Positions 1 through 64,000 of a stretch of DNA of 64,000 bases are shown in pieces. Each line of letters starts with the position of its first letter. Within the stretch, counting starts at the first letter, position 1. The notes beneath the pieces are model-generated. The model was not told where the DNA came from, made no database searches, and saw only the letters and a list, made by a program, of their open reading frames with translations. This DNA comes from an uncultured Leptolinea sp. (GTDB lineage Bacteria > Chloroflexota > Anaerolineae > Anaerolineales > Anaerolineaceae): NCBI GenBank assembly GCA_903828565.1, contig CAIKMQ010000029.1, forward strand, positions 1 through 64,000, given 5' to 3'. Position numbers and translations under genes: made by a program.

Positions 1-98
1 GGGGCACTTTCCATTTAAAATATCGAATTTACGAAAGAAATGTTCGAGTTTCCCAGCCCCCTGCGGGGGTGCTGCGCGAGGGGCACTTTCCATTTAAA
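1..98. repeat. Pair of 19-bp direct repeats at the window edge, possible mobile-element end
   Basis: The 19-mer GGGGCACTTTCCATTTAAA occurs at 1-19 and again at 80-98. Between the copies lies a G/C-rich hairpin around 54-74 (CAGCCCC / GGGGGTGCTG). No coding sequence is seen here. Short repeated motifs next to a structured end are typical of the termini of some insertion sequences, for example IS21-type elements that carry several internal copies of their terminal repeat. This could therefore be the right end of an element lying mostly outside the window. That reading is inference; no transposase is visible. Confidence 0.4.
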
Positions 99-214
99 TC
101 TTTCCCAAAATAGACCGATTGACATTGTCCGACCAACCAAGGTTATTCGATTTTGTTGGATATGGAATAAACCTTATTCCATTCGTCCTTGGCTTTTCAG
201 CATATAATGAAATC

Positions 215-964
215 ATGAGCGACAAAACCTATTCCTATCTGATGACTCTAATCGGGGTCGTGTGCGGTTATGTCATCGTCCGCCGCTTATTCTTTACAGA
301 TACGTTTACTCTGCGGAATGCCCTGGTGCAGGGTGTGCTCGTGGGGTACGGGATGGCACTTTTCACGATTGAAATGATAGCCAAAAAGAAAGCCGTACGG
401 ATTAATGGATGGACTACTGTTTATGGGTGTGGATTACCTGGAAATAATATTTTTATCCACGCAGCGCTTACCCGTATTTTCCCCGGCCCAGTGAACGTAC
501 CTCAGGAGGCGATCTACTGGCGGACGAATGTGGATGGGGCTGGAGACAGCCTTTCCGGGGAGAAAACCTATATCCTTCACTTTCCTCCGGGTGAATTACC
601 GCCATGTGATGCCTTCTGGTCACTGACAATGGCAGATACAAAAGAATGTTTTGTGGCTAATCCGGTCAACCGTTACAAAGTTGGCAATTATTCCGGGCTG
701 CAGAAAAACCTTGATGGATCCGTTGATATCTATATTCAAAATTCCCCTCCTCCAGGTCATGAGATTAACTGGCTGCCATCCTCAGAGGGCAATTTCAAAC
801 TCTGGTTGCGGGCATATCTGCCCGGAAAGGCCATTCTTGAAGGCAGTTATTTTGTCCCTTCCGTGTTAAGGGTGAAAGATAAAAACGAAAACACTTATGA
901 AAAACGGGCTTGCCTTCATTTTCTGTTTTATCGTGGTTGTTGTATGGCTCCTGGTGATCGTTAA
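215..964 (+). CDS. DUF1214-domain membrane-anchored protein
   Basis: Encodes about 249 residues: two hydrophobic segments near the N-terminus, then a DUF1214 domain with the characteristic stretch YILHFPPGELPPCDAFWSLT and a C-terminal LRAYLPG region. In most proteins DUF1214 follows a DUF1254 domain in one chain; here the two are separate genes and DUF1214 comes first. The function of the family is unknown. I chose the ATG at 215 because a TATAAT box (203-208) lies exactly six bases upstream, as at other apparently leaderless genes in the window. A TTG at 119 in the same frame would add 32 residues but has no ribosome-binding site. The next gene starts inside its 3' end. Confidence 0.7.
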   Translation: MSDKTYSYLMTLIGVVCGYVIVRRLFFTDTFTLRNALVQGVLVGYGMALFTIEMIAKKKAVRINGWTTVYGCGLPGNNIFIHAALTRIFPGPVNVPQEAIYWRTNVDGAGDSLSGEKTYILHFPPGELPPCDAFWSLTMADTKECFVANPVNRYKVGNYSGLQKNLDGSVDIYIQNSPPPGHEINWLPSSEGNFKLWLRAYLPGKAILEGSYFVPSVLRVKDKNENTYEKRACLHFLFYRGCCMAPGDR

Positions 965-1484
965 TTGGCCGCGCCTTTTGTTGAATGTCTATAAAAGGGC
1001 GATCTTGAAGAATGGATTTGGCGAAGGACCTATCCCGGTCAATACTCTATACACAGAACCACAGGAGTTATTTATGGACCCACTAAACCCTCCATCCTCT
1101 GGTTCAAAAATGATGACCACTGGCGTAAACCATGATACGCTCAGTACCTGCGGAGTCCTCGACCTGAGAAAAGGTGCACAAATACTGCATGTACCTGCCA
1201 TAACGGACCGATACTACAGCGTCCAATTCACTGATTTGAACAATGTTTCTTTTGCTTATGTTGGTACACGCACCACAGGGTCACAAGCGGGGGATTATCT
1301 CATCACGGGGCCGGGTTGGAAAGGGGAGGTGCCGGTAGGTATGGCCCAAATCCGGGCATCGAAAAACTCAGTGCTAATCATTGGACGCACGCTCGTGAAA
1401 AACGACAGTGATTTGCCGGCAGCCTATGCCCTGGCAAAGCAAATAGAATTAATACCGCTACAGGATTGGTTTGCCGGAAAATAA
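897..1484 (+). CDS. DUF1254-domain protein with N-terminal membrane anchor
   Basis: A 195-residue protein with one N-terminal transmembrane segment (about residues 5-24) and a DUF1254 domain. Family features include GVNHDTLSTCGVLDL and the segment from VPAITDRYYSVQFTDL to YLITGPGWKG. DUF1254 is usually fused upstream of DUF1214; here it overlaps the end of the DUF1214 gene by 68 nt in another frame, so the two are probably translated together and may form one two-chain protein. The biochemical role of the family is not established. The shortened C-terminus, which lacks any DUF1214 part, fits the split-gene interpretation. Confidence 0.75.
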   Translation: MKNGLAFIFCFIVVVVWLLVIVNWPRLLLNVYKRAILKNGFGEGPIPVNTLYTEPQELFMDPLNPPSSGSKMMTTGVNHDTLSTCGVLDLRKGAQILHVPAITDRYYSVQFTDLNNVSFAYVGTRTTGSQAGDYLITGPGWKGEVPVGMAQIRASKNSVLIIGRTLVKNDSDLPAAYALAKQIELIPLQDWFAGK

Positions 1485-1556
1485 AACATCTTTTCCCCAA
1501 CTGTATTATCCACATAGGCGAATTCTTTGTTATCTGGGATAAGCATTTATATAATT

Positions 1557-1595
1557 AATAGCAGCCGGGAGTTATAAATATTCCCGGCGGCTATT
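1557..1595 (+). terminator. Intergenic hairpin after the DUF1254 gene
   Basis: AATAGC-A-GCCGGGA pairs with TCCCGGC-G-GCTATT (13 bp with one internal mismatch) around an 11-base loop. There is no strong T-tract after it, so it may be a weak terminator or a 3' stabilising structure. It lies between the DUF1254 gene and the convergent helicase gene. Confidence 0.45.
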
Positions 1596-1686
1596 AGCGA
1601 GTTGTTGAGCTATCCACTTATCTAACATAGAGTTCTATTTGTACTATTCTTTTACAGGGTCAGGCTAAGGAGACCAATGAAAACTA

Positions 1687-2907
1687 TTACCCCCTAGAGG
1701 GGGCATAGCGGGAGTTTCGATTCGAGTTGTTCTGTTGGTTCTGCGGACGTGGTTTCATCTGCGCAGCCGGCCGAACAATGGGGGGCCTTTCCTGCGGGAT
1801 ACCTTCCACGCTGCGACGTTCGATCTTCTTTCCCATCAACTTTTCGATCATAGCAACCATGGGTAGATCTTCACGGGTTACCAGGCTGAGAGCATTCCCC
1901 AGACGTTCCATGCGGCCGGTCCTGCCGGTACGATGGGTGTACGCTTCGACGGTGTCCGGGATATCAAAATTGATCACATGAGATACTTGCGAAACGTCGA
2001 TGCCGCGGGCGGCAATATCAGTAGCAACCATCACCCTGGCATGTCCGCTGCGGAAGGCATTCATCGCTACCTGGCGTTGAGCCTGAGAGAGATTGCCCTG
2101 CAGAGAAGTAGCTTTGAACCCGGCCTGAGCCAGCTGAACAGATAGTTTCTTGGCACGGTGTTTTGTGCGGGTGAATACCAGTACCTGGCCGCTGCCGGTA
2201 TCTTTGAGGAGTTCCATCAACAACTCCGGTTTTCGGGTTTGATCGACCGTGTACAGGGCATGAGTGATCGTATCAAGAGGCTGCTCAATGCTGATCTCCA
2301 CTGTAATGGGGTCCTTCAAAACAGAACCGGCCAGTGAGCGGATCTCAGTGGGCATGGTTGCCGAAAAGAGCAGAGTCTGTCTTTGTTTCGGCAATGCGCC
2401 GATGATCGCGCGGATGGATGGGAGGAAGCCCATATCAAACATATGATCGGCTTCATCCAGTACCAGAATTTCGATATCGTTCAGGCGGATGACACCCTGA
2501 TTCTTCAGGTCGAGCAGTCGTCCGGGGCAGGCAACGATGATCTCGGCACCACTACGGATACCGCGGATCTGGGGTTGAGCGCTTACTCCACCATACACGG
2601 TAATGCTGCGTAAACCGGTGAGTTTACCAAAATGGGTGATGGCAGTGTGTGTTTGTTCCGCCAGTTCACGGGTAGGTGCGAGGATGAGCGCGCGTTGTTT
2701 CCCGCGCGGGCCTTTTATCAGATGCTGCAGCATGGGCAGGACGAATGCGGCTGTTTTTCCGGTACCGGTCTGAGCAAGGCCCAGGACATCCCGGCCCTCA
2801 AGAATGGCAGGGATCGCGCTTGCCTGAATGGGTGATGGGGTGCTGTAGCCAGCAGCTGATATTCCCGCGTTGATCTGCGGATGGAAATTAAAATTATTAA
2901 AACTCAT
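1687..2907 (-). CDS. DEAD-box ATP-dependent RNA helicase (RhlE-like)
   Basis: A 406-residue DEAD-box helicase that unwinds short RNA duplexes with ATP. Motifs in order: Q motif PSPIQ, Walker A AQTGTGKT (about 45-52), PTRELAEQ, DEAD in LVLDEADHMFDMGF, SAT, the helicase C-terminal domain with VFTRTKHRAKK, ATDIAARGIDVSQ and HRTGRTGR. The tail is basic and rich in Arg, Asn and Gln, typical of RhlE/CshA helicases in ribosome assembly or cold adaptation. The start at 2907 is preferred over an upstream in-frame ATG because TAAGGA lies just before it and the protein then begins at the usual helicase N-terminus. A cold-shock-type RRM gene is divergent to it, which suggests a shared role in RNA remodelling. 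Confidence 0.95.
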   Translation of the reverse strand: MSFNNFNFHPQINAGISAAGYSTPSPIQASAIPAILEGRDVLGLAQTGTGKTAAFVLPMLQHLIKGPRGKQRALILAPTRELAEQTHTAITHFGKLTGLRSITVYGGVSAQPQIRGIRSGAEIIVACPGRLLDLKNQGVIRLNDIEILVLDEADHMFDMGFLPSIRAIIGALPKQRQTLLFSATMPTEIRSLAGSVLKDPITVEISIEQPLDTITHALYTVDQTRKPELLMELLKDTGSGQVLVFTRTKHRAKKLSVQLAQAGFKATSLQGNLSQAQRQVAMNAFRSGHARVMVATDIAARGIDVSQVSHVINFDIPDTVEAYTHRTGRTGRMERLGNALSLVTREDLPMVAMIEKLMGKKIERRSVEGIPQERPPIVRPAAQMKPRPQNQQNNSNRNSRYAPSRG

Positions 2908-3131
2908 GAAAATCCTTAGTTGGTGTTGCTGTTTACACGGAAGGAACAGAGACCCGTGCCTGCTCTTTCGCGCCACAGAGTGGATACACCATTATTGATG
3001 AAGAGCGGTTGTTGATAAGATAATCAGGGAGTGCACTGACCGTTGACGATTTATGAATTATTCAACACAAGTACATAATATTACCACAGTTTCTCTCACA
3101 GCGTTCCTAGCACGTTAGGCACCCATTTACA

Positions 3132-3253
3132 TTGAAATATGATACACTGTATGTATCTTATAATCAGATTCGTGAGGATTGCTTGCCACCATCTTTCATT
3201 ATGAGGATGGTGGCGTTTTTCTTTCATCTGCCAAGTAGAAAGCGAAGGATAAA
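3132..3253 (+). promoter_or_regulatory. Leader of the RRM gene with a terminator-like hairpin
   Basis: This is the informative part of the 346-nt gap between the helicase and the RRM gene. A TATAAT box lies at 3159-3164 with no convincing -35. Downstream, GCCACCATC (3185-3193) pairs with GATGGTGGC (3206-3214) and is followed by GTTTTTCTTTC, which looks like an intrinsic terminator before the gene. The ribosome-binding site GAAGGA is at about 3244-3249. The arrangement suggests attenuation or feedback control of the RNA-binding protein. The remainder of the gap, 2908-3131, shows nothing I can assign beyond the helicase 5' region. Confidence 0.5.
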
Positions 3254-3568
3254 ATGGAAGTCAAATTATATGTTGGTAATATGAGTTACGATACAACCGC
3301 TGAACAGCTTCAAACGATGTTTGCAGAGGCGGGGACAGTTTCTCTTGTTGAGCTCATCAAGGATCGCGACACTGGCCGTTCTAAAGGTTTTGCCTTTATC
3401 ACAATGAGCAGCCAGGCAGATGCCGCCAATGCCATCAAAATGTTCGACGGCAAAGAGATCGATGGCCGTGCACTGAAAGTCAATACTGCGAAGCCGCCAG
3501 AGAGCCGCCCCGCAGGTGGACGCTTCAATAACAATCGCGGTGGCGGAAGTTTCAACCGCCGCAGATAA
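3254..3568 (+). CDS. RRM-domain RNA-binding protein
   Basis: A 104-residue protein with one RNA recognition motif: RNP2 LYVGNM (residues 5-10) and RNP1 KGFAFITM (about 44-51), followed by a short Gly/Arg/Asn-rich tail ending in three arginines. Bacterial proteins of this layout resemble the cold-induced RNA-binding proteins of cyanobacteria and bind single-stranded RNA. It is transcribed away from a DEAD-box helicase, so the two may act together on structured RNA. A hairpin plus T-run in the leader suggests post-transcriptional autoregulation. A strong terminator follows. Confidence 0.93.
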   Translation: MEVKLYVGNMSYDTTAEQLQTMFAEAGTVSLVELIKDRDTGRSKGFAFITMSSQADAANAIKMFDGKEIDGRALKVNTAKPPESRPAGGRFNNNRGGGSFNRRR

Positions 3569-3578
3569 TAGCCGAATC

Positions 3579-3620
3579 AAAGACACCCCGTCAAGTATTC
3601 CTGGCGGGGTGTCTTTTTAT
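3579..3620 (+). terminator. Intrinsic terminator after the RRM gene
   Basis: AAAGACACCCCG (3579-3590) pairs with CGGGGTGTCTTT (3605-3616), a 12-bp perfect stem followed by a run of T residues. Confidence 0.9.
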
Positions 3621-3712
3621 TTGGGATACAGTACTAGTATGAAGGGTTGATCACAGGCCATCACTCGGAGTGGGGAAAAACTGGCCGGAACATTGCGGTT
3701 ACAATTGGCAGT

Positions 3713-4786
3713 ATGCAAATGAATAAGCTACGTCCTATGACTTATGCCATTCTGGCAGCTATTTTATTTGGGATCAGCGCTCCGTTGGCAAAATTACTAT
3801 TAGCTCAGGTGGCTCCGATCACCATGGCCGGGCTGCTCTACACCGGGAGCGGTGGGGCTGCCGGTTTGGTATTACTTCTTCGCAAGTGTAGAAAAGATCA
3901 CCTGGTGGAAGCACCTATTGAAAAACATGAGATCTCATGGCTGGCAGGCGCAGTGCTTGCTGGCGGTATACTAGCTCCCATCCTCCTGATGAAAGGTCTC
4001 TCCGGAACTCCAGCTTCCACCGCAGCACTGCTGTTGAACTTTGAAAGCGCTTCAACCACCTTTTTGGCAGCGATCCTGTTTCATGAGGCTGTCGGACGCC
4101 GGGTCTGGCTCTCTGTCGGTATTATTACTGGCGCGAGTATCCTACTTACCTGGGACCAGACAACCGGGTGGGGTTTCTCATGGTCAGCACTCGCAATTCT
4201 TTCGGCCTGTGTTTTGTGGGGGTTGGATAACAACCTGACACGCCATGTCAGTTCTCGCGATCCATTAACCATCGTGGCAATCAAAGGGTTAGGCGCAGGC
4301 ATCTTTTCTCTGGGTTTTGGCCTTGTGCTGGGTGAAGGGTTCCCTTCCTTGTCCACGGCAATTGCTGCCATGTTACTGGGGGCGATCTGTTATGGGCTTA
4401 GTATCGTTTTATTCATTCTGGCTATGAGGGAGTTGGGAGCCGCCCGGACTGGTGCATTATTCGCATCTGCCCCTTTTATTGGTGCGCTCATCTCCATCCC
4501 CCTCTTCCATGAAACACCCGGACTGCAAACATTCCTGGCCGGGTTCCTGCTGCTCACAGGAACACTGATCCTGCTCCGGGAGGATCACCAGCATTCACAT
4601 AAACACAAGGAAGAGCTTCACTCGCACTCCCATACCCATGATGCTCACCATCAACACCATGAGGAAGATATTCCAGGGTGGCACAGTCATTTCCACAGCC
4701 ATGCCGGGGTGGAACATTCGCATCCACATATGCCAGATCTGCATCACAGACATGCCCACTCCCAACGAAGCAAAAGTGAGAAATAA
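3713..4786 (+). CDS. EamA/DMT-family transporter with histidine-rich C-terminal tail
   Basis: A 357-residue inner-membrane protein with ten predicted transmembrane helices in two EamA repeats (for example the starts AILAAILFGISAPLAKLLL and LSACVLWGLDNNL), as in drug/metabolite transporters. The last 65 or so residues form a hydrophilic tail with more than twenty histidines, such as HSHSHTHDAHHQHH, ending in basic residues. Such tails bind Zn, Ni or Co in other transporters, so metal transport or sensing is possible, but the substrate is not known. The start at ATG 3713 follows a TACAAT box by seven bases with no ribosome-binding site; ATG 3719 is an alternative. Confidence 0.85.
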   Translation: MQMNKLRPMTYAILAAILFGISAPLAKLLLAQVAPITMAGLLYTGSGGAAGLVLLLRKCRKDHLVEAPIEKHEISWLAGAVLAGGILAPILLMKGLSGTPASTAALLLNFESASTTFLAAILFHEAVGRRVWLSVGIITGASILLTWDQTTGWGFSWSALAILSACVLWGLDNNLTRHVSSRDPLTIVAIKGLGAGIFSLGFGLVLGEGFPSLSTAIAAMLLGAICYGLSIVLFILAMRELGAARTGALFASAPFIGALISIPLFHETPGLQTFLAGFLLLTGTLILLREDHQHSHKHKEELHSHSHTHDAHHQHHEEDIPGWHSHFHSHAGVEHSHPHMPDLHHRHAHSQRSKSEK

Positions 4787-4821
4787 TACTTGAAAAGTTC
4801 ATAACAGAAGAGGTTAAAAGG

Positions 4822-4847
4822 AAAACCCGGCGATATGCCGGGTTTTT
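4822..4847 (+). terminator. Intrinsic terminator after the EamA gene
   Basis: AAAACCCGGC (4822-4831) pairs with GCCGGGTTTT around the loop GATAT and continues into a T-run. It lies between the EamA gene and the convergent tRNA-Ser. Confidence 0.85.
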
Positions 4848-4850
4848 CAG

Positions 4851-4936
4851 CGGAGAGGGTGGGATTCGAACCCACGATACTTTTGGTATACCCGCTTTCC
4901 AAGCGAGCGCACTAGGCCAGACTATGCGACCTCTCC
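4851..4936 (-). tRNA. tRNA-Ser (anticodon GGA)
   Basis: On the minus strand an 86-nt cloverleaf can be drawn. The acceptor stem is GGAGAGG/CCTCTCC, the anticodon stem-loop is CTCGC-TTGGAAA-GCGGG with anticodon GGA, and a long variable arm characteristic of class II tRNAs follows. The T arm is GTGGG-TTCGAAT-CCCAC. The 3' CCA is not encoded. It decodes UCC and UCU serine codons. Confidence 0.93.
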
Positions 4937-4984
4937 CCGTGACGCCGGCTATTATACCATAACCTGCTTAAGGTAAACAGTGAA

Positions 4985-6046
4985 TTATTTCGTTTTACCC
5001 AGTTCTTTTTTGAAATCCTGGATCGCATCGATCGGGGTAGGATCCACTCCGTACAGCATGGCAAGGTAGTATGAGATGTAATCTCCATAATGGATTGCCG
5101 ACCATAACTGCTGCAAGGGTGATTCACCGCAGGCGGTGAAATGATCGGTTGGAATACCTGCCAGCATATAGGCTCGTCGTGTAAGATTTGAGCGGACTCT
5201 GTTGGATGGGTGATCAGCCGTGGATTGTATAAATAATGCCAAGGAATGTGCCAATAATTCGGGTGGAAAGACCGTACCTGCCAGGCTGTTATGATCCGCT
5301 TCCGGCAGTTGATCTGCCGCGGCGGGGGCTTTAGCCAATTCATTGATCTGCCCTTTCCAGCGCCTGGCTACCGGTGTGAGTTGACCTGATGCAAAAAGGA
5401 ACATGTTGCGATCGACCATCTGCCCCGCCTGGCGTTTGGCCGGGTTTTTTACTACCGGGGTGGACACCAGGTATTTTTGTTGTTCGTGCCGCATCCAGTT
5501 GGCAGTATTAATGAAATCCTCCAAAGATACGGATGCAAAGCCAAGCTGGGTGAGGATTCCTGCAAGGTAGGCAAAGCCGAAGCCAATAGCTGACCGTGGT
5601 TGCCCGTTATGCGTAAATGTCCATACCGGAACATTGGATGAGCGAGCAGAAGACAGTAATTCTCCGCCTGTGGTAATCACTGCCGCGCGGCAGTTTCGTT
5701 CTATCGCAGCATCAAAACTGGAAAGTGTTTCTTCAGTATTACCAGAGTGTGAGCAGCAGATCACCAGGCAGTCCGGTGATTGAGCCCAGGCTGGTAACCC
5801 GTAGTCCCTATGCACAATAACAGGTACCGGGCAAGTGGAGGCTATCGACGCGCTGATCAGATCTCCGGCTATAGCAGAGCCGCCCATTCCGGCGATCACT
5901 ACCCTTTGGATCCCCTTCCAAGCCGGCAAAGTCAGGCTGAATGCGGTTCTGGCAGCTTCTTCAAGTTGGTCTGGGAGATGATCGATCTCATCGATCATGC
6001 GGCTGGAATCCAGCTGCTGCATGGCTGTCAGGTCATCAAGGATCAT
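4985..6046 (-). CDS. Bifunctional phosphoglucose/phosphomannose isomerase
   Basis: A 353-residue SIS-domain sugar isomerase. The N-terminal SIS half contains the sugar-phosphate binding loop GMGGSAIAGD and CCSHSGNTEETL. The C-terminal half carries the conserved PEADHNSLAG segment and ends with the family motif around DPTPIDAIQDFKKEL. Family members interconvert glucose-6-P or mannose-6-P with fructose-6-P, linking glycolysis to mannose-derived cell-surface sugars. Length and order of motifs match the archaeal and Chloroflexota type rather than classical Pgi. It is the last gene of an operon with rsmI and a lipoprotein gene, four bases after rsmI. Confidence 0.92.
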   Translation of the reverse strand: MILDDLTAMQQLDSSRMIDEIDHLPDQLEEAARTAFSLTLPAWKGIQRVVIAGMGGSAIAGDLISASIASTCPVPVIVHRDYGLPAWAQSPDCLVICCSHSGNTEETLSSFDAAIERNCRAAVITTGGELLSSARSSNVPVWTFTHNGQPRSAIGFGFAYLAGILTQLGFASVSLEDFINTANWMRHEQQKYLVSTPVVKNPAKRQAGQMVDRNMFLFASGQLTPVARRWKGQINELAKAPAAADQLPEADHNSLAGTVFPPELLAHSLALFIQSTADHPSNRVRSNLTRRAYMLAGIPTDHFTACGESPLQQLWSAIHYGDYISYYLAMLYGVDPTPIDAIQDFKKELGKTK

Positions 6047-6050
6047 GGGT

Positions 6051-6881
6051 TTAACCCTTTCGTATTATGTGGATCAGATCATAGATATCTTTGCTATTCC
6101 AACCGGAAACACCGGCCATTTCTTTTGCCAGTTCTCGAGATTGGTATGGCTCGCGCATACGATTACGCAGCATCGCTTCCAGTACACTCTGCTCCCAGAT
6201 CTCATCCATGTGCTGAGCGTGTCCTTCGATCACCAGGGTGTATTCACCGCGTGGTTCATGGGTGAGGAAAAACGTATCAGATTCTTCAAGGGTGATACGG
6301 GTGAACTCTTCGAATTTCTTTGTCATTTCCCGCCCCAACACCAATCGGCGATTTCCGAGTGCCTGCCTGAGGTCCACCAGTGCATCTGTCAGCCGGTGTG
6401 GAGTTTCAAGTACGATCAGGGTATAGGGTAATTGAGCCACAGACTGGAGCAGCTTAACCCGTTCGGTATGTTTCCTGGGTAAATAACCGAGGTAAAGGAA
6501 TTTATCTGTGGGTAAACCGGAAGCCGTCAGCGCAGTTATTGGCGCGCTGGGCCCGGGGATGGGAATGACTGAGTGTCCGCTGGCGATGGCACGGGTGACC
6601 AGTTCATAACCCGGATCATTCAATCCTGGTGAGCCGGCATCTGAGACGATGGCAATATCCTGGCTGTCCAGCAATTCCACCAGCCGATCTGTTTCACCCT
6701 CTTTGTTGTATTCATGATAACTTCGCAACGGGGTGTGAATGTCATAATGAGAAAGCAATACACCGGTTGTACGGGTATCTTCCGCGGCAATCAAACCCAC
6801 CTGCCCTAAAACCTCAAGCGCTCGCAATGAGATGTCTTTGAGATTACCGATGGGGGTTGCAACCAGGTACAGGGATCCCAT
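6051..6881 (-). CDS. rsmI: 16S rRNA (cytidine-1402 2'-O)-methyltransferase
   Basis: A 276-residue tetrapyrrole-methylase-fold enzyme that methylates the ribose of C1402 in 16S rRNA using SAM. The family signatures are LYLVATPIGNLKDISLRA at the N-terminus, AAEDTRTTGVLLSHY and the SAM-binding IVSDAGSPGLNDPGYELV. The length is normal for RsmI. The start at 6881 is set by a GGGAG box six bases upstream and by the N-terminus of the family; it overlaps the stop codon of the upstream lipoprotein gene as TAATG, so the two are translationally coupled. An in-frame ATG further upstream would add 22 unrelated residues. Confidence 0.96.
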   Translation of the reverse strand: MGSLYLVATPIGNLKDISLRALEVLGQVGLIAAEDTRTTGVLLSHYDIHTPLRSYHEYNKEGETDRLVELLDSQDIAIVSDAGSPGLNDPGYELVTRAIASGHSVIPIPGPSAPITALTASGLPTDKFLYLGYLPRKHTERVKLLQSVAQLPYTLIVLETPHRLTDALVDLRQALGNRRLVLGREMTKKFEEFTRITLEESDTFFLTHEPRGEYTLVIEGHAQHMDEIWEQSVLEAMLRNRMREPYQSRELAKEMAGVSGWNSKDIYDLIHIIRKG

Positions 6882-7855
6882 TATTTCTCCCATGTGAGAA
6901 TTTCCAGATCTACTGCAGTGGGGTTTTCCCCCAAAACCTGTAGCCATCCGATGTGTCCGTTTGCATCAATGAAACAGAAATAATGGTATTTGATCTCATT
7001 GTTTATGGATATTGGTGATGCTGTTTTCCCCATGGCCAGGCAGGTGGCGTACTCCGGCATTCCACCCAGTGAGGCTGAAAACTCCACTTTGTTACCAGGA
7101 AGAATAGACCCCTGCAGGTAGGAAAGATCGGCATTTTCCGGTAAAACCATGGAAAGGTTCGACAAGAGCAGCCCTGCCCCATCCTGCAATTGGATGGTTC
7201 CACTCGAGAGGATGGATGGTGAGAGAATATAGGTATTGGTGGGGGTTGGCGCCGGCTGGGTGTATGCCGGGACGATGATCCGGGCCCAGAACGCAGCATT
7301 TCCTGCTGGGCCAATGCCGAAAGCTTTTCCATCCGGGTCCAGCAATACCCAGTTGCTCTGGTAAGTACCGGGTTTCTCCGGTGCAGTCATCTCGATAGTG
7401 ATGTCGATGCTTTGCCCAGGATTTACCACTTCATCCAATTCGAACTGAGGTACTTTCGAAAGAGGCTCACCGGAGAACAGTGCCAGCGTGTAATCCTTTG
7501 TCCAGGCGCAGCTGCCGGAATTTATAAGCCGCCAGGTTTTATAAAAAACCTCCCCGGGAGAGACCAGTGTGTTATCCGGAATGGTGACATCAAATGGAAT
7601 GCCGGCTTGAATTCGGCTGCAGGGGGGTGCCTGCGTGGCGGGAGGTAAAGTAGGTGTGCCACCCGTTGGGATGATGGACTTAATCGGTTCTTCCGTAAGG
7701 GCGGTCTTGGTAGCTGCAGGCAGGCGGGTTTTAATTTCCGCATCAATGGTTTCGTAAGCCTGGGTGATATTTGGGGTGGCAGTGGGCAGCGCTTCCAGCG
7801 GAAAAGTGCAGGCGGACAGCAGGAAAAATAGGAGAAGTGCCGGGCTAAGCTTCAT
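6881..7855 (-). CDS. Lipoprotein with NBR1-type Ig-like domain
   Basis: A 324-residue secreted lipoprotein. The signal peptide ends with the lipobox LLSAC at about residues 12-16, followed by a Pro/Thr-rich linker. Residues about 90-195 form an NBR1 (Next to BRCA1) FW domain, recognised by WRLINSGSCAW, EMTAPEKPGTYQSNWVLLDP and the following phenylalanine-rich strand. In bacteria this domain is common on the surface of Chloroflexota and is thought to mediate protein contacts. The C-terminal part, about 205-324, is not recognised. It is first in the operon with rsmI and PGI/PMI; no functional link is evident. Confidence 0.85.
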   Translation of the reverse strand: MKLSPALLLFFLLSACTFPLEALPTATPNITQAYETIDAEIKTRLPAATKTALTEEPIKSIIPTGGTPTLPPATQAPPCSRIQAGIPFDVTIPDNTLVSPGEVFYKTWRLINSGSCAWTKDYTLALFSGEPLSKVPQFELDEVVNPGQSIDITIEMTAPEKPGTYQSNWVLLDPDGKAFGIGPAGNAAFWARIIVPAYTQPAPTPTNTYILSPSILSSGTIQLQDGAGLLLSNLSMVLPENADLSYLQGSILPGNKVEFSASLGGMPEYATCLAMGKTASPISINNEIKYHYFCFIDANGHIGWLQVLGENPTAVDLEILTWEK

Positions 7856-7903
7856 GACTTCCCCATTCTACCTTATATTTTGTGGATTGTTATCAGGCTG
7901 AGT

Positions 7904-7946
7904 TTAATAAAACCGCAGTTAGCCTTGTACCAGGCTGACTGCGGTT
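7904..7946 (-). terminator. Intrinsic terminator of the phosphonate-type transporter operon
   Basis: On the minus strand AACCGCAGTCAGCC pairs with GGCTAACTGCGGTT (13 of 14 pairs) around an 8-base loop, followed by TTATT. It lies just after the last permease gene. Confidence 0.85.
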
Positions 7947-7965
7947 CAGACTTCGGGGCAGGGTT

Positions 7966-9126
7966 TTATGTAAATTGCTTGCGAATCTCGGAACTGAGGA
8001 AATCTAGCACCCACACAACGATGATGATTGCCAGAATGGCTGTGCCCGCAGATGAATAGTTAAAGGTATTGATCTTTTCAGAAAGGAAATACCCAATCCC
8101 GCCACCGCCAACGAAGCCAATGATCGTGGAGATACGGACATTGATGTCCCAGTGGTATATTGCGAAGGATAGAAAATCCGGTACGATCTGGGGAACTACA
8201 GCATACAATACGACCTGCAATGGGGTCGCCCCCGAAGCTTGCAGCGCTTCTATGGGGCCCGGGTCAATGGATTCCACGGATTCTGAGAACATCTTACCAA
8301 GCGAGGCTGCAGTTACTACAGAGAGAGCCAGAACACCGGCGAAGGGATTCCCAAAACCAACGATCAGCGCAAAGATTGAGGCCATCACCAAGGGTTCGTA
8401 AGAGCGGATCATGTTCAGGAAAAATCTGACAGAGTAATATACTGCGGATCCCACCACTCCCTTACGTGTGATATTCGAAGCAGCCAGAAAGCTGAGCGGC
8501 AGCGAGAAAAGTGTGCCTATCGTTGTGGCAAGCAGCGCCATGAAGATGGTCACATACATATTATTAAAGACATCCGTGATCGTCTTGGATGCTGAATAGG
8601 TCGAACCTGGTTGAAAGACTTCAATTTCGAGCCGGGATGGAATGCCGTCAACTGCGACAGTGATCGGTCGAACATCGATCTCTTCACTCAGATTTCCAGA
8701 TGAATCCGTTTTTGCGGTCCGGATCGAAAAGAGTTTTCCGTTGGGTAAGACCCAACGCATATTGACATCTGCATTTTCACCCAGGTCATAGCCATTAAGG
8801 ATTACCAGGTCGCGTGGGTTGGCGCAGCCGGGTACAATTTCCAGCCGGTGGCCTTCATCCGGGATGATCTCCTGGGGAGCGCTATTGCATGGGACTGGCA
8901 CTGCTATGCTAATGGTATAGGAACCGAGGGACTTTTTCTCCAGAATATCCGGTGACAGTAACCCATCAGTGATTTGCCGGCCCTTTTCAAATGAAGAGAT
9001 CAGTTTTCCCATGTCCGGCTGGGTTACCTGAATACTGATGATGACCAGAACAAGGAGAACCAGGCTGATCAGAATTCTACCGGTGAATTTAGGTAATCTC
9101 AATCGGGGATGTTTATTATTGCTCAT
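7966..9126 (-). CDS. phnE: Phosphonate-type ABC transporter permease with extracytoplasmic insert
   Basis: A 386-residue inner-membrane permease of the PhnE family. One N-terminal helix (about 19-40) is followed by an extracytoplasmic region of about 140 residues (about 41-185) with two cysteines (VPCNSAP and PGCANP) and an Ig-like strand pattern. The PhnE core then has about five helices and the cytoplasmic ATPase-contact loop EALQASGATPLQVVLYAVVPQ. Ordinary PhnE proteins are near 260-280 residues, so the insert is additional. It is the last gene of the operon, four bases after the other permease. With PhnC and PhnD it should import an organophosphonate, phosphite or phosphate; the sequence does not show which. 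Confidence 0.88.
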   Translation of the reverse strand: MSNNKHPRLRLPKFTGRILISLVLLVLVIISIQVTQPDMGKLISSFEKGRQITDGLLSPDILEKKSLGSYTISIAVPVPCNSAPQEIIPDEGHRLEIVPGCANPRDLVILNGYDLGENADVNMRWVLPNGKLFSIRTAKTDSSGNLSEEIDVRPITVAVDGIPSRLEIEVFQPGSTYSASKTITDVFNNMYVTIFMALLATTIGTLFSLPLSFLAASNITRKGVVGSAVYYSVRFFLNMIRSYEPLVMASIFALIVGFGNPFAGVLALSVVTAASLGKMFSESVESIDPGPIEALQASGATPLQVVLYAVVPQIVPDFLSFAIYHWDINVRISTIIGFVGGGGIGYFLSEKINTFNYSSAGTAILAIIIVVWVLDFLSSEIRKQFT

Positions 9127-9130
9127 GCTT

Positions 9131-10489
9131 TCACCGAATTTGCTCTCTCAACCTGGCACTGAAGAAGTCCAGCAACATAACAACGATTGCAATGGAAATA
9201 AAACTGGCACTGACAGAGCGGTAATCCTGCAGCAGTATCCACTGGTAAAGATAAAAACCAATACCACCTCCGCCGACGAAACCGATGATGGTGGATGACC
9301 GAACGTTGATATCCCAGCGATAAATGGTCAGCGCCATAAAGGAGGGGATGATCTGCGGGATCACCCCGTATCTCACAACTTGCAACCAATTTGCCCCAGT
9401 AGCACGGATGGCTTCGATTGGGCCGGAATCGATCCCTTCAATAACCTCCGAATACAGTTTTCCGAGGGCTGCGATCGTATGTAAAGTGATCGCGAGCATC
9501 CCGGGAAATGTGCCCAGGCCGACGATCACAACAAAAATGATCGCCATGATCAAGGATTCCACAGAGCGCACAATATTCAGAACTGTACGTGTGAGAACGT
9601 AAATGATCCTCATGATTGGATTGCTGCTCATCAAATTGCGGGCAGCCAAGAAGCTGAAGGGAATTGCCAGAATCGCGCCGATGAGCGTGGCGAGCAGCGC
9701 CACAGACAGTGTTTCATATATCCCCCGAAGAATATGCCCACCGGTTTCAGATATATCTATTCCCCCCAGAGGTTTTGATTGAATGACCACGATCCTGTGC
9801 ATCTGCGGGAGAGTTTGATCCGGTGCGGCGATGTTCACGATCGGCTTCACCTGGAATAATAAAGTTCCGTTGCCGTCCGGGTTTATTTGAAACTCTTCAT
9901 GAATGGATTTTGCCCCAATTGGTGAGTGCCATTCCATGGTTGCAGGATACTCAGGCCAGAAGCCTGTGACATTCAATGTGACATACTCATTGAGGTTGGC
10001 GCAATTCGGGCTGACGCTCATTTTGATGCCATTACCATTCGTTCTTTCGGCCAATGGCGGTGTCGGAGAGCAAGGTACCTGAATATCCACATAACTGGTA
10101 AGAGATTCCGTGCGCGGGCGGGTGAAATCAGGACGCAGCATAGGTTTCAATATGATGCTTGCACGCTCCTGGTTGCGGAAAATCGCAGTCGGGTCCATTT
10201 CTGTTACTTGCCAGCCAATCCCGTAAGCCATCACCAGCCAGAGTAAGATCGGTAAAACCGTAATGGAATTTTTGGGAAATTGGTAGGCATCCAACACGAC
10301 CCACAACCAAATCAGGATCGCGGCGAACCACCATTCTTTGTGCTGGTACCAGAGAACAGTAACAAATGCACTTGCAGTCAGCAGGAAAAGAGCCCCGGCG
10401 CGCTTATATGCCTTTTTGTAAAGCTGCCCCGCCCCGGGAATGATGAGGGAAAGCAAGGCGGCTATGATCGATTTGTTTTTTAACGTCAT
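9131..10489 (-). CDS. phnE: Phosphonate-type ABC transporter permease, three-part fusion
   Basis: A 452-residue permease built of three parts. Residues 1 to about 110 hold four hydrophobic segments beginning with a TM2-like PGAGQLY motif. About 120-240 is an extracytoplasmic domain with cysteines (VPCSPTP, SPNCANLN) resembling that of the partner permease. About 245-452 is the PhnE core with the loop EAIRATGANWLQVVRYGVIPQ. The pairing of two non-identical permeases implies a heterodimeric channel. The N-terminal module is not part of normal PhnE. It lies nine bases after the ATPase gene in the operon PhnD-PhnC-PhnE-PhnE. Substrate unknown; no C-P lyase genes are near. Confidence 0.87.
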   Translation of the reverse strand: MTLKNKSIIAALLSLIIPGAGQLYKKAYKRAGALFLLTASAFVTVLWYQHKEWWFAAILIWLWVVLDAYQFPKNSITVLPILLWLVMAYGIGWQVTEMDPTAIFRNQERASIILKPMLRPDFTRPRTESLTSYVDIQVPCSPTPPLAERTNGNGIKMSVSPNCANLNEYVTLNVTGFWPEYPATMEWHSPIGAKSIHEEFQINPDGNGTLLFQVKPIVNIAAPDQTLPQMHRIVVIQSKPLGGIDISETGGHILRGIYETLSVALLATLIGAILAIPFSFLAARNLMSSNPIMRIIYVLTRTVLNIVRSVESLIMAIIFVVIVGLGTFPGMLAITLHTIAALGKLYSEVIEGIDSGPIEAIRATGANWLQVVRYGVIPQIIPSFMALTIYRWDINVRSSTIIGFVGGGGIGFYLYQWILLQDYRSVSASFISIAIVVMLLDFFSARLREQIR

Positions 10490-10498
10490 GGCCAGCCT

Positions 10499-11266
10499 TT
10501 ATTCGAGGGCAGTCGCCCGAACTTCTTGGGCTTCTTCACCATAAATTGCTTTGAAGCGAGCCCGGTCGATCTCGGAAGGTGCCCCTTCAAAGACTTTCAT
10601 GCCATCTTTCAATCCGATCACATGGGTCCCGTAACGGTGCACCAGGTCTAAAAAGTGCAAACTGCAGATCACAGTGACACGGTCAGTTTTATTCATCTGC
10701 TCAAGATACTGAAGGATGCTGTGCGCCAAAACGGGATCCAGACTGGCAACCGGTTCATCGGCAAGAATGATACGAGGTTCCTGCATGAGAGCCCTTGAGA
10801 TCCCTACTCGCTGTTGTTGACCGCCGGATAGGGCATCTGCCCGGTTTTTTGCTTTGTCAGCGATCCCCACCCTGTTAAGGGCTGCCATGGCCATGTCTTT
10901 ATCAGCTTGCGGCCAGATCCCAAGCAGAGAAAGGAATGGGTTAGCATATCCGAGCCGCCCATTCAGGGTATTGGTTAGTACGGTCGAACGTTTGACAAGA
11001 TTGAATTGTTGGAAGATCATACCGATTTTGCGGCGAATATGCCTGAGCTCCGTAGAATTCGCACTGGTGATCTCCTGGTCATCCAGAAAGATCTTACCTT
11101 CCGTTGGATCGATCAGGCGGTTAATGCAGCGCAACAGGGTGGATTTTCCGGATCCTGAAAGGCCAATCACTACCAAAAATTCACCATCCGGAACCTCGAA
11201 ACTCACATCTTTCAAGGCTACCGTACCATTCGGATACACTTTAGTAAGATGTTCGACGCGTAGCAC
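10499..11266 (-). CDS. phnC: Phosphonate-type ABC transporter ATP-binding protein
   Basis: A 255-residue ABC ATPase of the PhnC type that drives import by the two PhnE-like permeases. Walker A is GLSGSGKST (about 34-42), the Q loop is GMIFQQFNLV, the signature is [12 protein letters not shown] and Walker B is IILADEPVASLD, followed by the H loop ICSLHFLDL. The phrase KRSTVLTNTLNGRLG is typical of PhnC. It is separated from the binding-protein gene by a terminator-like hairpin, which should make it less abundant than the binding protein. Confidence 0.94.
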   Translation of the reverse strand: MLRVEHLTKVYPNGTVALKDVSFEVPDGEFLVVIGLSGSGKSTLLRCINRLIDPTEGKIFLDDQEITSANSTELRHIRRKIGMIFQQFNLVKRSTVLTNTLNGRLGYANPFLSLLGIWPQADKDMAMAALNRVGIADKAKNRADALSGGQQQRVGISRALMQEPRIILADEPVASLDPVLAHSILQYLEQMNKTDRVTVICSLHFLDLVHRYGTHVIGLKDGMKVFEGAPSEIDRARFKAIYGEEAQEVRATALE

Positions 11267-11292
11267 TGTCCTCCAAAAGTTTACAGCGGATT

Positions 11293-11330
11293 AGAAAAAA
11301 ATAAGAGGGAGGAGGTTACCTCCTCCCTCT
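11293..11330 (-). terminator. Attenuating hairpin between the binding-protein and ATPase genes
   Basis: On the minus strand AGAGGGAGGAGG pairs with CCTCCTCCCTCT (12 bp, 3-base loop) and runs into TTATTTTTT. It lies inside the transporter operon, so it probably stops most transcripts after the highly expressed binding protein, a common device in ABC operons. Confidence 0.85.
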
Positions 11331-11341
11331 CAGGGGAAAAG

Positions 11342-12361
11342 TTACTTCACGAGGGTCGTGATATCCAGGCCAGAAGCCTGCAGATTCACGCGGAATTCAT
11401 CGTAGAATGTATCATCAACCACTTTCAATCCCTGGACCTGGTAACCAATATCCTTCAACAGGGTTTGGCCTTCTTCGGTGCTCGAGAGCTCTACCAGAGC
11501 AGCGGTCAGATTTGCAACAACATCTTCCGGCAGACCCGCGGCAAAGGACACATTGTCATTCGGGATAAAGGGATCTGAGACCCAGATAACAGAAACTTTT
11601 TCAAGAACATCGGGGACTTCAGCAAACTTCTTGTCTGTACGGGCATCAATGTAGGTGGCGCCGAAATCGCAGATGCCACCAGCGTACAATGCCTGAATTA
11701 CAGTGGGGTGGCCAATAACGAAGGCTGCAGCCTTGGTCTTAATGCCATTACTGGCGATTAGACCGGAAGGAATGACATAACCGGAAGCTGAAAGGGGATC
11801 TGTCCAGCAGGGTTTCTTGCCTTCGAACTGGGCGAGAGCGGTTGCGGCATCTGCAGTTACTGTATTAGTGGCTGAGTCGAAATAGGAGGTGAATCCGCTC
11901 GCTGCGCCAGCAACAAATTGCACACCGTAGTGATCTGCACCATTGCGCAGGACAACCAGACCGACATTCGCGTAATCTTTTTCCTTAGCCAGCATGTAAG
12001 CTAAAGGTGGGAGCCAGCCAATGTGAGCATTGCCAGAACCCATAGCTTCTACCAGAGCGGCATAGCTGTTGGGGATGGTCAATTCAATGGTGTATCCCGT
12101 CATTTCTTGCAACTTGGCGGCCAGAGCACCACCACCGGTGGTCAGCTGTTCAGCGGTTGCAGAGGGAGCCATTGCCATGATGATCGGATTCTCAGGAGAT
12201 CCGAGCGGAATGGCTGTCGGTTCCGGAACATCGGTTGCAGGAACAGCAACTGGTTCAACCGGAGCTGGTTCTTCGACAACTGGTGCAGCGGGCTGGCAGG
12301 CAGCCAGAAGCATGCTGAGGACTAGAATGCCGGCAAAAACGAAATACAACTTTGATCTCAT
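11342..12361 (-). CDS. phnD: Phosphate/phosphonate-type ABC transporter substrate-binding lipoprotein
   Basis: A 339-residue lipoprotein with a signal peptide ending in the lipobox MLLAAC, a Pro/Val-rich linker, and a PhnD-like periplasmic-binding domain (PF12974 type). Landmarks are MAMAPSATAEQLTTGGGALA, GNAHIGWLPPLAYMLA and the DPLSASGYVIPSGLIASNGI segment that closes over the ligand. It captures the substrate and delivers it to the two permeases. The start at 12361 (or 12364) follows an AAGGAGG box. A near-consensus promoter precedes it, with no PHO box, so it is apparently not controlled like the pst operon further along. Confidence 0.92.
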   Translation of the reverse strand: MRSKLYFVFAGILVLSMLLAACQPAAPVVEEPAPVEPVAVPATDVPEPTAIPLGSPENPIIMAMAPSATAEQLTTGGGALAAKLQEMTGYTIELTIPNSYAALVEAMGSGNAHIGWLPPLAYMLAKEKDYANVGLVVLRNGADHYGVQFVAGAASGFTSYFDSATNTVTADAATALAQFEGKKPCWTDPLSASGYVIPSGLIASNGIKTKAAAFVIGHPTVIQALYAGGICDFGATYIDARTDKKFAEVPDVLEKVSVIWVSDPFIPNDNVSFAAGLPEDVVANLTAALVELSSTEEGQTLLKDIGYQVQGLKVVDDTFYDEFRVNLQASGLDITTLVK

Positions 12362-12417
12362 CATAACCTCCTTGGGGTTAAGTGAAAGTTTATTCCCCAC
12401 GCAGGGAACACGTAATT

Positions 12418-12446
12418 ATTGTACAGATTCACCTACAACCGGTCAA
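12418..12446 (-). promoter_or_regulatory. Promoter of the phosphonate-type transporter operon
   Basis: On the minus strand TTGACC (12446-12441) and TACAAT (12423-12418) are separated by exactly 17 bp, followed by a 56-nt leader and AAGGAGG. No riboswitch-like structure is apparent in the leader. Confidence 0.75.
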
Positions 12447-12504
12447 GTATAAAACTCATAATTCCGCAGATTTTTTCCTGTTTCTGACATAAAATCCAGG
12501 GATT

Positions 12505-12580
12505 AGTTAGAAAGTTTTGACAATCCTGCAGTTAGAAAGTTTTGACAATTACACAGGAGTCATCTCATAACTGATATACT
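12505..12580 (+). promoter_or_regulatory. Tandem 20-bp repeats and extended -10 upstream of the Cys/His-rich gene
   Basis: AGTTAGAAAGTTTTGACAAT occurs at 12505-12524 and again at 12530-12549, a 25-bp period that places the copies on nearly the same face of the helix. Each copy contains TTGACA. TGATATACT at 12572-12580 looks like an extended -10 box. The repeats are probably binding sites for a regulator of the downstream metal-binding-type gene. Confidence 0.6.
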
Positions 12581-12598
12581 AATATCTGGAGGAACAAA

Positions 12599-12895
12599 AT
12601 GTCAAAGAAAGACAAGAAAAAACACGAAGGCGAGCAGGTACTGGAAGAAGGTTGCTGCTGCGGAAGCCAGGATGAATGCGGCTGTGGTGGACACGGTCAT
12701 GAGGGATCTCACCATGGGGATTGTTGTGGTGGACACGATCATGGCGGATGCGGTTGCGAAGAAGAAGTAACCTTCGAGCGTCAATTCTACACCCGGGATG
12801 AAAAGATCCAAATGCTGGAGGAGTATCTTGCCGATCTGAAAGCAGAACAACAGGGAGTAGAAGAAGCTCTGGCATTGTTACGCAAAGAAGCTTAG
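12599..12895 (+). CDS. Small Cys/His-rich putative metal-binding protein
   Basis: A 98-residue protein with a lysine-rich N-terminus, a central region (about 18-57) with nine cysteines and several GHxH pairs, and a C-terminal amphipathic helix of about 35 residues beginning TRDEKIQMLEEYLADLKAEQ. The C-terminal part resembles helical segments of DUF5320-type small proteins. The central region could bind several Zn, Ni, Co or Cu ions. A GGAGG box precedes the ATG. Tandem repeats in the promoter suggest specific regulation. No enzyme activity is implied. Its stop codon overlaps the stop codon of the convergent phosphoesterase gene. Confidence 0.8.
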   Translation: MSKKDKKKHEGEQVLEEGCCCGSQDECGCGGHGHEGSHHGDCCGGHDHGGCGCEEEVTFERQFYTRDEKIQMLEEYLADLKAEQQGVEEALALLRKEA

Positions 12896-13479
12896 TCGTA
12901 AATCTGAACGATCTCACCGTACAAACGATCCACACTCTCCAGGTGCAAGATGCCGAAGGATGGGTGTGGATCGTGCTTTGAAGGGGTACACGCCGCGCCA
13001 GGATTGAAATATAGAATTCCCTGGTGAAACTGGTTATATGCCACATGAGTATGACCGAACAACCGGATATTTGCTTTTGGGAAGAGGGAATCTAGTAGAG
13101 TACGGTACCTTTTGAACTCGAAACCATGCGCGTAGTATTGGGCTTTATCCCAAAGATAGTGCAGCATTGGGCCATGACCGTGGGTAGCGCCAATTTCCAA
13201 ACCCCCATTCTTAATAAGCAAAGCTTCAGGTAATTCTCTGGCATTCTGCAGATCACGATTTCCGCGAACTGCAAAGGTGGGGGCAATAGTTGTAAGCTGG
13301 GCCAGGACATCTGGTGAATTTATATCTCCCAGGTGGAAGATACAGGCAACCTGATTTTGACGAAAAACCTCACTGATGGATGCGGGTAGTTTGACGCCGC
13401 CACCCGGTAGGTGAGTATCCGAAAGAACACCGATACGAGCCGGTAAAAGGATATTCAGGTATTTCTGAGAAATTCTCAT
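12892..13479 (-). CDS. YfcE/MJ0936-type metallophosphoesterase
   Basis: A 195-residue calcineurin-like phosphoesterase. All metal-binding motifs are present in order: GVLSDTHL, HLGDINSP, VRGNRD, THGHG and LFGHTHVA. Family members hydrolyse phosphodiesters or small phosphate esters with Mn; the substrate is unknown. The ATG at 13479 is chosen because the protein then begins close to the first motif and a TGTTATACT extended -10 box ends six bases upstream, suggesting a leaderless message. An in-frame ATG at 13548 would start before that promoter. It is convergent with, and shares 4 nt with, the Cys/His-rich gene. Confidence 0.9.
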   Translation of the reverse strand: MRISQKYLNILLPARIGVLSDTHLPGGGVKLPASISEVFRQNQVACIFHLGDINSPDVLAQLTTIAPTFAVRGNRDLQNARELPEALLIKNGGLEIGATHGHGPMLHYLWDKAQYYAHGFEFKRYRTLLDSLFPKANIRLFGHTHVAYNQFHQGILYFNPGAACTPSKHDPHPSFGILHLESVDRLYGEIVQIYD

Positions 13480-13547
13480 CCTCTGAGTATAACAAATCCC
13501 TGATATGATTATTAAACAAACAGTTGATTTATAAGACAGGTAATCCA

Positions 13548-15308
13548 ATGCGTAACTTTACTAGTTTATTTTTCCTGTTCTTATTTGCCGGTTGTTCCAG
13601 CCAGACATTGATCCATGGAACTGTGCAGCCCGCAGCATCCAGCACGCCAGACAAGATCCCATCCGCCACCCCATTTCCAACTCCTGATATTCCCCTTGAT
13701 ATCAGAATTCAAATTGACAATCTATCCGTGCCAGCCATGACACAGGTCCATTTTTCTACCATCGTTACTGGTGGTGTTCCACCTTTTGTTTATACCTGGG
13801 ATTTTCAAAGCGAACCACCCTACCTGGGAGTAAAACATCTGCCCGACCCTTATTTCGTTTACGCAACACCTGGAGATTATCAGGTAGTTGTACGGGTGAC
13901 AGATGCTTTTGGCCGGAAGGCAGAAGCATCCGAGACTTTGAAAGTTACCCCCATTAGTTATCAGGTGGCAAAACCCATCCGGTATATCAATGTCCATGGA
14001 ACCGCCGACCAACCGGTGATTATTGAAGGTTTCGATATCTCAGGTGAGAATACCAATGGGATAGCGTTGGTCAATTGCTCTTATGTCGTGATCCGAAATA
14101 ACCATGTCCATAACATGACTGATAACGATATGGAAAGGAGTATTTCAGGCAATGCGATCTATGTCCAAAATTCTGATCACATCTCGATCTTGAATAATTA
14201 TGTGCACGACAACACCCGCGGGATCAATGTCAACTCAACGCCTGATGCTGACCTTTTTGAAGGTGTCGTTATCCAGGGGAATGTAGTTATAAATAACCAG
14301 CTGGACAATGCGATCCTGGTTCGGGGAGGCCGATTGATCGAAGTGGGGGGTAATCTATCTATTAACAATGGAGACCCAGAATACTTTGAAAAACACCGAC
14401 TTCAGGGTGTGGTCGTTTGGGATGCGCAGGATGTGAACATCCATGACAACTATGCATACGGTTCCACCAGTGATGGGATCGCTCTGGCGACATCCCGTGA
14501 GATGCAGGCTGAGAAGAACGATTTTTATTGCAGCAATTACACGATCACGCGCAATGTGTCTGTAAAGAATGGAGAACAGGGTATCTGGCTTTCGGGAACC
14601 AGTGATGGTTTGGTAAGTAACAATATTATCGATCAGATCACAAAAGGGGATGGCATCATGGTGGAAGGTGATAATCACCAGGTTACTATTGCAGATAACA
14701 GTATCGTTGATTCTGGTGTATCAGGAATCTGGTTGGAATCATCTTGGGATATTACTATCGCGCGAAATCGAATTTCCTCGACTCTCGCAGATGCATCCGG
14801 TATTTGGGTGGGGTACATCCCTCACGATTACTACCGGTACCATGTCAATGAAAATATCCTGATCAATCATAATGTGATCACTGATAACCGGATGGGCATC
14901 GAATTGCATGCAGCCAATCAGGTGATTGTTGCGAATAATACTGTGGCGAGGAATGGCCAAGTCAGCGACAACCCTGCCGGTATCCTTGTGATGGCTGAAA
15001 TGAAAAACACAGTGGTCGCAAATAATGTCTCTGTATGGAATGACGGCTGGGGTATTGTCAATGATTCCAATACTACATTTATTACGAGCAATATCTCTTA
15101 TGCAAACACAGGTGCGATCCGGACGGTAGTGCCTGATGAAGGAACCATCACCGCTGACCCCGTGTTCATCAGTAGGATGACGGATTACTTCATGCCGATC
15201 TCCGGTTCTCCCTGCATCAATGGGGGAAATAAGAATTTTGATTTTCGAACCGAACCGCATCCGGTGGACGACCCTGTGGATATTGGGGCTTATGAGTACC
15301 ACAACTGA
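13548..15308 (+). CDS. Lipoprotein with PKD domain and right-handed beta-helix
   Basis: A 586-residue secreted lipoprotein. The signal peptide ends with lipobox LFAGC, then a Pro/Thr-rich linker, then a PKD-like Ig domain (about 50-135; VTGGVPPFVYTWDF, ATPGDYQVVVRVTD). From about 150 to 570 runs a parallel beta-helix of the NosD/PbH1 type with repeated turns such as GIALVNCSYVVIRNNHVHNM and GIWLSGTSDGLVSNNII. The last turns end in IGAYEY. Such proteins bind or cleave polysaccharides, but no catalytic site can be assigned with confidence. The gene is monocistronic and diverges from the phosphoesterase gene. Confidence 0.87.
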   Translation: MRNFTSLFFLFLFAGCSSQTLIHGTVQPAASSTPDKIPSATPFPTPDIPLDIRIQIDNLSVPAMTQVHFSTIVTGGVPPFVYTWDFQSEPPYLGVKHLPDPYFVYATPGDYQVVVRVTDAFGRKAEASETLKVTPISYQVAKPIRYINVHGTADQPVIIEGFDISGENTNGIALVNCSYVVIRNNHVHNMTDNDMERSISGNAIYVQNSDHISILNNYVHDNTRGINVNSTPDADLFEGVVIQGNVVINNQLDNAILVRGGRLIEVGGNLSINNGDPEYFEKHRLQGVVVWDAQDVNIHDNYAYGSTSDGIALATSREMQAEKNDFYCSNYTITRNVSVKNGEQGIWLSGTSDGLVSNNIIDQITKGDGIMVEGDNHQVTIADNSIVDSGVSGIWLESSWDITIARNRISSTLADASGIWVGYIPHDYYRYHVNENILINHNVITDNRMGIELHAANQVIVANNTVARNGQVSDNPAGILVMAEMKNTVVANNVSVWNDGWGIVNDSNTTFITSNISYANTGAIRTVVPDEGTITADPVFISRMTDYFMPISGSPCINGGNKNFDFRTEPHPVDDPVDIGAYEYHN

Positions 15309-15340
15309 TCAGGTATGTATCCTTTGGGAACTTGTAAACC

Positions 15341-15369
15341 TTTACAAAAATGCAGTTGTTTAGTATTAT
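15341..15369 (+). promoter_or_regulatory. Promoter of rpsT
   Basis: TTTACA (15341-15346) and TATTAT (15364-15369) are separated by exactly 17 bp, about 40 bp before the rpsT start. Confidence 0.7.
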
Positions 15370-15408
15370 TACCCGTCGTTATTGTGATTGGAATTTTGGA
15401 GGACCAAA

Positions 15409-15675
15409 TTGGCAAACATTAAGTCAGCGATTAAACGCAATAAACAGAATGAAAAGCGCCGTGTAGCTAATCGTATCTACCGCGGCTCCGCCCGTACATT
15501 TGTGACTGCAGCCCGCAAAGCTGTTGCTGAAGGAAAAGTAGAAGTAGCTACAGAAGCTACCGCGACTGCCATTAGCGCGCTGGACAAAGCCGTTGCAAAA
15601 GGTGTCATTCACAAGAATAACGCTGCCCGCCGCAAGAGCCGCTTGATGAAGCACCTGGCTGCGATAGCGAAGTAA
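15409..15675 (+). CDS. rpsT: 30S ribosomal protein S20
   Basis: An 88-residue basic helical protein that binds 16S rRNA in the body of the 30S subunit. It begins ANIKSAIKRNKQNEKRR and ends with KNNAARRKSRLMKHLAAIAK, both diagnostic of S20. The start is a TTG at 15409, seven bases after a perfect GGAGGA box. The upstream ATG at 15388 lies before that box and would add residues absent from the family. TTG starts are common for S20 and are linked to autogenous control in E. coli. Confidence 0.97.
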   Translation: MANIKSAIKRNKQNEKRRVANRIYRGSARTFVTAARKAVAEGKVEVATEATATAISALDKAVAKGVIHKNNAARRKSRLMKHLAAIAK

Positions 15676-15698
15676 TACTCACCCCGACACCCTTTATG

Positions 15699-15724
15699 GC
15701 GGAAGCGTTAGCTTCCGCTTTTTG
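15699..15724 (+). terminator. Intrinsic terminator after rpsT
   Basis: GCGGAAGC (15699-15706), loop GTTA, GCTTCCGC (15711-15718), then TTTTTG. Confidence 0.92.
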
Positions 15725-15770
15725 TTGCCCCAACCTGATGTTATAATTTTGATCAACCTTGAGACATACC

Positions 15771-17537
15771 ATGTTCCAAAAAGAACTGAACTACGTCCAA
15801 TCGATAGTATCCGATTTCTTTTCCAAAATTCCTATCAGGGATGTGGAGATGCAATGGACTCCTACGCCGTTTGCCGGACAGTGGGGGCTTTCCACTTCCT
15901 TCTTTCAGGCGGCTGCATTAGAGGCCCGACAGAAGGGAATCAAGATCAATGTACCTGTCCGCGCTCAGGAGCTAGCGCAGGCAGTAGCGGATTCACTTGG
16001 ATCCGAGAGTGGCTTTGAACGAGTGGAAGCAGTCCGCGGCTATTTGAACCTTTACTTTAAACCCGCAATCTTTGCCCAACGTGTAGTGGAAGAAGTGCTA
16101 AGCAGCGGAGATCAGTACGGGAAAGCCGCGTCTAGCTCAAAGAAAATCATGGTGGAGTACGCACAGCTCAATACCCATAAAACCTTCCATGTGGGTCATT
16201 TACGGAATGTCATTTTGGGGTCTGTGCTGTGCAATATGCTAGATTTCGCCGGTTATGACGTCATCCGGGCTAATTACATGGGGGATATCGGATCCCATGT
16301 AATCAAGTGGATGTGGAATTACCTGAAGCGTCATAAGGGCGAGATCCCGCCAGCAAATTCTATTCGTTGGCTCGGGGACCTCTATACCGAAGCAGATACT
16401 CTTTCTCGCAGCGATCCAGAAGCAGAACAGGAGATCAAGACATTGTTCGCCCGCTGGGATGCCCGGGATGCTGAGATCATGGCCCTGTGGAAGCTTACCC
16501 GGCAATGGTCGTTGGATGGCTTTGATGTCATGTTCCAGCGGCTAGGCGCCCGGTTTGATAAGTACTACTTCCCCAGTGAGGAAGAGGATGATGGCAAAGC
16601 CCTGGTTGCAGACTTGATCGCGCGGGGAATTGCCGTGGATGGACGTCCCGCTGAAGCGGTATTCGTGGATATTGATAAACTCGCCGGTGAGAAGGGTGAG
16701 AAATATCGGGTTCTGGTGATCCTCAGGTCAGATGGCACCTCCCTTTACGCAACTACAGATCTTCCGCTAGCTATTCGGAAATTCAACGACTACTCACTGG
16801 AGAAATCCATCTACGTGGTCGATGTGCGCCAGTCACTTTATTTCAACCAGGTCTTTAAAACCCTGGAATTGGCGGGGTATTCCTGGGCAACGCACTGCCA
16901 GCATCTGGCCTACGAGATCGTCAACCTGCCGGGAAATTTAACCATGTCCTCCAGAGATGGCACAGTGGTTTTACTGGAAGATCTGCTGAAGGAGGCTGTT
17001 GACAGGGCGGTGGCAGTGGTTCGGCTAAAAAACCCGGAACTGCCTGAAGAAGAAATGCAGAAGATCGGTGAGAGCGTTGCATTGGGTGCCCTGAAGTATT
17101 CCATGCTGGACCGTGAAAATACTAAAGTGGTTACCTTTGACTGGGAAACAGCTCTGAATTTTGACGGGCAGGCTGCACCTTACATTCAGTATGCGCATGT
17201 GCGTGCCAACAGTATCTTACGCAAGGTGGATGAGGCGCAGCTGCCATCTTATATGGAAGGGCAGTTGACTTTGGAACCTGCCGAGATCACATTGATCGAC
17301 CTGATCTCTCGGTTCCCGGCAGAAGTAATGAAAGCCGCAGAGGATCTGAAACCCCTCACCATATCTAGTTATGCGTTTAAACTTGCGCAAGCATTCAATG
17401 ACTTTTATAATCAATGTCCTGTCATCAAAGCAAAAGAACCAGAACGCAGCAATCGGTTAAGGCTGGTGGCTGCAGCACGGCAAACGATCTCCAATAGTTT
17501 GGCTATCCTGGGCATCACAGCCCCAGAAGCGATGTGA
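15771..17537 (+). CDS. argS: Arginyl-tRNA synthetase
   Basis: A 588-residue class I aminoacyl-tRNA synthetase that charges tRNA-Arg. It has the N-terminal Add1 domain, the HIGH-type motif HVGHLRN in NTHKTFHVGHLRNVILG, and MSSRDGT in place of the KMSK loop, as in other ArgRS. The C-terminal DALR anticodon-binding domain begins around residue 470. Length is normal. The ATG at 15771 is chosen over TTG 15759. A TATAAT box lies at 15742-15747. The gene stands alone between the rpsT terminator and the GTPase gene. Confidence 0.96.
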   Translation: MFQKELNYVQSIVSDFFSKIPIRDVEMQWTPTPFAGQWGLSTSFFQAAALEARQKGIKINVPVRAQELAQAVADSLGSESGFERVEAVRGYLNLYFKPAIFAQRVVEEVLSSGDQYGKAASSSKKIMVEYAQLNTHKTFHVGHLRNVILGSVLCNMLDFAGYDVIRANYMGDIGSHVIKWMWNYLKRHKGEIPPANSIRWLGDLYTEADTLSRSDPEAEQEIKTLFARWDARDAEIMALWKLTRQWSLDGFDVMFQRLGARFDKYYFPSEEEDDGKALVADLIARGIAVDGRPAEAVFVDIDKLAGEKGEKYRVLVILRSDGTSLYATTDLPLAIRKFNDYSLEKSIYVVDVRQSLYFNQVFKTLELAGYSWATHCQHLAYEIVNLPGNLTMSSRDGTVVLLEDLLKEAVDRAVAVVRLKNPELPEEEMQKIGESVALGALKYSMLDRENTKVVTFDWETALNFDGQAAPYIQYAHVRANSILRKVDEAQLPSYMEGQLTLEPAEITLIDLISRFPAEVMKAAEDLKPLTISSYAFKLAQAFNDFYNQCPVIKAKEPERSNRLRLVAAARQTISNSLAILGITAPEAM

Positions 17538-17608
17538 GCCTCAATGCCGCCGATCCGGGTTGAAACTTCTCCACCGGGACGGTTAAACCAACACACAGGA
17601 GAAAAGAA

Positions 17609-18931
17609 ATGTCCCCAATCCGTACCCTTATCATGGGAGCCGCAGGCCGTGACTTCCACAACTTTAATGTGTTTTTCCGCGACAATGCGGAATATGAAGT
17701 TGTAGCATTCACCGCCACACAGATCCCCAACATTGACGGCCGCCGTTATCCGGCGGAATTGGCTGGAAAGTTATACCCGAAAGGGATTCCTATCTTTCCG
17801 GAAAGCGACCTGGTTCGTTTGATAAAAGAATTGGCCGTAGATCAGGTGATCTTTGCATACAGTGACGTCCCTCATGAGTATGTGATGCACAAAGCCAGCA
17901 CAGTGCTGGCAGCCGGAGCTGATTTCCGCTTGATGGGTACGCGTGACACCCAGATCAAGAGCACCAAACCTGTCATCTCTGTCTGCGCTGTTCGCACCGG
18001 TTCAGGAAAATCTCAGACGACTCGCCGTGTTTCCCTCATCCTGCGCGATATGGGATACAAAGTTGCAGCCATTCGTCACCCCATGCCTTATGGTGACCTG
18101 GTCAAACAGAAAGTGCAGCGTTTTGCCACTTACGCCGACCTGGATAAACACGAATGCACCATAGAGGAACGCGAAGAGTACGAACCGCACCTGGATAATG
18201 GAGTGATTGTCTATGCTGGTGTGGATTACGAAGCGATCCTGCGACAGGCTGAACAAGAAGTAGATATCATCCTATGGGATGGCGGTAACAATGACTTCCC
18301 GTTCTATGTCTCTGACCTACAAATCGTAGTGGCAGACCCGCATCGCCCTGGGCATGAAAAAGCTTATCACCCCGGTGAAACCAATGTCCGAGCTGCCGAT
18401 GTGTTCGTGATCAATAAAGTAGATACTGCAAATACTGAAGCCGTGCTCAAGGTACGCGCAGCCCTGCATGAGATGAACCCCAAAGCCATTGTGATCGAAG
18501 GTGCTTCACCGCTCTTCGTGGATGACCCGGATGCCATCCGCGGAAAACGCGTACTGGTAATCGAAGACGGTCCGACCCTTACCCACGGTGAAATGGCTTA
18601 TGGCGCCGGTTGGGTGGCCGCCCGCCGCTTCGGCGCGGCTGAGATCGTTGATCCTCGCCCATTTGCTGTCGGTAGTATCAAAGCAACCTATGAGAAATAC
18701 CCCAGCACTGGCCCCATCCTGCCCGCGATGGGATACGGCGGCGCCATGGTGAAAGATCTTGAAAAGACGATCGAAAAAGCAGATGTGGATCTTGTCATCT
18801 CTGCGACCCCGATTGACCTGACCCGTGTTTTGAAGATCAAGAAACCCATGCAGCGCGTCCGCTATGAACTACAAGAGATTGGCCAGCCCACTCTGGTGGA
18901 TATTCTGAATCAAAAATTCTCGCGAAAGTAG
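17609..18931 (+). CDS. COG2403-type GTPase, cyclic 2,3-diphosphoglycerate synthetase-like
   Basis: A 440-residue protein of the family that includes archaeal cyclic 2,3-diphosphoglycerate synthetase (COG2403). The N-terminal Rossmann-like part begins TLIMGAAGRDFHNFN. The P-loop is AVRTGSGKSQTTRR (about 126-139), with DIILWDGGNNDFPFY and VINKVDTA as further nucleotide-binding motifs. Close bacterial homologues are widespread and mostly uncharacterised; synthesis of the osmolyte cDPG is not demonstrated in bacteria. AGGAG precedes the ATG. It is followed by a terminator and so seems to be transcribed alone or with argS. Confidence 0.85.
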   Translation: MSPIRTLIMGAAGRDFHNFNVFFRDNAEYEVVAFTATQIPNIDGRRYPAELAGKLYPKGIPIFPESDLVRLIKELAVDQVIFAYSDVPHEYVMHKASTVLAAGADFRLMGTRDTQIKSTKPVISVCAVRTGSGKSQTTRRVSLILRDMGYKVAAIRHPMPYGDLVKQKVQRFATYADLDKHECTIEEREEYEPHLDNGVIVYAGVDYEAILRQAEQEVDIILWDGGNNDFPFYVSDLQIVVADPHRPGHEKAYHPGETNVRAADVFVINKVDTANTEAVLKVRAALHEMNPKAIVIEGASPLFVDDPDAIRGKRVLVIEDGPTLTHGEMAYGAGWVAARRFGAAEIVDPRPFAVGSIKATYEKYPSTGPILPAMGYGGAMVKDLEKTIEKADVDLVISATPIDLTRVLKIKKPMQRVRYELQEIGQPTLVDILNQKFSRK

Positions 18932-18947
18932 TTTTTTCTTTCAAAAA

Positions 18948-18975
18948 AATGAGACTCGAAAGGGTCTCATTTTAT
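18948..18975 (+). terminator. Intrinsic terminator after the COG2403 gene
   Basis: AATGAGAC (18948-18955) pairs with GTCTCATT (18964-18971) around an 8-base loop and is followed by TTATT. Confidence 0.85.
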
Positions 18976-19024
18976 TGTCCTGATACTACGCTATAATTTA
19001 AGCATTATTGAAGGTTGATGGAAT

Positions 19025-19732
19025 ATGCCCACAATACTAATTGTTGAAGATGATACAAGCCTGCGAGAAGTCATTGAGTACAATCTGTCTAAAAATGGTT
19101 ATCTGACGAGCATAGCTATCGATGGCGTATCTGCCGTAGAAGCGGCGCGAACTGTTCGTCCGGATCTCATTCTGCTGGATGTAAACCTGCCTGGCATTGA
19201 TGGTTTTGAGGTTTGCAGAATCATCCGGAAGGAGATGGCCATGCCTATCTTGCTGGTGACTGCCAGAGATGATGAGATCGATCGTGTCATTGGGCTAGAA
19301 ATTGGTGCGGATGATTACATCACCAAGCCCTTCTCCATGCGAGAATTAATCGCCCGGGTGAAAGCCCACTTACGCCGAGAAAAATTACTCCTTGAATATT
19401 CATCAACCGTTGAAAAAGAAGTGTCTCTAGGGAATAAGTTGGTATTTGGTAACCTGGTTATCGACACCAATCGCCATGAGGTAGCGCTGGATTCAGTACC
19501 CTTACAATTAAAACCTCAAGAGTTTTCACTATTACTTTATATGGCTAACAATAAAGGGAGAGCAATAAGCCGAGAGAAATTGCTGGAAGAAGTTTGGGGA
19601 TGGAATTACACAGGCAATAGCCGGACGGTTGATGTCCATATTAGCTGGTTGCGCGAAAAGATCGAGAAAGATTCTGGGAACCCCCAACGGATCATTACTG
19701 TCCGCGGTGCAGGTTATTTATTCGAGGGATGA
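19025..19732 (+). CDS. phoB: OmpR/PhoB-family response regulator
   Basis: A 235-residue two-component regulator. The receiver domain has the acidic pair in VEDDTSL, phospho-acceptor D52 in LLDVNLPG, the T in LVTARD and K in YITKPF. A winged-helix DNA-binding domain follows (about 130-232; EFSLLLYMANNKGRAISREKLL and RTVDVHISWLREKIE). Because the next genes are a PhoR-like kinase and pstSCAB preceded by a PHO box, this is very likely the phosphate-starvation regulator. A TATAAT box lies at 18992-18997. Its stop is one base before the kinase start. Confidence 0.92.
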   Translation: MPTILIVEDDTSLREVIEYNLSKNGYLTSIAIDGVSAVEAARTVRPDLILLDVNLPGIDGFEVCRIIRKEMAMPILLVTARDDEIDRVIGLEIGADDYITKPFSMRELIARVKAHLRREKLLLEYSSTVEKEVSLGNKLVFGNLVIDTNRHEVALDSVPLQLKPQEFSLLLYMANNKGRAISREKLLEEVWGWNYTGNSRTVDVHISWLREKIEKDSGNPQRIITVRGAGYLFEG

Positions 19733-19733
19733 T

Positions 19734-21488
19734 ATGTTCCGATCTTTGAGATGGAGGATAACCATCCCCTTTACGGCAATTCTCTTACTATTGTTATTTC
19801 TGATTGGAGTGCTCACTTCCAACTTTCTCAAGTCGATCTATATCAATGATCTTCAGAGTCGCCAGGTGGCAGAAGCCCGCCTGATAGCCGATGATCTGCT
19901 TGGACAAGGACGATTAACTATACCCCCAGGTGATCTTGACACCCTTGCCAGTCACTGGTCAGAGATCATACAAGAGCGAGTCACAATAATTACCATCGAT
20001 GGGACGGTTATCGGCGAATCAGATGAAGACCGGCTTACGATGGAAAACCATCTACACCGTCCTGAGGTGCAGTCAGCTATAAAGACGGGGATTGGTAATT
20101 CCACTCGTTTCAGCCACACGACGGGATACAGCATGATGTATACGGCTTACCTGGGAGTAAACCAATCATCATCTCAAAGCGTTATTGTCCGTCTAGCCAC
20201 ACCACTTTCTGAAATAGATGGAAATATCCGGCAGTTTCAAACGGTCATCCTTGGAGTCCTTCTTTTGGTAGCATTATTCATCATTGTAATCGCCGGATGG
20301 ATAGCAGCCAGGATAACGAAACCATTGGGTGAACTGACCAGAGAGGTTCAGCAATTAGCAAACCCGCATCCAAAAATAAGCCAAAATCATGATTATGATG
20401 AGATACGGCAGTTGACAGATTCTTTTAATGGTATGTCTTCACGGTTGGAAGCTCTCCTTAGAGAGAATGAGAAAGAAAGGCAACGTCTTGAAGTAGTACT
20501 AGAGCATATGACGGATGCAGTACTAATCGTAGATTCAAGCGGGCAAATTGTGTTATTCAACAAATCCTCAGTTAATTTATTTGATATTGATGAGGCATCT
20601 GCCTTGAAAACCTTAGCAGAAGTAAGTATGGATCATCAGGTGGTTGACCTCTGGCAAACGTGTATAAAAACACATCAAACCAATCAGAATAGAATTGAAT
20701 TAAAAGCACAGAGGAAACAGGTTCTTGCGGGATCCATCTTTATCTCTGATGATGGACAAGGTTTTGTCATCCTCTTCTTTCAGGATATTACCCATCAGGA
20801 ACAGTTGGAACAAATGCGGAGAGACTTCATAAGCAATATCTCCCATGAATTGCGAACTCCATTAGCCGGTATCAAAGCAATGGCTGAGACATTATTGGAT
20901 GGTGCTCTAGATGATCAGAAAGCAACTAAACGGTTTATTGAACGGATCCAAACAGAGGCTGATGCATTAAGCCTGATGGTCGGAGAATTATTAGAGTTAG
21001 CGAGGATAGAATCCGGAAAAGTACCACTTAATCAAATTCTGATACAACCTGGCGAGATAGTTCTGGCGGCAGTCCAACGATTGACGATTCAAACCGAAAA
21101 GGCAGGGATTCATCTGGATCTTTATCTGGATCCCGACCTGCCAGATATCATGGCAGATCCAGCAAGGCTGCAGCAGGTAATGATCAATATTCTTCATAAT
21201 GCAATCAAATTTACGCCCACTGGTGGGCAGGTGTCGGTCAGGGTAGAGAAGACCGCGGAAACCATAACAATCGTTATTGCCGATACGGGGAAAGGTATTC
21301 CAGCAGGTGATCTACCCAGGATATTCGAGCGCTTCTATAAAGTCGACAAATCGAGATCATCCTCCGGTACAGGGCTTGGACTTTCCATTGCCCGCCACCT
21401 GGTAGAAGCGCATGGTGGTATTATAAAAGTCGCCAGTGAAGTCGGAAAGGGATCACAGTTTACGGTCCAATTACCTGCGCCAGAATAA
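19734..21488 (+). CDS. phoR: Sensor histidine kinase, PhoR-like
   Basis: A 584-residue membrane kinase. TM1 (about 12-33), an extracytoplasmic sensor of about 140 residues, TM2 (about 178-200), HAMP, a PAS domain beginning LEHMTDAVLIVDSSGQIV, HisKA with H371 in ISHELRTPLAGIKA, and HATPase_c with N box INILHNAIKFT, G1 DTGKGIP, F box FERFYKVD and G2 GTGLGLSIARHL. It should phosphorylate the adjacent response regulator. The start at 19734 follows the regulator's stop directly; earlier in-frame ATGs lie inside the regulator gene. The large sensor loop is longer than in E. coli PhoR and like the Gram-positive type. Confidence 0.92.
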   Translation: MFRSLRWRITIPFTAILLLLLFLIGVLTSNFLKSIYINDLQSRQVAEARLIADDLLGQGRLTIPPGDLDTLASHWSEIIQERVTIITIDGTVIGESDEDRLTMENHLHRPEVQSAIKTGIGNSTRFSHTTGYSMMYTAYLGVNQSSSQSVIVRLATPLSEIDGNIRQFQTVILGVLLLVALFIIVIAGWIAARITKPLGELTREVQQLANPHPKISQNHDYDEIRQLTDSFNGMSSRLEALLRENEKERQRLEVVLEHMTDAVLIVDSSGQIVLFNKSSVNLFDIDEASALKTLAEVSMDHQVVDLWQTCIKTHQTNQNRIELKAQRKQVLAGSIFISDDGQGFVILFFQDITHQEQLEQMRRDFISNISHELRTPLAGIKAMAETLLDGALDDQKATKRFIERIQTEADALSLMVGELLELARIESGKVPLNQILIQPGEIVLAAVQRLTIQTEKAGIHLDLYLDPDLPDIMADPARLQQVMINILHNAIKFTPTGGQVSVRVEKTAETITIVIADTGKGIPAGDLPRIFERFYKVDKSRSSSGTGLGLSIARHLVEAHGGIIKVASEVGKGSQFTVQLPAPE

Positions 21489-21549
21489 CGATACCTCCTC
21501 GTTTATTACTTGGCCAATTTGATCTTCTGCCTGCAATAAAAGCTGAATA

Positions 21550-21600
21550 TTAACGATTGGTTTACAAACCCTTAACCTGGGTATGGCTTGTTGTTAAAAT
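21550..21600 (+). promoter_or_regulatory. PHO box and promoter of the pst operon
   Basis: Three TTAACA-like hexamers recur at exactly 11-bp steps: TTAACG (21550-21555), TTTACA (21561-21566) and TTAACC (21572-21577). The third sits where a -35 box would be, exactly 17 bp before TAAAAT (21595-21600). Eleven-base-pair direct repeats overlapping the -35 region are the known architecture of PhoB/PhoP-activated promoters. Confidence 0.78.
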
Positions 21601-21647
21601 GCTTTTGATATCCTCTATTTGTAAGATCAAATCTAAATGGAGGAAAA

Positions 21648-22706
21648 ATGGCAAAGAAATTGTCTTTAGGTATAAAGTTGATGGTTGTCGCAGGGTTGAT
21701 GCTCTCCGCGTGCTCCCTTGCTGCTGCACCTGCGGAAGCGCCAGCTGTCGTACCTGCTACAGAGGTTTCCTTAGTAAGTATGGAAACCTCTGTAGCACCA
21801 GCCAGCCCAGACATTAATGATCCGGCAACACTCTCCGGGATGGTTATTACTGCCGGAAGTTCGACCGTTTTCCCGCTCTCAGAAGTTATGGCTGAACGGT
21901 TCAAGGAAGAAGGTTTTCGCGGGGAGGTCACCATTGACTCTATCGGTACCGGTGCTGGTTTTGAACGGTTCTGTGTTACCGGCGAGACCGATATTTCTAA
22001 CGCATCCCGGAAGATCAAAGATTCTGAATTGGAAAAGTGCAAGGCAATTAATCGCAACCCAATCCAGTTTCGTGTGGGTACAGACGCGCTTGCGGTCGTG
22101 GTGAGCAGTGAGAATGACTTCCTGACTGATGTTACTGTTGCTGAACTAGGCAAGATCTTCTCAAGCAGCACGGTAAAATGGTCTGATGTTCGTCCGGAGT
22201 GGCCCAATGAGGATATCCTTCGGTTCTCACCTGGAACAGATTCAGGCACTTTTGATTACTTCGTGGAAGCCGTGTTAGGTCCTAATTTCAAGAATGCAGA
22301 TGGAAAAGCTGATCTCGAAGCAGCAAAAGCTGACATCCTCGGTTCATCCAATATCCAATTCTCTGAGGATGATAATGTGTTAGTTCAAGGTGTCGAAGGA
22401 TCAAAATATGCCATCGGTTATTTTGGTTTCGCCTACTACATGGAAAACCAGGCTGCACTCAAAGCAGTCTCCCTGGAAGGTGTTTCCCCAGATATGGTAA
22501 CAGCAGAAGATGGAACCTATAAACTTGCACGCCCCCTGTTCATCTACTCTGATGCATCTATTATTAAATCAAAGCCTGAGGTTGCTGGTTTCATTTCCTT
22601 CTATCTGACATATGTTAATGATGAGATCCAGTCGGTTGGATATTTCCCTGCCAGCCAGGCTGCTCTTGATGAAGCAAAAGCTGCACTTGCTGAAGCCCTT
22701 AAGTAA
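21648..22706 (+). CDS. pstS: Phosphate ABC transporter substrate-binding lipoprotein
   Basis: A 352-residue phosphate-binding protein. The signal peptide ends with lipobox MLSAC, then an Ala/Pro-rich linker. The phosphate-binding loops AGSSTVFPLSEVMAERF, CVTGETDISNASR and the FSPGTDSGTFDYF segment identify PstS. It delivers phosphate to PstC/PstA. A GGAGG box precedes the ATG and a three-repeat PHO box lies upstream, so expression should rise in phosphate starvation. A long hairpin separates it from pstC. Confidence 0.95.
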   Translation: MAKKLSLGIKLMVVAGLMLSACSLAAAPAEAPAVVPATEVSLVSMETSVAPASPDINDPATLSGMVITAGSSTVFPLSEVMAERFKEEGFRGEVTIDSIGTGAGFERFCVTGETDISNASRKIKDSELEKCKAINRNPIQFRVGTDALAVVVSSENDFLTDVTVAELGKIFSSSTVKWSDVRPEWPNEDILRFSPGTDSGTFDYFVEAVLGPNFKNADGKADLEAAKADILGSSNIQFSEDDNVLVQGVEGSKYAIGYFGFAYYMENQAALKAVSLEGVSPDMVTAEDGTYKLARPLFIYSDASIIKSKPEVAGFISFYLTYVNDEIQSVGYFPASQAALDEAKAALAEALK

Positions 22707-22717
22707 GGGTTACGCCA

Positions 22718-22750
22718 AATACTGGCAGCGGGCATCCCGCTGCCAGTATT
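22718..22750 (+). terminator. Intercistronic hairpin between pstS and pstC
   Basis: AATACTGGCAGCGGG (22718-22732) and CCCGCTGCCAGTATT (22736-22750) form a perfect 15-bp stem with the loop CAT, followed only by TTA. It is more likely an mRNA-stabilising or attenuating element that keeps PstS in excess than a full terminator. Confidence 0.8.
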
Positions 22751-22766
22751 TACAGATAGAGGCAAG

Positions 22767-23708
22767 ATGATACCATCCCAAACCAAGCTGATAGATGAAA
22801 AAGTAACTTCCCAATTATTGAAAAAGCGTAACCGCCTGGGTGAACGATTCATTGAATCGACTCTGGTATTTTGCGGTTTCATTTCAATATTTATCACATT
22901 GGGGATCGTATTCGAGCTTGGAAAAGAAGCACTACCGTTTTTTAGTAGCACTGATTTCAAACTGATCAAATTCCTAACAGGTACTACCTGGCAACCACAG
23001 ATCAAGTTGTTCGGTGTTTTGCCGCTGGTTATGGCAACATTAACTACTACAGTTATTGCTTTATTGATTGCCATACCATTCGGGATCGGGATTGCTATTT
23101 ACCTCAGCGAATATGCAAGTGTTAAGCTGCGTTCTACTATCAAACCCACTCTCGAGATCCTTGCAGGAATTCCTACAGTTGTTTATGGATACTTCGCATT
23201 AAGTTTTGTCACTCCTTTCTTAAGGGTCTTATTCGGTAAAGATGTTGTGGAAATCTATAATACTGCATCTGCTGGGATTGTTATGGGAATCCTGATACTT
23301 CCTTTGATCGCATCCATGAGTGAAGATGCGTTGGCAGCTGTTCCACGTTCATTACGGGAAGCAGCATACGGGTTAGGAGCCACTAAGATAGAAACAACAT
23401 ACAGGGTAGTTATCCCTGCGGCGATCTCAGGACTGGCAGCAGCAATCATCGTAGGCATCTCTCGAGCAATAGGTGAGACAATGATTGTAGCACTGGCGGC
23501 GGGTGCAGGACCGAAATTTACATTCAACCCATTTCAGGGGGCAGAGACTATGACCGGGCATATCGTCCGTGTGTCAGGTGGTGACTTAAGCTACGATTCA
23601 ATCGATTACAACAGCCTTTTTGGTATAAGCCTGCTCCTCTTCTTCATGACGCTATCCCTTAATATGCTTAGTCAATGGGTCGTACGAAAACTGAGTGAGG
23701 TAAAGTAA
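22767..23708 (+). CDS. pstC: Phosphate ABC transporter permease
   Basis: A 313-residue inner-membrane permease with six transmembrane helices and the ATPase-contact loop REAAYGLGATKIETTYRVVIPAA. IPFGIGIAIYLSEYAS and the LEILAGIPTVVYGYFAL helix are typical of PstC. It forms the phosphate channel with PstA. The stop overlaps the pstA start as TAATG, so the two are co-translated. Confidence 0.95.
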   Translation: MIPSQTKLIDEKVTSQLLKKRNRLGERFIESTLVFCGFISIFITLGIVFELGKEALPFFSSTDFKLIKFLTGTTWQPQIKLFGVLPLVMATLTTTVIALLIAIPFGIGIAIYLSEYASVKLRSTIKPTLEILAGIPTVVYGYFALSFVTPFLRVLFGKDVVEIYNTASAGIVMGILILPLIASMSEDALAAVPRSLREAAYGLGATKIETTYRVVIPAAISGLAAAIIVGISRAIGETMIVALAAGAGPKFTFNPFQGAETMTGHIVRVSGGDLSYDSIDYNSLFGISLLLFFMTLSLNMLSQWVVRKLSEVK

Positions 23709-24940
23709 TGGGAGAGAATCATGCGCCTGTTTTCATAGCTAACCTCGTGTCGAGAAACCGGAGTGAACGGATATGGAAGAATCTACTACAAATATCGACG
23801 TTAATCGGTATCATCTTTCTAATTGTTTTATTGCTTAATATAATCAATCAATCGTTCGGATATGTAGCTATTGGTTACAGAGTTCCTCCCGCGAAGTTAG
23901 TTGGCCCCGGGCAAACTCTTGAAAACTTGGATATTCCTCAACTTGCGGGCATTTTACGCCAGCGAGTTTCCCCCGGCCTCTTGAAACAGCTGGAAAATGA
24001 TACACCCCTTGAGCAGTTTTCACAGGTGAACCTGGTAAACCTGGTTATGGCGAAAATCGCCAAACCTGAAGTTGTAAAAACTTGGTCGTTCTGGCAATCA
24101 TTGAGCATGCGAGAGGAAATCAAGCAGGAAGTGGGTCAACTACCAGAAACAAGATTAGTCTTTTTCTCCTGGGTACGTCCCGATCTGGTTTCAAATTCCC
24201 AGTCGTCAAATCCGCTAATAGCTGGAGTTAGAACAGCACTCCTAGGTTCTCTGTGGATCATTCTCATCGCTATTATGGTAGCTTTTCCATTGGGAGTTGG
24301 AACTGCCATCTATCTGGAAGAATACGCAGGTGATAACCATATTAGCAAAGTTATCAGGACCAATATAAATAACCTTGCCGGTGTTCCATCGATTATCTAC
24401 GGTATGCTGGGTCTGGCTGTCTTTGTCCGCAATTTGGCACAACTAACGAGTGGCGCCTGGCTTGGGTTTAGCAGCCCTGAGACTGCGAATGGCAGAACAA
24501 TAGTTTCGGCAGGGTTGACCCTTGCTTTGCTTGTACTTCCATTGATCATTATCAATGCCCGAGAAGCAATCAAGTCTGTTCCTGATACCTTACGCCAAGC
24601 TAGTTATGGAATCGGGGCTACCAGGTGGCAGACTATTTGGCACCACGTTCTTCCCAATTCAATACCAGGGATTCTTACAGGAACGATTCTCGCCATCTCC
24701 CGAGCACTGGGGGAATCCGCTCCACTGGTCGTGATAGGCGCGTCCACTTATATCACAGTTGATCCAGCCAACGTTTTTTCACGATTCACTGCTTTGCCAA
24801 TTCAAATATATCAATGGACTTCCAGACCCCAAGCAGAGTTTCGTAACCTGGCTGCAGGTGCCATTTTAGTTTTACTTACCCTGCTTCTATCGATCAATGC
24901 AGCAGCAATTGTTCTCAGGAATCGGTATAAAAGGTATTAA
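23708..24940 (+). CDS. pstA: Phosphate ABC transporter permease with periplasmic insert
   Basis: A 410-residue permease. The C-terminal 240 residues form the usual PstA core (VAFPLGVGTAIYLEEYAGD, NNLAGVPSIIYGMLG, contact loop RQASYGIGATRWQTIWHHVLP). Between the first helix (about 30-52) and the core lies an extracytoplasmic stretch of about 120 residues that ordinary PstA of about 280-300 residues lacks. The partner PstC has only a short loop there. The insert has no recognised domain. With PstC, PstB and PstS it completes the high-affinity phosphate importer. Confidence 0.93.
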   Translation: MGENHAPVFIANLVSRNRSERIWKNLLQISTLIGIIFLIVLLLNIINQSFGYVAIGYRVPPAKLVGPGQTLENLDIPQLAGILRQRVSPGLLKQLENDTPLEQFSQVNLVNLVMAKIAKPEVVKTWSFWQSLSMREEIKQEVGQLPETRLVFFSWVRPDLVSNSQSSNPLIAGVRTALLGSLWIILIAIMVAFPLGVGTAIYLEEYAGDNHISKVIRTNINNLAGVPSIIYGMLGLAVFVRNLAQLTSGAWLGFSSPETANGRTIVSAGLTLALLVLPLIIINAREAIKSVPDTLRQASYGIGATRWQTIWHHVLPNSIPGILTGTILAISRALGESAPLVVIGASTYITVDPANVFSRFTALPIQIYQWTSRPQAEFRNLAAGAILVLLTLLLSINAAAIVLRNRYKRY

Positions 24941-24943
24941 TAT

Positions 24944-25735
24944 ATGGACACTTTTATTACAGGCAAAATTGATGTAAAGCATGTCAGTATATACTATGGC
25001 AAATTCCGGGCAGTAAAAGATGTAACAATATCCATCCCAGATCATAAGATCACAGCTTTGATCGGGCCATCCGGGTGCGGAAAATCTACACTATTGCGCT
25101 CCCTTAATCGGATGAACGACTTGATACCTAGCAGTCATATCGAGGGTTCGATAACTTTTCATGGAATGGATATTTACGAAAGATCTGTAGATCCTGTGGA
25201 AGTTCGTCGGCATATTGGAATGGTTTTTCAAAAACCAAACCCTTTTCCCAGGTCAATTTATGAAAATGTTGCCTGGGGAGCCCGGATCAATGGATTCCAG
25301 CAACGCCTCGGGCATCCATCTTTGGATGAATGGGTGGAGATCTGCTTAATAAAAGCAGCGCTCTGGGATGAAGTGAAAGACAAATTGCGTTCCAGTGGAT
25401 TATCCCTCTCAGGCGGGCAACAGCAGAGGCTTTGTATTGCACGAGCGATCGCTACCAGGCCAGAGGTTATCCTGATGGATGAGCCGGCGTCTGCGTTAGA
25501 TCCAATAGCTACGTTGCGTATTGAGGAATTAATGCGTGAATTAGCCGCAGAGTTTACTATTGTAGTTGTTACACATAACATGCAGCAGGCTGCCCGCGTA
25601 TCTGACTATACCGCATTCTTAACCATGGATCATGATCGGAGTGGAATCCTTGTGGAACACGGTAATACTCCCCAGATCTTTACGAACCCGGTCGATTCGC
25701 GCACCGAGGGGTATATTACAGGGCGATTCGGGTGA
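24944..25735 (+). CDS. pstB: Phosphate ABC transporter ATP-binding protein
   Basis: A 263-residue ABC ATPase. Walker A is GPSGCGKST, the Q loop is [21 protein letters not shown] (PstB-specific NPFP), the signature is [14 protein letters not shown] and Walker B is [13 protein letters not shown]. It begins three bases after the pstA stop. No phoU gene follows, although phoU often ends pst operons; phosphate signalling to PhoR may use a PhoU encoded elsewhere. Confidence 0.96.
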
Positions 25736-25759
25736 GAGGTGACCATTTATGCAATCAAA

Positions 25760-25787
25760 CCAGCCCAGTACCTTATTTGTGGGCTGG
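25760..25787 (+). terminator. Hairpin after pstB
   Basis: CCAGCCCA pairs with TGGGCTGG around a 12-base loop. There is no T-tract, so termination here is only probable. Confidence 0.45.
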
Positions 25788-25911
25788 GCACAATCTTGAG
25801 TGTTAATCTGAAAGCATCACGTATTCCTGTAGATAGGAAGGGGTAATGTAAGCAGGACAAATCACAGAGATTGATGCTTCATATAACGACCAAATGTTGT
25901 CCCCTGTAAGT

Positions 25912-25926
25912 TATAATACAATCATG
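25912..25926 (+). promoter_or_regulatory. obg: -10 box for a leaderless obg transcript
   Basis: TATAAT (25912-25917) is followed by six bases and then the obg ATG. There is no ribosome-binding site in the gap and no clear -35 box. Transcription from this box would begin at or next to the A of the start codon. Confidence 0.6.
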
Positions 25927-27192
25927 TTCATTGATGAAGCAAAAATATATGTAAGATCAGGTAAGGGTGGGGATGGCATGGTTCATTTCCTCCAGCAGAA
26001 GTTCATTACCCACGGGGGGCCGGACGGTGGAGATGGCGGTCGGGGTGGAGATATCATATTCCGGGTAAATCCTCACATCAATACTTTGCAATTATTCCAG
26101 CACAAATCGCGGTTCATTGCTGAGGATGGTCATCGCGGCGGCATTAACAACCAGACTGGTCATAATGGTAAAAGTTTGACGGTGGATGTTCCAGCCGGAA
26201 CGATTATTATGGATGATGTTAGCGGGGAGGTGCTTGCCGACTTGATTGAAAAAGGTCAGCAGATCGTACTGTATCGGGGCGGGAGAGGTGGCAAGGGTAA
26301 TCCGCACTATGCAAATTCCCGCAACCAGGCACCTCGTACGGCAGAAAAAGGTGAACCGGGTGAAGAACGGCACCTACGCCTAGAATTGAAGCTGATCGCT
26401 GATGTTGGAATTGTTGGAATGCCAAACGCTGGAAAATCCAGCCTGCTGGCTGCGGTAACGAATGCCCGGCCAAAAATCGCAAACTATCCCTTTACCACCC
26501 TGGAGCCAAACCTGGGGGTTGTGACTTTGGATGAACAAAATACCCTCGTGTTGGCAGATATCCCCGGGTTGGTGGAAGGGGCTCATATGGGTGTCGGCCT
26601 GGGAGACAGCTTCCTGCGTCACATCCAGCGCTGCCGTGTGATCATTCACCTGCTGAATGGAGAAGAAGAGAACCCGATGGCGGATTACACCCAGATCAAC
26701 AGTGAACTCGCTCTATTTGATCCACGCCTCGGGCAAAAACCGCAGATTGTAGTTTTGAACAAACAGGATAATCCCGATGTCGCGGAACGCGTGCCCTCAT
26801 TAGTCGCCCAGTTTAAGAAGCACGGTATTGAGCTCAAGGTGATCTCTGCCCTGGCTCGCACGAATCTCAAAGACTTACTGTGGAAAACAGCTGAGCTGCT
26901 AAAAACTACCCCTGAAGAAGAAGCACCCACAGTAACGAGCATCCCTGTTTATAAGGCAGTAGATGATGCCCGTGATTTCCACATCACTCGCGAGGAAGAC
27001 GACACCTGGCGCATCCATGGAAAGGCGATCGAACGCGCTGCCGCCATGACGTACTGGGAGATGGAAGAATCTTTGCGTCGTTTCCAGCGATTGATGGAAA
27101 CGCTGGGTGTGGATGATGCATTAAGAAAAGCCGGAATCGAAAATGGTGATACAGTGACCATTGGCGATTATGAATTCGAGTGGCAGGAGTAA
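25924..27192 (+). CDS. obg: Obg-family GTPase (CgtA)
   Basis: A 422-residue ribosome-assembly GTPase. The glycine-rich Obg fold is N-terminal (GGPDGGDGGRGGDI). The G domain has G1 GMPNAGKSSLLAA, G2 with the YPFTTLEPNLG switch, G3 DIPGLVEGAH and G4 NKQD. A C-terminal OCT domain follows (about 340-420). It binds the 50S subunit and links growth to GTP and ppGpp levels. The ATG at 25924 gives the canonical N-terminus MFIDEAKIYV and lies six bases after TATAAT, so earlier in-frame starts would precede the message. nadD begins two bases after its stop. Confidence 0.96.
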   Translation: MFIDEAKIYVRSGKGGDGMVHFLQQKFITHGGPDGGDGGRGGDIIFRVNPHINTLQLFQHKSRFIAEDGHRGGINNQTGHNGKSLTVDVPAGTIIMDDVSGEVLADLIEKGQQIVLYRGGRGGKGNPHYANSRNQAPRTAEKGEPGEERHLRLELKLIADVGIVGMPNAGKSSLLAAVTNARPKIANYPFTTLEPNLGVVTLDEQNTLVLADIPGLVEGAHMGVGLGDSFLRHIQRCRVIIHLLNGEEENPMADYTQINSELALFDPRLGQKPQIVVLNKQDNPDVAERVPSLVAQFKKHGIELKVISALARTNLKDLLWKTAELLKTTPEEEAPTVTSIPVYKAVDDARDFHITREEDDTWRIHGKAIERAAAMTYWEMEESLRRFQRLMETLGVDDALRKAGIENGDTVTIGDYEFEWQE

Positions 27193-27193
27193 T

Positions 27194-27790
27194 GTGCGCG
27201 CTGGCATTTTTGGCGGTACATTCGATCCTCCGCACCTTGGGCACCTGATCCTGGCAGAAGAAGCTGCCAGACAGTTGCACCTGGACCAGGTATTCTGGGT
27301 GCTCACGCCAGACCCTCCCCATAAACGAGGGCGTTTGATTGCATCCGCACAGATGCGTGAACAAATGGTACGGGCAAACATTGCCCGCTACCCGAAGTTC
27401 ATCTACTCGGATGTGGATTTTCACCGCCCGCCACCCCTGTACGCTGTGGATACTATGAAAGAATTCCACCGGCAGCTTCCCGGTGCGTTTCTGGCATATA
27501 TCATGGGGGAAGATTCCCTTGAGGATCTGCCGACATGGCATACTCCCGTGGAGTTCGTGGCCGAATGTGACTGTATTGCTGTGATGCAGCGCATCGGAAG
27601 GGAGCCAGATCTGGATTCCCTCGACACCATCCTGCCTGGTTTGAAAAAAAAGACCGTGTTCTTAAAAACACCAGTTGTTGAGATTTCTTCTTCGGGATTA
27701 CGGCAGAAGATATCACGAAACCAGGTCTGGAAGGCCTATGTAGATCCGGCTGTGGAAGCCATCATCCAAGACTGCAAATTATACAAATGA
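27194..27790 (+). CDS. nadD: Nicotinate-nucleotide adenylyltransferase
   Basis: A 198-residue nucleotidyltransferase that makes deamido-NAD from nicotinate mononucleotide and ATP. The ATP-binding GIFGGTFDPPHLGHL motif is at the N-terminus and ISSSGLRQKI, equivalent to the ISSTxIR motif, near the C-terminus. The GTG start at 27194 follows an AGGAG box that lies within the end of obg; upstream ATGs at 27161 and 27170 would lie inside obg. The obg-nadD order is common in many bacteria. Confidence 0.94.
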   Translation: MRAGIFGGTFDPPHLGHLILAEEAARQLHLDQVFWVLTPDPPHKRGRLIASAQMREQMVRANIARYPKFIYSDVDFHRPPPLYAVDTMKEFHRQLPGAFLAYIMGEDSLEDLPTWHTPVEFVAECDCIAVMQRIGREPDLDSLDTILPGLKKKTVFLKTPVVEISSSGLRQKISRNQVWKAYVDPAVEAIIQDCKLYK

Positions 27791-27802
27791 TATGTTAACC
27801 AA

Positions 27803-27837
27803 AACAGTCCCGGTTCGCACCGGGACTGTTTTTTTTT
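27803..27837 (+). terminator. Intrinsic terminator after nadD
   Basis: AACAGTCCCGGT (27803-27814), loop TCGC, ACCGGGACTGTT (27819-27830), then an unbroken T-run. Confidence 0.95.
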
Positions 27838-27845
27838 CATGCTTT

Positions 27846-28706
27846 CTACTTTTCGTGTTCCAGCGTCAGGGTTCCTAAACTGGTATTGATCTCTACAGAG
27901 AGCAATGGTCCCTCTCCGCCTGCCGTATAGCGGGTATCCGAGACCGTCCATGTACCCTGTGTGGCTACAGTTTTCATCTCACCAATGACATCAATCTCCA
28001 CATTCATATTGGCAGGGATGATGATGCGGATCGTGCTAACCCCGGCATCGATCTTTACATTCATATCCTGCTGCAATTCGCCGGTGAAATCGAGGGTATA
28101 GGTGCCTGCTCCACCGGAAAAATTCAATTCTTTTGGGTTCGCATTTGCCAGACCTTCCAGGCGTACAGTGGAAGCCCCTGTCAGATACTCAAAGCTTTCC
28201 ATCTTATATGGATTGAGGGTATTAAATTGAATGGTGTTATCGCTGGCGCCGTCATGGATCTCCAGAGTGCGTAGCGGAACGCCGCTCAGGTCCATGCGGC
28301 CGGTGTAGGCGCCAGCTTCGATCGAAAGATCGAGTGGAACGCTTTGCGATAGTTTTAGGTCCCATTCATTCTTGATATCGTTGACATTGAAACCACCAAC
28401 ATCCCCGGATTTCCCCTGGTGGATCTCTAGGCTATGGTCGGCTCGTGTCAGTTTTGGTTCCCAATCACCCAGGTTATAGATCACGGTTCCTTCAACGAGA
28501 CCGCTTGCTCCGCCAGAAAGTTCGATATTGGCCGCTCCAACTTGCAATGAGAGATCGACCGGCTCTTTGTCTTCAGGATCTGGTTCCTGGATGGTATATG
28601 TCTGGTCAGGCCCTGTTTCGATAGTAGGGACATTAACGGTGAAACTGCACGCGAGGGTTGAGAGTGTCAGCACTGCGACAATCAGGATCAACAGAATCTT
28701 ATTCAT
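27846..28706 (-). CDS. Toast-rack (DUF2154) lipoprotein
   Basis: A 286-residue lipoprotein with lipobox STLAC and a toast-rack domain (DUF2154 and the LiaF-like fold). It shows repeated beta-strand units such as LDLSIEAGAYTGRMDLSGVPL, FEYLTGASTVRLEGLAN and LNFSGGAGTYTLDFTGEL. Members are linked to envelope-stress responses and probably act as surface sensors or scaffolds. It is the last gene of an operon whose first genes are an ECF sigma factor and an anti-sigma factor, so it may be an effector or modulator of that response. GGAGG precedes the ATG. Confidence 0.86.
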   Translation of the reverse strand: MNKILLILIVAVLTLSTLACSFTVNVPTIETGPDQTYTIQEPDPEDKEPVDLSLQVGAANIELSGGASGLVEGTVIYNLGDWEPKLTRADHSLEIHQGKSGDVGGFNVNDIKNEWDLKLSQSVPLDLSIEAGAYTGRMDLSGVPLRTLEIHDGASDNTIQFNTLNPYKMESFEYLTGASTVRLEGLANANPKELNFSGGAGTYTLDFTGELQQDMNVKIDAGVSTIRIIIPANMNVEIDVIGEMKTVATQGTWTVSDTRYTAGGEGPLLSVEINTSLGTLTLEHEK

Positions 28707-28726
28707 GGTTCCTCCAGTATTTCAAA

Positions 28727-29683
28727 TTAATTTGAAGAACGGCGCCCAAAACGCGAACGCAGGGTTGCGCCTAAACTGATTAACCCGGTGCAGATGATGA
28801 GGATGATACCAAGAGCGCCGAACGAAGATAGTAATGCCATCAGAAGCGACAGCAGGAATGTTCCAACCCCGGCATGCAGTGACGGATGCCAGCGGGTTCT
28901 AAAGGCTGCGGAAAGCCGCATACCAATCAGCACTCCCAAAGATACATAGCCAAATAATACGGCTGCGGCAATGTAAAAGATTGCCAAAGCTGCCATTGGA
29001 ATGCCAATGAGAGTCAATATGATAAGGATTAAAACAATGGGCGCTGACAGGGTGACTATAAAGCCCACGAGAAAACTGGACATGATGCGCCGGCTTGCTC
29101 TTTCTGCTGCACGGGTCACCCGGTTGGGAAGGATGAAGGCTATAACCATAGCCAGCAGTGCCTGTAGGATTGAAGCGAGGATACTGCCTGTTAATTTGAT
29201 AGCTGGTAAGGCAGGGGAGGGCAGCTGATACTTCTCAAGTGGTTCTAACGGCATCAGGGGTGCTGCAGGCAACGGAGGAGGGATGGATGGCTGCTGATCT
29301 TCGAACATTTCACCGTAGATCGTCGCGCCAGGCTGGACTTCCACAGTAGAGGATGATTTTTGTAGATCGCCCTCGATGACAGCATCGGGCAGGACTGTCA
29401 CAGCCGCGCCGACCGAATGCAGATCACCTGTGAGTTTTCCGTTAAAGCTCAGGTTTCCACCTAGCTGGTAATAATCCCCGTGGATCGATGCACCTTTCGC
29501 AACCTCTGATGTGCCCCCGATTACCAGCAAGGTTCCTGGAATCTGATCTTTGGGCGTGAGTCGCAAGCCTCCGCCCAACACAACGCGTTCGAGCGGGTAG
29601 CCCGATAGTGGTGAGCCAGCATTCTGGCATCCAGCCAGAATAAAACTTAACAGAACCAGTAAGAGGACAATAGAACGCTTCAC
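28727..29683 (-). CDS. Bactofilin-like membrane protein
   Basis: A 318-residue protein. It begins with an N-terminal signal or lipoprotein segment (FILAGC), then a polymer-forming bactofilin-type beta region (about 45-125; GDYYQLGGNLSFNGKLTGDL, AVTVLPDAVIEGDLQKSS) and a Pro-rich linker. The C-terminal part, from about 175, has four transmembrane helices. This secreted-bactofilin plus membrane layout is frequent next to ECF sigma/anti-sigma pairs. The GTG start at 29683 overlaps the anti-sigma stop as GTGA, so translation is coupled. A longer in-frame reading upstream lies within the anti-sigma gene. Confidence 0.82.
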   Translation of the reverse strand: MKRSIVLLLVLLSFILAGCQNAGSPLSGYPLERVVLGGGLRLTPKDQIPGTLLVIGGTSEVAKGASIHGDYYQLGGNLSFNGKLTGDLHSVGAAVTVLPDAVIEGDLQKSSSTVEVQPGATIYGEMFEDQQPSIPPPLPAAPLMPLEPLEKYQLPSPALPAIKLTGSILASILQALLAMVIAFILPNRVTRAAERASRRIMSSFLVGFIVTLSAPIVLILIILTLIGIPMAALAIFYIAAAVLFGYVSLGVLIGMRLSAAFRTRWHPSLHAGVGTFLLSLLMALLSSFGALGIILIICTGLISLGATLRSRFGRRSSN

Positions 29684-30216
29684 GCAAGCACCTTGCGGAT
29701 GGATGGAAATTTCCAGATGGAAAAGGTCCAAACGAGAGCCCAGAATCCCAGGTTGCCTACCAGAAAGATCCAAACGATGGCTGGAACTCTAAAAGGTAAG
29801 ACGGATAGGACAAACCGGAACGAGTTAAGGGTAATGACCAATCGCTGAAACCAGTGTAGGAAATTAGTCAGTGACGATTGAAGGAAAAATACTATCTCAA
29901 TGCCCTGTTGGCGGGATGCCGTTATTAGAATTGTGGTAGCAATCGCTGCGAGTGTAATAAAGATACTAAACAAGATGGCTACCTGTTTTTTCTGCGCCTG
30001 TTCTTCCTGGCGGTGGGCAAACACCAGCCAGCGGTTAGTGAACCCGGCTTCAGGGGAGGAGATACTCGCGGATCGCATCAGGCGTTTGGCTTCAAGATCA
30101 GCCGTTTTCAATGCTTTACACGCAGGGCAGGCTTGCAGATGAGCATTCAACTGCTTTACTTCCCCCGGTTCGAGCTCGTCTTCAAAGATCCAATTTTCAA
30201 ATGGATTGTGGTTCAT
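29680..30216 (-). CDS. Anti-sigma factor with zinc-finger-like domain
   Basis: A 178-residue membrane protein. The N-terminal putative zinc finger (zf-HC2) has the HxxxCxxC core in LNAHLQACPACKAL, typical of ZAS anti-sigma factors that sequester ECF sigma factors. Two hydrophobic segments follow (about 83-101 and 149-170). Its start lies within the last 20 bases of the ECF sigma gene, so the two are co-expressed and presumably bind each other. The released sigma factor would turn on this operon and others. Confidence 0.88.
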   Translation of the reverse strand: MNHNPFENWIFEDELEPGEVKQLNAHLQACPACKALKTADLEAKRLMRSASISSPEAGFTNRWLVFAHRQEEQAQKKQVAILFSIFITLAAIATTILITASRQQGIEIVFFLQSSLTNFLHWFQRLVITLNSFRFVLSVLPFRVPAIVWIFLVGNLGFWALVWTFSIWKFPSIRKVLA

Positions 30217-30766
30217 TCTGCCTCCTGATCTCTGCCGAATGATTTGTTTCTTGCTGTTTGATGACTGTAGCCAGTTGTTTGCGGGCGCGAAACAACCTGC
30301 TCTTTACAGCCGGTACGGTCAGGTTCAGTGTCTGAGAGATCTCCTCGTCACTAAATCCATACCAGTACCGCATGACGACGGCTGCACGGTCCTCAGGTTG
30401 GAGGGTATCCAGCAGAGCGTGTAATATCTCATTCTCCATCCGTAGTTCGGTTTGGTGTTCTGGCAACGGCTGCGAATCCGGCAGGATCTCTTCGGTGAAA
30501 GCGTCCAGGCTGATCGTTTTCATCCGTCGTTTGCGGATCTCATCAATGCAGTGATGGGCAGCTATAGCCAACAACCAGGTGAGCAGAGGCCGGGTTGGGT
30601 CGTAGCGGTGGTAGTTTCGGTAAGCTTTCCAGAAAGTCTCCTGGGCAGCATCCTCTGCATCCTCCGCAGAGCCGAGCATGCGATAGCACAGATTGAACAC
30701 CGGTCGGTGATTCTCTTCAACAACCGTTGTAAACAGCGTGGAATCAATTCCCTGATCTGGTGTCAT
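30197..30766 (-). CDS. ECF-family RNA polymerase sigma factor
   Basis: A 189-residue sigma-70 factor with regions 2 and 4 only. Region 2 includes CYRMLGSAEDAEDAAQETFW and LLTWLLAIAAHHCIDEIRKR. Region 4 includes LQPEDRAAVVMRYWYGFSDE and LNLTVPAVKSRLFRARKQL. It is followed by its probable anti-sigma factor and two envelope proteins, forming a four-gene surface-stress operon. The start is tentative because no strong ribosome-binding site precedes it. Confidence 0.93.
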   Translation of the reverse strand: MTPDQGIDSTLFTTVVEENHRPVFNLCYRMLGSAEDAEDAAQETFWKAYRNYHRYDPTRPLLTWLLAIAAHHCIDEIRKRRMKTISLDAFTEEILPDSQPLPEHQTELRMENEILHALLDTLQPEDRAAVVMRYWYGFSDEEISQTLNLTVPAVKSRLFRARKQLATVIKQQETNHSAEIRRQNEPQSI

Positions 30767-30842
30767 GCGGTCGGCATCCTCAGCTTTGCTCTACTCACTA
30801 TTACGCTGTTCTGCAGGATAAGTTGCACCGCAATGGTAGTTA

Positions 30843-31478
30843 TCAAAAGACCAGATCTTCCTTACCCGCAAGTTTTTCCTGAATCCGATCCACTATGATG
30901 TTCAAGTTAGCAGGTTTATGCACAAAATCCAGATCGTCCGTCTGGATAGTCAATACAGGGCAAAGGTCAAAATCACGCAGCCAATCGTCATAAAAACTTT
31001 CTAGCAATGCCAGGTAATCCCGGCTGATCCCGGTTTCCATATTTCTGGCGCGTTTTTGAATACGTTGCATCAACACATCCACCGGTGCCTTTAAATAGAT
31101 CAGCAGATCCGGGGCGGGTAGATTCTGTACAACAAGCTGATACAACTTTCGGTAAGCTGCCAGATCCCGTTCTGAGAGATTCCCCAGGTGGTGCAATGCG
31201 CGGGCAAAGATAAAGGCATCTTCAAAGATACTTCGGTCCAGAATGGCAGAGAGAGGGTCATTGGCCAGGTCTAGAAATTGTTGGGCGCGATGCCCGAGGA
31301 AGAATACCTGTAAATGAAAGGACCAGGTCCGCATATCTTTATAAAAATCCGGCAAGTATGGATTATCTGCAACGGATTCGTAGGCAGTACGCCATCCCAG
31401 ACGTGCGCCGATCCGTTCAGTCAAAGAGGTTTTCCCAGCGCCTATGTTTCCGGCAACCACGATCAATTTCTTCGTCAT
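30843..31478 (-). CDS. Deoxynucleoside kinase (dGK/dAK type)
   Basis: A 211-residue kinase of the deoxynucleoside kinase family. P-loop GNIGAGKTSL is at residues 10-19, the DRSIFEDAFIFA motif (ERS-type base and sugar site) lies at about 80-91, and the LID-region RIQKRARNMETG at about 138-150. It phosphorylates deoxyguanosine, deoxyadenosine or deoxycytidine for salvage to dNTPs; which base cannot be told from the sequence. It lies 19 bases after the CAT-like gene on the same strand, perhaps co-transcribed. Confidence 0.93.
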   Translation of the reverse strand: MTKKLIVVAGNIGAGKTSLTERIGARLGWRTAYESVADNPYLPDFYKDMRTWSFHLQVFFLGHRAQQFLDLANDPLSAILDRSIFEDAFIFARALHHLGNLSERDLAAYRKLYQLVVQNLPAPDLLIYLKAPVDVLMQRIQKRARNMETGISRDYLALLESFYDDWLRDFDLCPVLTIQTDDLDFVHKPANLNIIVDRIQEKLAGKEDLVF

Positions 31479-31497
31479 TTACGCTCCTTCGGTTAAA

Positions 31498-32142
31498 TTA
31501 CGCCCGACCCATCCAGTTGGCTGGAGAATCGAGCAATTCCTGCAGTATTTGGTAGTATTGGCCAACATGGTATCCGTCCATCAATCCATGATGTACCTGA
31601 ACAGACACCGGCATACAGGTTCTTCCGTTCCCGGTAGTGAATTTTCCCCAGGTGATGCGTGGAATAGAATCTGCAGGGTGCATGTGAATTGGATGGCTGA
31701 TGGAAGTGAAATCGATCCAAGGAATACAGCTCATGAACAGCAGATCATCCTGCCCGGGTTCATCGTCCAGAGTTGGATGGCCTAGCCTGAATTGGATCAT
31801 CTCTTCGGCTTTTGGGGAGAATACCTGGTAATCAGGGTCATACGGCATGGTGCAAAATGAGAATAGATTGTCTTTGCTTAGCACTGAAGCTGAGGGTTGC
31901 ACCTGTTCATGCTCGATTACCTGCCCGTTGCGGATACGCAGGCGAAACTCAGGCAGTTCATTGGCTGCACGGGCAAGGCAGTAGATTAGTACTGTGTTGA
32001 TAGACTGCTTAATCTCCCGGGCACTGTGCAGCGTTGCCGTGATATCCACCTTGCTGCAGATATTGAAATGAGGGTAGTCGAACTGAGAGAACATTTCAAA
32101 GTGTTTCTGGCGCGGCCAGGTGGAAAGATCGATCATTCGCAT
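31498..32142 (-). CDS. Chloramphenicol acetyltransferase-like protein
   Basis: A 214-residue protein of the trimeric CAT (type A) family, which transfers acetyl from acetyl-CoA. The catalytic histidine motif HHGLMDGYH is near the C-terminus (about 186-194), and the N-terminal FDYPHFNICSKVDITA is typical of the family. True CAT enzymes inactivate chloramphenicol, but many chromosomal relatives have other or unknown substrates. An AGGAG box and a TATAAT box precede the ATG. The adjacent gene on the same strand is a deoxynucleoside kinase. Confidence 0.85.
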   Translation of the reverse strand: MRMIDLSTWPRQKHFEMFSQFDYPHFNICSKVDITATLHSAREIKQSINTVLIYCLARAANELPEFRLRIRNGQVIEHEQVQPSASVLSKDNLFSFCTMPYDPDYQVFSPKAEEMIQFRLGHPTLDDEPGQDDLLFMSCIPWIDFTSISHPIHMHPADSIPRITWGKFTTGNGRTCMPVSVQVHHGLMDGYHVGQYYQILQELLDSPANWMGRA

Positions 32143-32259
32143 AAAAAACTCCTGATCTAATTATAAACAATATGCCGGCTTTAACGGGGGATAGTTATGA
32201 AGCCGGCTGAGCTAATCGTGATAAAATACCCGTCACTTATAACCTGGAGAGATGAAACT

Positions 32260-34389
32260 GTGACCGACTATTCCCCAATTATTGCGCAAACTCTCAAATT
32301 AAGATCCGGGCAAGTTGCCGCAGCGATCCAACTACTGGATGAAGGCAATACAGTGCCATTTATCGCCCGTTACCGCAAGGAAATGACAGGCACTTTGGAT
32401 GAAGAGCAGCTCCGTTCTGTCCAGGCTGAGGTCGACAGGCTGCGAACGTTGGATGAACGAAAGGCGGCTGTCCTAACATCCATTACAGAACAGGGAAAAC
32501 TAACCCCGGAACTGGAAGAGAAGATCAAGTCTGCAGCTACCCTGACGGCTGTAGAGGACTTCTATGCTCCATATAAACCAAAGCGTCGGACACGCGCCAG
32601 TATCGCCCGCGAGAAGGGATTGCAGGGATTGGCAGACCTGATCCTGCAGCAAACTCGTTCCGCACTGAGCCCTGAGATAGCCGCCGAAGCATACCTGAAT
32701 GATCAGGTATTGACAGTTGAAGAAGCATTGGCCGGAGCGCGGGATATTGTTGCTGAATCGATCAGCGATCATGCGGATGTCCGCAGATTGACCCGCGAAC
32801 GTGCCATGCAGTACGCCACCCTGAGCGTGGAAAAAGTGGATGGTTCTCAGGATGACCGCCGGGTATATGAGATCTACTATGAGTTTGAAAACCGGGTGGA
32901 TAAGGTTCGTCCACATCAAGCGCTGGCGATCGATCGAGGTGAAGCGGAGAATATCCTTCGTGTCACCGTTGAGTTACCAGAACGTGATTGGCGGACTGCC
33001 ATAAGCTCAGCCTTCAGGCCTGATCCTGCATCCCGTTTTAATACCCAGCTGGAGGAAGCCATCGTGGATAGCGCACAGCGGTTATTACTCCCGGCAATTG
33101 AAAGGGATGTCCGCAGGGAGCTTTCTGTCTCGTCACAGCTGCACGCTATTCAGATCTTTGCTGAAAACTTACGCGGCTTGCTTAATCAGCCGCCTCTGGC
33201 TGGAAAGGTAGTCCTCGGTCTCGACCCAGGTTTCCGTACCGGATGCAAAGTTGGAGTGGTAGATGCAACCGGGAAATTGTTATACACAGGAACGATCTAC
33301 CCACATGAACCTCAGAAAAAGTGGAAAGAATCGCTGGAAGTGCTTCGTGAGCTGATCACGAAGCATCACATCACCCTCATATCTATCGGTAATGGCACTG
33401 CCAGCCGGGAAACAGAACAGTTGGCAGCTGAAGTGATCAAAGACCTGCCGGATGTGAAGTACATCATAACAAATGAAGCCGGAGCGAGTGTGTACTCGGC
33501 GAGTCCTCTGGCCAGGCAGGAAATGCCGGACCTGGATGTTTCCTTGCGTGGTGCCGCCTCCATTGCCCGGCGGGTGCAAGATCCACTGGCGGAACTGGTC
33601 AAGATCGACCCCCGATCCATCGGGGTAGGCTTATATCAGCACGATGTGGACCAGGGATTGCTGAAGAACACGCTGGATGGGGTCGTGGAAGATGTCGTGA
33701 ACCGGGTTGGCGTGGATATCAATACGGCGTCCCCCGCTCTCCTTGGTTATGTGGCCGGGATTGGCCCGAAATTGGCGGATAAGATCGTTGCCTTCCGTGA
33801 CGAGAACGGTGTTTTTGTGGAGAGAACCCAAATTCGCTCAGTCAGCGGCCTTGGACCTAAAGCATTTGAACAAAGCGCAGGCTTCTTACGCATATTGAAC
33901 GGAAAGAACGCATTGGATGCATCCGCTATCCACCCTGAAAGTTACCCGGTGGCTGTAGCTGTCATGGAACGCTCCGGTATGCAACCGAACGCACCGCTAC
34001 CGGACAGGAAGAAAGCGATCGAAAACTTGCGGGCACAGGTGAAACCTGAAGATCTGGCTGCACAGCTCGGCTGCGGCGTGCATACGCTAACGGATATCAT
34101 GGAACAACTTGTTCGTCCCGGCAGAGATCCCCGGCAGGATGCGCCCGCCCCTATCCTTCGAAGTGATGTTCTGAAGATGGAAGATCTGGCTGAGGGTATG
34201 GTTCTCAAGGGAACGGTGCGCAATGTCGTGGATTTCGGCGCCTTCGTAGATATTGGGGTCAAACAAGACGGGTTGCTGCACCGTTCGCAAATGGCATTCG
34301 GTACAGTATTGACTGTCGCCGATGTGATCGAGGTGGAGATCATAAAAGTGGAACTGGACCGGGGCCGTATCTCGCTAAGATTGGTATAG
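32260..34389 (+). CDS. tex: Tex-family RNA-binding transcriptional accessory protein
   Basis: A 709-residue Tex protein. Order: N-terminal helical Tex domain (VPFIARYRKEMTG), YqgF/RuvC-like fold (VLGLDPGFRTGCKVGVVD), helix-hairpin-helix pair (NTASPALLGYVAGIGPKLAD), and a C-terminal S1 domain (GMVLKGTVRNVVDFGAFVDI). Tex binds nucleic acid and influences transcription and RNA quality. Length matches the family. The GTG start at 32260 follows GGAGAG by ten bases; the in-frame ATG at 32197 gives a non-family extension. Confidence 0.96.
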   Translation: MTDYSPIIAQTLKLRSGQVAAAIQLLDEGNTVPFIARYRKEMTGTLDEEQLRSVQAEVDRLRTLDERKAAVLTSITEQGKLTPELEEKIKSAATLTAVEDFYAPYKPKRRTRASIAREKGLQGLADLILQQTRSALSPEIAAEAYLNDQVLTVEEALAGARDIVAESISDHADVRRLTRERAMQYATLSVEKVDGSQDDRRVYEIYYEFENRVDKVRPHQALAIDRGEAENILRVTVELPERDWRTAISSAFRPDPASRFNTQLEEAIVDSAQRLLLPAIERDVRRELSVSSQLHAIQIFAENLRGLLNQPPLAGKVVLGLDPGFRTGCKVGVVDATGKLLYTGTIYPHEPQKKWKESLEVLRELITKHHITLISIGNGTASRETEQLAAEVIKDLPDVKYIITNEAGASVYSASPLARQEMPDLDVSLRGAASIARRVQDPLAELVKIDPRSIGVGLYQHDVDQGLLKNTLDGVVEDVVNRVGVDINTASPALLGYVAGIGPKLADKIVAFRDENGVFVERTQIRSVSGLGPKAFEQSAGFLRILNGKNALDASAIHPESYPVAVAVMERSGMQPNAPLPDRKKAIENLRAQVKPEDLAAQLGCGVHTLTDIMEQLVRPGRDPRQDAPAPILRSDVLKMEDLAEGMVLKGTVRNVVDFGAFVDIGVKQDGLLHRSQMAFGTVLTVADVIEVEIIKVELDRGRISLRLV

Positions 34390-34400
34390 GCTGACATGAC

Positions 34401-34421
34401 AGGCGGGCGTAAAGCCCGCCT
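34401..34421 (+). terminator. Hairpin after tex
   Basis: AGGCGGGC, loop GTAAA, GCCCGCCT, then GATGTTTTA. It is a probable intrinsic terminator, with a weak T-tract, just before the promoter of the next gene. Confidence 0.75.
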
Positions 34422-34435
34422 GATGTTTTACTGGT

Positions 34436-34473
34436 TTGACACCCGGGATAATATCCGTTATAAACCTTGCATG
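34436..34473 (+). promoter_or_regulatory. Leaderless promoter of the lytic transglycosylase gene
   Basis: TTGACA (34436-34441), 17-bp spacer, TATAAA (34459-34464), six bases, then ATG at 34471. There is no ribosome-binding site. Transcription from these boxes would begin at the start codon. Confidence 0.85.
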
Positions 34474-36885
34474 AATATAAAAAAATTGACCATCCAGCTG
34501 GTGGCATTCAGCCTGGTTTTGAATGGTTGTTCCGGGCAGATCCCGTTTTTATCCACTTCCACGGAAACTCCGTTGCCCACAAGCACAGAGGTCCCTTTGC
34601 CGGTGGCCACACCGCTGCCAATGGCTACTGCAACGCCACTACCAGCCGGCCGGATTCAACGCGGTGATCAGGCATTCCTGGCCGGTGATTATGATACTGC
34701 CCTGGATGCCTATTCGCTGGCGTACGATCTGACATCTGACCCCGAAATCCGCTCTTCTGCACTGGTGATGATTGCCCGCATCCATTTCGAGCGGGGGGAG
34801 AACCTCAAAGCTCTTGAGCTATTTCGTCAGGTACAGCAGGAGTTTCAATCACCCCTTCCTGTTTCTATGGCCGCTGAATATCTGGGCGACTTGTTTTACG
34901 GTTTAGGCCGTTTTGATGAATCTGCCAGTGCTTATGAGCAATACCTGACACTACGGCCAGGCGTTTTGGATGACTACTATCTTGAAAAGCTGGGTGATGC
35001 ACTGACCGGTGCGGGCAGGTATGAGGAAGCAGCCTCAGCATATCAGCTTGCTGTTGAGAGAACAGCAGTTACTCCACCGGTTTGGTTATTATTCAAAGTC
35101 GCAACTTCGCAGGTGGAATTAGGCAGAACCGATCAGGCGATCGAAACCTATCAGGAAATCCTCAGCGTCACCGGGAATGATTTTGACCGCGCAGCAGCAG
35201 AATTCCTCATCGGACAAATCTATTACAACCGGGGTGATTTCGAATCCGCTTATGGGCATTTCCTCACTTGCGTTGATAATTATCCAAAAGCAAGCGATTC
35301 GTATTTTGCGCTAGTCACACTGGTGAATGACAACCAAACGGTGGATAACCTGAACCGCGGGATCGTCGATTACTATGCCGGTCAGTACCAGGCTTCAGTG
35401 GATGCTCTCAGTAACTATGAGACGGAAACCGCTGCGCATGACGGCACGTTGCATTACTACCGGGCTTTATCCTACACATACCTGAAGAACTATCCCATGG
35501 CGAACAAGGATTGGGATTCATTGATCCAGGGTCACCCGGGGGATAGATTCTGGAACATAGCCTGGGACGAGAAAGCTTATACGCAATGGTACTATCAGGG
35601 GAACCATGTGGAAGCAGCGCAGACTTTGATGGATTTTGTGGTGACAGCTCCCGGGGATGCCCAGGCACCGGGATATCTTTATGAAGCCGCAAGGATTTAT
35701 GAACGGAATGGGATGCTGGATGAGGCCGCAGCTACCTGGGAGAGGCTTGCAGTGGAATACCCTTCGGCTGAAATCTCTTACTCAGGCATCTATCTTTCAG
35801 GTATTACCCGGTATCGCCAGCAGAATTATCAGGTTGCATTGAACACCTTCCAGCGTTCTCTTGTTTTGGCGACTGAGCCGATGGAAACCGCATCAGCCTG
35901 GCTTTGGATCGGAAAGTCGAACCAGGCGCTTGGAGATGAAGCAAAGGCAAGAACAGCGTGGCAGAATGCTCTGCAAGCTGACCCTGGTGGATATTACAGT
36001 GAGAGAGCCCGCAGCCTTCTCCTGGGGACAGATCTGATCACATCTTGCCCGGTGATGGATCTGGCTGTTGATCTACCGTCTGAACATTTGGCGGCGAAAG
36101 ATTGGATGCGCAGTACATTCGATCTGGGGATGGATATTGACCTGGATACCCTGGGGCCTTTGAGTGATGACCCGCGGATTTCGCGAGGGCAGGAATTTTG
36201 GCGGCTGGGACTCTATGAAGAAGCCCGTGGAGAATATGAAGCAGTCCGCCTGGATAATGAACTAGATCCGGTAAATACTTTCCGTTTGATCCAGTATTTC
36301 CTGGATACCGGGTTGTACCGGTCTGCCATCTTTGCTTCCAGACAGGTCTTGCAACTGGCCGGGCTGGATGAAACAGCCACATTGAATGCCCCGGTGTATT
36401 TTAACCACGTACGGTATGGAGCCTATTACCGCGAAATAGTGCTGCAAGCAGCCGCGGATGAGGAGATCGATCCATTGATCCTCTTCAGCCTCATCCGACA
36501 GGAGAGCCTGTATGAAGGGTTTATTGAATCGAGTGTTGGCGCGAAAGGTTTGATGCAATTAATGCCTGAAACAGCCAATCAGACCGTTTCTCATATGGGC
36601 TGGCCGGCAGTATATGTGGAAAAAGACATCTACCGCCCACTGGTCAATATCAAGGTAGGCAGCCATTACCTGCACCAACAGTCAGAGGGGTTCAATGGAG
36701 ACCTGTTCGCCTCTCTGGCTGCGTATAACGCAGGGCCAGGCAATGCGGCTGCCTGGCTTGAACTGTCCGGTACGGACCCGGATCTCTTCCTTGAAACTAT
36801 CCGTTTTCTGGAGACCCGGCAATACATCCGCAGTATCGTGGAGTTAGATCTGTTGTACCGGATGTTTTATTGCCGGTCTGAATAG
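34471..36885 (+). CDS. TPR-containing lytic transglycosylase lipoprotein (Slt-like)
   Basis: An 804-residue lipoprotein with lipobox VLNGC and a Pro/Thr-rich linker. A long TPR solenoid (about 60-590; for example RFDESASAYEQYLTLRPG and RTDQAIETYQEILS) follows. The C-terminal SLT domain has the catalytic glutamate in LIRQESLYEGF, then VGAKGLMQLMPETA and AAYNAGPGN. It cleaves peptidoglycan to anhydromuropeptides during wall turnover. The ATG at 34471 lies six bases after a consensus promoter and gives a proper signal peptide; the upstream in-frame ATG at 34396 precedes the promoter. Confidence 0.93.
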   Translation: MNIKKLTIQLVAFSLVLNGCSGQIPFLSTSTETPLPTSTEVPLPVATPLPMATATPLPAGRIQRGDQAFLAGDYDTALDAYSLAYDLTSDPEIRSSALVMIARIHFERGENLKALELFRQVQQEFQSPLPVSMAAEYLGDLFYGLGRFDESASAYEQYLTLRPGVLDDYYLEKLGDALTGAGRYEEAASAYQLAVERTAVTPPVWLLFKVATSQVELGRTDQAIETYQEILSVTGNDFDRAAAEFLIGQIYYNRGDFESAYGHFLTCVDNYPKASDSYFALVTLVNDNQTVDNLNRGIVDYYAGQYQASVDALSNYETETAAHDGTLHYYRALSYTYLKNYPMANKDWDSLIQGHPGDRFWNIAWDEKAYTQWYYQGNHVEAAQTLMDFVVTAPGDAQAPGYLYEAARIYERNGMLDEAAATWERLAVEYPSAEISYSGIYLSGITRYRQQNYQVALNTFQRSLVLATEPMETASAWLWIGKSNQALGDEAKARTAWQNALQADPGGYYSERARSLLLGTDLITSCPVMDLAVDLPSEHLAAKDWMRSTFDLGMDIDLDTLGPLSDDPRISRGQEFWRLGLYEEARGEYEAVRLDNELDPVNTFRLIQYFLDTGLYRSAIFASRQVLQLAGLDETATLNAPVYFNHVRYGAYYREIVLQAAADEEIDPLILFSLIRQESLYEGFIESSVGAKGLMQLMPETANQTVSHMGWPAVYVEKDIYRPLVNIKVGSHYLHQQSEGFNGDLFASLAAYNAGPGNAAAWLELSGTDPDLFLETIRFLETRQYIRSIVELDLLYRMFYCRSE

Positions 36886-36910
36886 AACTTACCGAGTATT
36901 CTGGAATAAA

Positions 36911-36945
36911 AACATAACGCCGGTGAAAACCGGCGTTATGTTTGG
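36911..36945. terminator. Bidirectional terminator between the transglycosylase gene and ppdK
   Basis: AACATAACGCCGGT (36911-36924), loop GAAA, ACCGGCGTTATGTT (36929-36942). A-rich and T-rich flanks allow it to serve both convergent genes. Confidence 0.88.
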
Positions 36946-36964
36946 TTGAACTGCTTTTATCAGC

Positions 36965-39751
36965 TTACTTGCTAAATTTGATCGCTGCCTGAGCGGCTGC
37001 CAGACGCGCGACGGGTACACGGAAGGGTGAGCAGGAGACGTAGTTGTTCCCAATCATATGGCAGAATTCGATGGATGAGGGATCGCCACCGTGTTCACCG
37101 CAAATACCGACTTCGAGGTTTACTCGGGTAGAGCGGCCATCTTCCACTGCCATTCTCATCAATCGGCCAACACCATCCCGATCCAATTGCTGGAAGGGAT
37201 TCTTGGGCAGAATGCCCTGTTCCACATAGGTGATGAGGAAGTTACGTTCTGCATCATCGCGGCTGTAGCCAAATGTCATTTGGGTCAGATCATTTGTGCC
37301 AAAGGAGAAGAACTCTGCTTCGGTGGCGATCTCGGTGGCTGTGACTGCAGCCCGCGGGATCTCGATCATTGTGCCAAATTTGTATTCAAATTTGATCTTC
37401 TTCTCATCCATTACTGTCTTGGCAATGCGCTCCAAACGCGGCTGGATCCATTTCAGTTCATTGACATGGCCTGTCAAGGGGATCATCACCTCTGGCTTGG
37501 GCTTGTATCCATCCAGAGCTGCATTGGCGGCTGCCTCAAAAATAGCTCGGACCTGCATTTCAACGATCTCAGGCATTACGATGGAAAGGCGGACACCACG
37601 AAGGCCCATCATCGGGTTACTTTCATGCATGGCTTCCACCGCGGTATGTAGTTTTTGAAGTTCAATGATCTCGCCAGTATCACCTTTGCCAACTGCGTAT
37701 TGTGACAAGTTTTCTATCCGGCGGGAGACGATCTTCTCAGCTAATTCTTCAGCGCCTGGCAGGAACTCATGCAACGGCGGGTCGATCAGGCGGATGATCA
37801 CAGGATAACCATTTTTGTTCTTGTCATTATCCACCATGGCGCGGAACAGACCTTCAAAATCTGAGCGCTGGGAAGGCAGCAGTTCTGTCAGGGCGGCGGT
37901 ACGTTCTTCGCTGGTTTCAGCCAGGATCATCCGTTGGACGATCGGCAGGCGTTCAGTTTCAAAGAACATGTGCTCTGTACGGCACAGACCGATACCGACA
38001 GCACCGTAAGAACGGGCGCGCTGGGCATCTTTGGGATAATCCGCATTCGCCCAAACCTGAAGGCCTCGGGTCGGCCAGCCTTTGGGTGCTTTGCGGATAC
38101 CTTCGGTGGCGCAGATCTCATCAGCCCAGGTAAGCAGGGTGAGCAGGTCTTTTTGTTCTTCAAGAGAAGGAGCCACTACCGGGATCTTTCCGAGGAAAAC
38201 CTCACCGGTCGTACCGTCCACAGAGATCCATTCGCCTTCTTTGACAACTACTTCATTCGCGACCATCAAACGATGGTCCATATCGATTTTTATGCTGGAA
38301 GCACCCACAACACAGGGGACACCGAACTGACGGGCAACCACCGCGGCATGCGAGGTCGCGCCACCTTCCGAAGTGAGAATTCCTTTGGCTGCCAGCATAC
38401 CGTGAACATCATCCGGTTTTGTGAAGGGGCGAACCATGATGACATCCTGTTTATGCTCCTTGGCCATGCGTTCGGCAGTGTCCGCATCAAAGTAGATCTG
38501 GCCAACTGCTGCGCCGGGGGAGGCATTCACACCGCTGCCGTAGTAACTGCCGCCGGTCTTGGCGGCTTTGATGGCTTTCGGGTCAAACTGTGGGTGTAGC
38601 AGGGTATCTACATTTTCGGGAGATACACGCAGTATGGCTTCCTGCTTGGTGATCAATTTCTCGCCGACCATGTCCACTGCCATTTTTACGGCAGCTTTGG
38701 CAGTGCGTTTACCGTTGCGGGTTTGAAGCATCCACAGGCGCTTATTTTCAATCGTGAATTCCACATCCTGCATATCCGTGTAGTGATTTTCCAGCATGGC
38801 AGTGATTTCCATGAACTGCTGGTAGGCTTCGGGCAAATCCTTTTTGAGATTTATGATCTTTTCAGTATTCCGGATACCGGCTACCACATCCTCGCCCTGG
38901 GCATTCAGCAGGTAGTCGCCGAACATCTCACGTTCGCCAGTTTGCGGGTCGCGGGTAAAAGCAACACCGGTAGCGGATTCCCACCCCATGTTCCCGAAGA
39001 CCATTGTGACGATATTGACTGCGGTTCCGAGATCATCGGGGATATTGGTTGCGCGGCGATAATCCACTGCGCGTTTCCCGTTCCAGCTTTTGAAAACGGC
39101 TTCGGTAGCCAGTTCCAGTTGCTTCATCGGTTCCTGCGGGAAGGCAGAGCCATAGCTGGCCGTAACGTCCTTGAATTTCTCCGTCAATATTTTCAGGTCT
39201 TCCGCTTTCAAGTCCGTATCAGATTTATAACCTTTGGAGTGCTTGTAGGATTCGAGCATGTCTTCATAGGCTTCATCCGGCAGGCCAAGCACGACCGATC
39301 CGAACATCTGGATCAGTCGGCGGTAAGAATCATATACGAAGCGTTCATTCCCGGTAAGGCGGACCATTCCGCGGGCAGTCCGGTCATTCAGGCCGATATT
39401 CAAGACAGTATCCATCATTCCGGGCATGGAGAATTTCGCACCGGACCGGCAGGAAACGAGTAGTGGATTGGATGGAGCTCCAAATTTCTTGCCTGAGGCA
39501 GCTTCCACCTTTTTAAGGGCAGAAAGTACCTGGCGCCACATTCCCTCGGGGAACTGGCCACTGGCTGAATACGCATTACATGCTTCTGTGGTGATGGTGA
39601 AGAAAGGTGGTACGGGCAGGTGGATGCGGGTCATTTCGGCAAGGTTGGCACCTTTGCCACCCAGCAGTCCGCGAACTTTGTCCCAGTCCCCTTTTGTGTA
39701 CTTTTGCGCCTGTTCCACTTCGTTAAATAGATATACCCATTTCTTTGCCAT
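36965..39751 (-). CDS. ppdK: Pyruvate, phosphate dikinase
   Basis: A 928-residue enzyme that interconverts pyruvate, ATP and Pi with phosphoenolpyruvate, AMP and PPi, for pyrophosphate-linked glycolysis or gluconeogenesis in anaerobes. The N-terminal ATP-grasp domain includes LLGGKGANLAEMTRIHLPVP, the swivelling domain carries the phospho-histidine in TSEGGATSHAAVVARQFG, and the C-terminal PEP-binding barrel ends with the GICGEHGGDPSSIEF motif with its catalytic cysteine. The start at 39751 follows GGAGG; an earlier in-frame ATG precedes that box. It is transcribed alone. Confidence 0.97.
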   Translation of the reverse strand: MAKKWVYLFNEVEQAQKYTKGDWDKVRGLLGGKGANLAEMTRIHLPVPPFFTITTEACNAYSASGQFPEGMWRQVLSALKKVEAASGKKFGAPSNPLLVSCRSGAKFSMPGMMDTVLNIGLNDRTARGMVRLTGNERFVYDSYRRLIQMFGSVVLGLPDEAYEDMLESYKHSKGYKSDTDLKAEDLKILTEKFKDVTASYGSAFPQEPMKQLELATEAVFKSWNGKRAVDYRRATNIPDDLGTAVNIVTMVFGNMGWESATGVAFTRDPQTGEREMFGDYLLNAQGEDVVAGIRNTEKIINLKKDLPEAYQQFMEITAMLENHYTDMQDVEFTIENKRLWMLQTRNGKRTAKAAVKMAVDMVGEKLITKQEAILRVSPENVDTLLHPQFDPKAIKAAKTGGSYYGSGVNASPGAAVGQIYFDADTAERMAKEHKQDVIMVRPFTKPDDVHGMLAAKGILTSEGGATSHAAVVARQFGVPCVVGASSIKIDMDHRLMVANEVVVKEGEWISVDGTTGEVFLGKIPVVAPSLEEQKDLLTLLTWADEICATEGIRKAPKGWPTRGLQVWANADYPKDAQRARSYGAVGIGLCRTEHMFFETERLPIVQRMILAETSEERTAALTELLPSQRSDFEGLFRAMVDNDKNKNGYPVIIRLIDPPLHEFLPGAEELAEKIVSRRIENLSQYAVGKGDTGEIIELQKLHTAVEAMHESNPMMGLRGVRLSIVMPEIVEMQVRAIFEAAANAALDGYKPKPEVMIPLTGHVNELKWIQPRLERIAKTVMDEKKIKFEYKFGTMIEIPRAAVTATEIATEAEFFSFGTNDLTQMTFGYSRDDAERNFLITYVEQGILPKNPFQQLDRDGVGRLMRMAVEDGRSTRVNLEVGICGEHGGDPSSIEFCHMIGNNYVSCSPFRVPVARLAAAQAAIKFSK

Positions 39752-39900
39752 AAATCCTCCAATTATGTTGAGATTAAACCTGTCGCCAGGTATATTTTTC
39801 TGCACTAAATTAAAAATTCTACCATAGAATGTTTATACAAATATGGGGATTATGTAATTATCGCACAGGGATACAGATGCCGTCGTAATACCTGACCGCT

Positions 39901-39938
39901 TGATTCCAGTATTTACTCTCCCTATAATGAGATTAATG
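39901..39938 (+). promoter_or_regulatory. Leaderless promoter of a small gene
   Basis: TTGATT (39901-39906), 17-bp spacer, TATAAT (39924-39929), six bases, then ATG at 39936. Confidence 0.75.
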
Positions 39939-40154
39939 AAGACAGAAAAAGGTTCTCTGATGGAGGGCAGAATGATCTCGCTCAAAATTGATTCTGAGGA
40001 AACTATAATTCTATTGGAATTGCTTGATGCCTGTATCTCTGACCTGCGGGTAGAGATACATTCCACTGAGAATTTAGACTTCAAAGAAATGCTGAAACGT
40101 AAGAAAGAGGTCTTGATTAAATTGCAGAATGCTATCCAAAGTGCACAAGAATAG
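39936..40154 (+). CDS. Small helical protein of unknown function
   Basis: A 72-residue acidic, mostly helical protein with no recognised domain. Its core, LKIDSEETIILLELLDACIS, is followed by a second amphipathic helix with KEMLKRKKEVLIKLQNAI, suggesting a two-helix bundle or dimer. Two starts are possible: ATG 39936, six bases after TATAAT (leaderless), or ATG 39972, six bases after GGAGGG. It lies between ppdK and an ABC importer; nothing links it to either. Confidence 0.62.
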   Translation: MKTEKGSLMEGRMISLKIDSEETIILLELLDACISDLRVEIHSTENLDFKEMLKRKKEVLIKLQNAIQSAQE

Positions 40155-40257
40155 GTGATGATTGTTGGAGGGGGCAAAAATCCATTTGAGAACTTTTCTC
40201 GTGCCGGATGCCGGTTCGTTGTATAATTCACGAAAATTCCTGCGAAAGAGGACCAAA

Positions 40258-41277
40258 ATGAGAAAAGGTCATATTATCGTTTCCATCTTGATTCTGGTTT
40301 CACTAATCCTGGTTGCTTGTACTCCAGCTACTACAACGAATTCATCGAGTACGGATGACGCTGCAGCACCGGTTGAGGCTAGTGTCCTGCCAATTCTAAA
40401 AGTGACAGCCTTGCCAATCATTGATGCTCTACCGATCTTCGTTGCTCAGCAAGAAGGTCTTTTTGAAAAAGCGGGTGTTCAGGTTGAGTTCGTACCGGTT
40501 GCTTCTGCCCCTGAAAGAGATCAATTGATCAGTGTTGGCCAGGTGGATGGGATGATTAACGAAACCCTGTCCACCTTTTTCTTCAATAAAGAACAGGTAC
40601 AGATTAAGATCGTTCGCTATGCATTAAAACCAACCGCAGATTCCGGGCATTTCTTTATACTGGCTTCAGGGCAGAGCGGTATCACCACCCCGGACCAACT
40701 TAAAGGCGTAGAGATTGGTGTGTCACAGGGGACTGTGATCGAATATGTGACATATCGCCTGCTGCAACAGAATGGTTTAGCAAAAGAGGATATCAGGACC
40801 ATTGCGGTTCCCAAAATCCCTGAACGGATGGCTCTGCTCAGCTCAGGTGAACTTTCAGCAGCCGTAATGCCGGATCCGCTGGCAGCCCTGGCAGTACAGC
40901 AAGGCGCGAAAGTTGTGCTGGATGATTCCATGTACCCACAATATGGTTTTTCAGTTTACAGTTTCAGAACGGATAGCTTGGACACCAAGGGAGATGCTGT
41001 CAAAGCATTCCTGACCGGCATCGAAGAAGCTGTGGCGATGATCAATGCCAACCCGGGAGGATATACTGACATTCTGACTGAACAGAATCTTGTCCCCGCG
41101 CCGCTGCTGGCTACATATTCTCTGCCAACCTTTACAGCCGCCGGGTTGCCTTCTGAAGTGGAATGGAATGATGCCATGCAGTGGGCTCAGGAAATGGGGC
41201 TGTTGGCTGTTGATGTATCTTACTGGGATTCAGTTACCGGGGATTATCTTCCCGTTAGCGTGGCCGTCCCGCAATGA
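40258..41277 (+). CDS. NMT1/SsuA-type ABC transporter substrate-binding lipoprotein
   Basis: A 339-residue lipoprotein with lipobox LVAC and an NMT1/THI5-like binding domain. LKVTALPIIDALPIFVAQQEGLFEKAGV is split by the family pattern for SsuA, TauA, ThiY and similar proteins; GVEIGVSQGTVIEYVTYRLLQ (about 140-160) is the ligand loop. These importers take up sulfonates, nitrate, thiamine precursors or related compounds; the substrate is not evident here. A TATAAT box lies at about 40222-40227 and GAGGA precedes the ATG. The ATPase and permease genes follow with ATGA overlaps. Confidence 0.9.
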   Translation: MRKGHIIVSILILVSLILVACTPATTTNSSSTDDAAAPVEASVLPILKVTALPIIDALPIFVAQQEGLFEKAGVQVEFVPVASAPERDQLISVGQVDGMINETLSTFFFNKEQVQIKIVRYALKPTADSGHFFILASGQSGITTPDQLKGVEIGVSQGTVIEYVTYRLLQQNGLAKEDIRTIAVPKIPERMALLSSGELSAAVMPDPLAALAVQQGAKVVLDDSMYPQYGFSVYSFRTDSLDTKGDAVKAFLTGIEEAVAMINANPGGYTDILTEQNLVPAPLLATYSLPTFTAAGLPSEVEWNDAMQWAQEMGLLAVDVSYWDSVTGDYLPVSVAVPQ

Positions 41278-42056
41278 TCCACCCGGTTGGGTGCATGCTA
41301 CAGATCAAAGATCTCGATTTCGGTTATCCCCGCGGTAAACTACTCTTTCAGGGAATTTCATGGCAGGTAGCCCGCGGGGATACCTGGTCTATTCTAGGTA
41401 CTTCAGGTTGCGGTAAAACTACCCTGTTGTATCTTCTGGCGGGTCTGCGCGCACCAAACGCCGGGCGGATCGAGATTAATGGGGAAAAGCTCCTTCGGCC
41501 GCGTCCTGGCACGGGATTGATCTTGCAAGATTACGGATTATTGCCCTGGGCAACCGTAGCACAAAATGCAACTCTGGGGCAGGATGTACGCCGATTATAT
41601 GGGCCTGATGGAAAGCATGCGCCATCCGATTCAGAGAACCTTCCACTAGTCTCAGAATTGCTGGAGCGGTTGGGAATCGCCCACCTCGCTTCGAAATATC
41701 CTGCGCAGATCTCAGGCGGACAGCGCCAGCGGGTAGCAATTGCCCGAACACTGGCATTAAAACCGGACTTATTATTAATGGATGAACCATTTTCATCGTT
41801 GGATGCTGCCACGCGGATTGATCTACAAAACCTGGTTGGCTCCCTGTGCAAAGAACAGGGTATCACTGTCATCCTCGTGACGCATTCCATTGAAGAAGCT
41901 GTATTGATGGGTAAACAGATCTGGTTGCTGGGAAAACCCCCGCAACACGAAATGAGCGTCTTTCTAAATCCTACTGGTTGTAATGCGGATGGCAGCCTAT
42001 CTTCTGGTGGCTTAGCCTTGTGCCAGACCCTGAAGATAAAGATGGGAGTTGCATGA
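41274..42056 (+). CDS. SsuB/TauB-type ABC transporter ATP-binding protein
   Basis: A 260-residue ABC ATPase. Walker A is GTSGCGKTTLL, the signature ISGGQRQRVAIARTL, Walker B LLLMDEPFSSLD and the H loop LVTHSIEEAV. QDYGLLPWATVAQN is typical of the nitrate/taurine/sulfonate subfamily. The start overlaps the binding-protein stop by 4 nt (ATGA), so I take 41274, though ATG 41295 gives a more usual N-terminus. It powers the permease encoded next. Confidence 0.92.
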   Translation: MIHPVGCMLQIKDLDFGYPRGKLLFQGISWQVARGDTWSILGTSGCGKTTLLYLLAGLRAPNAGRIEINGEKLLRPRPGTGLILQDYGLLPWATVAQNATLGQDVRRLYGPDGKHAPSDSENLPLVSELLERLGIAHLASKYPAQISGGQRQRVAIARTLALKPDLLLMDEPFSSLDAATRIDLQNLVGSLCKEQGITVILVTHSIEEAVLMGKQIWLLGKPPQHEMSVFLNPTGCNADGSLSSGGLALCQTLKIKMGVA

Positions 42057-42793
42057 AGAAAAGTTCATTGCTTTTTGCGACGGCGTTTCTTTTGATCTCC
42101 TGGCAGATCTTATCCTGGGCTATTCACTTATCCATCCTTCCTGGACCATGGAGAGTTTTACAGACCCTGACCGTGGAGTTAGGCAAAGACCTGCCTTCTC
42201 ATTTCCTTGCCAGTCTCTGGCGTGTGGTCGCAAGTATGGTCCTTGCCGTCATGCTGGCTGCCCCGGCAGGGATCGTCATCGGCCAATCAGCTACGCTCAA
42301 TCGATTGTTCTCACCGATCATTTACATCCTTTACCCCATTCCCAAGGTCGTTTTTGTACCGATTCTGATGCTTTTCCTGGGCGTTGGTGATGCAGCTAAG
42401 ATCAGTCTGGTTTTCACTATTCTTTTCTTTCAGATTATCGTGCTGGTGAGGGACCAGGCACTGGGCATCCCTAACCAGTTGATCCAGAGTATCCGCAGCC
42501 TGGGAGCCGGACGGAAGGCACTATTCCGATATGTGTATTTTCCCGCAAGCCTGCCAGCGATCCTGACAGCATTGCGACAATCGGTTGGCACGGCGGTAGC
42601 TGTTTTATATGTCGCGGAATTGTTCGCAACCAAAAAAGGACTGGGGTATTACATTTATTTCAACGGTAGTACCTTGCTGGATTATCCTGCCATGTATGCC
42701 GGAGTGCTCATGATGAGCCTGCTAGGGTTGAGTTTGTATTTCAGTGTTGACTGGCTTGAGAGGCGTCTTTGTCCGTGGGCGGTTTTACGTTAA
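42053..42793 (+). CDS. SsuC/TauC-type ABC transporter permease
   Basis: A 246-residue permease with six transmembrane helices. The contact loop SIRSLGAGRKALFRYVYFPASLPA and the segment PLSFLAL-like PAGIVIGQSATLNRLFSPI are as in the SsuC/TauC family. The start overlaps the ATPase stop as ATGA. It completes a three-gene importer. The convergent menA gene ends five bases after its stop. Confidence 0.92.
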   Translation: MKKSSLLFATAFLLISWQILSWAIHLSILPGPWRVLQTLTVELGKDLPSHFLASLWRVVASMVLAVMLAAPAGIVIGQSATLNRLFSPIIYILYPIPKVVFVPILMLFLGVGDAAKISLVFTILFFQIIVLVRDQALGIPNQLIQSIRSLGAGRKALFRYVYFPASLPAILTALRQSVGTAVAVLYVAELFATKKGLGYYIYFNGSTLLDYPAMYAGVLMMSLLGLSLYFSVDWLERRLCPWAVLR

Positions 42794-42798
42794 GCGAT

Positions 42799-43710
42799 CT
42801 ACAGGAAGAAGCCCAACAGAACTGCTGCCAGAAAAAGTAGAGCAAAGATCAGGGCAAGCCGCCCTGTGCCGGCTAGCGCTGGATTCAATGCGCGTCCTTC
42901 TCGGGCAAGTACTATCTTTGTCACCCGATAGGCTTCGGGTATAGATAACCATGTCAGCATCGACCAGGCGGGAATAATTTTCAATAGTATATAAATTGGA
43001 ATGGAAAGGTAAGCCAGGAACAACCAAATCAGGTAATTGATCTTGGTATTTCCAACCCCCATCCGGACTGCAAGGGTGTGTTTTCCAACTTTGGCATCGG
43101 TGTGGATATCCCGCAGATTATTCACAACCAGCAGATTGACCACAAGTAAACCGATCGGAATAGCCAGCAGCCATGCGGCCAGAGAGGTAGAGCCTGCCTG
43201 CACATAATAAGTTCCGGTCACTGCCGCCAAACCAAAGAACAGGAAAACGAACAGATCGCCAAAACCGTGGTAACCCAGGGGGTAAGGGCCGCCGGTATAT
43301 AGGATGGCTGAAATAATAGCTGCTGCCCCGATGGCCAGCACAAGCCAACCGGTTTGTAAGGCAAGATAGAGGCCGATCAAAGCGGCGATCGCAACTACCC
43401 ATGCAAGCCCTGTTTTCACCTGGGAGGGGGTGAGCAGGCGGGCAGCAGTCACACGGACAGGGCCAACCCTTTCGCTGGTATCCGAACCACGTTCAAAGTC
43501 GAAAACATCATTGGCCAAGTTACTGGCGATCTGCAGCAATAATGCCACTGCCAGCGCCGACAGAGCCGGAATCCATTGGAATTTTCCTTCCATCAAAGCC
43601 ACTGCGGTTCCGACCACCACGCCGCTGGTGGAAGCAGGCAGGGTGCGCGGACGAATAGCCAGCCACCATATCTGTCGTTTTGTCAGGTTGTCGGTCGGAT
43701 GATCCAACAT
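42799..43710 (-). CDS. menA: 1,4-dihydroxy-2-naphthoate polyprenyltransferase
   Basis: A 303-residue UbiA-family prenyltransferase with about nine transmembrane helices. The two aspartate-rich sites are NLANDVFDFERGSD and NNLRDIHTDAKVGKHTLAVR. It attaches a polyprenyl chain to 1,4-dihydroxy-2-naphthoate in menaquinone synthesis. ATG 43710, eight bases after GGGAGAG, is preferred over ATG 43725. No other men genes are in the window. The family also includes other acceptor specificities, but motif 2 matches MenA well. Confidence 0.88.
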   Translation of the reverse strand: MLDHPTDNLTKRQIWWLAIRPRTLPASTSGVVVGTAVALMEGKFQWIPALSALAVALLLQIASNLANDVFDFERGSDTSERVGPVRVTAARLLTPSQVKTGLAWVVAIAALIGLYLALQTGWLVLAIGAAAIISAILYTGGPYPLGYHGFGDLFVFLFFGLAAVTGTYYVQAGSTSLAAWLLAIPIGLLVVNLLVVNNLRDIHTDAKVGKHTLAVRMGVGNTKINYLIWLFLAYLSIPIYILLKIIPAWSMLTWLSIPEAYRVTKIVLAREGRALNPALAGTGRLALIFALLFLAAVLLGFFL

Positions 43711-43768
43711 AAAAAACTCTCCCATTTATTCTTGAGAGAGTTATTGTATCAAAAAAAGGTTTGCCGGG

Positions 43769-44665
43769 TTAGAGAACTACAAGTTCCCGGTTCAGCAGGT
43801 TGAGATCTGGGTGAAGAAAGAGATCCAGAGGGGCAAAACCTGCGCCAATGACGGATGGACCGGTGTGCGCACCGAGTACAGGAGCAACCGCGAGAGTCTC
43901 TTCAAAGGTACAATTCAGATAGGATGCAAGTTTTTCCTGAAGCATTTCAACACCTTCGGGATTGTTCCCATGCATGATCTGAACCCTGAGGGAGGCTCCT
44001 TCGCCGTGTTTCAGTACAGCCAGTTCCGCGATCTTATGAACAGCTTTTTTGAAAGTGAATTCCTGCGCGCGGGAATAGTATTTACCATCGACAGGTGACA
44101 CGCCAATCACAGGCTTGATGTTCAGGAGCGAACCCATGAGAGCTTTGATATGACTAATTCGTCCGCCGTGGATCAGGTATTTTAGATCCGAGAGGGTAAA
44201 GAGTGTATCGGTACCCTGCTGGATATCTGTAAGTAATTGAATGATATCCGCCAGGGGCCAACCAGCCTGCAAAGCCTTCGCTGCGGCTTGCACTTGCCAG
44301 CCGAAGGAAGTGGATAATGTTTTTGTGTCCACGATCGTGACATTGGCTTCCGGAACCATTTCTGCTCCCAGGCGTGCAGAATTAATCGTTCCGCTCAGCC
44401 CGGATGAGATATGAATCGAGAGAATATCCGGATCCTTTTTTGCCAGCTTTCGGTATACTTCAGCGAAATCACCAGGTGATGGTTGTGTGGTGGTGGGGAA
44501 GCTCTCAGTTTGCTGCAATAACTTATAAAACGAAACATAGTCGATGGAATCAGCTCCCTGGTAGGTCTTTCCTTCCAGCGTGATCTTGAGCGGAACTGTA
44601 TTCAGGGAGATTCCCGCGGTTTGTGCCTTACTCAGGTCCATCCCCTGGTCAGTGACAATTTGCAT
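43769..44665 (-). CDS. DegV-family fatty-acid-binding protein
   Basis: A 298-residue DegV/FakB-type protein. TDQGMDL at the N-terminus, TTTQPSPGDF and HISSGLSGTINSAR are the lipid-head-group contact motifs. FakB proteins present fatty acids to the kinase FakA for incorporation into phospholipid; the fakA gene is not in the window. The start at 44665 lies six bases after GGAGG. Confidence 0.92.
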   Translation of the reverse strand: MQIVTDQGMDLSKAQTAGISLNTVPLKITLEGKTYQGADSIDYVSFYKLLQQTESFPTTTQPSPGDFAEVYRKLAKKDPDILSIHISSGLSGTINSARLGAEMVPEANVTIVDTKTLSTSFGWQVQAAAKALQAGWPLADIIQLLTDIQQGTDTLFTLSDLKYLIHGGRISHIKALMGSLLNIKPVIGVSPVDGKYYSRAQEFTFKKAVHKIAELAVLKHGEGASLRVQIMHGNNPEGVEMLQEKLASYLNCTFEETLAVAPVLGAHTGPSVIGAGFAPLDLFLHPDLNLLNRELVVL

Positions 44666-44835
44666 ATTTCCTCCAAACATAAAAGTCAGGTACCATTTTA
44701 GGATAACCGTTTAGCGAGGAAATGACATGTGACCCCGGATATATTTTTAGTCATATTCTTCTATGACCCGGAGATGAATCTTCAGCAGGTAAGAATACCC
44801 GCTCTATAAAATATATTTATTAATAACGGGATCAC

Positions 44836-45510
44836 TTATATTTGAGCAATACCCTGTTTGATCGAGTAGATTACCAGTTTAGCGCGACTATCAATGCTCA
44901 GCTTCTCTTGCATATGGAAGATGTGGGTTCGGACTGTGCCTTCACTGATGAAGCATTTTTCAGCGATCTCATGGTTGGTATGGCCGGTGGCAAGCAGCCG
45001 CAGGATCTGCAATTCGCGTGTTGTGAGATGATGGAGGGCAAGTGGGGGTGAATTCCCCGGTTGATCCATTTCAGTTACCCGCGATTCCACAAAATCGGAT
45101 AATGTGGAAATTCCATGATAAGCGTTGCGCAGGGCTTGAAGGATCTTTTCCGGAGGATCGGTTTTGATCAGGTAACCGGTAGCTCCCGCCTGGATGGCAG
45201 CCAGGATATTATCATCATCCGAGTAGCTGCTGCAAACGACGGTGCGAATCCGGAGGGATTGATGTTGCAATTCCTTCAGGATCTGGATCCCCGGCATATC
45301 CGGGAGGGAGAGATCGAGCAAAAGAACATCAGGTGGATCTTGACGGCATAATTTCAAAGCTTCGAGACCAGAGCCAGATTCACCGATCACCAGAATATCT
45401 GGTTCCTGTTCGATAAATGCGCGGATACCTTTCCGGATGAAAGGGTGATCATCCACAATAAATACGCGAATGGTAGGTGGTTTAGGCTTTGTCAGGTCTG
45501 AATGCGTCAT
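44836..45510 (-). CDS. NarL/LuxR-family response regulator
   Basis: A 224-residue two-component regulator. The receiver domain has DDHPFIRKG, the phospho-acceptor in LLLDLSLPDMPG and the lysine in YLIKTD. The C-terminal LuxR helix-turn-helix is LTTRELQILRLLATGHTNHE followed by GTVRTHIFHMQEKL. No kinase gene is adjacent, so it is an orphan whose partner is elsewhere. The ATG at 45510 lies seven bases after TATAAT (45523-45518); the ATG at 45519 overlaps that -10 box, so a leaderless start at 45510 is likely. Confidence 0.92.
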   Translation of the reverse strand: MTHSDLTKPKPPTIRVFIVDDHPFIRKGIRAFIEQEPDILVIGESGSGLEALKLCRQDPPDVLLLDLSLPDMPGIQILKELQHQSLRIRTVVCSSYSDDDNILAAIQAGATGYLIKTDPPEKILQALRNAYHGISTLSDFVESRVTEMDQPGNSPPLALHHLTTRELQILRLLATGHTNHEIAEKCFISEGTVRTHIFHMQEKLSIDSRAKLVIYSIKQGIAQI

Positions 45511-45557
45511 CACTATCATTATATGGATAAATAACTAAAAAACCTAATGGATCCGAA

Positions 45558-46466
45558 TTATTGTATTATAAACAACGTGGCTACACCGGCAATCGTAATA
45601 AATGTCCCCAGGATCGCCTGCCAACCGAACTTCTCATGAAAGAAGAAATAACCGACAGGCATCATAATGACGGGTGGCAGAGCCATCAGGGTGGATGCTA
45701 TACCTAGTTTTACGTATTGGACAGCCAGAAGCGATAATGATACACCCACGACCGGACCGAAGATCGAGCCAAAGAATACCAGCGCTGTGATCCGGGGGTT
45801 CTGGCAGGCAGTGACCAGTGTTGTCTTTGCTTTCTTCTGAAGAACTGCAAGCAGCCACAGGGCAATAAAGGCAGCGATCATGCGGATCAATGTGCCGGCA
45901 AACGGGGGGAATCCATCTACCATTCCCTGGCGTGAAAGAACAAGCCCGCCTGCCTGGCCTATAGCAGCAAGCACTCCATAGATGACCCCAAGCAGGACCT
46001 TGCGGGGGTGAATATCAATATCGGAGGTTGCCCGTTTGGCAAAGATTACCCAACTGATACCGCCCAACGCTAAAAGCATTCCGATCAATTGAATAAGGCT
46101 GAGAGTTTCACCAAGGAAGAGCCAGGCAATGAGCGTAGAAAAGACAGGTGACAGGCTCAGCAAAAGCAAGCCCATACGAGCGCCGATCAGGCTGTAAGCT
46201 TGAAACAGGAAGGCATCACCCACTGCCAGACCAACGAAACCTGACAGGGATAACCAGATCCATCGGTCGGGACTTGCTTGAAGTGGGATCGGCTCTCCGT
46301 AAAAGATCCAGTTGATGGCTACCAACATGAGGATTGCGACCAGGAGGCGCAGGCGATTGACGACCTGTGCACCGATTTTGTTTCCGCTATATGTGTAAGC
46401 AGTTGCGCTGATAGTCCAGCAGAGTGATGTAAATAGGGCGGCGATTTCCCCAGTATATGGGAGCAT
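45558..46466 (-). CDS. EamA/DMT-family transporter
   Basis: A 302-residue membrane protein with ten helices in two EamA repeats (AALFTSLCWTISATAYTYSG; VIYGVLAAIGQAGGLVLSRQG). Family members export amino acids, nucleosides or other metabolites; the substrate is unknown. The start at 46466 follows AAAAGGAA. It lacks the histidine-rich tail of the EamA protein at 3713-4786. Confidence 0.88.
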   Translation of the reverse strand: MLPYTGEIAALFTSLCWTISATAYTYSGNKIGAQVVNRLRLLVAILMLVAINWIFYGEPIPLQASPDRWIWLSLSGFVGLAVGDAFLFQAYSLIGARMGLLLLSLSPVFSTLIAWLFLGETLSLIQLIGMLLALGGISWVIFAKRATSDIDIHPRKVLLGVIYGVLAAIGQAGGLVLSRQGMVDGFPPFAGTLIRMIAAFIALWLLAVLQKKAKTTLVTACQNPRITALVFFGSIFGPVVGVSLSLLAVQYVKLGIASTLMALPPVIMMPVGYFFFHEKFGWQAILGTFITIAGVATLFIIQ

Positions 46467-46558
46467 TATGTATTCCTTTTCAGAAAAATAAATTACCACA
46501 GATAACAGTGAATGAGACGATGTAGGTCTGACTTAACCATGATGAATCCTGGCGGGTG

Positions 46559-47179
46559 TCATTTCTGAATGGAGGAGACAGGTTGGCGCAAGATGGTCTT
46601 TAACTTTTCCGGCGAGGATTTTCGTGGGTCACCCAGGTAGATCTCATGATGTTTTCCCCGGGGAGTGTAACCTTGTGATTGGATCTCCGAATGAAGGAAT
46701 TGGATGGTGGGAGGTTCTGCGGCATAAGGTCCAATGTGCATGATCTGGAAGCACTCCCCCTCCTCCAGCCAGGATGTATATACTTGTTCCATCTGCGGGA
46801 TGGATTTCTTCCGCATCAATTCCGATCCAAAGGTTTGGATCAATGGCTCGGGAATAAATTCAGGGATGCTCAGCATCATGGTCCAGAGCCAATTCTCCCG
46901 CTGCTCCATGGAAAAAGAACCTGCAGGTTCCGTCCACCATAATCCTTCGATCGCCAGCAAGTTGTAATCTATATTTTCCTGTTTTTTGTAATGGAATTTC
47001 AACCCGTACGCCAGACCGTACAGGGCAGCGAAGGAGCCGTGGTATTCTTCTGAATGATTGGGGTCACCTTTGCCGTCAAGCATCAGGTAACGCATTGGCG
47101 GTACTTTTACCAGCTCAACCTTTCCAGGCTTTGGGGTAAGCAGGTCCCGGTTGGCAGCACGATAATCTATTGTTTGCAT
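46559..47179 (-). CDS. GyrI-like small-molecule-binding protein
   Basis: A 206-residue stand-alone GyrI-like domain. Landmarks are VPPMRYLMLDGKGDPN near the N-terminus, the paired aromatic core VEGLWWTEP-like segment (IEGLWWTEPAG), and HIGPYAAEPPTIQFLHSEIQ. Related domains bind drugs or cyclic compounds in AraC regulators such as Rob and BmrR, and some stand-alone proteins hydrolyse cyclopropanoid toxins. No DNA-binding domain is attached here. GGAGG precedes the ATG. Confidence 0.87.
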   Translation of the reverse strand: MQTIDYRAANRDLLTPKPGKVELVKVPPMRYLMLDGKGDPNHSEEYHGSFAALYGLAYGLKFHYKKQENIDYNLLAIEGLWWTEPAGSFSMEQRENWLWTMMLSIPEFIPEPLIQTFGSELMRKKSIPQMEQVYTSWLEEGECFQIMHIGPYAAEPPTIQFLHSEIQSQGYTPRGKHHEIYLGDPRKSSPEKLKTILRQPVSSIQK

Positions 47180-47329
47180 GATCTTCCTCCAACGATGGAC
47201 TTGCGTAATCCATATTACTTCTATCAGTACATGCCAATTGGCTATCTATATTAATATATAACCTATTACTATTGTAATCATTTTAGATTTCTCCATATAA
47301 TTATATATCTCAATCCGCAGGAGGATTAA

Positions 47330-47773
47330 ATGGCGATCGTAAAACATCTATTGGATATCAAAGGCCAGGTGGTTTGGTCTGTCGCTCCGAATGCAAAAGC
47401 GCTTGAGGCGCTTAAACTAATGGCTGATAAAGATATTGGTGCACTGGTAGTGTTGGATGGCGATAAGTTAGTAGGGATCCTCTCGGAAAGGGATATTGCC
47501 AGACGCATGGCGAAAACCGGCGGTTATGATGTAAATTCTCCGGTGAAGGATGTCATGATCAGCACTGTATTCACCAAAAGCCTGGATGCTACTATGGGCG
47601 AATGCATGAAGGTGATGACAGAGAAACATATCCGTCATTTACCCATTGTTGAAAATGGTAAGGTTATTGGGATGATCACCATTGGTGATATTGTCAAAGA
47701 GATCATTGCCACACAGGAATCGACGATAAAAAGCCTGGAGAATTTCATTACCGGACAATCGTTCGAATTATAA
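47330..47773 (+). CDS. Two-CBS-domain protein
   Basis: A 147-residue protein made of two CBS domains (about 8-65 and 72-130), with DKDIGALVVLDGDKLVGILSERD and HIRHLPIVENGKVIGMITIGD. Paired CBS modules bind adenosine nucleotides and regulate partner proteins. Nothing here identifies the partner. The ribosome-binding site AGGAGG precedes the ATG. A convergent terminator follows. Confidence 0.93.
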   Translation: MAIVKHLLDIKGQVVWSVAPNAKALEALKLMADKDIGALVVLDGDKLVGILSERDIARRMAKTGGYDVNSPVKDVMISTVFTKSLDATMGECMKVMTEKHIRHLPIVENGKVIGMITIGDIVKEIIATQESTIKSLENFITGQSFEL

Positions 47774-47779
47774 GTTGTG

Positions 47780-47810
47780 TTAGCGCCCTGGAAAGTAGCC
47801 AGGGCGCTAA
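47780..47810. terminator. Bidirectional terminator between the CBS and MFS genes
   Basis: TTAGCGCCCTGG (47780-47791), loop AAAGTAG, CCAGGGCGCTAA (47799-47810), then TTATTT on the plus side. It serves both convergent genes. Confidence 0.88.
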
Positions 47811-47814
47811 TTAT

Positions 47815-49098
47815 TTAAGGAAGGTCTGGAACTGGTTCAACAGAGACTTGCGGCGGTGGAGCATCCAGCGCCACTACAGACGGGATACTGATCATAAAGA
47901 TCGGTATGATCAGGCAACTGACCCCCCCCAGGATGAACCAGGTTTGGATGCCGAACCGGTCAGATAGTGGGCCGGCTACTGCCAGTGAGAAGGGGGTCAA
48001 GCCGGTAGCCACACTATTAATCACCGTCATAACCCGGCCCTGGTAAGCAGGTTCAACACGGGATTGGATCAGGGCAGACAGCGGGCCATTCGCCAGTGGA
48101 TTCATTACACCCAGGATGAACACCCCGGCTACAGCCATCGGGAAGAGTGTTCCGGGTGCAGCGCCTAGTAACAGCGAACCGATTCCCATTCCACCGATAC
48201 CAAGGGCGGAAGTGAGAACTTTTCTTTTGAATCCACCCCAGGCTCCCAAGCCTAAACCACCAACTACAAACCCCATCCCTACTGCAGATTCAAGGTAACT
48301 GAAATTCAAAGCGGTTCCCTTAAAATGGTTTGTGACCAGTAATGGCAGTAAAGAAAATGCCGGATTGATCAGCAGATTGATCGTTACTGCGAACAACAAG
48401 ATTATAAATAGACCTTTCCAGTGATATATGTAGAGAAATCCCTGTTTGATGTCTGAAAACAGAGCGTGTATAGGGTGGTTACTTTGTGTCTCGCTGACCG
48501 GACGCTCAGGGTTGGGAATAGTAACCAAGAAGAGGGGAGCGATAGCCAGCATAGCCGTAATGATATCGATCGAAAGGATCCATTGCAGATCGATCGAACT
48601 GATTAATAAGGCACCTATCGGTGGTGCAATGATATTCATGGCTCCTGCCAGGGCCTGGTTGATTCCTGACACACGCGCGTAATGTTTTTCTGGCACGAGC
48701 AGGGTGGTGCTGGCGGACATTGCCGGGCTGTGGAAAGTCTGCCCAAGGGAGCGTATGAACATGGCAATATAGATGTGCCAGGGAGCTAAGACACCTAACC
48801 AGGCGATCAACACTAACCCGAGTGTCATCAGAGCAACCAACGCATCTGAAAGGATCATGATCCGTTTTCGGTCATTGCGGTCAACAATCGCACCGGCAAA
48901 TGGACCCAGGAAGACCATGGGAAGGAAGGCGACGAGACTGGCAGTTGCAAGGATGGTGGCTGAACCGGTTTTCTGCGTGAGCCACCAAATAAGAGAAAAC
49001 TGTACAAGCATGGAACCGAGCATGGAAAATGCCTGCCCGGTCCAGATGAAGATGAACGTCCTGAGCCAGTTGTCTGGTATTTGTGGTTTGTTAGGCAT
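47815..49098 (-). CDS. MFS exporter (MefA/EntS-like)
   Basis: A 427-residue major-facilitator protein with twelve transmembrane helices. The loop between helices 2 and 3 reads GPFAGAIVDRNDRKRIM, as in the MefA and EntS group of exporters of macrolides or siderophores. The actual substrate is not determined. A pentapeptide-repeat gene lies 23 bases upstream on the same strand, and the two are likely co-transcribed. Confidence 0.9.
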   Translation of the reverse strand: MPNKPQIPDNWLRTFIFIWTGQAFSMLGSMLVQFSLIWWLTQKTGSATILATASLVAFLPMVFLGPFAGAIVDRNDRKRIMILSDALVALMTLGLVLIAWLGVLAPWHIYIAMFIRSLGQTFHSPAMSASTTLLVPEKHYARVSGINQALAGAMNIIAPPIGALLISSIDLQWILSIDIITAMLAIAPLFLVTIPNPERPVSETQSNHPIHALFSDIKQGFLYIYHWKGLFIILLFAVTINLLINPAFSLLPLLVTNHFKGTALNFSYLESAVGMGFVVGGLGLGAWGGFKRKVLTSALGIGGMGIGSLLLGAAPGTLFPMAVAGVFILGVMNPLANGPLSALIQSRVEPAYQGRVMTVINSVATGLTPFSLAVAGPLSDRFGIQTWFILGGVSCLIIPIFMISIPSVVALDAPPPQVSVEPVPDLP

Positions 49099-49121
49099 AA
49101 CAGATCTCTACTGATTGATCA

Positions 49122-49997
49122 TCACTTACGTAAAATAAGGTGAAGGACGTTCGTTAGATCGACATCTTTCAAATTGGCACCTTCCAGATAGGCATCTTCG
49201 AGATCAGCCCCCGAAAGGTTAGCGCCAAGCAGGTTCACATCTTCCATATCCGCGTCTTTAAGGATGGCGGATTGGAGATTGGCACCGATCAAATTAGCAT
49301 CATTCAGCTTAGCTGATGTCAGGTTAGCCTCAGCAAGGTTAGCTCCGACCAGGTTGACTTCCGTGAGAGTAGCACTGAGAAGGTTGGCTCTTTTCAAGTT
49401 GCAGCCGGTCAATACTGCATCAGTCAGTTTAACTCCCATCATGTTTGCTTCTTCCAGATTCGCGCCTGTCATATTCGTGTCAGTCAGGTTTGCGCAGGTA
49501 AGATTGGCATACCTGAGGTTGGCACCAGTCAAATTGACATCTAGCAGGGTGGCACCCATCAGATTTACGGTTTCCAGATTTGCACCAAATAGATTGGCGT
49601 CGGTCAGATCGGTTCCCATCAGGGTACACCCATTGAGGTTCGCAACATCCAAGTTCGCATCTACCAGCTTTGCACCCGTCAGTTTAGCGTGGGAAAGATT
49701 CGCAGCTCGCAGGTTGGCATCCGTGAGATCAGCACCCGAAAGGCGGGCGTGTTCCAGGTTCGCTTCGTCCAAATTTGCACTATCAAGAATCGCATCTGTG
49801 AGATTGGCATTCTTCAGATTTGCCTTCTTCAGGTTGGCATCAGAAAAGATGGCATCCCGCAGATTGGCATTTTCCAGTTGGATACCATGCAAGTCGTGAC
49901 TGGCAAGATTAAGCCTTTCACCACCTTCTTGCTTCTGAAGGTAGAGGGCATGTTTTTCAAGCAGGGGAGTGAGATCTTCTAGCGTCATGCGTTTCAT
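49122..49997 (-). CDS. Pentapeptide-repeat protein
   Basis: A 291-residue protein of which residues about 35-285 are an unbroken run of about fifty pentapeptide repeats of the A(N/D)LxX type (for example ANLKKANLKNANL), expected to form a long right-handed quadrilateral beta-helix. A 30-residue N-terminal helix precedes it. Qnr/MfpA proteins with this fold mimic DNA and protect gyrase from quinolones, but most pentapeptide-repeat proteins have unknown roles. An MFS exporter follows on the same strand. The repetition produces long meaningless open frames on the other strand. Confidence 0.93.
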   Translation of the reverse strand: MKRMTLEDLTPLLEKHALYLQKQEGGERLNLASHDLHGIQLENANLRDAIFSDANLKKANLKNANLTDAILDSANLDEANLEHARLSGADLTDANLRAANLSHAKLTGAKLVDANLDVANLNGCTLMGTDLTDANLFGANLETVNLMGATLLDVNLTGANLRYANLTCANLTDTNMTGANLEEANMMGVKLTDAVLTGCNLKRANLLSATLTEVNLVGANLAEANLTSAKLNDANLIGANLQSAILKDADMEDVNLLGANLSGADLEDAYLEGANLKDVDLTNVLHLILRK

Positions 49998-50033
49998 CGT
50001 ATTAACTCCTTCATGTTTATCCGGTTATTTAGC

Positions 50034-50426
50034 TCATTCAATGAAGATCTCTACATGTTCCTGATCTTCTTCATCGAACACGTCTACCAATAAGCCCGTT
50101 TCTCCCTTGCGCAGGGCTTCATTGATGGCATTGATGTCGATACCTTCCATCTCAGGAGAAAAGCGCGCACCCATTTTCAATCCGGCTCCAACCAAGCTGA
50201 GCGGCAGACGAATATTGGTACGCAATTTACCGCTGACCGAATCGGTGATCTTAACCCGAAACCAACGACCTGGCTCACCGCTGCGAAAAGGTGGATTGAT
50301 ATCTGTGGGTTGCTCCTTTTTGGGTTGCGCACCCAGTGCATCCAGCAAGGTTATTGCTTCTTCAGCTGTGATCTTGCCTTCCTGCACCATCTTCATGATC
50401 TTAAGTTTCTCGTTATCAGTTGGCAT
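50034..50426 (-). CDS. SHOCT-like domain protein (YvlB/LiaX N-terminal type)
   Basis: A 130-residue protein. The N-terminus KLKIMKMVQEGKITAEEAITLLDAL is a SHOCT-like helical hairpin found in YvlB and LiaX envelope-stress proteins. The C-terminal part, with WFRVKITDSVSGKLRTNIRL and LLVDVFDEEDQEHVEIFIE, resembles the linker and strand that in longer homologues continue into a toast-rack domain, which is absent here. The ATG at 50426 follows AAGGAGG. It is the second gene after DUF2089, 22 bases apart, with a similar SHOCT-like motif in both. Confidence 0.83.
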   Translation of the reverse strand: MPTDNEKLKIMKMVQEGKITAEEAITLLDALGAQPKKEQPTDINPPFRSGEPGRWFRVKITDSVSGKLRTNIRLPLSLVGAGLKMGARFSPEMEGIDINAINEALRKGETGLLVDVFDEEDQEHVEIFIE

Positions 50427-50448
50427 GTGATGTACCTCCTTATACTGT

Positions 50449-50841
50449 TTAGCTTTCTCCGGCAAGTAATTTTCGGGCATCTTCGTAAGTGATCCTGCCT
50501 TCGCTCATATCATCCAGGATCCGTTCGCGTTCTTCAGTGCTTAATCGAACCGTAGGCGGTTCCTCCTTGCCGGGTTCAAACCCAAGCGCCCTCAGCAATT
50601 CCACCAGACGATTGCGCAGGGTGGGATAAGAGATCTTCAACTCATCTTCCATGCGGTTGAAACGCCCTTCACATTTTATGAAGGTTAATGCAAAGGCAGC
50701 CTGTTCGGGAGAGAGCCTATTGAAAGGCCCGCTAATGGGGGGGAAACTTCCTTCGATCGATGTTGAGCAGTTATCACATGCCAGGCGGGTGACGGTAAGG
50801 TCATGATCACAGACCGGGCAACGGGTCAATTGAGTCTTCAT
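50449..50841 (-). CDS. DUF2089 zinc-ribbon/helix-turn-helix protein
   Basis: A 130-residue DUF2089 protein. An N-terminal zinc ribbon has CPVC and CDNC pairs (about residues 8-11 and 23-26), followed by a helix-turn-helix-like segment FNRMEDELKISYPTLRNRLVELLRALG. The C-terminal short motif ILDDMSEGRITYEDARKLLAG parallels the SHOCT-like motif of the next protein. It is probably a small DNA-binding regulator of its own operon: a perfect palindrome overlaps the predicted transcription start. GGAGGT precedes the ATG. Confidence 0.86.
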   Translation of the reverse strand: MKTQLTRCPVCDHDLTVTRLACDNCSTSIEGSFPPISGPFNRLSPEQAAFALTFIKCEGRFNRMEDELKISYPTLRNRLVELLRALGFEPGKEEPPTVRLSTEERERILDDMSEGRITYEDARKLLAGES

Positions 50842-50850
50842 TCAACCTCC

Positions 50851-50932
50851 AACATTCAATGTTAAAGTCATTATACAGAAAAATAAAGAATAGTCAATAG
50901 AAAAATCAATAATATCAATAACAACATTGATA
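50851..50932 (-). promoter_or_regulatory. Promoter and palindromic operators of the DUF2089 operon
   Basis: On the minus strand TTGACT (50897-50892) and TATAAT (50875-50870) are 16 bp apart. The perfect palindrome AACATTGAATGTT (50863-50851) covers the expected start site. A second inverted repeat, TATCAAT (50913-50919) with ATTGATA (50926-50932), lies upstream of the -35 box. Both are plausible binding sites for the DUF2089 protein. The rest of the gap to 51093 is AT-rich 3' flank of the polymerase gene with nothing else recognised. Confidence 0.65.
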
Positions 50933-51093
50933 ATAATGATGTGTTCAGCGGAATACCCAAAGCGTATTCTATGACCTGGCTCACTTATTTATGGGCTTCG
51001 GTTTTGTGAATATTTATGTACGGTGTGTGAGTTTTATGCTGAATTATTCCGCAAACATTTCGCGGTTGAAAGATACTTACTATGAGTAGTAGA

Positions 51094-53406
51094 TCACGAG
51101 CTTTCAGTGGGGCAGAATGCCGGCAGCTGGTGTTGACCGATACGGTGGAATGTTGGCAGTAACATTTCAATCGGCCTCTCGCGGCCAAAGAGCCAATCTG
51201 CCATGCTACGTTCACTGAATTGCAACGGTTGCAGCAGGGTAAAAGCTGCCCGCAGAAAAAGCACCTGGTAGCGTTCCAGGTTCAGGCATCGCGGGTCAAA
51301 CTCATCGGGCAGATCCCACGCACACACGCCAGGCTCCCCGAGAGTGAACAGAAAGCGCACTTTTTGCCCGGGACGCAGTGATTTTCCGCTGGCTTCCAGC
51401 TGGGTGAGCGCGGCCGCGGTGGGCGTATTGGGTGTTTTGTAGTCACTGAGCTTGCGGCTCAGTTTCATTGTCACCAGATATTCCTCTATCGGCAGGGCGC
51501 GTTGCCGGATGAGCGCTAATCGCCTGAGGAGGAATGTCCGCATCTGCGGCAGCAGGGTGGGCAGTTCTTCAGCGCTGGCGGCAGCGGACATCAGCTTGAG
51601 CAGTTCCATTTGCGTGCCGGCAATGCAAGCTGGGGTATCCCCGCGCCTGGCTTCGATGCCGCGTACCTTAATGGTGCCATCCTGGAAGACGCCAAAATAT
51701 CGGTTTGGCACAGGAATGCGGGTATCACGGCGCGATGGCAGAAATGCCACCCAACGGAAGACTCCGTCCAGAGAAATGGGCATACCTGTGCGGTGAGATA
51801 CTTCATCCAAGATAGGCTGGAAGTCCTGCACCGTTCTCATTCCGGGTTTCTTAACCCACAACCCATCCACGTACATGTGCAGCACCTCGAACCCCAGATC
51901 TTCAGCGGTTTCCTTGGCGGCCAGCAGCATCTCACGGCCGTAGGCTGTGACAGCCTGGTGTGCTTCTATGCGTCCGAAGCGCGCATTCTTGTACCCCAGG
52001 TAGCCGAAGCAGGTAACCAGCAGCCACTTGTGGGCGGAAACGCACATCTGATAACGCCGCTTACGTGGATCCCATGCCGGCAGTTCCAGCAGCTGCTCTT
52101 TGAAGGTAATCCGTTTACGCAGCAGCGGCTGCAGTGTCAGGGGTACCAGGCCGGGCGTGCTGCGGTCGATCGTCATGCCAAGTTCGGGCACTTCTTCAGC
52201 GCCGGGCGCGCGGGTGCCTACTGTTTCCGGGGAAATATTGAAGTGCACCATTACGCTGGGGTACAGGGAGATAAAATCGATCTCCCCTACGTGGCTGTGC
52301 AGGCCGACGGTGGGCTGATAGACCAGGCCGCCCTGGTCGCCGTAGAACAGATCCATGGCACTACGTGGATCTTCAGCCTTTTGTTTATGCCAGGGAACCA
52401 ACACATTCATGCGCAATGCCGTGGTCATTTGCATGGCGGAAATGCCGGAACCGGGCGAGACGCGGGCACACATCTGCAATGGCAGACCGGTGACGCGTCC
52501 CAATTCAAGCACGCCATCCAGCCCGTAATCCCCCCAGAGCATGGCGTTGCAACGGTCGATATGCAGCCGGCCGAACAGGTGTATCTGTTCACCCCGGTGA
52601 ATGACCTGTCCATAAGAGAAATACACCCGCTCCCCGCGGCGAGCCACACCGTGTCCTGGTTCACGGTTCAACGACAGGGGAACTTTCCACTTTTCTGAAA
52701 GCTGCAGCAGGTGGTCGATCAGCCAGGTATCTCCCCAGTTGGTCAACAGAATATCCGGATCATACGACTGCAGGATGGCAGCGATATTGATGATGAAAGG
52801 CCTTTCGGGTTGCAGGGGAATACGGCCCGTGTGTTTATCATGCCGAATGAGAAGTTCACGCGGCTGACTGTGGGCAGGCGGAACATCCGGTTCCAGCGAG
52901 AGGATGCGCAGCGGGGGCGGCGGCGGGTCGAGTTCCCAGGGAGTATCCAGTGCCTGAATGGATTGGATGACACCATTTCCATCAGCGGCAATGCTGCAGT
53001 AAGCCAGCGGGAAAATTCCCGTGCTGGCCTGGTAACGCAGGGAAAGCTGGATGTCAGCGTCATAGAAGGTGATGTCTGGAAAGGCGCGGCTGATGTACTG
53101 GAACAACAACGGCTGGCGGGAAGTTTCAGCTACTTCTATGGCCAACACGGGTATCTCGGCGTTGATGAACAGATCCCGCCGGCGTGTTTCGTATAGCCGT
53201 GGGGGCAGCGGCTGGCGCAAAAGTTCGCGGCGCAGTGTTTGTAGGCGCGATGGGTTGGCTGCGGCGTAAAAGGTTACCGGGAAGGGTTGGGTGAACCGAA
53301 GGCGTTTGCCATCTTCGGTAAGGAACCACAGAGCTACACCCTGGCGCGGCGTTTCGAAGATATCCAGCACCCAACCCATGCAGCGGATGCCAGCAGTTAC
53401 GCTCAT
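51094..53406 (-). CDS. Family-B DNA polymerase with altered exonuclease and motif C residues
   Basis: A 770-residue PolB-fold protein. Motif A is DFISLYPSVMV (D377), motif B KWLLVTCFGYLGYKNARFGR (from K460), and motif C reads MYVDGLWVKK (D514), so the usual second aspartate of DTD is replaced. The exonuclease region is divergent: LEPDV (172-175) replaces the DxE of exo I, while GD (225-226) and YGLD (294-297) remain at exo II and III. This suggests weak or absent proofreading. The ATG overlaps the stop of the upstream 97-residue gene as ATGA. Bacterial relatives with D-x-L-W at motif C form an uncharacterised clade. A translesion or repair polymerase role is inferred from the SOS-like promoter. 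Confidence 0.9.
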   Translation of the reverse strand: MSVTAGIRCMGWVLDIFETPRQGVALWFLTEDGKRLRFTQPFPVTFYAAANPSRLQTLRRELLRQPLPPRLYETRRRDLFINAEIPVLAIEVAETSRQPLLFQYISRAFPDITFYDADIQLSLRYQASTGIFPLAYCSIAADGNGVIQSIQALDTPWELDPPPPPLRILSLEPDVPPAHSQPRELLIRHDKHTGRIPLQPERPFIINIAAILQSYDPDILLTNWGDTWLIDHLLQLSEKWKVPLSLNREPGHGVARRGERVYFSYGQVIHRGEQIHLFGRLHIDRCNAMLWGDYGLDGVLELGRVTGLPLQMCARVSPGSGISAMQMTTALRMNVLVPWHKQKAEDPRSAMDLFYGDQGGLVYQPTVGLHSHVGEIDFISLYPSVMVHFNISPETVGTRAPGAEEVPELGMTIDRSTPGLVPLTLQPLLRKRITFKEQLLELPAWDPRKRRYQMCVSAHKWLLVTCFGYLGYKNARFGRIEAHQAVTAYGREMLLAAKETAEDLGFEVLHMYVDGLWVKKPGMRTVQDFQPILDEVSHRTGMPISLDGVFRWVAFLPSRRDTRIPVPNRYFGVFQDGTIKVRGIEARRGDTPACIAGTQMELLKLMSAAASAEELPTLLPQMRTFLLRRLALIRQRALPIEEYLVTMKLSRKLSDYKTPNTPTAAALTQLEASGKSLRPGQKVRFLFTLGEPGVCAWDLPDEFDPRCLNLERYQVLFLRAAFTLLQPLQFSERSMADWLFGRERPIEMLLPTFHRIGQHQLPAFCPTESS

Positions 53407-53696
53407 TTGAGAGTTTCTTCCGCTGTAGGTAGCGGGGATGTTGCAAACTGCATTTCTTCGACCACTTGCCGCAGACGCAGCAGTTCTTTGTGTTCTTCTA
53501 GAAGCATGGCAAGCAGGAAGGTCTCAAAAGGCAGCGCATGGGATGCATAGGCGGCAGCCGCCAGGTGCTGTTGCGCAGCGGCAAACAGGTCATCTAATGC
53601 AAGCTGGTCTTTGCGGCGTAATGCGCGCCTGAAGCGCGCAAAAGCTTCCTGCTCACCTAAAAACTCCTGGGTAATGGATGGAAGTGTGCGTCCCAT
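53403..53696 (-). CDS. Small helical protein of the PolB cassette
   Basis: A 97-residue, almost wholly helical protein with no recognised domain. It has a conserved-looking basic cluster FARFRRALRRKDQLALDDLF, then a hydrophobic helix LPFETFLLAMLLEEHKELLR and a short acidic tail. The ATG at 53696 follows AAGGAA, seven bases after the RecA-like gene stops; frames continuing upstream lie inside that gene. Its stop overlaps the polymerase start as ATGA. The coupling implies that it works with the polymerase, perhaps as an adaptor, but this is inference. Confidence 0.78.
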   Translation of the reverse strand: MGRTLPSITQEFLGEQEAFARFRRALRRKDQLALDDLFAAAQQHLAAAAYASHALPFETFLLAMLLEEHKELLRLRQVVEEMQFATSPLPTAEETLK

Positions 53697-53703
53697 GGGT
53701 TCC

Positions 53704-54288
53704 TTAGAACAGGCGGGGAATGGCCGGAGCTGTGAGGATCTCCGCCTGCCAGATATCATCCACAAAAGCCAGCATGTCATCCAGCAGCATCTGCTGATCC
53801 GGGCGGTCATGCTGAGCCGGCCGCAGGCTGATGAGCAGCGTGCCATATCCGGACAGTACTTTGAAATAGCGCTGGCAAAGGCGCAGTAAACGCTGACGTT
53901 CTGCCAGCTGGACATTCTCATCATAGAAAGTCGCCAGTAGATCCAGTACTAGTGTGGCGGGGGATGGGGTGGAACGTTGCCGTGCCAGCAAGGCAGCGGC
54001 TGCCAGCAGTGATTCCATCTGATAACAGGTAAAAGCACGTGCCAGGTTGATGCGCTGCAGCATGGCATCCATATTCTCTGTGTGACGGCGCACAGCGCGC
54101 GCTACCAGGTAAGCGTTAAAGTGATTTCCACCATCCAGTACATGCACCGGCCCGTTCAGAGAGCAGCGCGCGGCCGTTTCCAGCATCAAATTGCGGCCGG
54201 CGTGCGGCGCCAACACAGCCAGGGTCTTTCCGCTGGCGGGGTCGGGCAGGAAGGTGGTGGAGGGGGAGGCGTACGAGATGATGTTCAT
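53704..54288 (-). CDS. RecA-fold protein with degenerate P-loop, PolB cassette
   Basis: A 194-residue protein whose strand pattern fits a RecA/RadB-like core. TLAVLAPHAGRNLMLETAA (22-40) lies where Walker A would be but lacks GKT/S. VHVLDGGNHFNAYLVARAV (48-66), INLARAFTCYQMESLLAAA and LVLDLLATFYDE (113-124, Walker B-like) follow, with a further strand TLLISL. This recalls ImuA and SulA-like RecA relatives that have lost ATP binding. The ATG at 54288 lies six bases after TATAAT, so it is leaderless; the longer in-frame start at 54336 precedes the promoter. It heads the operon with the 97-residue protein and PolB. Confidence 0.8.
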   Translation of the reverse strand: MNIISYASPSTTFLPDPASGKTLAVLAPHAGRNLMLETAARCSLNGPVHVLDGGNHFNAYLVARAVRRHTENMDAMLQRINLARAFTCYQMESLLAAAALLARQRSTPSPATLVLDLLATFYDENVQLAERQRLLRLCQRYFKVLSGYGTLLISLRPAQHDRPDQQMLLDDMLAFVDDIWQAEILTAPAIPRLF

Positions 54289-54294
54289 ACTGTT

Positions 54295-54323
54295 ATTATA
54301 TAGAATATATGTTCTAATGTCAA
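54295..54323 (-). promoter_or_regulatory. Consensus leaderless promoter of the PolB cassette
   Basis: On the minus strand TTGACA (54323-54318), a 17-bp spacer, TATAAT (54300-54295), six bases, then ATG at 54288. This is the closest match to the bacterial consensus in the window. Confidence 0.88.
54301..54316. promoter_or_regulatory. SOS-box-like palindrome in the promoter spacer
   Basis: TAGAATATATGTTCTA fills the spacer between the -35 and -10 boxes of the PolB cassette. It is symmetric except for one base pair. Its right half GTTCT and the overall form resemble the Bacillus-type LexA site CGAAC-N4-GTTCG. A repressor bound here would block the promoter fully. LexA binding is inference. Confidence 0.65.
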
Positions 54324-54455
54324 CTATTGGCTGCAAGATCCACCCAAATGACGGTATGTTAAAAAAAGGTAATATCAGGTTGGTGATTTACTGCACATGA
54401 CAAAAATGGTAGTGGCAAGTATCCTTGTTACAGCACGTAGTTTGCGGGAGGTGCC

Positions 54456-54953
54456 ATGTTGGAAGTTGTCGTAGCCGGGGGCATGATTTTTTGCGCCGTG
54501 CTAGCCATTCGATCATCGCATTTATTGCAGTCGGCGATTTGGTTGGCAGGCAGCAGCGCGTTCACTGCCATATTACTTTATTTGATGGGGGCGCCGCAGA
54601 TCGCTGTGATCGAGTTGAGCGTAGGCGCGGGGTTGGTAACTGTATTGTTCGTATTTGCCATCAATATCACCGGAGAGGATGCCAGCACAGTGCTGCCGTC
54701 CATTCCCCGACCAGTGGCGTGGGCAGCGGTGGTGTTAGCCATCGCCGCGTTTGCGTGGATGGTCCTTCCGGGGCAGCAGCCTGCTTTGACAGAGGCTGGC
54801 CCGGCTGTATTTACCAGTGTCTTATGGAAGGATCGAGCGGTGGATATGGTACTGCAGGTAGCCCTGATCTTTGCGGGTGTCTTGGGCATTCTAACTCTGC
54901 TAGGCGGCCATGAAGATACCGGCGAAGTCGCGGGAGGTGCTCATGATCATTGA
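54456..54953 (+). CDS. Hydrogenase membrane subunit, MbhD/MnhB-like (DUF4040 type)
   Basis: A 165-residue protein with four or five transmembrane helices. The stretch IWLAGSSAFTAILLYLMGAP and IAVIELSVGAGLVTVLFVFA match the DUF4040 domain of MbhD and MrpA/MnhB and the equivalent helices of NuoJ. The C-terminal HEDTGEVAGGAHDH tail is hydrophilic. It is probably part of the proton/sodium-translocating membrane arm of the hydrogenase encoded downstream. It is the first gene of the operon, behind GGGAGGT. It overlaps the next gene by 11 nt. Confidence 0.82.
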   Translation: MLEVVVAGGMIFCAVLAIRSSHLLQSAIWLAGSSAFTAILLYLMGAPQIAVIELSVGAGLVTVLFVFAINITGEDASTVLPSIPRPVAWAAVVLAIAAFAWMVLPGQQPALTEAGPAVFTSVLWKDRAVDMVLQVALIFAGVLGILTLLGGHEDTGEVAGGAHDH

Positions 54954-55254
54954 ACCCCGTCTGGTGATCACCATGGCAGTGATCTGCCTGGTTGGAATTG
55001 GTATTTACGGCCTGCTGATCACCCGTAATCTTATTAAGGTCATTGTCGCACTCCAGATCCTTGTAAAGGGTGCCATTTTAGCACTGGTGCTGGCGGCTGA
55101 ATTGCAGGGGCAGATCCAGCTGGGACAATCCATGGCGCTGACATTGATCGTTGCTGATACCATCGTGGCAGTAGTCGGGTTGGCGCTGGGTTTGCAGGTT
55201 CGCCGGCGTGTCGGTTCGCTGGACCTTCGCGACCTTTCCAAATTAAAGGGATGA
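54943..55254 (+). CDS. Hydrogenase membrane subunit, NuoK/MrpC-like
   Basis: A 103-residue protein with three transmembrane helices. GIYGLLITRNLIKVIVALQILVKG (24 residues, quoted here only by its start GIYGLLITRNLI) carries the NuoK/MrpC-type helix with its buried charged residues. ALTLIVADTIVAVVGLALGL is the last helix. It belongs to the membrane arm that couples electron transfer to ion movement. The ATG at 54943 follows GGGAGG and lies inside the end of the previous gene. Confidence 0.85.
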   Translation: MIIEPRLVITMAVICLVGIGIYGLLITRNLIKVIVALQILVKGAILALVLAAELQGQIQLGQSMALTLIVADTIVAVVGLALGLQVRRRVGSLDLRDLSKLKG

Positions 55255-57005
55255 TCATGCCTGCTCTATTGACACTCTGTACAATTCTCGTTCCCTGGCT
55301 GGGTGCAGTAGCCATCTGGATGTTGGGAGATAAAAGACAAAAGACTGTCGGACCGGTAGCCGTGACTTTCTCCGTTCTTGCGGCACTGGCCGCCCTCTGC
55401 CTGTATCCATTCGCGACAGCCGGTGTGGTAGTGAGCATCCCGATGGGCGATGCATTTGGGAGCCTGTCTTTTCGACCGGACGGATTGGCTGCCCTTCTCA
55501 CTGTAATCGCCACTGTCATTGGTAGCCTGGCAGTGATTTTTTCACTGGATTACATGAAGGGTGAGCATCAACTTCCACGATACTACTCCTTCATTCTGCT
55601 TTTTATTGGTGCGATGGCTGGACTGGTTCTGAGCAGCAGCCTGCTATACCTCTTTTTCTTTTGGGAAATAACAGCACTTAGTTCTTATGCCTTGATCTCC
55701 TTCAATAATGATGATCCCAAAGCAGTTCGCGGTGGTATCAAAGCTCTGATCATGACCCAGGTAGGCGGTGCCGGATTGCTCGCCGGGGCGCTGGCTCTGT
55801 TTTCAGCGACTGGTAGTTTTGAAATCGATCAGGTTCTGGCGAATCCTGTGGCGATACCGGCCGGGCTACTGGCTTTTGCAGCCTTCGGGTTCCTGGTGGC
55901 AGCTGCTGCCAAATCTGCACAATTCCCATTTCAGACCTGGCTACCGGACGCGATGGAAGCGCCGACACCCATCAGCGCCTTGATTCACGCAGCTACCATG
56001 GTGAACGCGGGGGTATACCTGCTTGCCCGGTTTTACCCGGCGTTCGCAGAAGTACCCGGCTGGAAGACTGCCGTCATTGCGGTAGGCGTAATCACTGCTT
56101 TCTCTGCTGCATTGATGGCCATTGTGGCCGGGGATATCAAGCGGGTTCTGGCATATTCCACAGTATCCCAACTTGGATATATGGTTTATGCCATTGGACT
56201 CGGCGCGGTAGAAGCAGCGCAGTTCCACCTGTTGAGCCATGCCATCTTCAAAGCCTTGCTCTTCCTTTCAGCCGGTGCTGTGATCCACTCTGTAGGCACG
56301 CGGGATATTTTCCGCATGGGCGGGTTGGGGAAAAGGATGCCATTCACCCGGCTGGCTTTTGTGATCGGCTCACTGGCACTTGCCGGCATCCCCGTTCTCA
56401 ATGGTTTCTGGAGCAAAGAATTGATCCTGGAAGCCGGGATGGAAACCGGACCGGCATGGGGTTATATTCTGATGCTGGCTGGTGCCGGCCTCACTGCGCT
56501 GTACACTCTGCGTGTCACCTGGCTGGTATTTTACGGGAAACCTCGAGAAGATCTGCATGTTCATCCCGCGGGTAAAGCGATGAAGACCGCGTTGCTTCCC
56601 CTTGTGATTGGCAGTATATTCAGTTGGCTGCTGGTGGCATTCGTAACGCGGGTTTCAGCAAATACGATGCCATATCACCATATGGAGGCAATGGACATTA
56701 CCACACTGGTACAGGAAGTCATTATGAATCCGGGTACATTGATCGCCCTGGCGGTAATTCTTGCAGGGGCTGGCACCTGGCTTGTTTCACAGCGAGTTCG
56801 CTTTTTTGAAAAATCTCTGGGCTGGGCAGTGCACTCGATACAGGCCTCTTTTGGTATGGAATCGATCAATGATGCCATCACCAGGCTCGCCGGATTTGCA
56901 GGTGAAAAACTGCGGATTACTCAAACTGGCCTCATCAGCTGGAATTTGCTCTATGTGGTAATCGCTTTGATACTGGCCTGTATCTATCTGGCAGTGGGAG
57001 CATAA
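55251..57005 (+). CDS. Hydrogenase antiporter-like subunit (NuoL/MrpA type)
   Basis: A 584-residue membrane protein with about sixteen helices and a proton-antiporter (Proton_antipo_M) domain. LYLFFFWEITALSSYALISF, LPDAMEAPTPISALIHAATM and KRVLAYSTVSQLGYMVYAIG hold the conserved Lys, Glu and His of the NuoL/MrpA family. The C-terminal extension (about 480-584) resembles the lateral-helix region of NuoL. The start overlaps the previous stop as ATGA; ATG 55257 is equally possible. It should pump H+ or Na+ when H2 is made or used. Confidence 0.92.
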   Translation: MIMPALLTLCTILVPWLGAVAIWMLGDKRQKTVGPVAVTFSVLAALAALCLYPFATAGVVVSIPMGDAFGSLSFRPDGLAALLTVIATVIGSLAVIFSLDYMKGEHQLPRYYSFILLFIGAMAGLVLSSSLLYLFFFWEITALSSYALISFNNDDPKAVRGGIKALIMTQVGGAGLLAGALALFSATGSFEIDQVLANPVAIPAGLLAFAAFGFLVAAAAKSAQFPFQTWLPDAMEAPTPISALIHAATMVNAGVYLLARFYPAFAEVPGWKTAVIAVGVITAFSAALMAIVAGDIKRVLAYSTVSQLGYMVYAIGLGAVEAAQFHLLSHAIFKALLFLSAGAVIHSVGTRDIFRMGGLGKRMPFTRLAFVIGSLALAGIPVLNGFWSKELILEAGMETGPAWGYILMLAGAGLTALYTLRVTWLVFYGKPREDLHVHPAGKAMKTALLPLVIGSIFSWLLVAFVTRVSANTMPYHHMEAMDITTLVQEVIMNPGTLIALAVILAGAGTWLVSQRVRFFEKSLGWAVHSIQASFGMESINDAITRLAGFAGEKLRITQTGLISWNLLYVVIALILACIYLAVGA

Positions 57006-57006
57006 T

Positions 57007-58512
57007 ATGCCGTTGAAACATTTCAGTACGTTACTAATACTACCCCTGGCATTTTCACCAGTGATCTACCTTTTTGGCAGGGTGGCTGGTAGCCTAGAAA
57101 AGAAAAACACCGGGCCCAATATCAGCCGCTGGTTGTTGATGGGTGTGATCTCAGGGGGCCTTTACGCACTTGTTCGTCTTTATCCGGTTTCCATGGCAGG
57201 CGAGAAGGTTCGCGCCACATGGGGTACTGTATCCTTTCAGTTTGACGGCATCAGCCTGGTGTTGATCGGCTCTACGCTTATTCTGGGTTTGTTATCCACA
57301 TTGTACTCTGGAAGATACCTGGCAGGTGAGACCGGAGAAGAGAAATACTATGCCCTCTTTTCTATACTGATCGGGTCCATCATCTGCCTTGTCAGTGCGG
57401 CGGATCTCTTTACCCTCTGGTTGTGCTTCGAGATCATGGCTGTCAGTACATATACCCTGGTGGCTTTCCACCGACAGAATGCAGCGGCGCTGGAGGCCGG
57501 TGTCAAGTATCTGGTTCAAAGTGCTCTGGGGTCGGTTCTGGTAATTCTTGGGATTGCTCTCGTTTTTGGTGAACGTGGATCACTGGCCTTGGATACTCTG
57601 AAGGCGAGCGGAGCTCAAACATCCGGACTTCTGGCGGCAGGAGGGTTGATTCTGATCGGCTTCGGTATTAAAGCAGCCATTGTTCCACTGCATACCTGGC
57701 TGCCGGATGCTCACTCGCAAGCGCCATCCGGTATGAGCGCGATGCTCTCCGGTGTTGTGATCGCGGCGGGGTTGACAGCCATGCTGCGTGCGCTATCTGC
57801 GTTGGGTGTTCCAGCTTCTGTCTGGGGGTGTGCATTCCTGACTCTTGGCGCGATCAATATGCTGGTTGGGAACCTGCTTGCCTTGAGGCAGGTAGAAGTA
57901 AAACGGATGCTGGCATATTCGAGCATCAGTCATATCGGCTACTTGCTCACCGGGTTGGGGTTTGCGCTGTATCTGGGTGTTATCAATGGCGCGGAAGGCG
58001 CATTCTTCCATCTGATGACTCATGCGATCATGAAGGGGCTGGCCTTTCTCGCTGCCGGGGCCTTCCTGTTTGTGCTTCTTCCGCATGATGGTTCGCATGG
58101 GCCGTTGAAGATCAAGGACTTGCAGGGTGCAGCGGGTAAGTACCCACTGGCCGCGCTCACTTTCAGTATCGCATTACTGGCATTGGGTGGTCTTCCTCCG
58201 TTGGCGGGCTTTATGTCCAAGTGGGTTATTTTTACTGCAGGTTTCATCGCAAAAGATGGCTGGATGACAGCAGCAGCTATTTTTATGGCGCTCAACAGTG
58301 TCCTTTCCCTCGCATACTACGCGCCTGTGATTAACCGCCTCTATCAACGGGAGAGTTCTGATCTGGTGAAGGCAGGATCAAAGATCCCTGCTAGTTTGAA
58401 CATACCGCTGGTGATACTCGCGATTTCCACGCTATTGATCGGCCTTTATCCGGCCATTCTGCAGCCCATCTATCAGCTGGCGGGTAAAAACCTGCTGGCC
58501 CTTTTCTTCTAG
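57007..58512 (+). CDS. Hydrogenase antiporter-like subunit (NuoM/MrpD type)
   Basis: A 501-residue membrane protein with about fourteen helices. Family motifs are LFTLWLCFEIMAVSTYTLVA, LPDAHSQAPSGMSAMLSGVV and KRMLAYSSISHIGYLLTGLG. It is the second ion-pump module of the complex, giving two antiporter units where Ech has one. It starts one base after the previous gene's stop. It corresponds to MbhH by position. Confidence 0.92.
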   Translation: MPLKHFSTLLILPLAFSPVIYLFGRVAGSLEKKNTGPNISRWLLMGVISGGLYALVRLYPVSMAGEKVRATWGTVSFQFDGISLVLIGSTLILGLLSTLYSGRYLAGETGEEKYYALFSILIGSIICLVSAADLFTLWLCFEIMAVSTYTLVAFHRQNAAALEAGVKYLVQSALGSVLVILGIALVFGERGSLALDTLKASGAQTSGLLAAGGLILIGFGIKAAIVPLHTWLPDAHSQAPSGMSAMLSGVVIAAGLTAMLRALSALGVPASVWGCAFLTLGAINMLVGNLLALRQVEVKRMLAYSSISHIGYLLTGLGFALYLGVINGAEGAFFHLMTHAIMKGLAFLAAGAFLFVLLPHDGSHGPLKIKDLQGAAGKYPLAALTFSIALLALGGLPPLAGFMSKWVIFTAGFIAKDGWMTAAAIFMALNSVLSLAYYAPVINRLYQRESSDLVKAGSKIPASLNIPLVILAISTLLIGLYPAILQPIYQLAGKNLLALFF

Positions 58513-58521
58513 GATAGTTCG

Positions 58522-58833
58522 ATGGAATTCATTCTGACACCACCCATCGCTTTCTTTCTATATATTCCCCTGGTATTTCTGATCGTCCTGCTTGGGCAAA
58601 AACTGGCAGGGACATCAAAAACAAGTGAATTAAAGTCATCACTATATGGATCAGGAGAAGAAGCGCCTACGCATTTTGCATCACCGGGTTACAAGCCTTT
58701 CTTCCTGGTGGCACTCTTCTTCGCGATCTTACACCTTGGAATACTGGTTACCGGATCCGGCAACCTGCACCCGGTTGAAGCAATTTATCTGGGTGGTTTG
58801 ATCCTGGCACTGGTCGCCCTGATCCTTGGATGA
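58522..58833 (+). CDS. Hydrogenase membrane subunit, NuoA/MbhI-like
   Basis: A 103-residue protein with three transmembrane helices. The loop after the first helix contains YGSGEEAP, as in NuoA-type subunits that link membrane and peripheral arms. The C-terminal helix ends LGGLILALVALILG. It occupies the position of MbhI in Mbh operons. Nine bases separate it from the preceding gene. Confidence 0.75.
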   Translation: MEFILTPPIAFFLYIPLVFLIVLLGQKLAGTSKTSELKSSLYGSGEEAPTHFASPGYKPFFLVALFFAILHLGILVTGSGNLHPVEAIYLGGLILALVALILG

Positions 58834-58846
58834 GGAGGTAGTTTTC

Positions 58847-59377
58847 ATGGATTTACCAAAAGCATGGGAAGCCGCATTAGTTGATTTGAAAACCTGGGCA
58901 AGGATCAATTCTCCCTGGGCAATTCATTTCAACAGTGGTTCCTGCAATGGATGTGATATCGAAATTCTCGCAACCCTGACCCCGCGGTATGACCTCGAAA
59001 GGCTGGGGATCAAATTACAGGGAAGCCCGCGTCACGCAGATGTTTTGATCTGTACGGGGCCGGTTACTCGCCAGGCGCGGGAACGACTGATCCGGACTTA
59101 TGAGCAGATGCCAGACCCAAAATTCGTTGTTGCTGTTGGTTCTTGCGGCATCACCGGTGGAGCGTTTGAAGGGTGTTATAACGTGGCCAATGGTGTGGAT
59201 AAAGTGATCCCGGTGGATGTATATATCCCCGGATGTCCCCCACGACCCGAAGCGATCATATTTGGTGTCAGCCAGCTGCTTCAATCCCTTCAGCCACCTA
59301 AAAAGGCAAAAAACCGGAACGCGATCGTAACAAACCCGATTACCGGATCGACACCTAAGAAGGGGGTGGGAGAATGA
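58847..59377 (+). CDS. [NiFe]-hydrogenase small subunit (NuoB/MbhJ-like)
   Basis: A 176-residue peripheral subunit that carries the proximal [4Fe-4S] cluster. The ligands are C33 and C36 in GSCNGCDIE, C100 in VAVGSCG and C130 in YIPGCPPRPE. Short length and one cluster are as in group 4 hydrogenases and NuoB, unlike uptake hydrogenase small subunits. The ATG at 58847 follows GAGGAGG; earlier frames lie in the preceding gene. It passes electrons between the ferredoxin-like subunit and the [NiFe] site. Confidence 0.93.
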   Translation: MDLPKAWEAALVDLKTWARINSPWAIHFNSGSCNGCDIEILATLTPRYDLERLGIKLQGSPRHADVLICTGPVTRQARERLIRTYEQMPDPKFVVAVGSCGITGGAFEGCYNVANGVDKVIPVDVYIPGCPPRPEAIIFGVSQLLQSLQPPKKAKNRNAIVTNPITGSTPKKGVGE

Positions 59378-59934
59378 TAGTGACACAGACTGAAGAAAAC
59401 TTAGAAGAAGTACAAACTTTGCTGGCGCAATTGGCAATAGCATATACCCGTCCGGAGGAAAATCGCATCGATGTGATCCTCCCACCCGCTAAGTTGGTTG
59501 AAGCAGCGCGTATTATGGAAGATACCGGCTTCTGGTATTTATCTGCGATCACCGGTGTGGATCATTCCAGTTCCGCGGACACTACCAATGAAGAAAAAGC
59601 CTGGCAGCGCGTTGTTGAAGGCGAGGAACAGACGGGTTTTGGTTATTCAGGGGTTCTGGAAGCCTTGTATCACTTTTGTAAGGGATCGGTTGTGGCTACT
59701 TTACGTGTGAGAATGGGGCATGCCAATCCCAATCTGCCGAGCATCTGCGGTGTTGTTCCTTCCGCTTCATTATACGAACGTGAATTGATGGAAATGTTTG
59801 GGATTTCAATTGAGGATACACCGGTAAAAGATCACCTGTTATTACCAGATGATTGGCCGGTTGGTGTTTACCCCCTGCGGAAGGATTTTAAAGGTTTTGG
59901 CCAGCCTGAAGTAGAAGGAGGCGCTAATGCCTGA
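59374..59934 (+). CDS. Hydrogenase peripheral subunit (NuoC/MbhK-like)
   Basis: A 186-residue protein with the respiratory-chain 30-kDa domain: SLYERELMEMFGISIEDTPV and LPDDWPVGVYPLRKDF are family hallmarks. It supports the small and large subunits in the peripheral arm. The start overlaps the previous stop as ATGA, and the large-subunit gene begins 8 nt before its end. Confidence 0.93.
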   Translation: MIVTQTEENLEEVQTLLAQLAIAYTRPEENRIDVILPPAKLVEAARIMEDTGFWYLSAITGVDHSSSADTTNEEKAWQRVVEGEEQTGFGYSGVLEALYHFCKGSVVATLRVRMGHANPNLPSICGVVPSASLYERELMEMFGISIEDTPVKDHLLLPDDWPVGVYPLRKDFKGFGQPEVEGGANA

Positions 59935-61108
59935 AACCAAGCACGGAGATAAATTCATCGTTCCGATTGGGCCGCAGCACCCGGCACTAAAAGAACCCGG
60001 GCATTTTGAGTTCACAGTAGACGGGGAGACTGTTACAGGGGCATCTGTCAGGTTAGGCTTTGTCCATCGAGGGATTGAGAAAGCTGCTGAAGAGCGCACT
60101 TATATCCAGGATCTTTACCTGCTTGAGCGTATTTGCGGGATCTGTTCGCATGTGCATGCCATGGCTTTCGCTCTTGGGGTTGAAAAACTGGCAGGTGTCA
60201 CGGTCCCAGAACGGGCACAGGCGATCCGTGTGCTGGTTGCGGAGATGGAACGCATCCACTCACACCTTCTCTGGCTGGGTGTAGCCGCTCACGAAGCAGG
60301 TTTTGATACGCTATTCATGTATGCCTGGCGTGACCGGGAAAAAGTGATGGACCTGCTTGAGCAGTTATGCGGCAATCGGGTGAATTACTCGATTAACGTA
60401 CTTGGCGGGGTGAAGGAGGATGTCAATGATGTCATTCGCGACGGCATCCTCAGCGCCATGGATTACCTTGAGACACGCACCGTTCTATACCTGAAACTGG
60501 TTACGACCGAGCGCACACTCATCGGTCGGACTCGCGGAATCGGTATTATGGAAAAACAAACCGCCGCCCGGTTAGGCACCGTTGGTCCGACCGCGCGCGC
60601 CTCCGGTTTGGAGCGGGATATCCGCCTGGAAGCGCCGTATGCGGCATACTTGCAATATCCTGCCCGCATCGTTACAGAACAAACCGGCGACCTGGAAGCC
60701 CGGTTTATTGTCCGTGTCAAAGAACTTTACGAAAGTTTTCGCCTGATCAGGGGAATTCTCTCCACTTTACCCGGTGGCGAACTGACCACAAAAATGCCCC
60801 GCCGGATCCCTGAAGGGGAGACGATCTCCAGAGTAGAAGCACCTCGTGGTGAACTTTTCTATTACATAAAAAGCAATGGATCTGATAAACCTGACCGGGT
60901 GAAAGTGCGAACCCCCAGCATCAATAATTTTGCTTCTGTGATGGCAACTGCTGTGGGTCATAAACTGGCTGACATTCCCATGATCTTATCGGGGATTGAC
61001 CCCTGTTTTTCCTGCAATGACCGCATGGTTTCCATCCGCGGTAGTGAGGGTCAGCAGGCAGTGGATTGGGAAGAGCTGCGATTGTATGGAATAGAGTATT
61101 ACCGATGA
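59927..61108 (+). CDS. [NiFe]-hydrogenase large subunit, group 4
   Basis: A 393-residue catalytic subunit. Both nickel-binding motifs are intact: RICGICSHVH with C70 and C73, and DPCFSCNDRM with C360 and C363. NuoD of complex I lacks these cysteines, so this is a hydrogenase, not complex I. The chain continues 27 residues beyond R366-M367, the site at which HycE is cleaved during maturation, and a matching protease is encoded downstream. It evolves or oxidises H2 at the cytoplasmic face, with reduced ferredoxin as the likely partner. Confidence 0.96.
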   Translation: MPETKHGDKFIVPIGPQHPALKEPGHFEFTVDGETVTGASVRLGFVHRGIEKAAEERTYIQDLYLLERICGICSHVHAMAFALGVEKLAGVTVPERAQAIRVLVAEMERIHSHLLWLGVAAHEAGFDTLFMYAWRDREKVMDLLEQLCGNRVNYSINVLGGVKEDVNDVIRDGILSAMDYLETRTVLYLKLVTTERTLIGRTRGIGIMEKQTAARLGTVGPTARASGLERDIRLEAPYAAYLQYPARIVTEQTGDLEARFIVRVKELYESFRLIRGILSTLPGGELTTKMPRRIPEGETISRVEAPRGELFYYIKSNGSDKPDRVKVRTPSINNFASVMATAVGHKLADIPMILSGIDPCFSCNDRMVSIRGSEGQQAVDWEELRLYGIEYYR

Positions 61109-62040
61109 GCGAGAATATGAAAAGTATCCTTTCTTTACTCATTTTTCCAGGCGGGCTCGCCGTGATGGCAGCTGGGATGATCTATGAATACATTGACCGT
61201 AAACTGGTTGCCCGGTTTCAGAATCGTGTTGGCCCACGCTGGTTCCAGCCCCTGGCAGATTTCATAAAACTCTTAGCCAAGGAAGAAGTAATCCCTGAAG
61301 GCATACACCCGGTGTTATTTCAGTGGCTGCCAGTAGTAGCCATAGCCGGGGCATTAACTTCCGCCCTGTATGTACCCATGTTCGGAGTGGAGCCCGCGTT
61401 CCATTTTACAGGGGATCTGGTCGTCACGATCTATCTGCTCAGCATCCTGACCCTCTGTACCGGTCTGGCTGGTGCAAATGTTGCCAACCGGTTTTCGATC
61501 ATCGGCGCTACGCGAACCCTTACTCAGCTTTTTTCCTATGAAGCACCATTTCTACTGGCACTCTTTGGTCCGGCGATCGCTGCTGGTAGTTGGGATATCG
61601 CTGTGATCGAGCAGTATGCCACCAGCCATCCCTGGCTGATGGTCTTCCAACCGATCGGCTTTCTCGTTGCTTTGATCGGGTTGATGGGCAAGCTGGAGCT
61701 GCCGCCTTTTGATGCCCCGGAAGCCGAGACGGAGATCGTCTCAGGCGCGTTGACCGAATACAGCGGCCGGGGTTATGCATTATTCCGCCTGGGAAGAAGC
61801 GTTGAGTTGGTGATCGGCCTGACGCTTGTAGCGGCATTCTACCTGGGGGGAGTGGCAAATCCGCTCCTTTTCCTGGCAAAGACTCTTGGTCTGCTTCTTA
61901 TAATCGCTGCTTTGCAATCCTTATTTGCGCGTTTACGTATTGACCAGACTGTTGGCCTCTGGTGGCGCAGTGGTGCTGTGCTTGTGTTGCTCCAGTTACT
62001 GGTATTGATCGCTCTCAAGTACTTTGGAGTTGCTATATGA
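61105..62040 (+). CDS. Hydrogenase membrane anchor subunit (NuoH/MbhM-like)
   Basis: A 311-residue membrane protein with eight helices. It contains RKLVARFQNRVGPRWFQPLA, KLLAKEEVIPEG and LPPFDAPEAETEIVSG, the conserved NuoH loops that form the junction between peripheral and membrane arms. The start overlaps the large-subunit stop as ATGA. Confidence 0.95.
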   Translation: MSENMKSILSLLIFPGGLAVMAAGMIYEYIDRKLVARFQNRVGPRWFQPLADFIKLLAKEEVIPEGIHPVLFQWLPVVAIAGALTSALYVPMFGVEPAFHFTGDLVVTIYLLSILTLCTGLAGANVANRFSIIGATRTLTQLFSYEAPFLLALFGPAIAAGSWDIAVIEQYATSHPWLMVFQPIGFLVALIGLMGKLELPPFDAPEAETEIVSGALTEYSGRGYALFRLGRSVELVIGLTLVAAFYLGGVANPLLFLAKTLGLLLIIAALQSLFARLRIDQTVGLWWRSGAVLVLLQLLVLIALKYFGVAI

Positions 62041-62459
62041 AAATCGGCAGCCTGATCGGTGATATTCTTAAATCATTCTTCAAGAAACCCGCAACCATCC
62101 TTTACCCGGTTGAGCGGATCCACGCTCCGGAAAGATATCGCGGCCAATTATTCTGGGAGCCGGAAAAATGCAGCGGTTGCCAACTGTGCGTAAAAGACTG
62201 TCCCAGTAATGCCATTGAACTGATCGTGCTGGATAAAGTAAATAAACGCTTTGTGATGCGGTACGATAAGGATAAATGCACCTATTGCGCGCAATGCGTG
62301 GCTAGCTGCAGATTTGCCTGCCTGAATATGAATTCAGACCAATGGGAATTGGCATCCCTGCGTAAAGAACCTTTTACGGTCTATTATGGCAAAGATGAAG
62401 ATGTCAGTTTCCTCCTGGCAGAGCGAGCTGCAACAAGCCATCTGCATTCCACGGAGTAA
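62037..62459 (+). CDS. Hydrogenase ferredoxin-like subunit (NuoI/MbhN-like)
   Basis: A 140-residue iron-sulfur subunit with two [4Fe-4S] motifs: C45-C48-C51-C55 in CSGCQLCVKDCP and C81-C84-C87-C91 in CTYCAQCVASC. It receives electrons from soluble ferredoxin. The start overlaps the previous stop as ATGA. Its last 74 bases overlap the protease gene, an unusually long overlap for this operon. Confidence 0.94.
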   Translation: MKIGSLIGDILKSFFKKPATILYPVERIHAPERYRGQLFWEPEKCSGCQLCVKDCPSNAIELIVLDKVNKRFVMRYDKDKCTYCAQCVASCRFACLNMNSDQWELASLRKEPFTVYYGKDEDVSFLLAERAATSHLHSTE

Positions 62460-62937
62460 CAACCACCAGCCGGTAGTGTTTGTTGGTGTCGGCCGGGTGG
62501 AAAATGGTGATGATGGCGCAGGTATCACAATAATCAACCGGTTGATGTCAGTCTGCAAGGATTCTGAAAAATCCCTGTTCATCAATGGTGGTGCGGCACC
62601 TGAAAACCTGTTAGGTGTCATTACACGATCACAACCCAGACTGGTCGTCTTCATTGATGCAGCACAAATGGACCGGGAACCGGGTTGCGTGCAGGTAATA
62701 CCCATTGAAATGATCGGCGGATTGACTGCAGTAACGCATGGATTATCTTTTGGTATAATAGGCAGGTATTTACAGGACGAAGTGGGGTGCAGGGTGATGG
62801 TGTTAGGTATTCAGCCACAGAGTAACCAGCCGAACACCACCCTCTCACGTGTCATCTCTGACGTAGTCCAGCAAGTTTCTGATTCTTTGGAGGCTCTGGT
62901 AAGGGATGAAGAACGTGGAAAGTATATCTTTAGCTAA
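62386..62937 (+). CDS. Hydrogenase maturation protease (HycI/HyaD family)
   Basis: A 183-residue peptidase-M52 protein that removes the C-terminal extension of the [NiFe] large subunit after nickel insertion. FVGVGRVENGDDGAG is the N-terminal metal-binding motif, and VFIDAAQMDREPGCV and the HGLSF segment follow. Residues 1 to about 29 are upstream of the family domain, so the true start may be the ATG at 62395 or 62401, or even later. It overlaps the ferredoxin-like gene and the CDF gene. The hyp genes needed for the metal site are not in the window. Confidence 0.88.
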   Translation: MAKMKMSVSSWQSELQQAICIPRSNNHQPVVFVGVGRVENGDDGAGITIINRLMSVCKDSEKSLFINGGAAPENLLGVITRSQPRLVVFIDAAQMDREPGCVQVIPIEMIGGLTAVTHGLSFGIIGRYLQDEVGCRVMVLGIQPQSNQPNTTLSRVISDVVQQVSDSLEALVRDEERGKYIFS

Positions 62938-63832
62938 TAAGGAAAAATCTCAGGTTGCTCTTACTTCTGTAGCAGCAGCAGTCGGGCTAACGGCATTTAA
63001 AATCGTTGTTGGTATCATGACCAACTCTCTGGGCATCCTGGCCGAAGCTGCCCATTCTGCGCTTGATCTGATTGCAGCGTTGGTGACCTTTTTTGCTGTA
63101 AAACTATCGGGTAAACCGGCAGATGATTCCCATCATTATGGTCATGGAAAAATCGAGAACCTTTCGGCTTTATTTGAAACGCTGTTATTGTTAGTCACCT
63201 GTGTTTGGATCATTTACGAAGCTTATGAGCGCCTGTTCGGAGTACGCAAGGATGCTGTCGTGGAAGCATCGATGTGGTCCTTTATTGTGATGGCGACTTC
63301 CATCTTCATTGATTACAACCGTTCCCGAATGCTGTACAGAGCAGCCCGTAAGCATAAATCCCAGGCACTGGAAGCTGATGCACTTCATTTTTCAACGGAT
63401 ATCTGGTCATCTTCCGTGGTCATCCTGGGTTTGATCGGGGTGTTGGTAAGCAAGAACGTCCCTGGTATGAAGTGGCTGATCCAGGCCGATGCTGTAGCGG
63501 CATTGGGTGTAGCCGTAATCGTCGTTTTTGTTAGCCTGCAACTGGGTAAACGCACTGTCATGGCTTTGTTAGATACTGCGCCAATAGGACTGGATATACG
63601 GATAAAAAATATCGTGGAGGCTTTACCCGGGGTGACGGATTGCCACCAGATCCGGGTACGTCAGGCTGGCCCGGATCTCTTTGTGGATGTGCATGTCCTG
63701 TTGGATGGCAGCTTATCGCTTAAACAGGCGCATTTGCTGACAGAGCAGATTGAAGAAAAAATCAAAATGGAAACACACGCGCTGGATATCACTGTGCATC
63801 CAGAACCAATAGAGGAACCTTTCGTTGATTGA
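62906..63832 (+). CDS. Cation diffusion facilitator transporter
   Basis: A 308-residue CDF/FieF-type protein with six helices. The metal sites are in AEAAHSALDLI (helix 2 HxxxD) and DALHFSTDIW (helix 5 HxxxD), with the loop HHYGHGKIE after helix 2. The C-terminal cytoplasmic domain (about 215-300) has QIRVRQAGPDLFVDVHVLLD. CDF proteins export Zn, Fe, Mn, Co or Ni by H+ exchange. It overlaps the hydrogenase-protease gene by 32 nt, which suggests co-expression with the hydrogenase. Confidence 0.93.
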   Translation: MKNVESISLANKEKSQVALTSVAAAVGLTAFKIVVGIMTNSLGILAEAAHSALDLIAALVTFFAVKLSGKPADDSHHYGHGKIENLSALFETLLLLVTCVWIIYEAYERLFGVRKDAVVEASMWSFIVMATSIFIDYNRSRMLYRAARKHKSQALEADALHFSTDIWSSSVVILGLIGVLVSKNVPGMKWLIQADAVAALGVAVIVVFVSLQLGKRTVMALLDTAPIGLDIRIKNIVEALPGVTDCHQIRVRQAGPDLFVDVHVLLDGSLSLKQAHLLTEQIEEKIKMETHALDITVHPEPIEEPFVD

Positions 63833-64000
63833 GGTCATCGAGCACCATGCACTAGGACTGATTGCCAGCTGTGCTCAGGTTCCTTCTTTTACGACATTTG
63901 AAGACCGCTTGCATCCAACAATACTGGCTCTTGCAGGTAGATCCACGGGAGTCCGGGTGTATTCCGTGCTTGAACGGAATCTGGTAGTCCATATACCCGG
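63825..64000 (+). CDS. Start of an unidentified gene, truncated by the window edge
   Basis: An open frame starts with TTG at 63825, eight bases after AGAGGA, overlaps the CDF stop by 8 nt, and runs off the end of the window after 58 codons. It begins IEVIEHHALGLIASCAQVPS and continues with FTTFEDRLHPTILALAGRS. I do not recognise the family. The tight overlap suggests that it belongs to the same operon. Confidence 0.55.
   Translation, partial: MIEVIEHHALGLIASCAQVPSFTTFEDRLHPTILALAGRSTGVRVYSVLERNLVVHIP

Follow-up and report, generated by a model that had tools for sequence, protein, structure and literature searches.

The bacterial metallothioneins SmtA, BmtA and PmtA have ArsR-type regulators beside them, and E. 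coli NfeR (YqjI) is a PadR-type repressor with a nickel/iron role. The Cys/His-tailed mini-protein described here can be compared with both. Like the metallothioneins, it is small and Cys-rich, and ArsR-type regulators adjoin some of its homologues, but no metallothionein model matches it and a third of it is predicted helix. The translated Cys/His N-terminal tail of NfeR resembles the tails of PadR proteins encoded upstream of members of the mini-protein's family; NfeR, however, holds tail and DNA-binding domain in one protein, whereas the family adds a second tail on a separate helical protein. SlyD, HspA and Hpn, i.e., proteins with His/Cys-rich tails or small His-rich proteins, bind nickel according to excerpts of PMC7840056. 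The mini-protein differs from these in having neither an FKBP nor a GroES domain: Pfam gives no match to a SlyD-type FKBP domain, and the structure model shows one helix only. DUF5320 (PF17253), itself of unknown function, shares a low-complexity N-terminal part, and the C-terminal stretch of the family's members aligns to the end of its model (position 99), but the tail of the mini-protein is Cys/His-rich.

No description of the family, or of a module of regulator and mini-protein, was found in the literature searched, including excerpts of PMC6460284 and PMC7840056. This Cys/His-tailed Chloroflexota family is also not covered as such by the Pfam and NCBIfam libraries searched. The significance of the locus rests on the family rather than on the repeat in front of the gene, which alone matters little.

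The gene is found at 12599..12895 (+) of the window, i.e., the whole analysed stretch of 64,000 nucleotides, and encodes 98 aa with 9 Cys and 7 His. The sequence-only reading had placed two identical 20-mers with a 25-bp period ahead of an extended -10 and this 98-residue frame, and the sequence bears this out. The frame is flanked by a divergent operon of a phosphate/phosphite/phosphonate ABC transporter, comprising the substrate-binding protein (11342..12364, -; TIGR01098 over cut-off, PhnD equivalog below cut-off; start ATG chosen via the conserved RBS), a PhnC-type ATPase (10499..11266, -; TIGR02315 over cut-off) and two PhnE-type permeases (9131..10489 and 7966..9126, both -; TIGR01097 over cut-off). 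On the other side, a convergent gene for a YfcE-family phosphodiesterase (12892..13548, -; TIGR00040 over cut-off) overlaps the mini-protein stop by 4 bp.

The relatives search returned only one genome of the same genus (G298), whose entries L033 and L075 are one locus. It encodes an orthologue that is 71% identical to the mini-protein. Of the 40 codons of the C-terminal block, 15 are the same in both genes, 20 differ by synonymous and 5 by nonsynonymous changes. A similar ABC operon and a similar phosphodiesterase gene surround the orthologue in the order seen in the window (neighbours read by eye). Given this identity, the predominance of synonymous differences and the shared neighbours, the frame is, by comparison of the two genomes, a real gene.

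AlphaFold2 models of both orthologues show a low-confidence tail and a single confident helix (mean pLDDT 63.9). The tail, residues 19-53 (12653..12757, +), holds all nine Cys and is read as disordered, with pLDDT mostly <50. Residues 66-97 (12794..12889, +) are predicted to form an amphipathic helix with block-mean pLDDT of 88-98, hydrophobic heptad positions and invariant alignment columns, i.e., the core of the family. No Pfam family matches the mini-protein at E up to 1, nor does any NCBIfam model; as far as Pfam goes, the earlier statement that it is not a known metallothionein therefore holds. A search of the PDB reached only designed coiled coils and chains without relation to the protein (best E 0.0039), and these were set aside.

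Sequence comparison places the mini-protein in an unnamed Chloroflexota family with a variable Cys/His tail and a conserved C-terminal helix. A single-sequence search gave matches in 30 of 298 genomes of the class, 25 of which are members once the translations are read; the matches L024, L027, L028, L031 and L032 are non-members on reading. The search also matched a Campylobacteraceae protein (L034:5479-6075), which is FKBP-type by eye and has a Cys/His tail. Since this match covers query residues 19-46 only, we take the likeness as convergent and do not count the protein as a member. A profile search recovered the family in 12 of 61 relatives, a count that includes the own genome and the weak match G302. 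Among 400 phylum genomes it recovered the family in at least 20, as no more than 14 candidates were scored in each. Three genomes of the phylum survey are common to other sets, i.e., the class, relatives and phylum sets overlap. The window protein is found at 1.1e-18 by profile A2 and at 2.2e-23 by the local profile, being itself a row of both; the 25 members reached from it by the single-sequence search support its place in the family independently of these profiles.

The C-terminal segment follows the majority pattern F-x-R-R-F-x-T-R-x-E-x-I-x-x-L-E-x-Y-L-x-x-L-x-x-E-x-x-x-V-E-E. The number of Cys per protein, on the other hand, ranges from 0 to 30 among 25 members, with L018 (0 Cys, 3 His) and L016 (2 Cys, 2 His) at the poor end. 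With Cys scarce or absent in some members, the conservation of the family does not lie in the tail. Seven of 16 members match DUF5320 at E up to 1, and one of them (L014) passes its cut-off with 28.3 vs 27 bits; the family thus borders on DUF5320, although the window protein itself gives no match to it at E up to 1. For the same 16 members, NCBIfam yields nothing better than E 0.01, and one reaches the metallothionein profile Metallothio_2 (E 0.012).

These observations bear on the reading that the helix is the working part, i.e., that the protein is a small DUF5320-like adaptor or scaffold with a low-complexity tail under little constraint. The confinement of conservation to the C-terminal segment, the wide range of Cys counts, the existence of Cys-less relatives in the phylum (L085, L086, L089-L091, L093-L095) and the one member over the DUF5320 cut-off speak for it. 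However, the Cys count is high in both the window protein and its orthologue (9 vs 8) despite the divergence of their tails, and CC, CxC and HH pairs recur across the family (by eye). We regard this reading as unlikely.

The Cys-less phylum relatives share the helix and have aromatic tails, no PadR or ArsR gene was found upstream of them, and one (L085) matches DUF5320 below cut-off. Another observation concerns the family member L022:379-642, which has an in-frame TAG within its tail.

To describe the genomic context, we counted a regulator gene if it is upstream on the same strand, with no more than 1 kb between its stop and the family stop. PadR and ArsR genes were detected by local profiles seeded with ten Pfam-confirmed neighbours. 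In this count, L020 was dropped as a duplicate of L049, and the weak matches L066 and L067 as well as a second G006 match were left out. Of 53 loci from 50 genomes, 28 have a regulator gene ahead of the family gene, i.e., 17 PadR (L037 being a C-terminal fragment) and 11 ArsR, where 8 of the 28 regulators are themselves seeds. Since the own genome holds in total only 2 PadR genes over cut-off (3 at E up to 0.001) and 6 ArsR genes, this pairing is far above the rate for random neighbours, in a comparison with genome totals made without a random-gene control.

Where both genes are present, they are tightly coupled. We measured the distance from family start to regulator stop in 23 loci with start codons chosen by hand, leaving out L078 with its guessed start. 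It ranges from -17 to +12 nt in 12 PadR loci and from -17 to +150 nt in 10 of 11 ArsR loci, and the two genes overlap in 7 of 22 loci. Sixteen PadR partners are complete; their short N-terminal tail contains two to four Cys in 12 cases and His only in the other four (L047, L078, L087, L088). Across the 16 pairs, the Cys count of the PadR tail rises with that of the family protein (rho 0.73, p 0.0013; kinship uncorrected, starts by eye). The Cys/His-tailed PadR proteins of Chloroflexota are candidate metal sensors. A CC or CRC motif shortly before the first helix was seen in the PadR proteins of L025, L036, L038, L042-L046, L048, L049, L053 and L068.

In 25 of the 53 loci no regulator is found upstream, the window and the orthologue (L075) among them; L081 is cut at a contig start and cannot show one. 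Within the window's taxonomic family, an upstream regulator is present in 2 of 11 loci (L068, L069), L072 has an ArsR gene downstream, and the other eight, window and L075 included, have none upstream. A PadR gene is located on the same contig outside the window, 53 kb away.

Metal-related genes occur within about 4 kb of eight members, i.e., VIT1, cation efflux, a CsoR-type repressor with a P-type ATPase with HMA, ArsP, FdhD, MOT1, MoCF_biosynth and HMA. They were picked by eye from 28 loci without a control set, and 20 of the 28 gave none.

The analysis shows a conserved family of two-part architecture, about half of whose genes directly follow a PadR/ArsR gene; metal binding, location in the cell and role are inferred. 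We see about an even chance that the mini-protein is a small metal buffer or delivery protein, whose Cys/His tail binds metal and whose C-terminal helix self-associates or docks. The flexible tail would bind a soft or borderline transition metal or a metalloid; the helix would self-associate as a coiled coil or dock the protein on a partner. Such a protein would presumably be located and act in the cytoplasm. In the genus of the window, the gene stands alone behind its own extended -10 promoter. Metal binding as such is probable. For a buffer or delivery role speak the orthologue with the same synteny and mostly synonymous changes, the recurrence of the family among relatives and in class and phylum genomes, the regulators upstream in 28 of 53 loci with their short distances to the family gene, the parallel Cys counts, the metal genes near eight members and the contrast between confident helix 66-97 and low-confidence tail. 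Against it stand the members with few or no Cys, the 25 of 53 loci without upstream regulator, the low share of such regulators in the window's taxonomic family (2 of 11 loci), the 20 of 28 loci where no metal gene was picked out, and the window's own neighbours, since a phosphonate-type ABC transporter and a phosphodiesterase do not point to metal. The tie of the family to PadR/ArsR regulators makes a metal-handling function testable.

The same gene pairs could also be read as a regulatory partnership, in which the mini-protein is a sensory or anti-repressor partner that is bound to PadR or ArsR via its helix and hands over or removes the metal; for the genus of the window, the regulator would then be encoded elsewhere. 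The tight gene coupling and the parallel Cys content of both tails fit this co-regulator role, and the partner may be PadR or ArsR while the small protein stays. Yet a family protein that changes between unrelated regulators is less likely to make a specific contact with them, and the one PadR locus of the own genome that was read shows no Cys/His tail from its first ATG. We consider the role improbable.

More speculative than established is also a two-gene metal-sensing module, in which a repressor, i.e., PadR with its own Cys/His tail, or ArsR, and the mini-protein with a second tail on a coiled-coil helix would be produced jointly and would share or compete for one metal. The window would then represent a derived form that has parted from its regulator and acquired a new tandem operator. 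We hold this to be rather doubtful.

Finally, the cysteines might serve a thiol/redox or structural zinc role rather than storage, i.e., disulfides or a small zinc knot would switch the coiled coil. The CC and CxC pairs and the likely anaerobic lineage (inferred from the relative's Anaerolinea name) are in line with such a switch. No fixed spacing of the Cys pairs was seen across the family alignment, which counts against it, and we deem it highly improbable.

We now turn to the region in front of the gene. Both copies of the repeat (12505..12524 and 12530..12549, +) read AGTTAGAAAGTTTTGACAAT and are identical with a 25-bp period, while their 5-bp flanks agree at 0/5 positions on the left and 1/5 on the right. 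The genome search for more 20-mers that had been proposed along with the first description found the repeat to be unique: no further copy with up to 3 mismatches exists in the 64-kb window (maximum in 100 shuffles 0) or in the own 2.22 Mb genome, and the latter yielded no further 16-bp core either when up to 2 mismatches were allowed. Searching 8 genomes for 20-mer and core gave two single 3-mismatch matches (G202, G310), while a control with the reversed pattern gave four. The pair exceeds chance expectation. Among exact direct repeats of at least 16 nt within 120 nt, the window holds only this pair and one at its edge; a further 265,057 bases of the own genome (20 stretches) show only contig-start arrays and one 24-nt tandem array.

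The gene itself is preceded by the extended -10 TGATATACTAATAT (12572..12585, +), which is identical in front of the orthologue, and by the ribosome-binding site GGAGGA (12588..12593, +; read from the sequence), which is kept there as well. A sigma-70 consensus scan of 12300-13000 gave 2 sites vs 1.1 expected, both on the - strand, and no pair on the strand of the mini-protein gene. One of them, TTGACC-17-TACAAT (12418..12446, -), is a candidate promoter of the divergent ABC operon, and the stretch ATTGTACAGA over its -10 is identical in the relative. The second candidate, TTGACA-18-TAGTAT (12576..12605, -; 10/12 consensus positions), is directed through the repeat and may be a chance occurrence. 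We rejected the TTGACA of copy 2 as -35 for TATACT, given that the spacer of 27 bp is too long. No known RNA element matches within 12300-13000 at E up to 1.

The intergenic region measures 234 bp in the window vs 235 bp in the relative. Its ends are kept in L033, i.e., TGATATACTAATAT, both ribosome-binding sites (that of the ABC operon included) and the stretch over the ABC candidate -10, while the middle, where the window has the repeat, has diverged. The repeat was not found in the intergenic region of L033, and no 20-mer copy with up to 3 mismatches is present in G298 (genome 85% complete). A shifted or weaker 20-mer in the relative was dismissed (best match 13/20, reached by 78/300 shuffles), as was a weaker internal repeat (best one equalled in 84/100 shuffles).

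The first interpretation had been a metal store or chaperone regulated via the repeat. Its metal-handling half is plausible, given the Cys/His tail, the PadR/ArsR genes before about half of the homologous loci and the metal genes near several of them. Control of the mini-protein gene by the repeat is unsupported, since the relative lacks the repeat but agrees with the window in gene order, -10 and RBS. Even a functional repeat need not act on the mini-protein gene, as the region is shared with the divergent operon and both promoter-like sites are on the other strand; located between two divergent genes, it could equally serve phnD, or nothing. The pair is best taken as a feature of the species, which may be a tandem operator of recent origin or else a neutral duplication.

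As an operator, it would consist of two 20-bp sites in tandem with a 25-bp period, bound by a regulator that activates or represses either the mini-protein gene or the divergent phn-type operon. The copies are perfect with dissimilar 5-bp flanks and would have their centres near -47 and -72 relative to the presumed start, ahead of a promoter without -35. However, the repeat is missing in the same-genus relative, the own genome has no other copy of 20-mer or core, and 25 bp does not correspond to an integral number of turns of the helix. The Pho box is an 11-bp unit, which the 25-bp period does not fit. We keep this as a tentative possibility.

A recent local duplication without function is a reasonable reading, if somewhat short of an even chance. 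It agrees with the absence from the relative, the uniqueness in the genome and the diverged middle between retained ends. Yet the identity ends sharply at 20 bp on both sides, which plain 25-bp slippage would produce only if a number of changes followed rapidly. The own genome has few repeats of this kind, and the intergenic region is no longer than that of the relative, unlike after a fresh insertion.

The edge repeat of the window is a 19-bp exact repeat, 79 bp apart, within positions 1-98, where window start and contig start coincide. Other contig starts of the own genome also bear repeats, and these starts may be assembly breaks. At one of them (L105:35-372, start of contig C1 of G000), a CRISPR-like array with five 37-nt repeat copies and 37-40-nt spacers was observed.

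Follow-up and report, generated by a model that had tools for sequence, protein, structure and literature searches.

The locus described here raises the question of whether three tightly coupled genes in an Anaerolineaceae bacterium (Chloroflexota) constitute a new kind of DNA-damage response machinery or belong to a system that is already known. The initial annotation of the window, by which we mean the whole 64-kb stretch of DNA that was analysed, had likened these genes to an ImuABC-type mutasome, with a RecA-fold protein, a small adaptor and a divergent B-family polymerase encoded on the minus strand. The open reading frames match the arrangement given there, with a 7-nt gap between the first and second genes and an ATGA overlap between the second and third:

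53704..54288, minus strand: iRadA, 194 aa, a RadA/Rad51-fold protein without a P-loop and with the C-terminus IPRLF
53403..53696, minus strand: PPB2 (arCOG07300-like), 97 aa, helical, with the N-terminus MGRT
51094..53406, minus strand: PolB2, a B-family polymerase of group G2/B2, 770 aa, with a degenerate exonuclease

The iRadA-PPB2-PolB2 locus is a bacterial member of a known system and not a new system, and we consider it very probable that it represents an SOS-inducible PolB2 mutasome operon.

Starting with the first gene, the description of its product as a RecA-fold protein lacking a normal P-loop is borne out on both counts. Structure prediction, which had been put forward as a check on this protein, yielded a confident AlphaFold model (pLDDT 92.7, pTM 0.87) with a RadA/Rad51 fold, matching solved structures of RadA, Rad51, DMC1 and Rad51 paralogues in a fold search (best E 1.3e-8); by sequence, the best PDB match is archaeal RadA (E=5e-4). 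None of the 28 iRadA sequences examined harbors a GxxxxGK[ST] P-loop, and iRadA is for this reason presumably unable to use ATP. With 194 residues, and lacking both an N-terminal domain and an active ATPase site, the protein corresponds to the iRadA expected in a PolB2 operon; it groups with archaeal RadA/Rad51, and we saw no similarity to ImuA. The IPRLF tail of the window protein may be read as a degenerate beta-clamp motif, and many relatives end in QLALF-, QLPLF- or QPRLF-like peptides as judged by sequence; among the published members, only some have iRadA or PolB2 ending in a beta-clamp motif.

The 97-residue product of the second gene, near the length of about 90 aa expected for PPB2, is predicted to be helical, as first noted, and its residues M1-G2-R3-T4, invariant in 29/29 aligned sequences, represent the N-terminal PPB2 motif (MGRT) named in PMC11791011. 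At position 9, the window protein carries Thr rather than Arg, and Thr is also found in S. islandicus. A profile search against a set of only six proteins established homology between PPB2 and its haloarchaeal counterparts (E=6e-18 and 2e-16), with the window-family profiles of iRadA and PolB2 likewise finding theirs (best E 6e-10 and 3e-130, respectively). Modelling of the PPB2 monomer gave a poor result (pLDDT 78, pTM 0.40), and a fold search with this model matched no solved structure. A variant was seen in locus L030 (genome G041), where iRadA and PPB2 form a single fused frame of 281 aa containing MGKT instead of MGRT; this internal MGKT could restart PPB2, and a second iRadA is located elsewhere in the same genome (C663).

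The third product matches Pfam DNA_pol_B (E=8.7e-26) and B-family polymerases in the PDB (E=1e-40), in agreement with its initial assignment as a B-family polymerase with a degenerate exonuclease region. Exonuclease motif I displays no conservation across the aligned PolB2 sequences, and the ExoIII-bearing stretch, as judged from an unaligned and shorter segment, fails to align with the PolB structure (query 248-294 vs. chain 255-346). The catalytic residues of the window PolB2 comprise D377 in motif A, K460 in motif B and D514 within the YVD of motif C, which aligns with the DTD of PDB 5mdn. All 28 aligned PolB2 sequences retain the Asp of motif A, the Lys of motif B and, in motif C, only the second Asp, the first being replaced in every one. 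The loop site described as D(K/R) in PMC11791011 retains an invariant Asp357, followed by Q, K, L, R or F among relatives (Q in the window). Polymerase identity to archaeal PolB2 is ~27-35%.

These features are familiar from earlier work. Makarova 2014 observed that archaeal genomes, and some bacterial ones, encode PolB2 alongside arCOG07300 and an inactivated RadA, in certain cases accompanied by lexA, and proposed roles in repair or replication control (PMC4104785); Kazlauskas 2020 described G2 as a bacterial group nested in archaeal B2, its members having a single motif C Asp, an unconserved ExoI and no ExoIII (PMC7544198); and Timinskas 2025 named iRadA and PPB2, found only the order iRadA-PPB2-PolB2 in bacteria and modelled the three proteins as a heteropentameric complex, which was called a mutasome (PMC11791011). 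The window operon resembles the bacterial PolB2 operons (PMC11791011, PMC7544198, PMC4104785) in its gene order, the MGRT arm, the single motif C Asp, a dead exonuclease, an inactive RadA-like partner, the occurrence of fusion variants and a link to LexA, and possibly in clamp-like C-termini. Unlike the published examples, its D(K/R) site reads DQ, and the lexA gene of its genome lies on another contig, with the LexA link consisting of a promoter box. The archaeal PolB2/Dpo2 operons of Sulfolobus and haloarchaea encode homologous proteins, those on haloarchaeal plasmids in the same gene order, but the literature connects them with orc1/cdc6-linked regulation and PCNA, in contrast to LexA and the beta clamp in bacteria. 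By published modelling, E. coli Pol V (UmuD'2C-RecA) works alike in combining a polymerase, an armed oligomeric small partner and a recombinase fold (PMC11791011); it differs in having a Y-family polymerase and an active RecA, and its polymerase and small partner are without homology to PolB2 and PPB2. Experimental work exists on the archaeal member, Dpo2 (PMC7390963, PMC8764526). For bacteria, the literature search yielded neither an experimental description of a PolB2 mutasome nor any data on expression, binding or activity of Chloroflexota members, in keeping with what the initial annotation had stated for this phylum, and the main texts of the key PolB2-operon papers do not mention Chloroflexi.

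A mutasome is the most likely function of the operon, and we infer a translesion role for the window proteins by analogy with archaeal Dpo2. We have also considered that the complex may be mainly associated with recombination or replication forks, with iRadA capping or regulating RecA filaments and PolB2 being a weak or structural polymerase. The loss of the first motif C Asp in 28/28 sequences would fit such a role, as would the resemblance of the iRadA model to RadA and to Rad51 paralogues such as those of BCDX2, and repair or replication-control roles have been proposed (PMC4104785); however, Dpo2, with the same motif C loss, is an active TLS extender (PMC8764526), and the invariant motif A and B residues together with D514 would be needless in a purely structural protein. 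We therefore regard this alternative as unlikely.

As to the comparison with ImuABC, one part of it stands, in that an error-prone-type PolB is conserved together with an adaptor and a member of the RecA superfamily, but the set is the known PolB2 operon rather than a new B-family ImuABC. SOS control is supported by sequence and the rest is drawn from the cited work, so that the analogy with a mutasome is reasonable as to function. ImuA-ImuB-DnaE2 likewise combines a RecA-superfamily partner, an adaptor and an error-prone polymerase under SOS control, but differs in its C-family polymerase, its Y-family adaptor and a partner of RecA type rather than RadA type. The window genome harbors one DnaE and one Y-family gene, DinB-like and with apparently intact catalytic residues; the Y-family profile matched this single place, and neither ImuB/UmuC nor a second DnaE was found in the genome. 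Since this is a draft genome, rated 99% complete, the absence of ImuB/UmuC is likely rather than certain. With one DinB, one DnaE and no ImuB/UmuC found, the PolB2 set is therefore probably the only multi-subunit mutasome of this genome. Membership in ImuABC was rejected. The related proposal, that a true ImuA-ImuB-DnaE2 relative had its polymerase replaced by a B-family enzyme, would account for the parallel in composition (a protein of the RecA superfamily, an adaptor and a polymerase behind an SOS promoter), but we deem it highly improbable, as it is already contradicted by an iRadA closest to archaeal RadA/Rad51, by a PPB2 that is a small helical homologue of archaeal PPB2 and not a Y-family polymerase, and by the failure to find ImuB or a second DnaE in the genome.

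Co-occurrence of the genes in relatives had been suggested as a check; the nearest named relatives of the window genome are Anaerolineaceae MAGs. Of 61 related genomes, 38 contain PolB2, and all but one of these also contain iRadA, so that both occur together in 37/61; neither was found in the other 23. The only PolB2-positive genome without iRadA (G006) holds a PolB2 fragment near a contig end. At 30 loci read individually, the window included, PPB2 immediately precedes PolB2, or lies upstream of it in fused form, on the same strand in 30/30, and iRadA precedes PPB2 in 29/30, including the iRadA-PPB2 fusion of L030. At the 30th locus (L019, genome G031), iRadA lies ~2 kb upstream with an insertion between it and PPB2; loss of iRadA was considered for this locus and rejected, since the insertion explains the separation. 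Here (L128, G031:C1:2366800-2369800), a 384-aa ORF (871-2025, minus strand), which we take to be an IS110-type transposase, sits between the two genes, and an exact box GAACACGCGTTC is found upstream of iRadA. In a survey of 301 Chloroflexota genomes, strong PolB2 matches (E < 1e-200) were obtained in 17, 16 of them from the same order and one from elsewhere in the class; weak matches (E 1e-16 to 4e-4), probably other B-family polymerases, were not counted.

The analysis adds one new element, evidence on regulation in the form of a LexA-type box in the operon promoters. The promoter of the window operon comprises three elements:

54318..54323, minus strand: -35 element TTGACA, read from the sequence; TTGAC before the box is also found in many relatives and at lexA/recA
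54303..54314, minus strand: LexA-type SOS box GAACATATATTC, with one mismatch to GAACNNNNGTTC, in the -35/-10 spacer
54295..54300, minus strand: -10 element TATAAT, read from the sequence; the start codon is 6 nt downstream

Read through, the promoter is TTGACA-TTA-GAACATATATTC-TATATAAT-AACAGT-ATG, with 17 nt between -35 and -10. As the ATG follows the -10 by 6 nt, the mRNA is probably leaderless; several relatives have the same spacing, which suggests an SOS gene transcribed without a leader. A single site with one mismatch is common, there being 28 sites with <=1 mismatch in the 64-kb window and many intragenic matches genome-wide, and we rejected any claim of significance from the window alone. 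Significance comes instead from where the box sits in the promoter and from the promoters of lexA, recA and the relatives' operons. The lexA box GAACGCATGTTC and the recA box GAACGCATGTGC of the window genome occupy the same promoter position as the operon box (lexA promoter, TTGACATGGAACGCATGTTCGTGTATAAAT; recA promoter, TTGACCAATGGAACGCATGTGCTATAAT), which agrees with the SOS-like promoter proposed initially, and the pattern GAAC-N4-GTTC lies between -35 and -10 in about half of the relatives' operons. Scoring the best site per ~200-260 bases against single-base (not dinucleotide-preserving) shuffles, with iRadA starts set approximately, we found exact GAACNNNNGTTC in 26/30 lexA promoters of the family and order (0.1 expected), <=1 mismatch in 16/30 recA promoters (1.9 expected; typically GAACNNNNGT[AG]C), and, among PolB2-operon promoters, an exact box in 9/29 (0.1 expected) and <=1 mismatch in 15/29 (2.4 expected), mostly in the -35/-10 spacer. 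These data support assignment of the operon promoter to the LexA regulon, and induction of the window operon by DNA damage is predicted from the same sequences. About half of the relatives' operon promoters lack a clear box within the stretch scanned, and SOS control is therefore not universal. Near-perfect boxes were also noticed at the starts of two other genes, GGAACATATGTCCT at L050 (G000:C3:72630) and GGAACATATGTTCT at L047 (G000:C32:89503), presumably ssb and mraZ, respectively, which are possible further members of the regulon by sequence.

That the operon is merely a decaying or non-functional remnant of horizontal transfer, as a patchy distribution (not found in 23/61 relatives) might suggest, is scarcely credible and already contradicted by the conserved functional residues, given open frames without internal stops, motifs invariant across 28-30 divergent copies, a gene order that is kept and a conserved promoter box.

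For the PolB2 mutasome, we postulate the following course of events. DNA damage would lead to RecA-stimulated cleavage of LexA, freeing the box in the promoter spacer and allowing synthesis of a probably leaderless mRNA for iRadA, PPB2 and PolB2. By homology, the three proteins would form one complex, in which PPB2, a trimer in literature models, may reach with its MGRT arm into the space separating PolB2 from iRadA, close to the primer-template, with iRadA docking on a loop of the polymerase as RadA subunits dock on each other. The C-terminal tail of iRadA (IPRLF here) may hold the beta clamp; for the window proteins, both complex formation and clamp binding are surmised by analogy. PolB2, which lacks proofreading and has an altered active site, would then extend mismatched or lesion-blocked primer ends. 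On a broader scale, we give even chances to the proposition that a B-family mutasome derived from archaea has come under bacterial control in the Anaerolineaceae (LexA box, clamp-type tail of iRadA), replaces ImuABC/Pol V as the only multi-subunit mutasome and is the main source of SOS mutagenesis. The operon is common, co-inherited and apparently under LexA in one bacterial family, which makes the predicted complex testable in bacteria, and the analysis derives from sequence a LexA box for a group in which we found no earlier description of one. It bears on how mutagenesis is induced in a phylum that is large and poorly cultured, and opens no new kind of system.

Downstream of the operon, a DUF2089 zinc-ribbon/HTH protein overlaps a SHOCT-like DUF2089-C protein (50034-50841), probably a small regulator pair, and a long pentapeptide-repeat protein occupies 49122-49997, with a 211-aa ORF on the opposite strand that is probably an artefact of the repeat. 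Divergent from the operon, a cluster resembling Complex I or a membrane-bound hydrogenase (54456-61108) contains MbhD/Oxidored_q3, two proton antiporter subunits and the 20-kDa and 49-kDa subunits.
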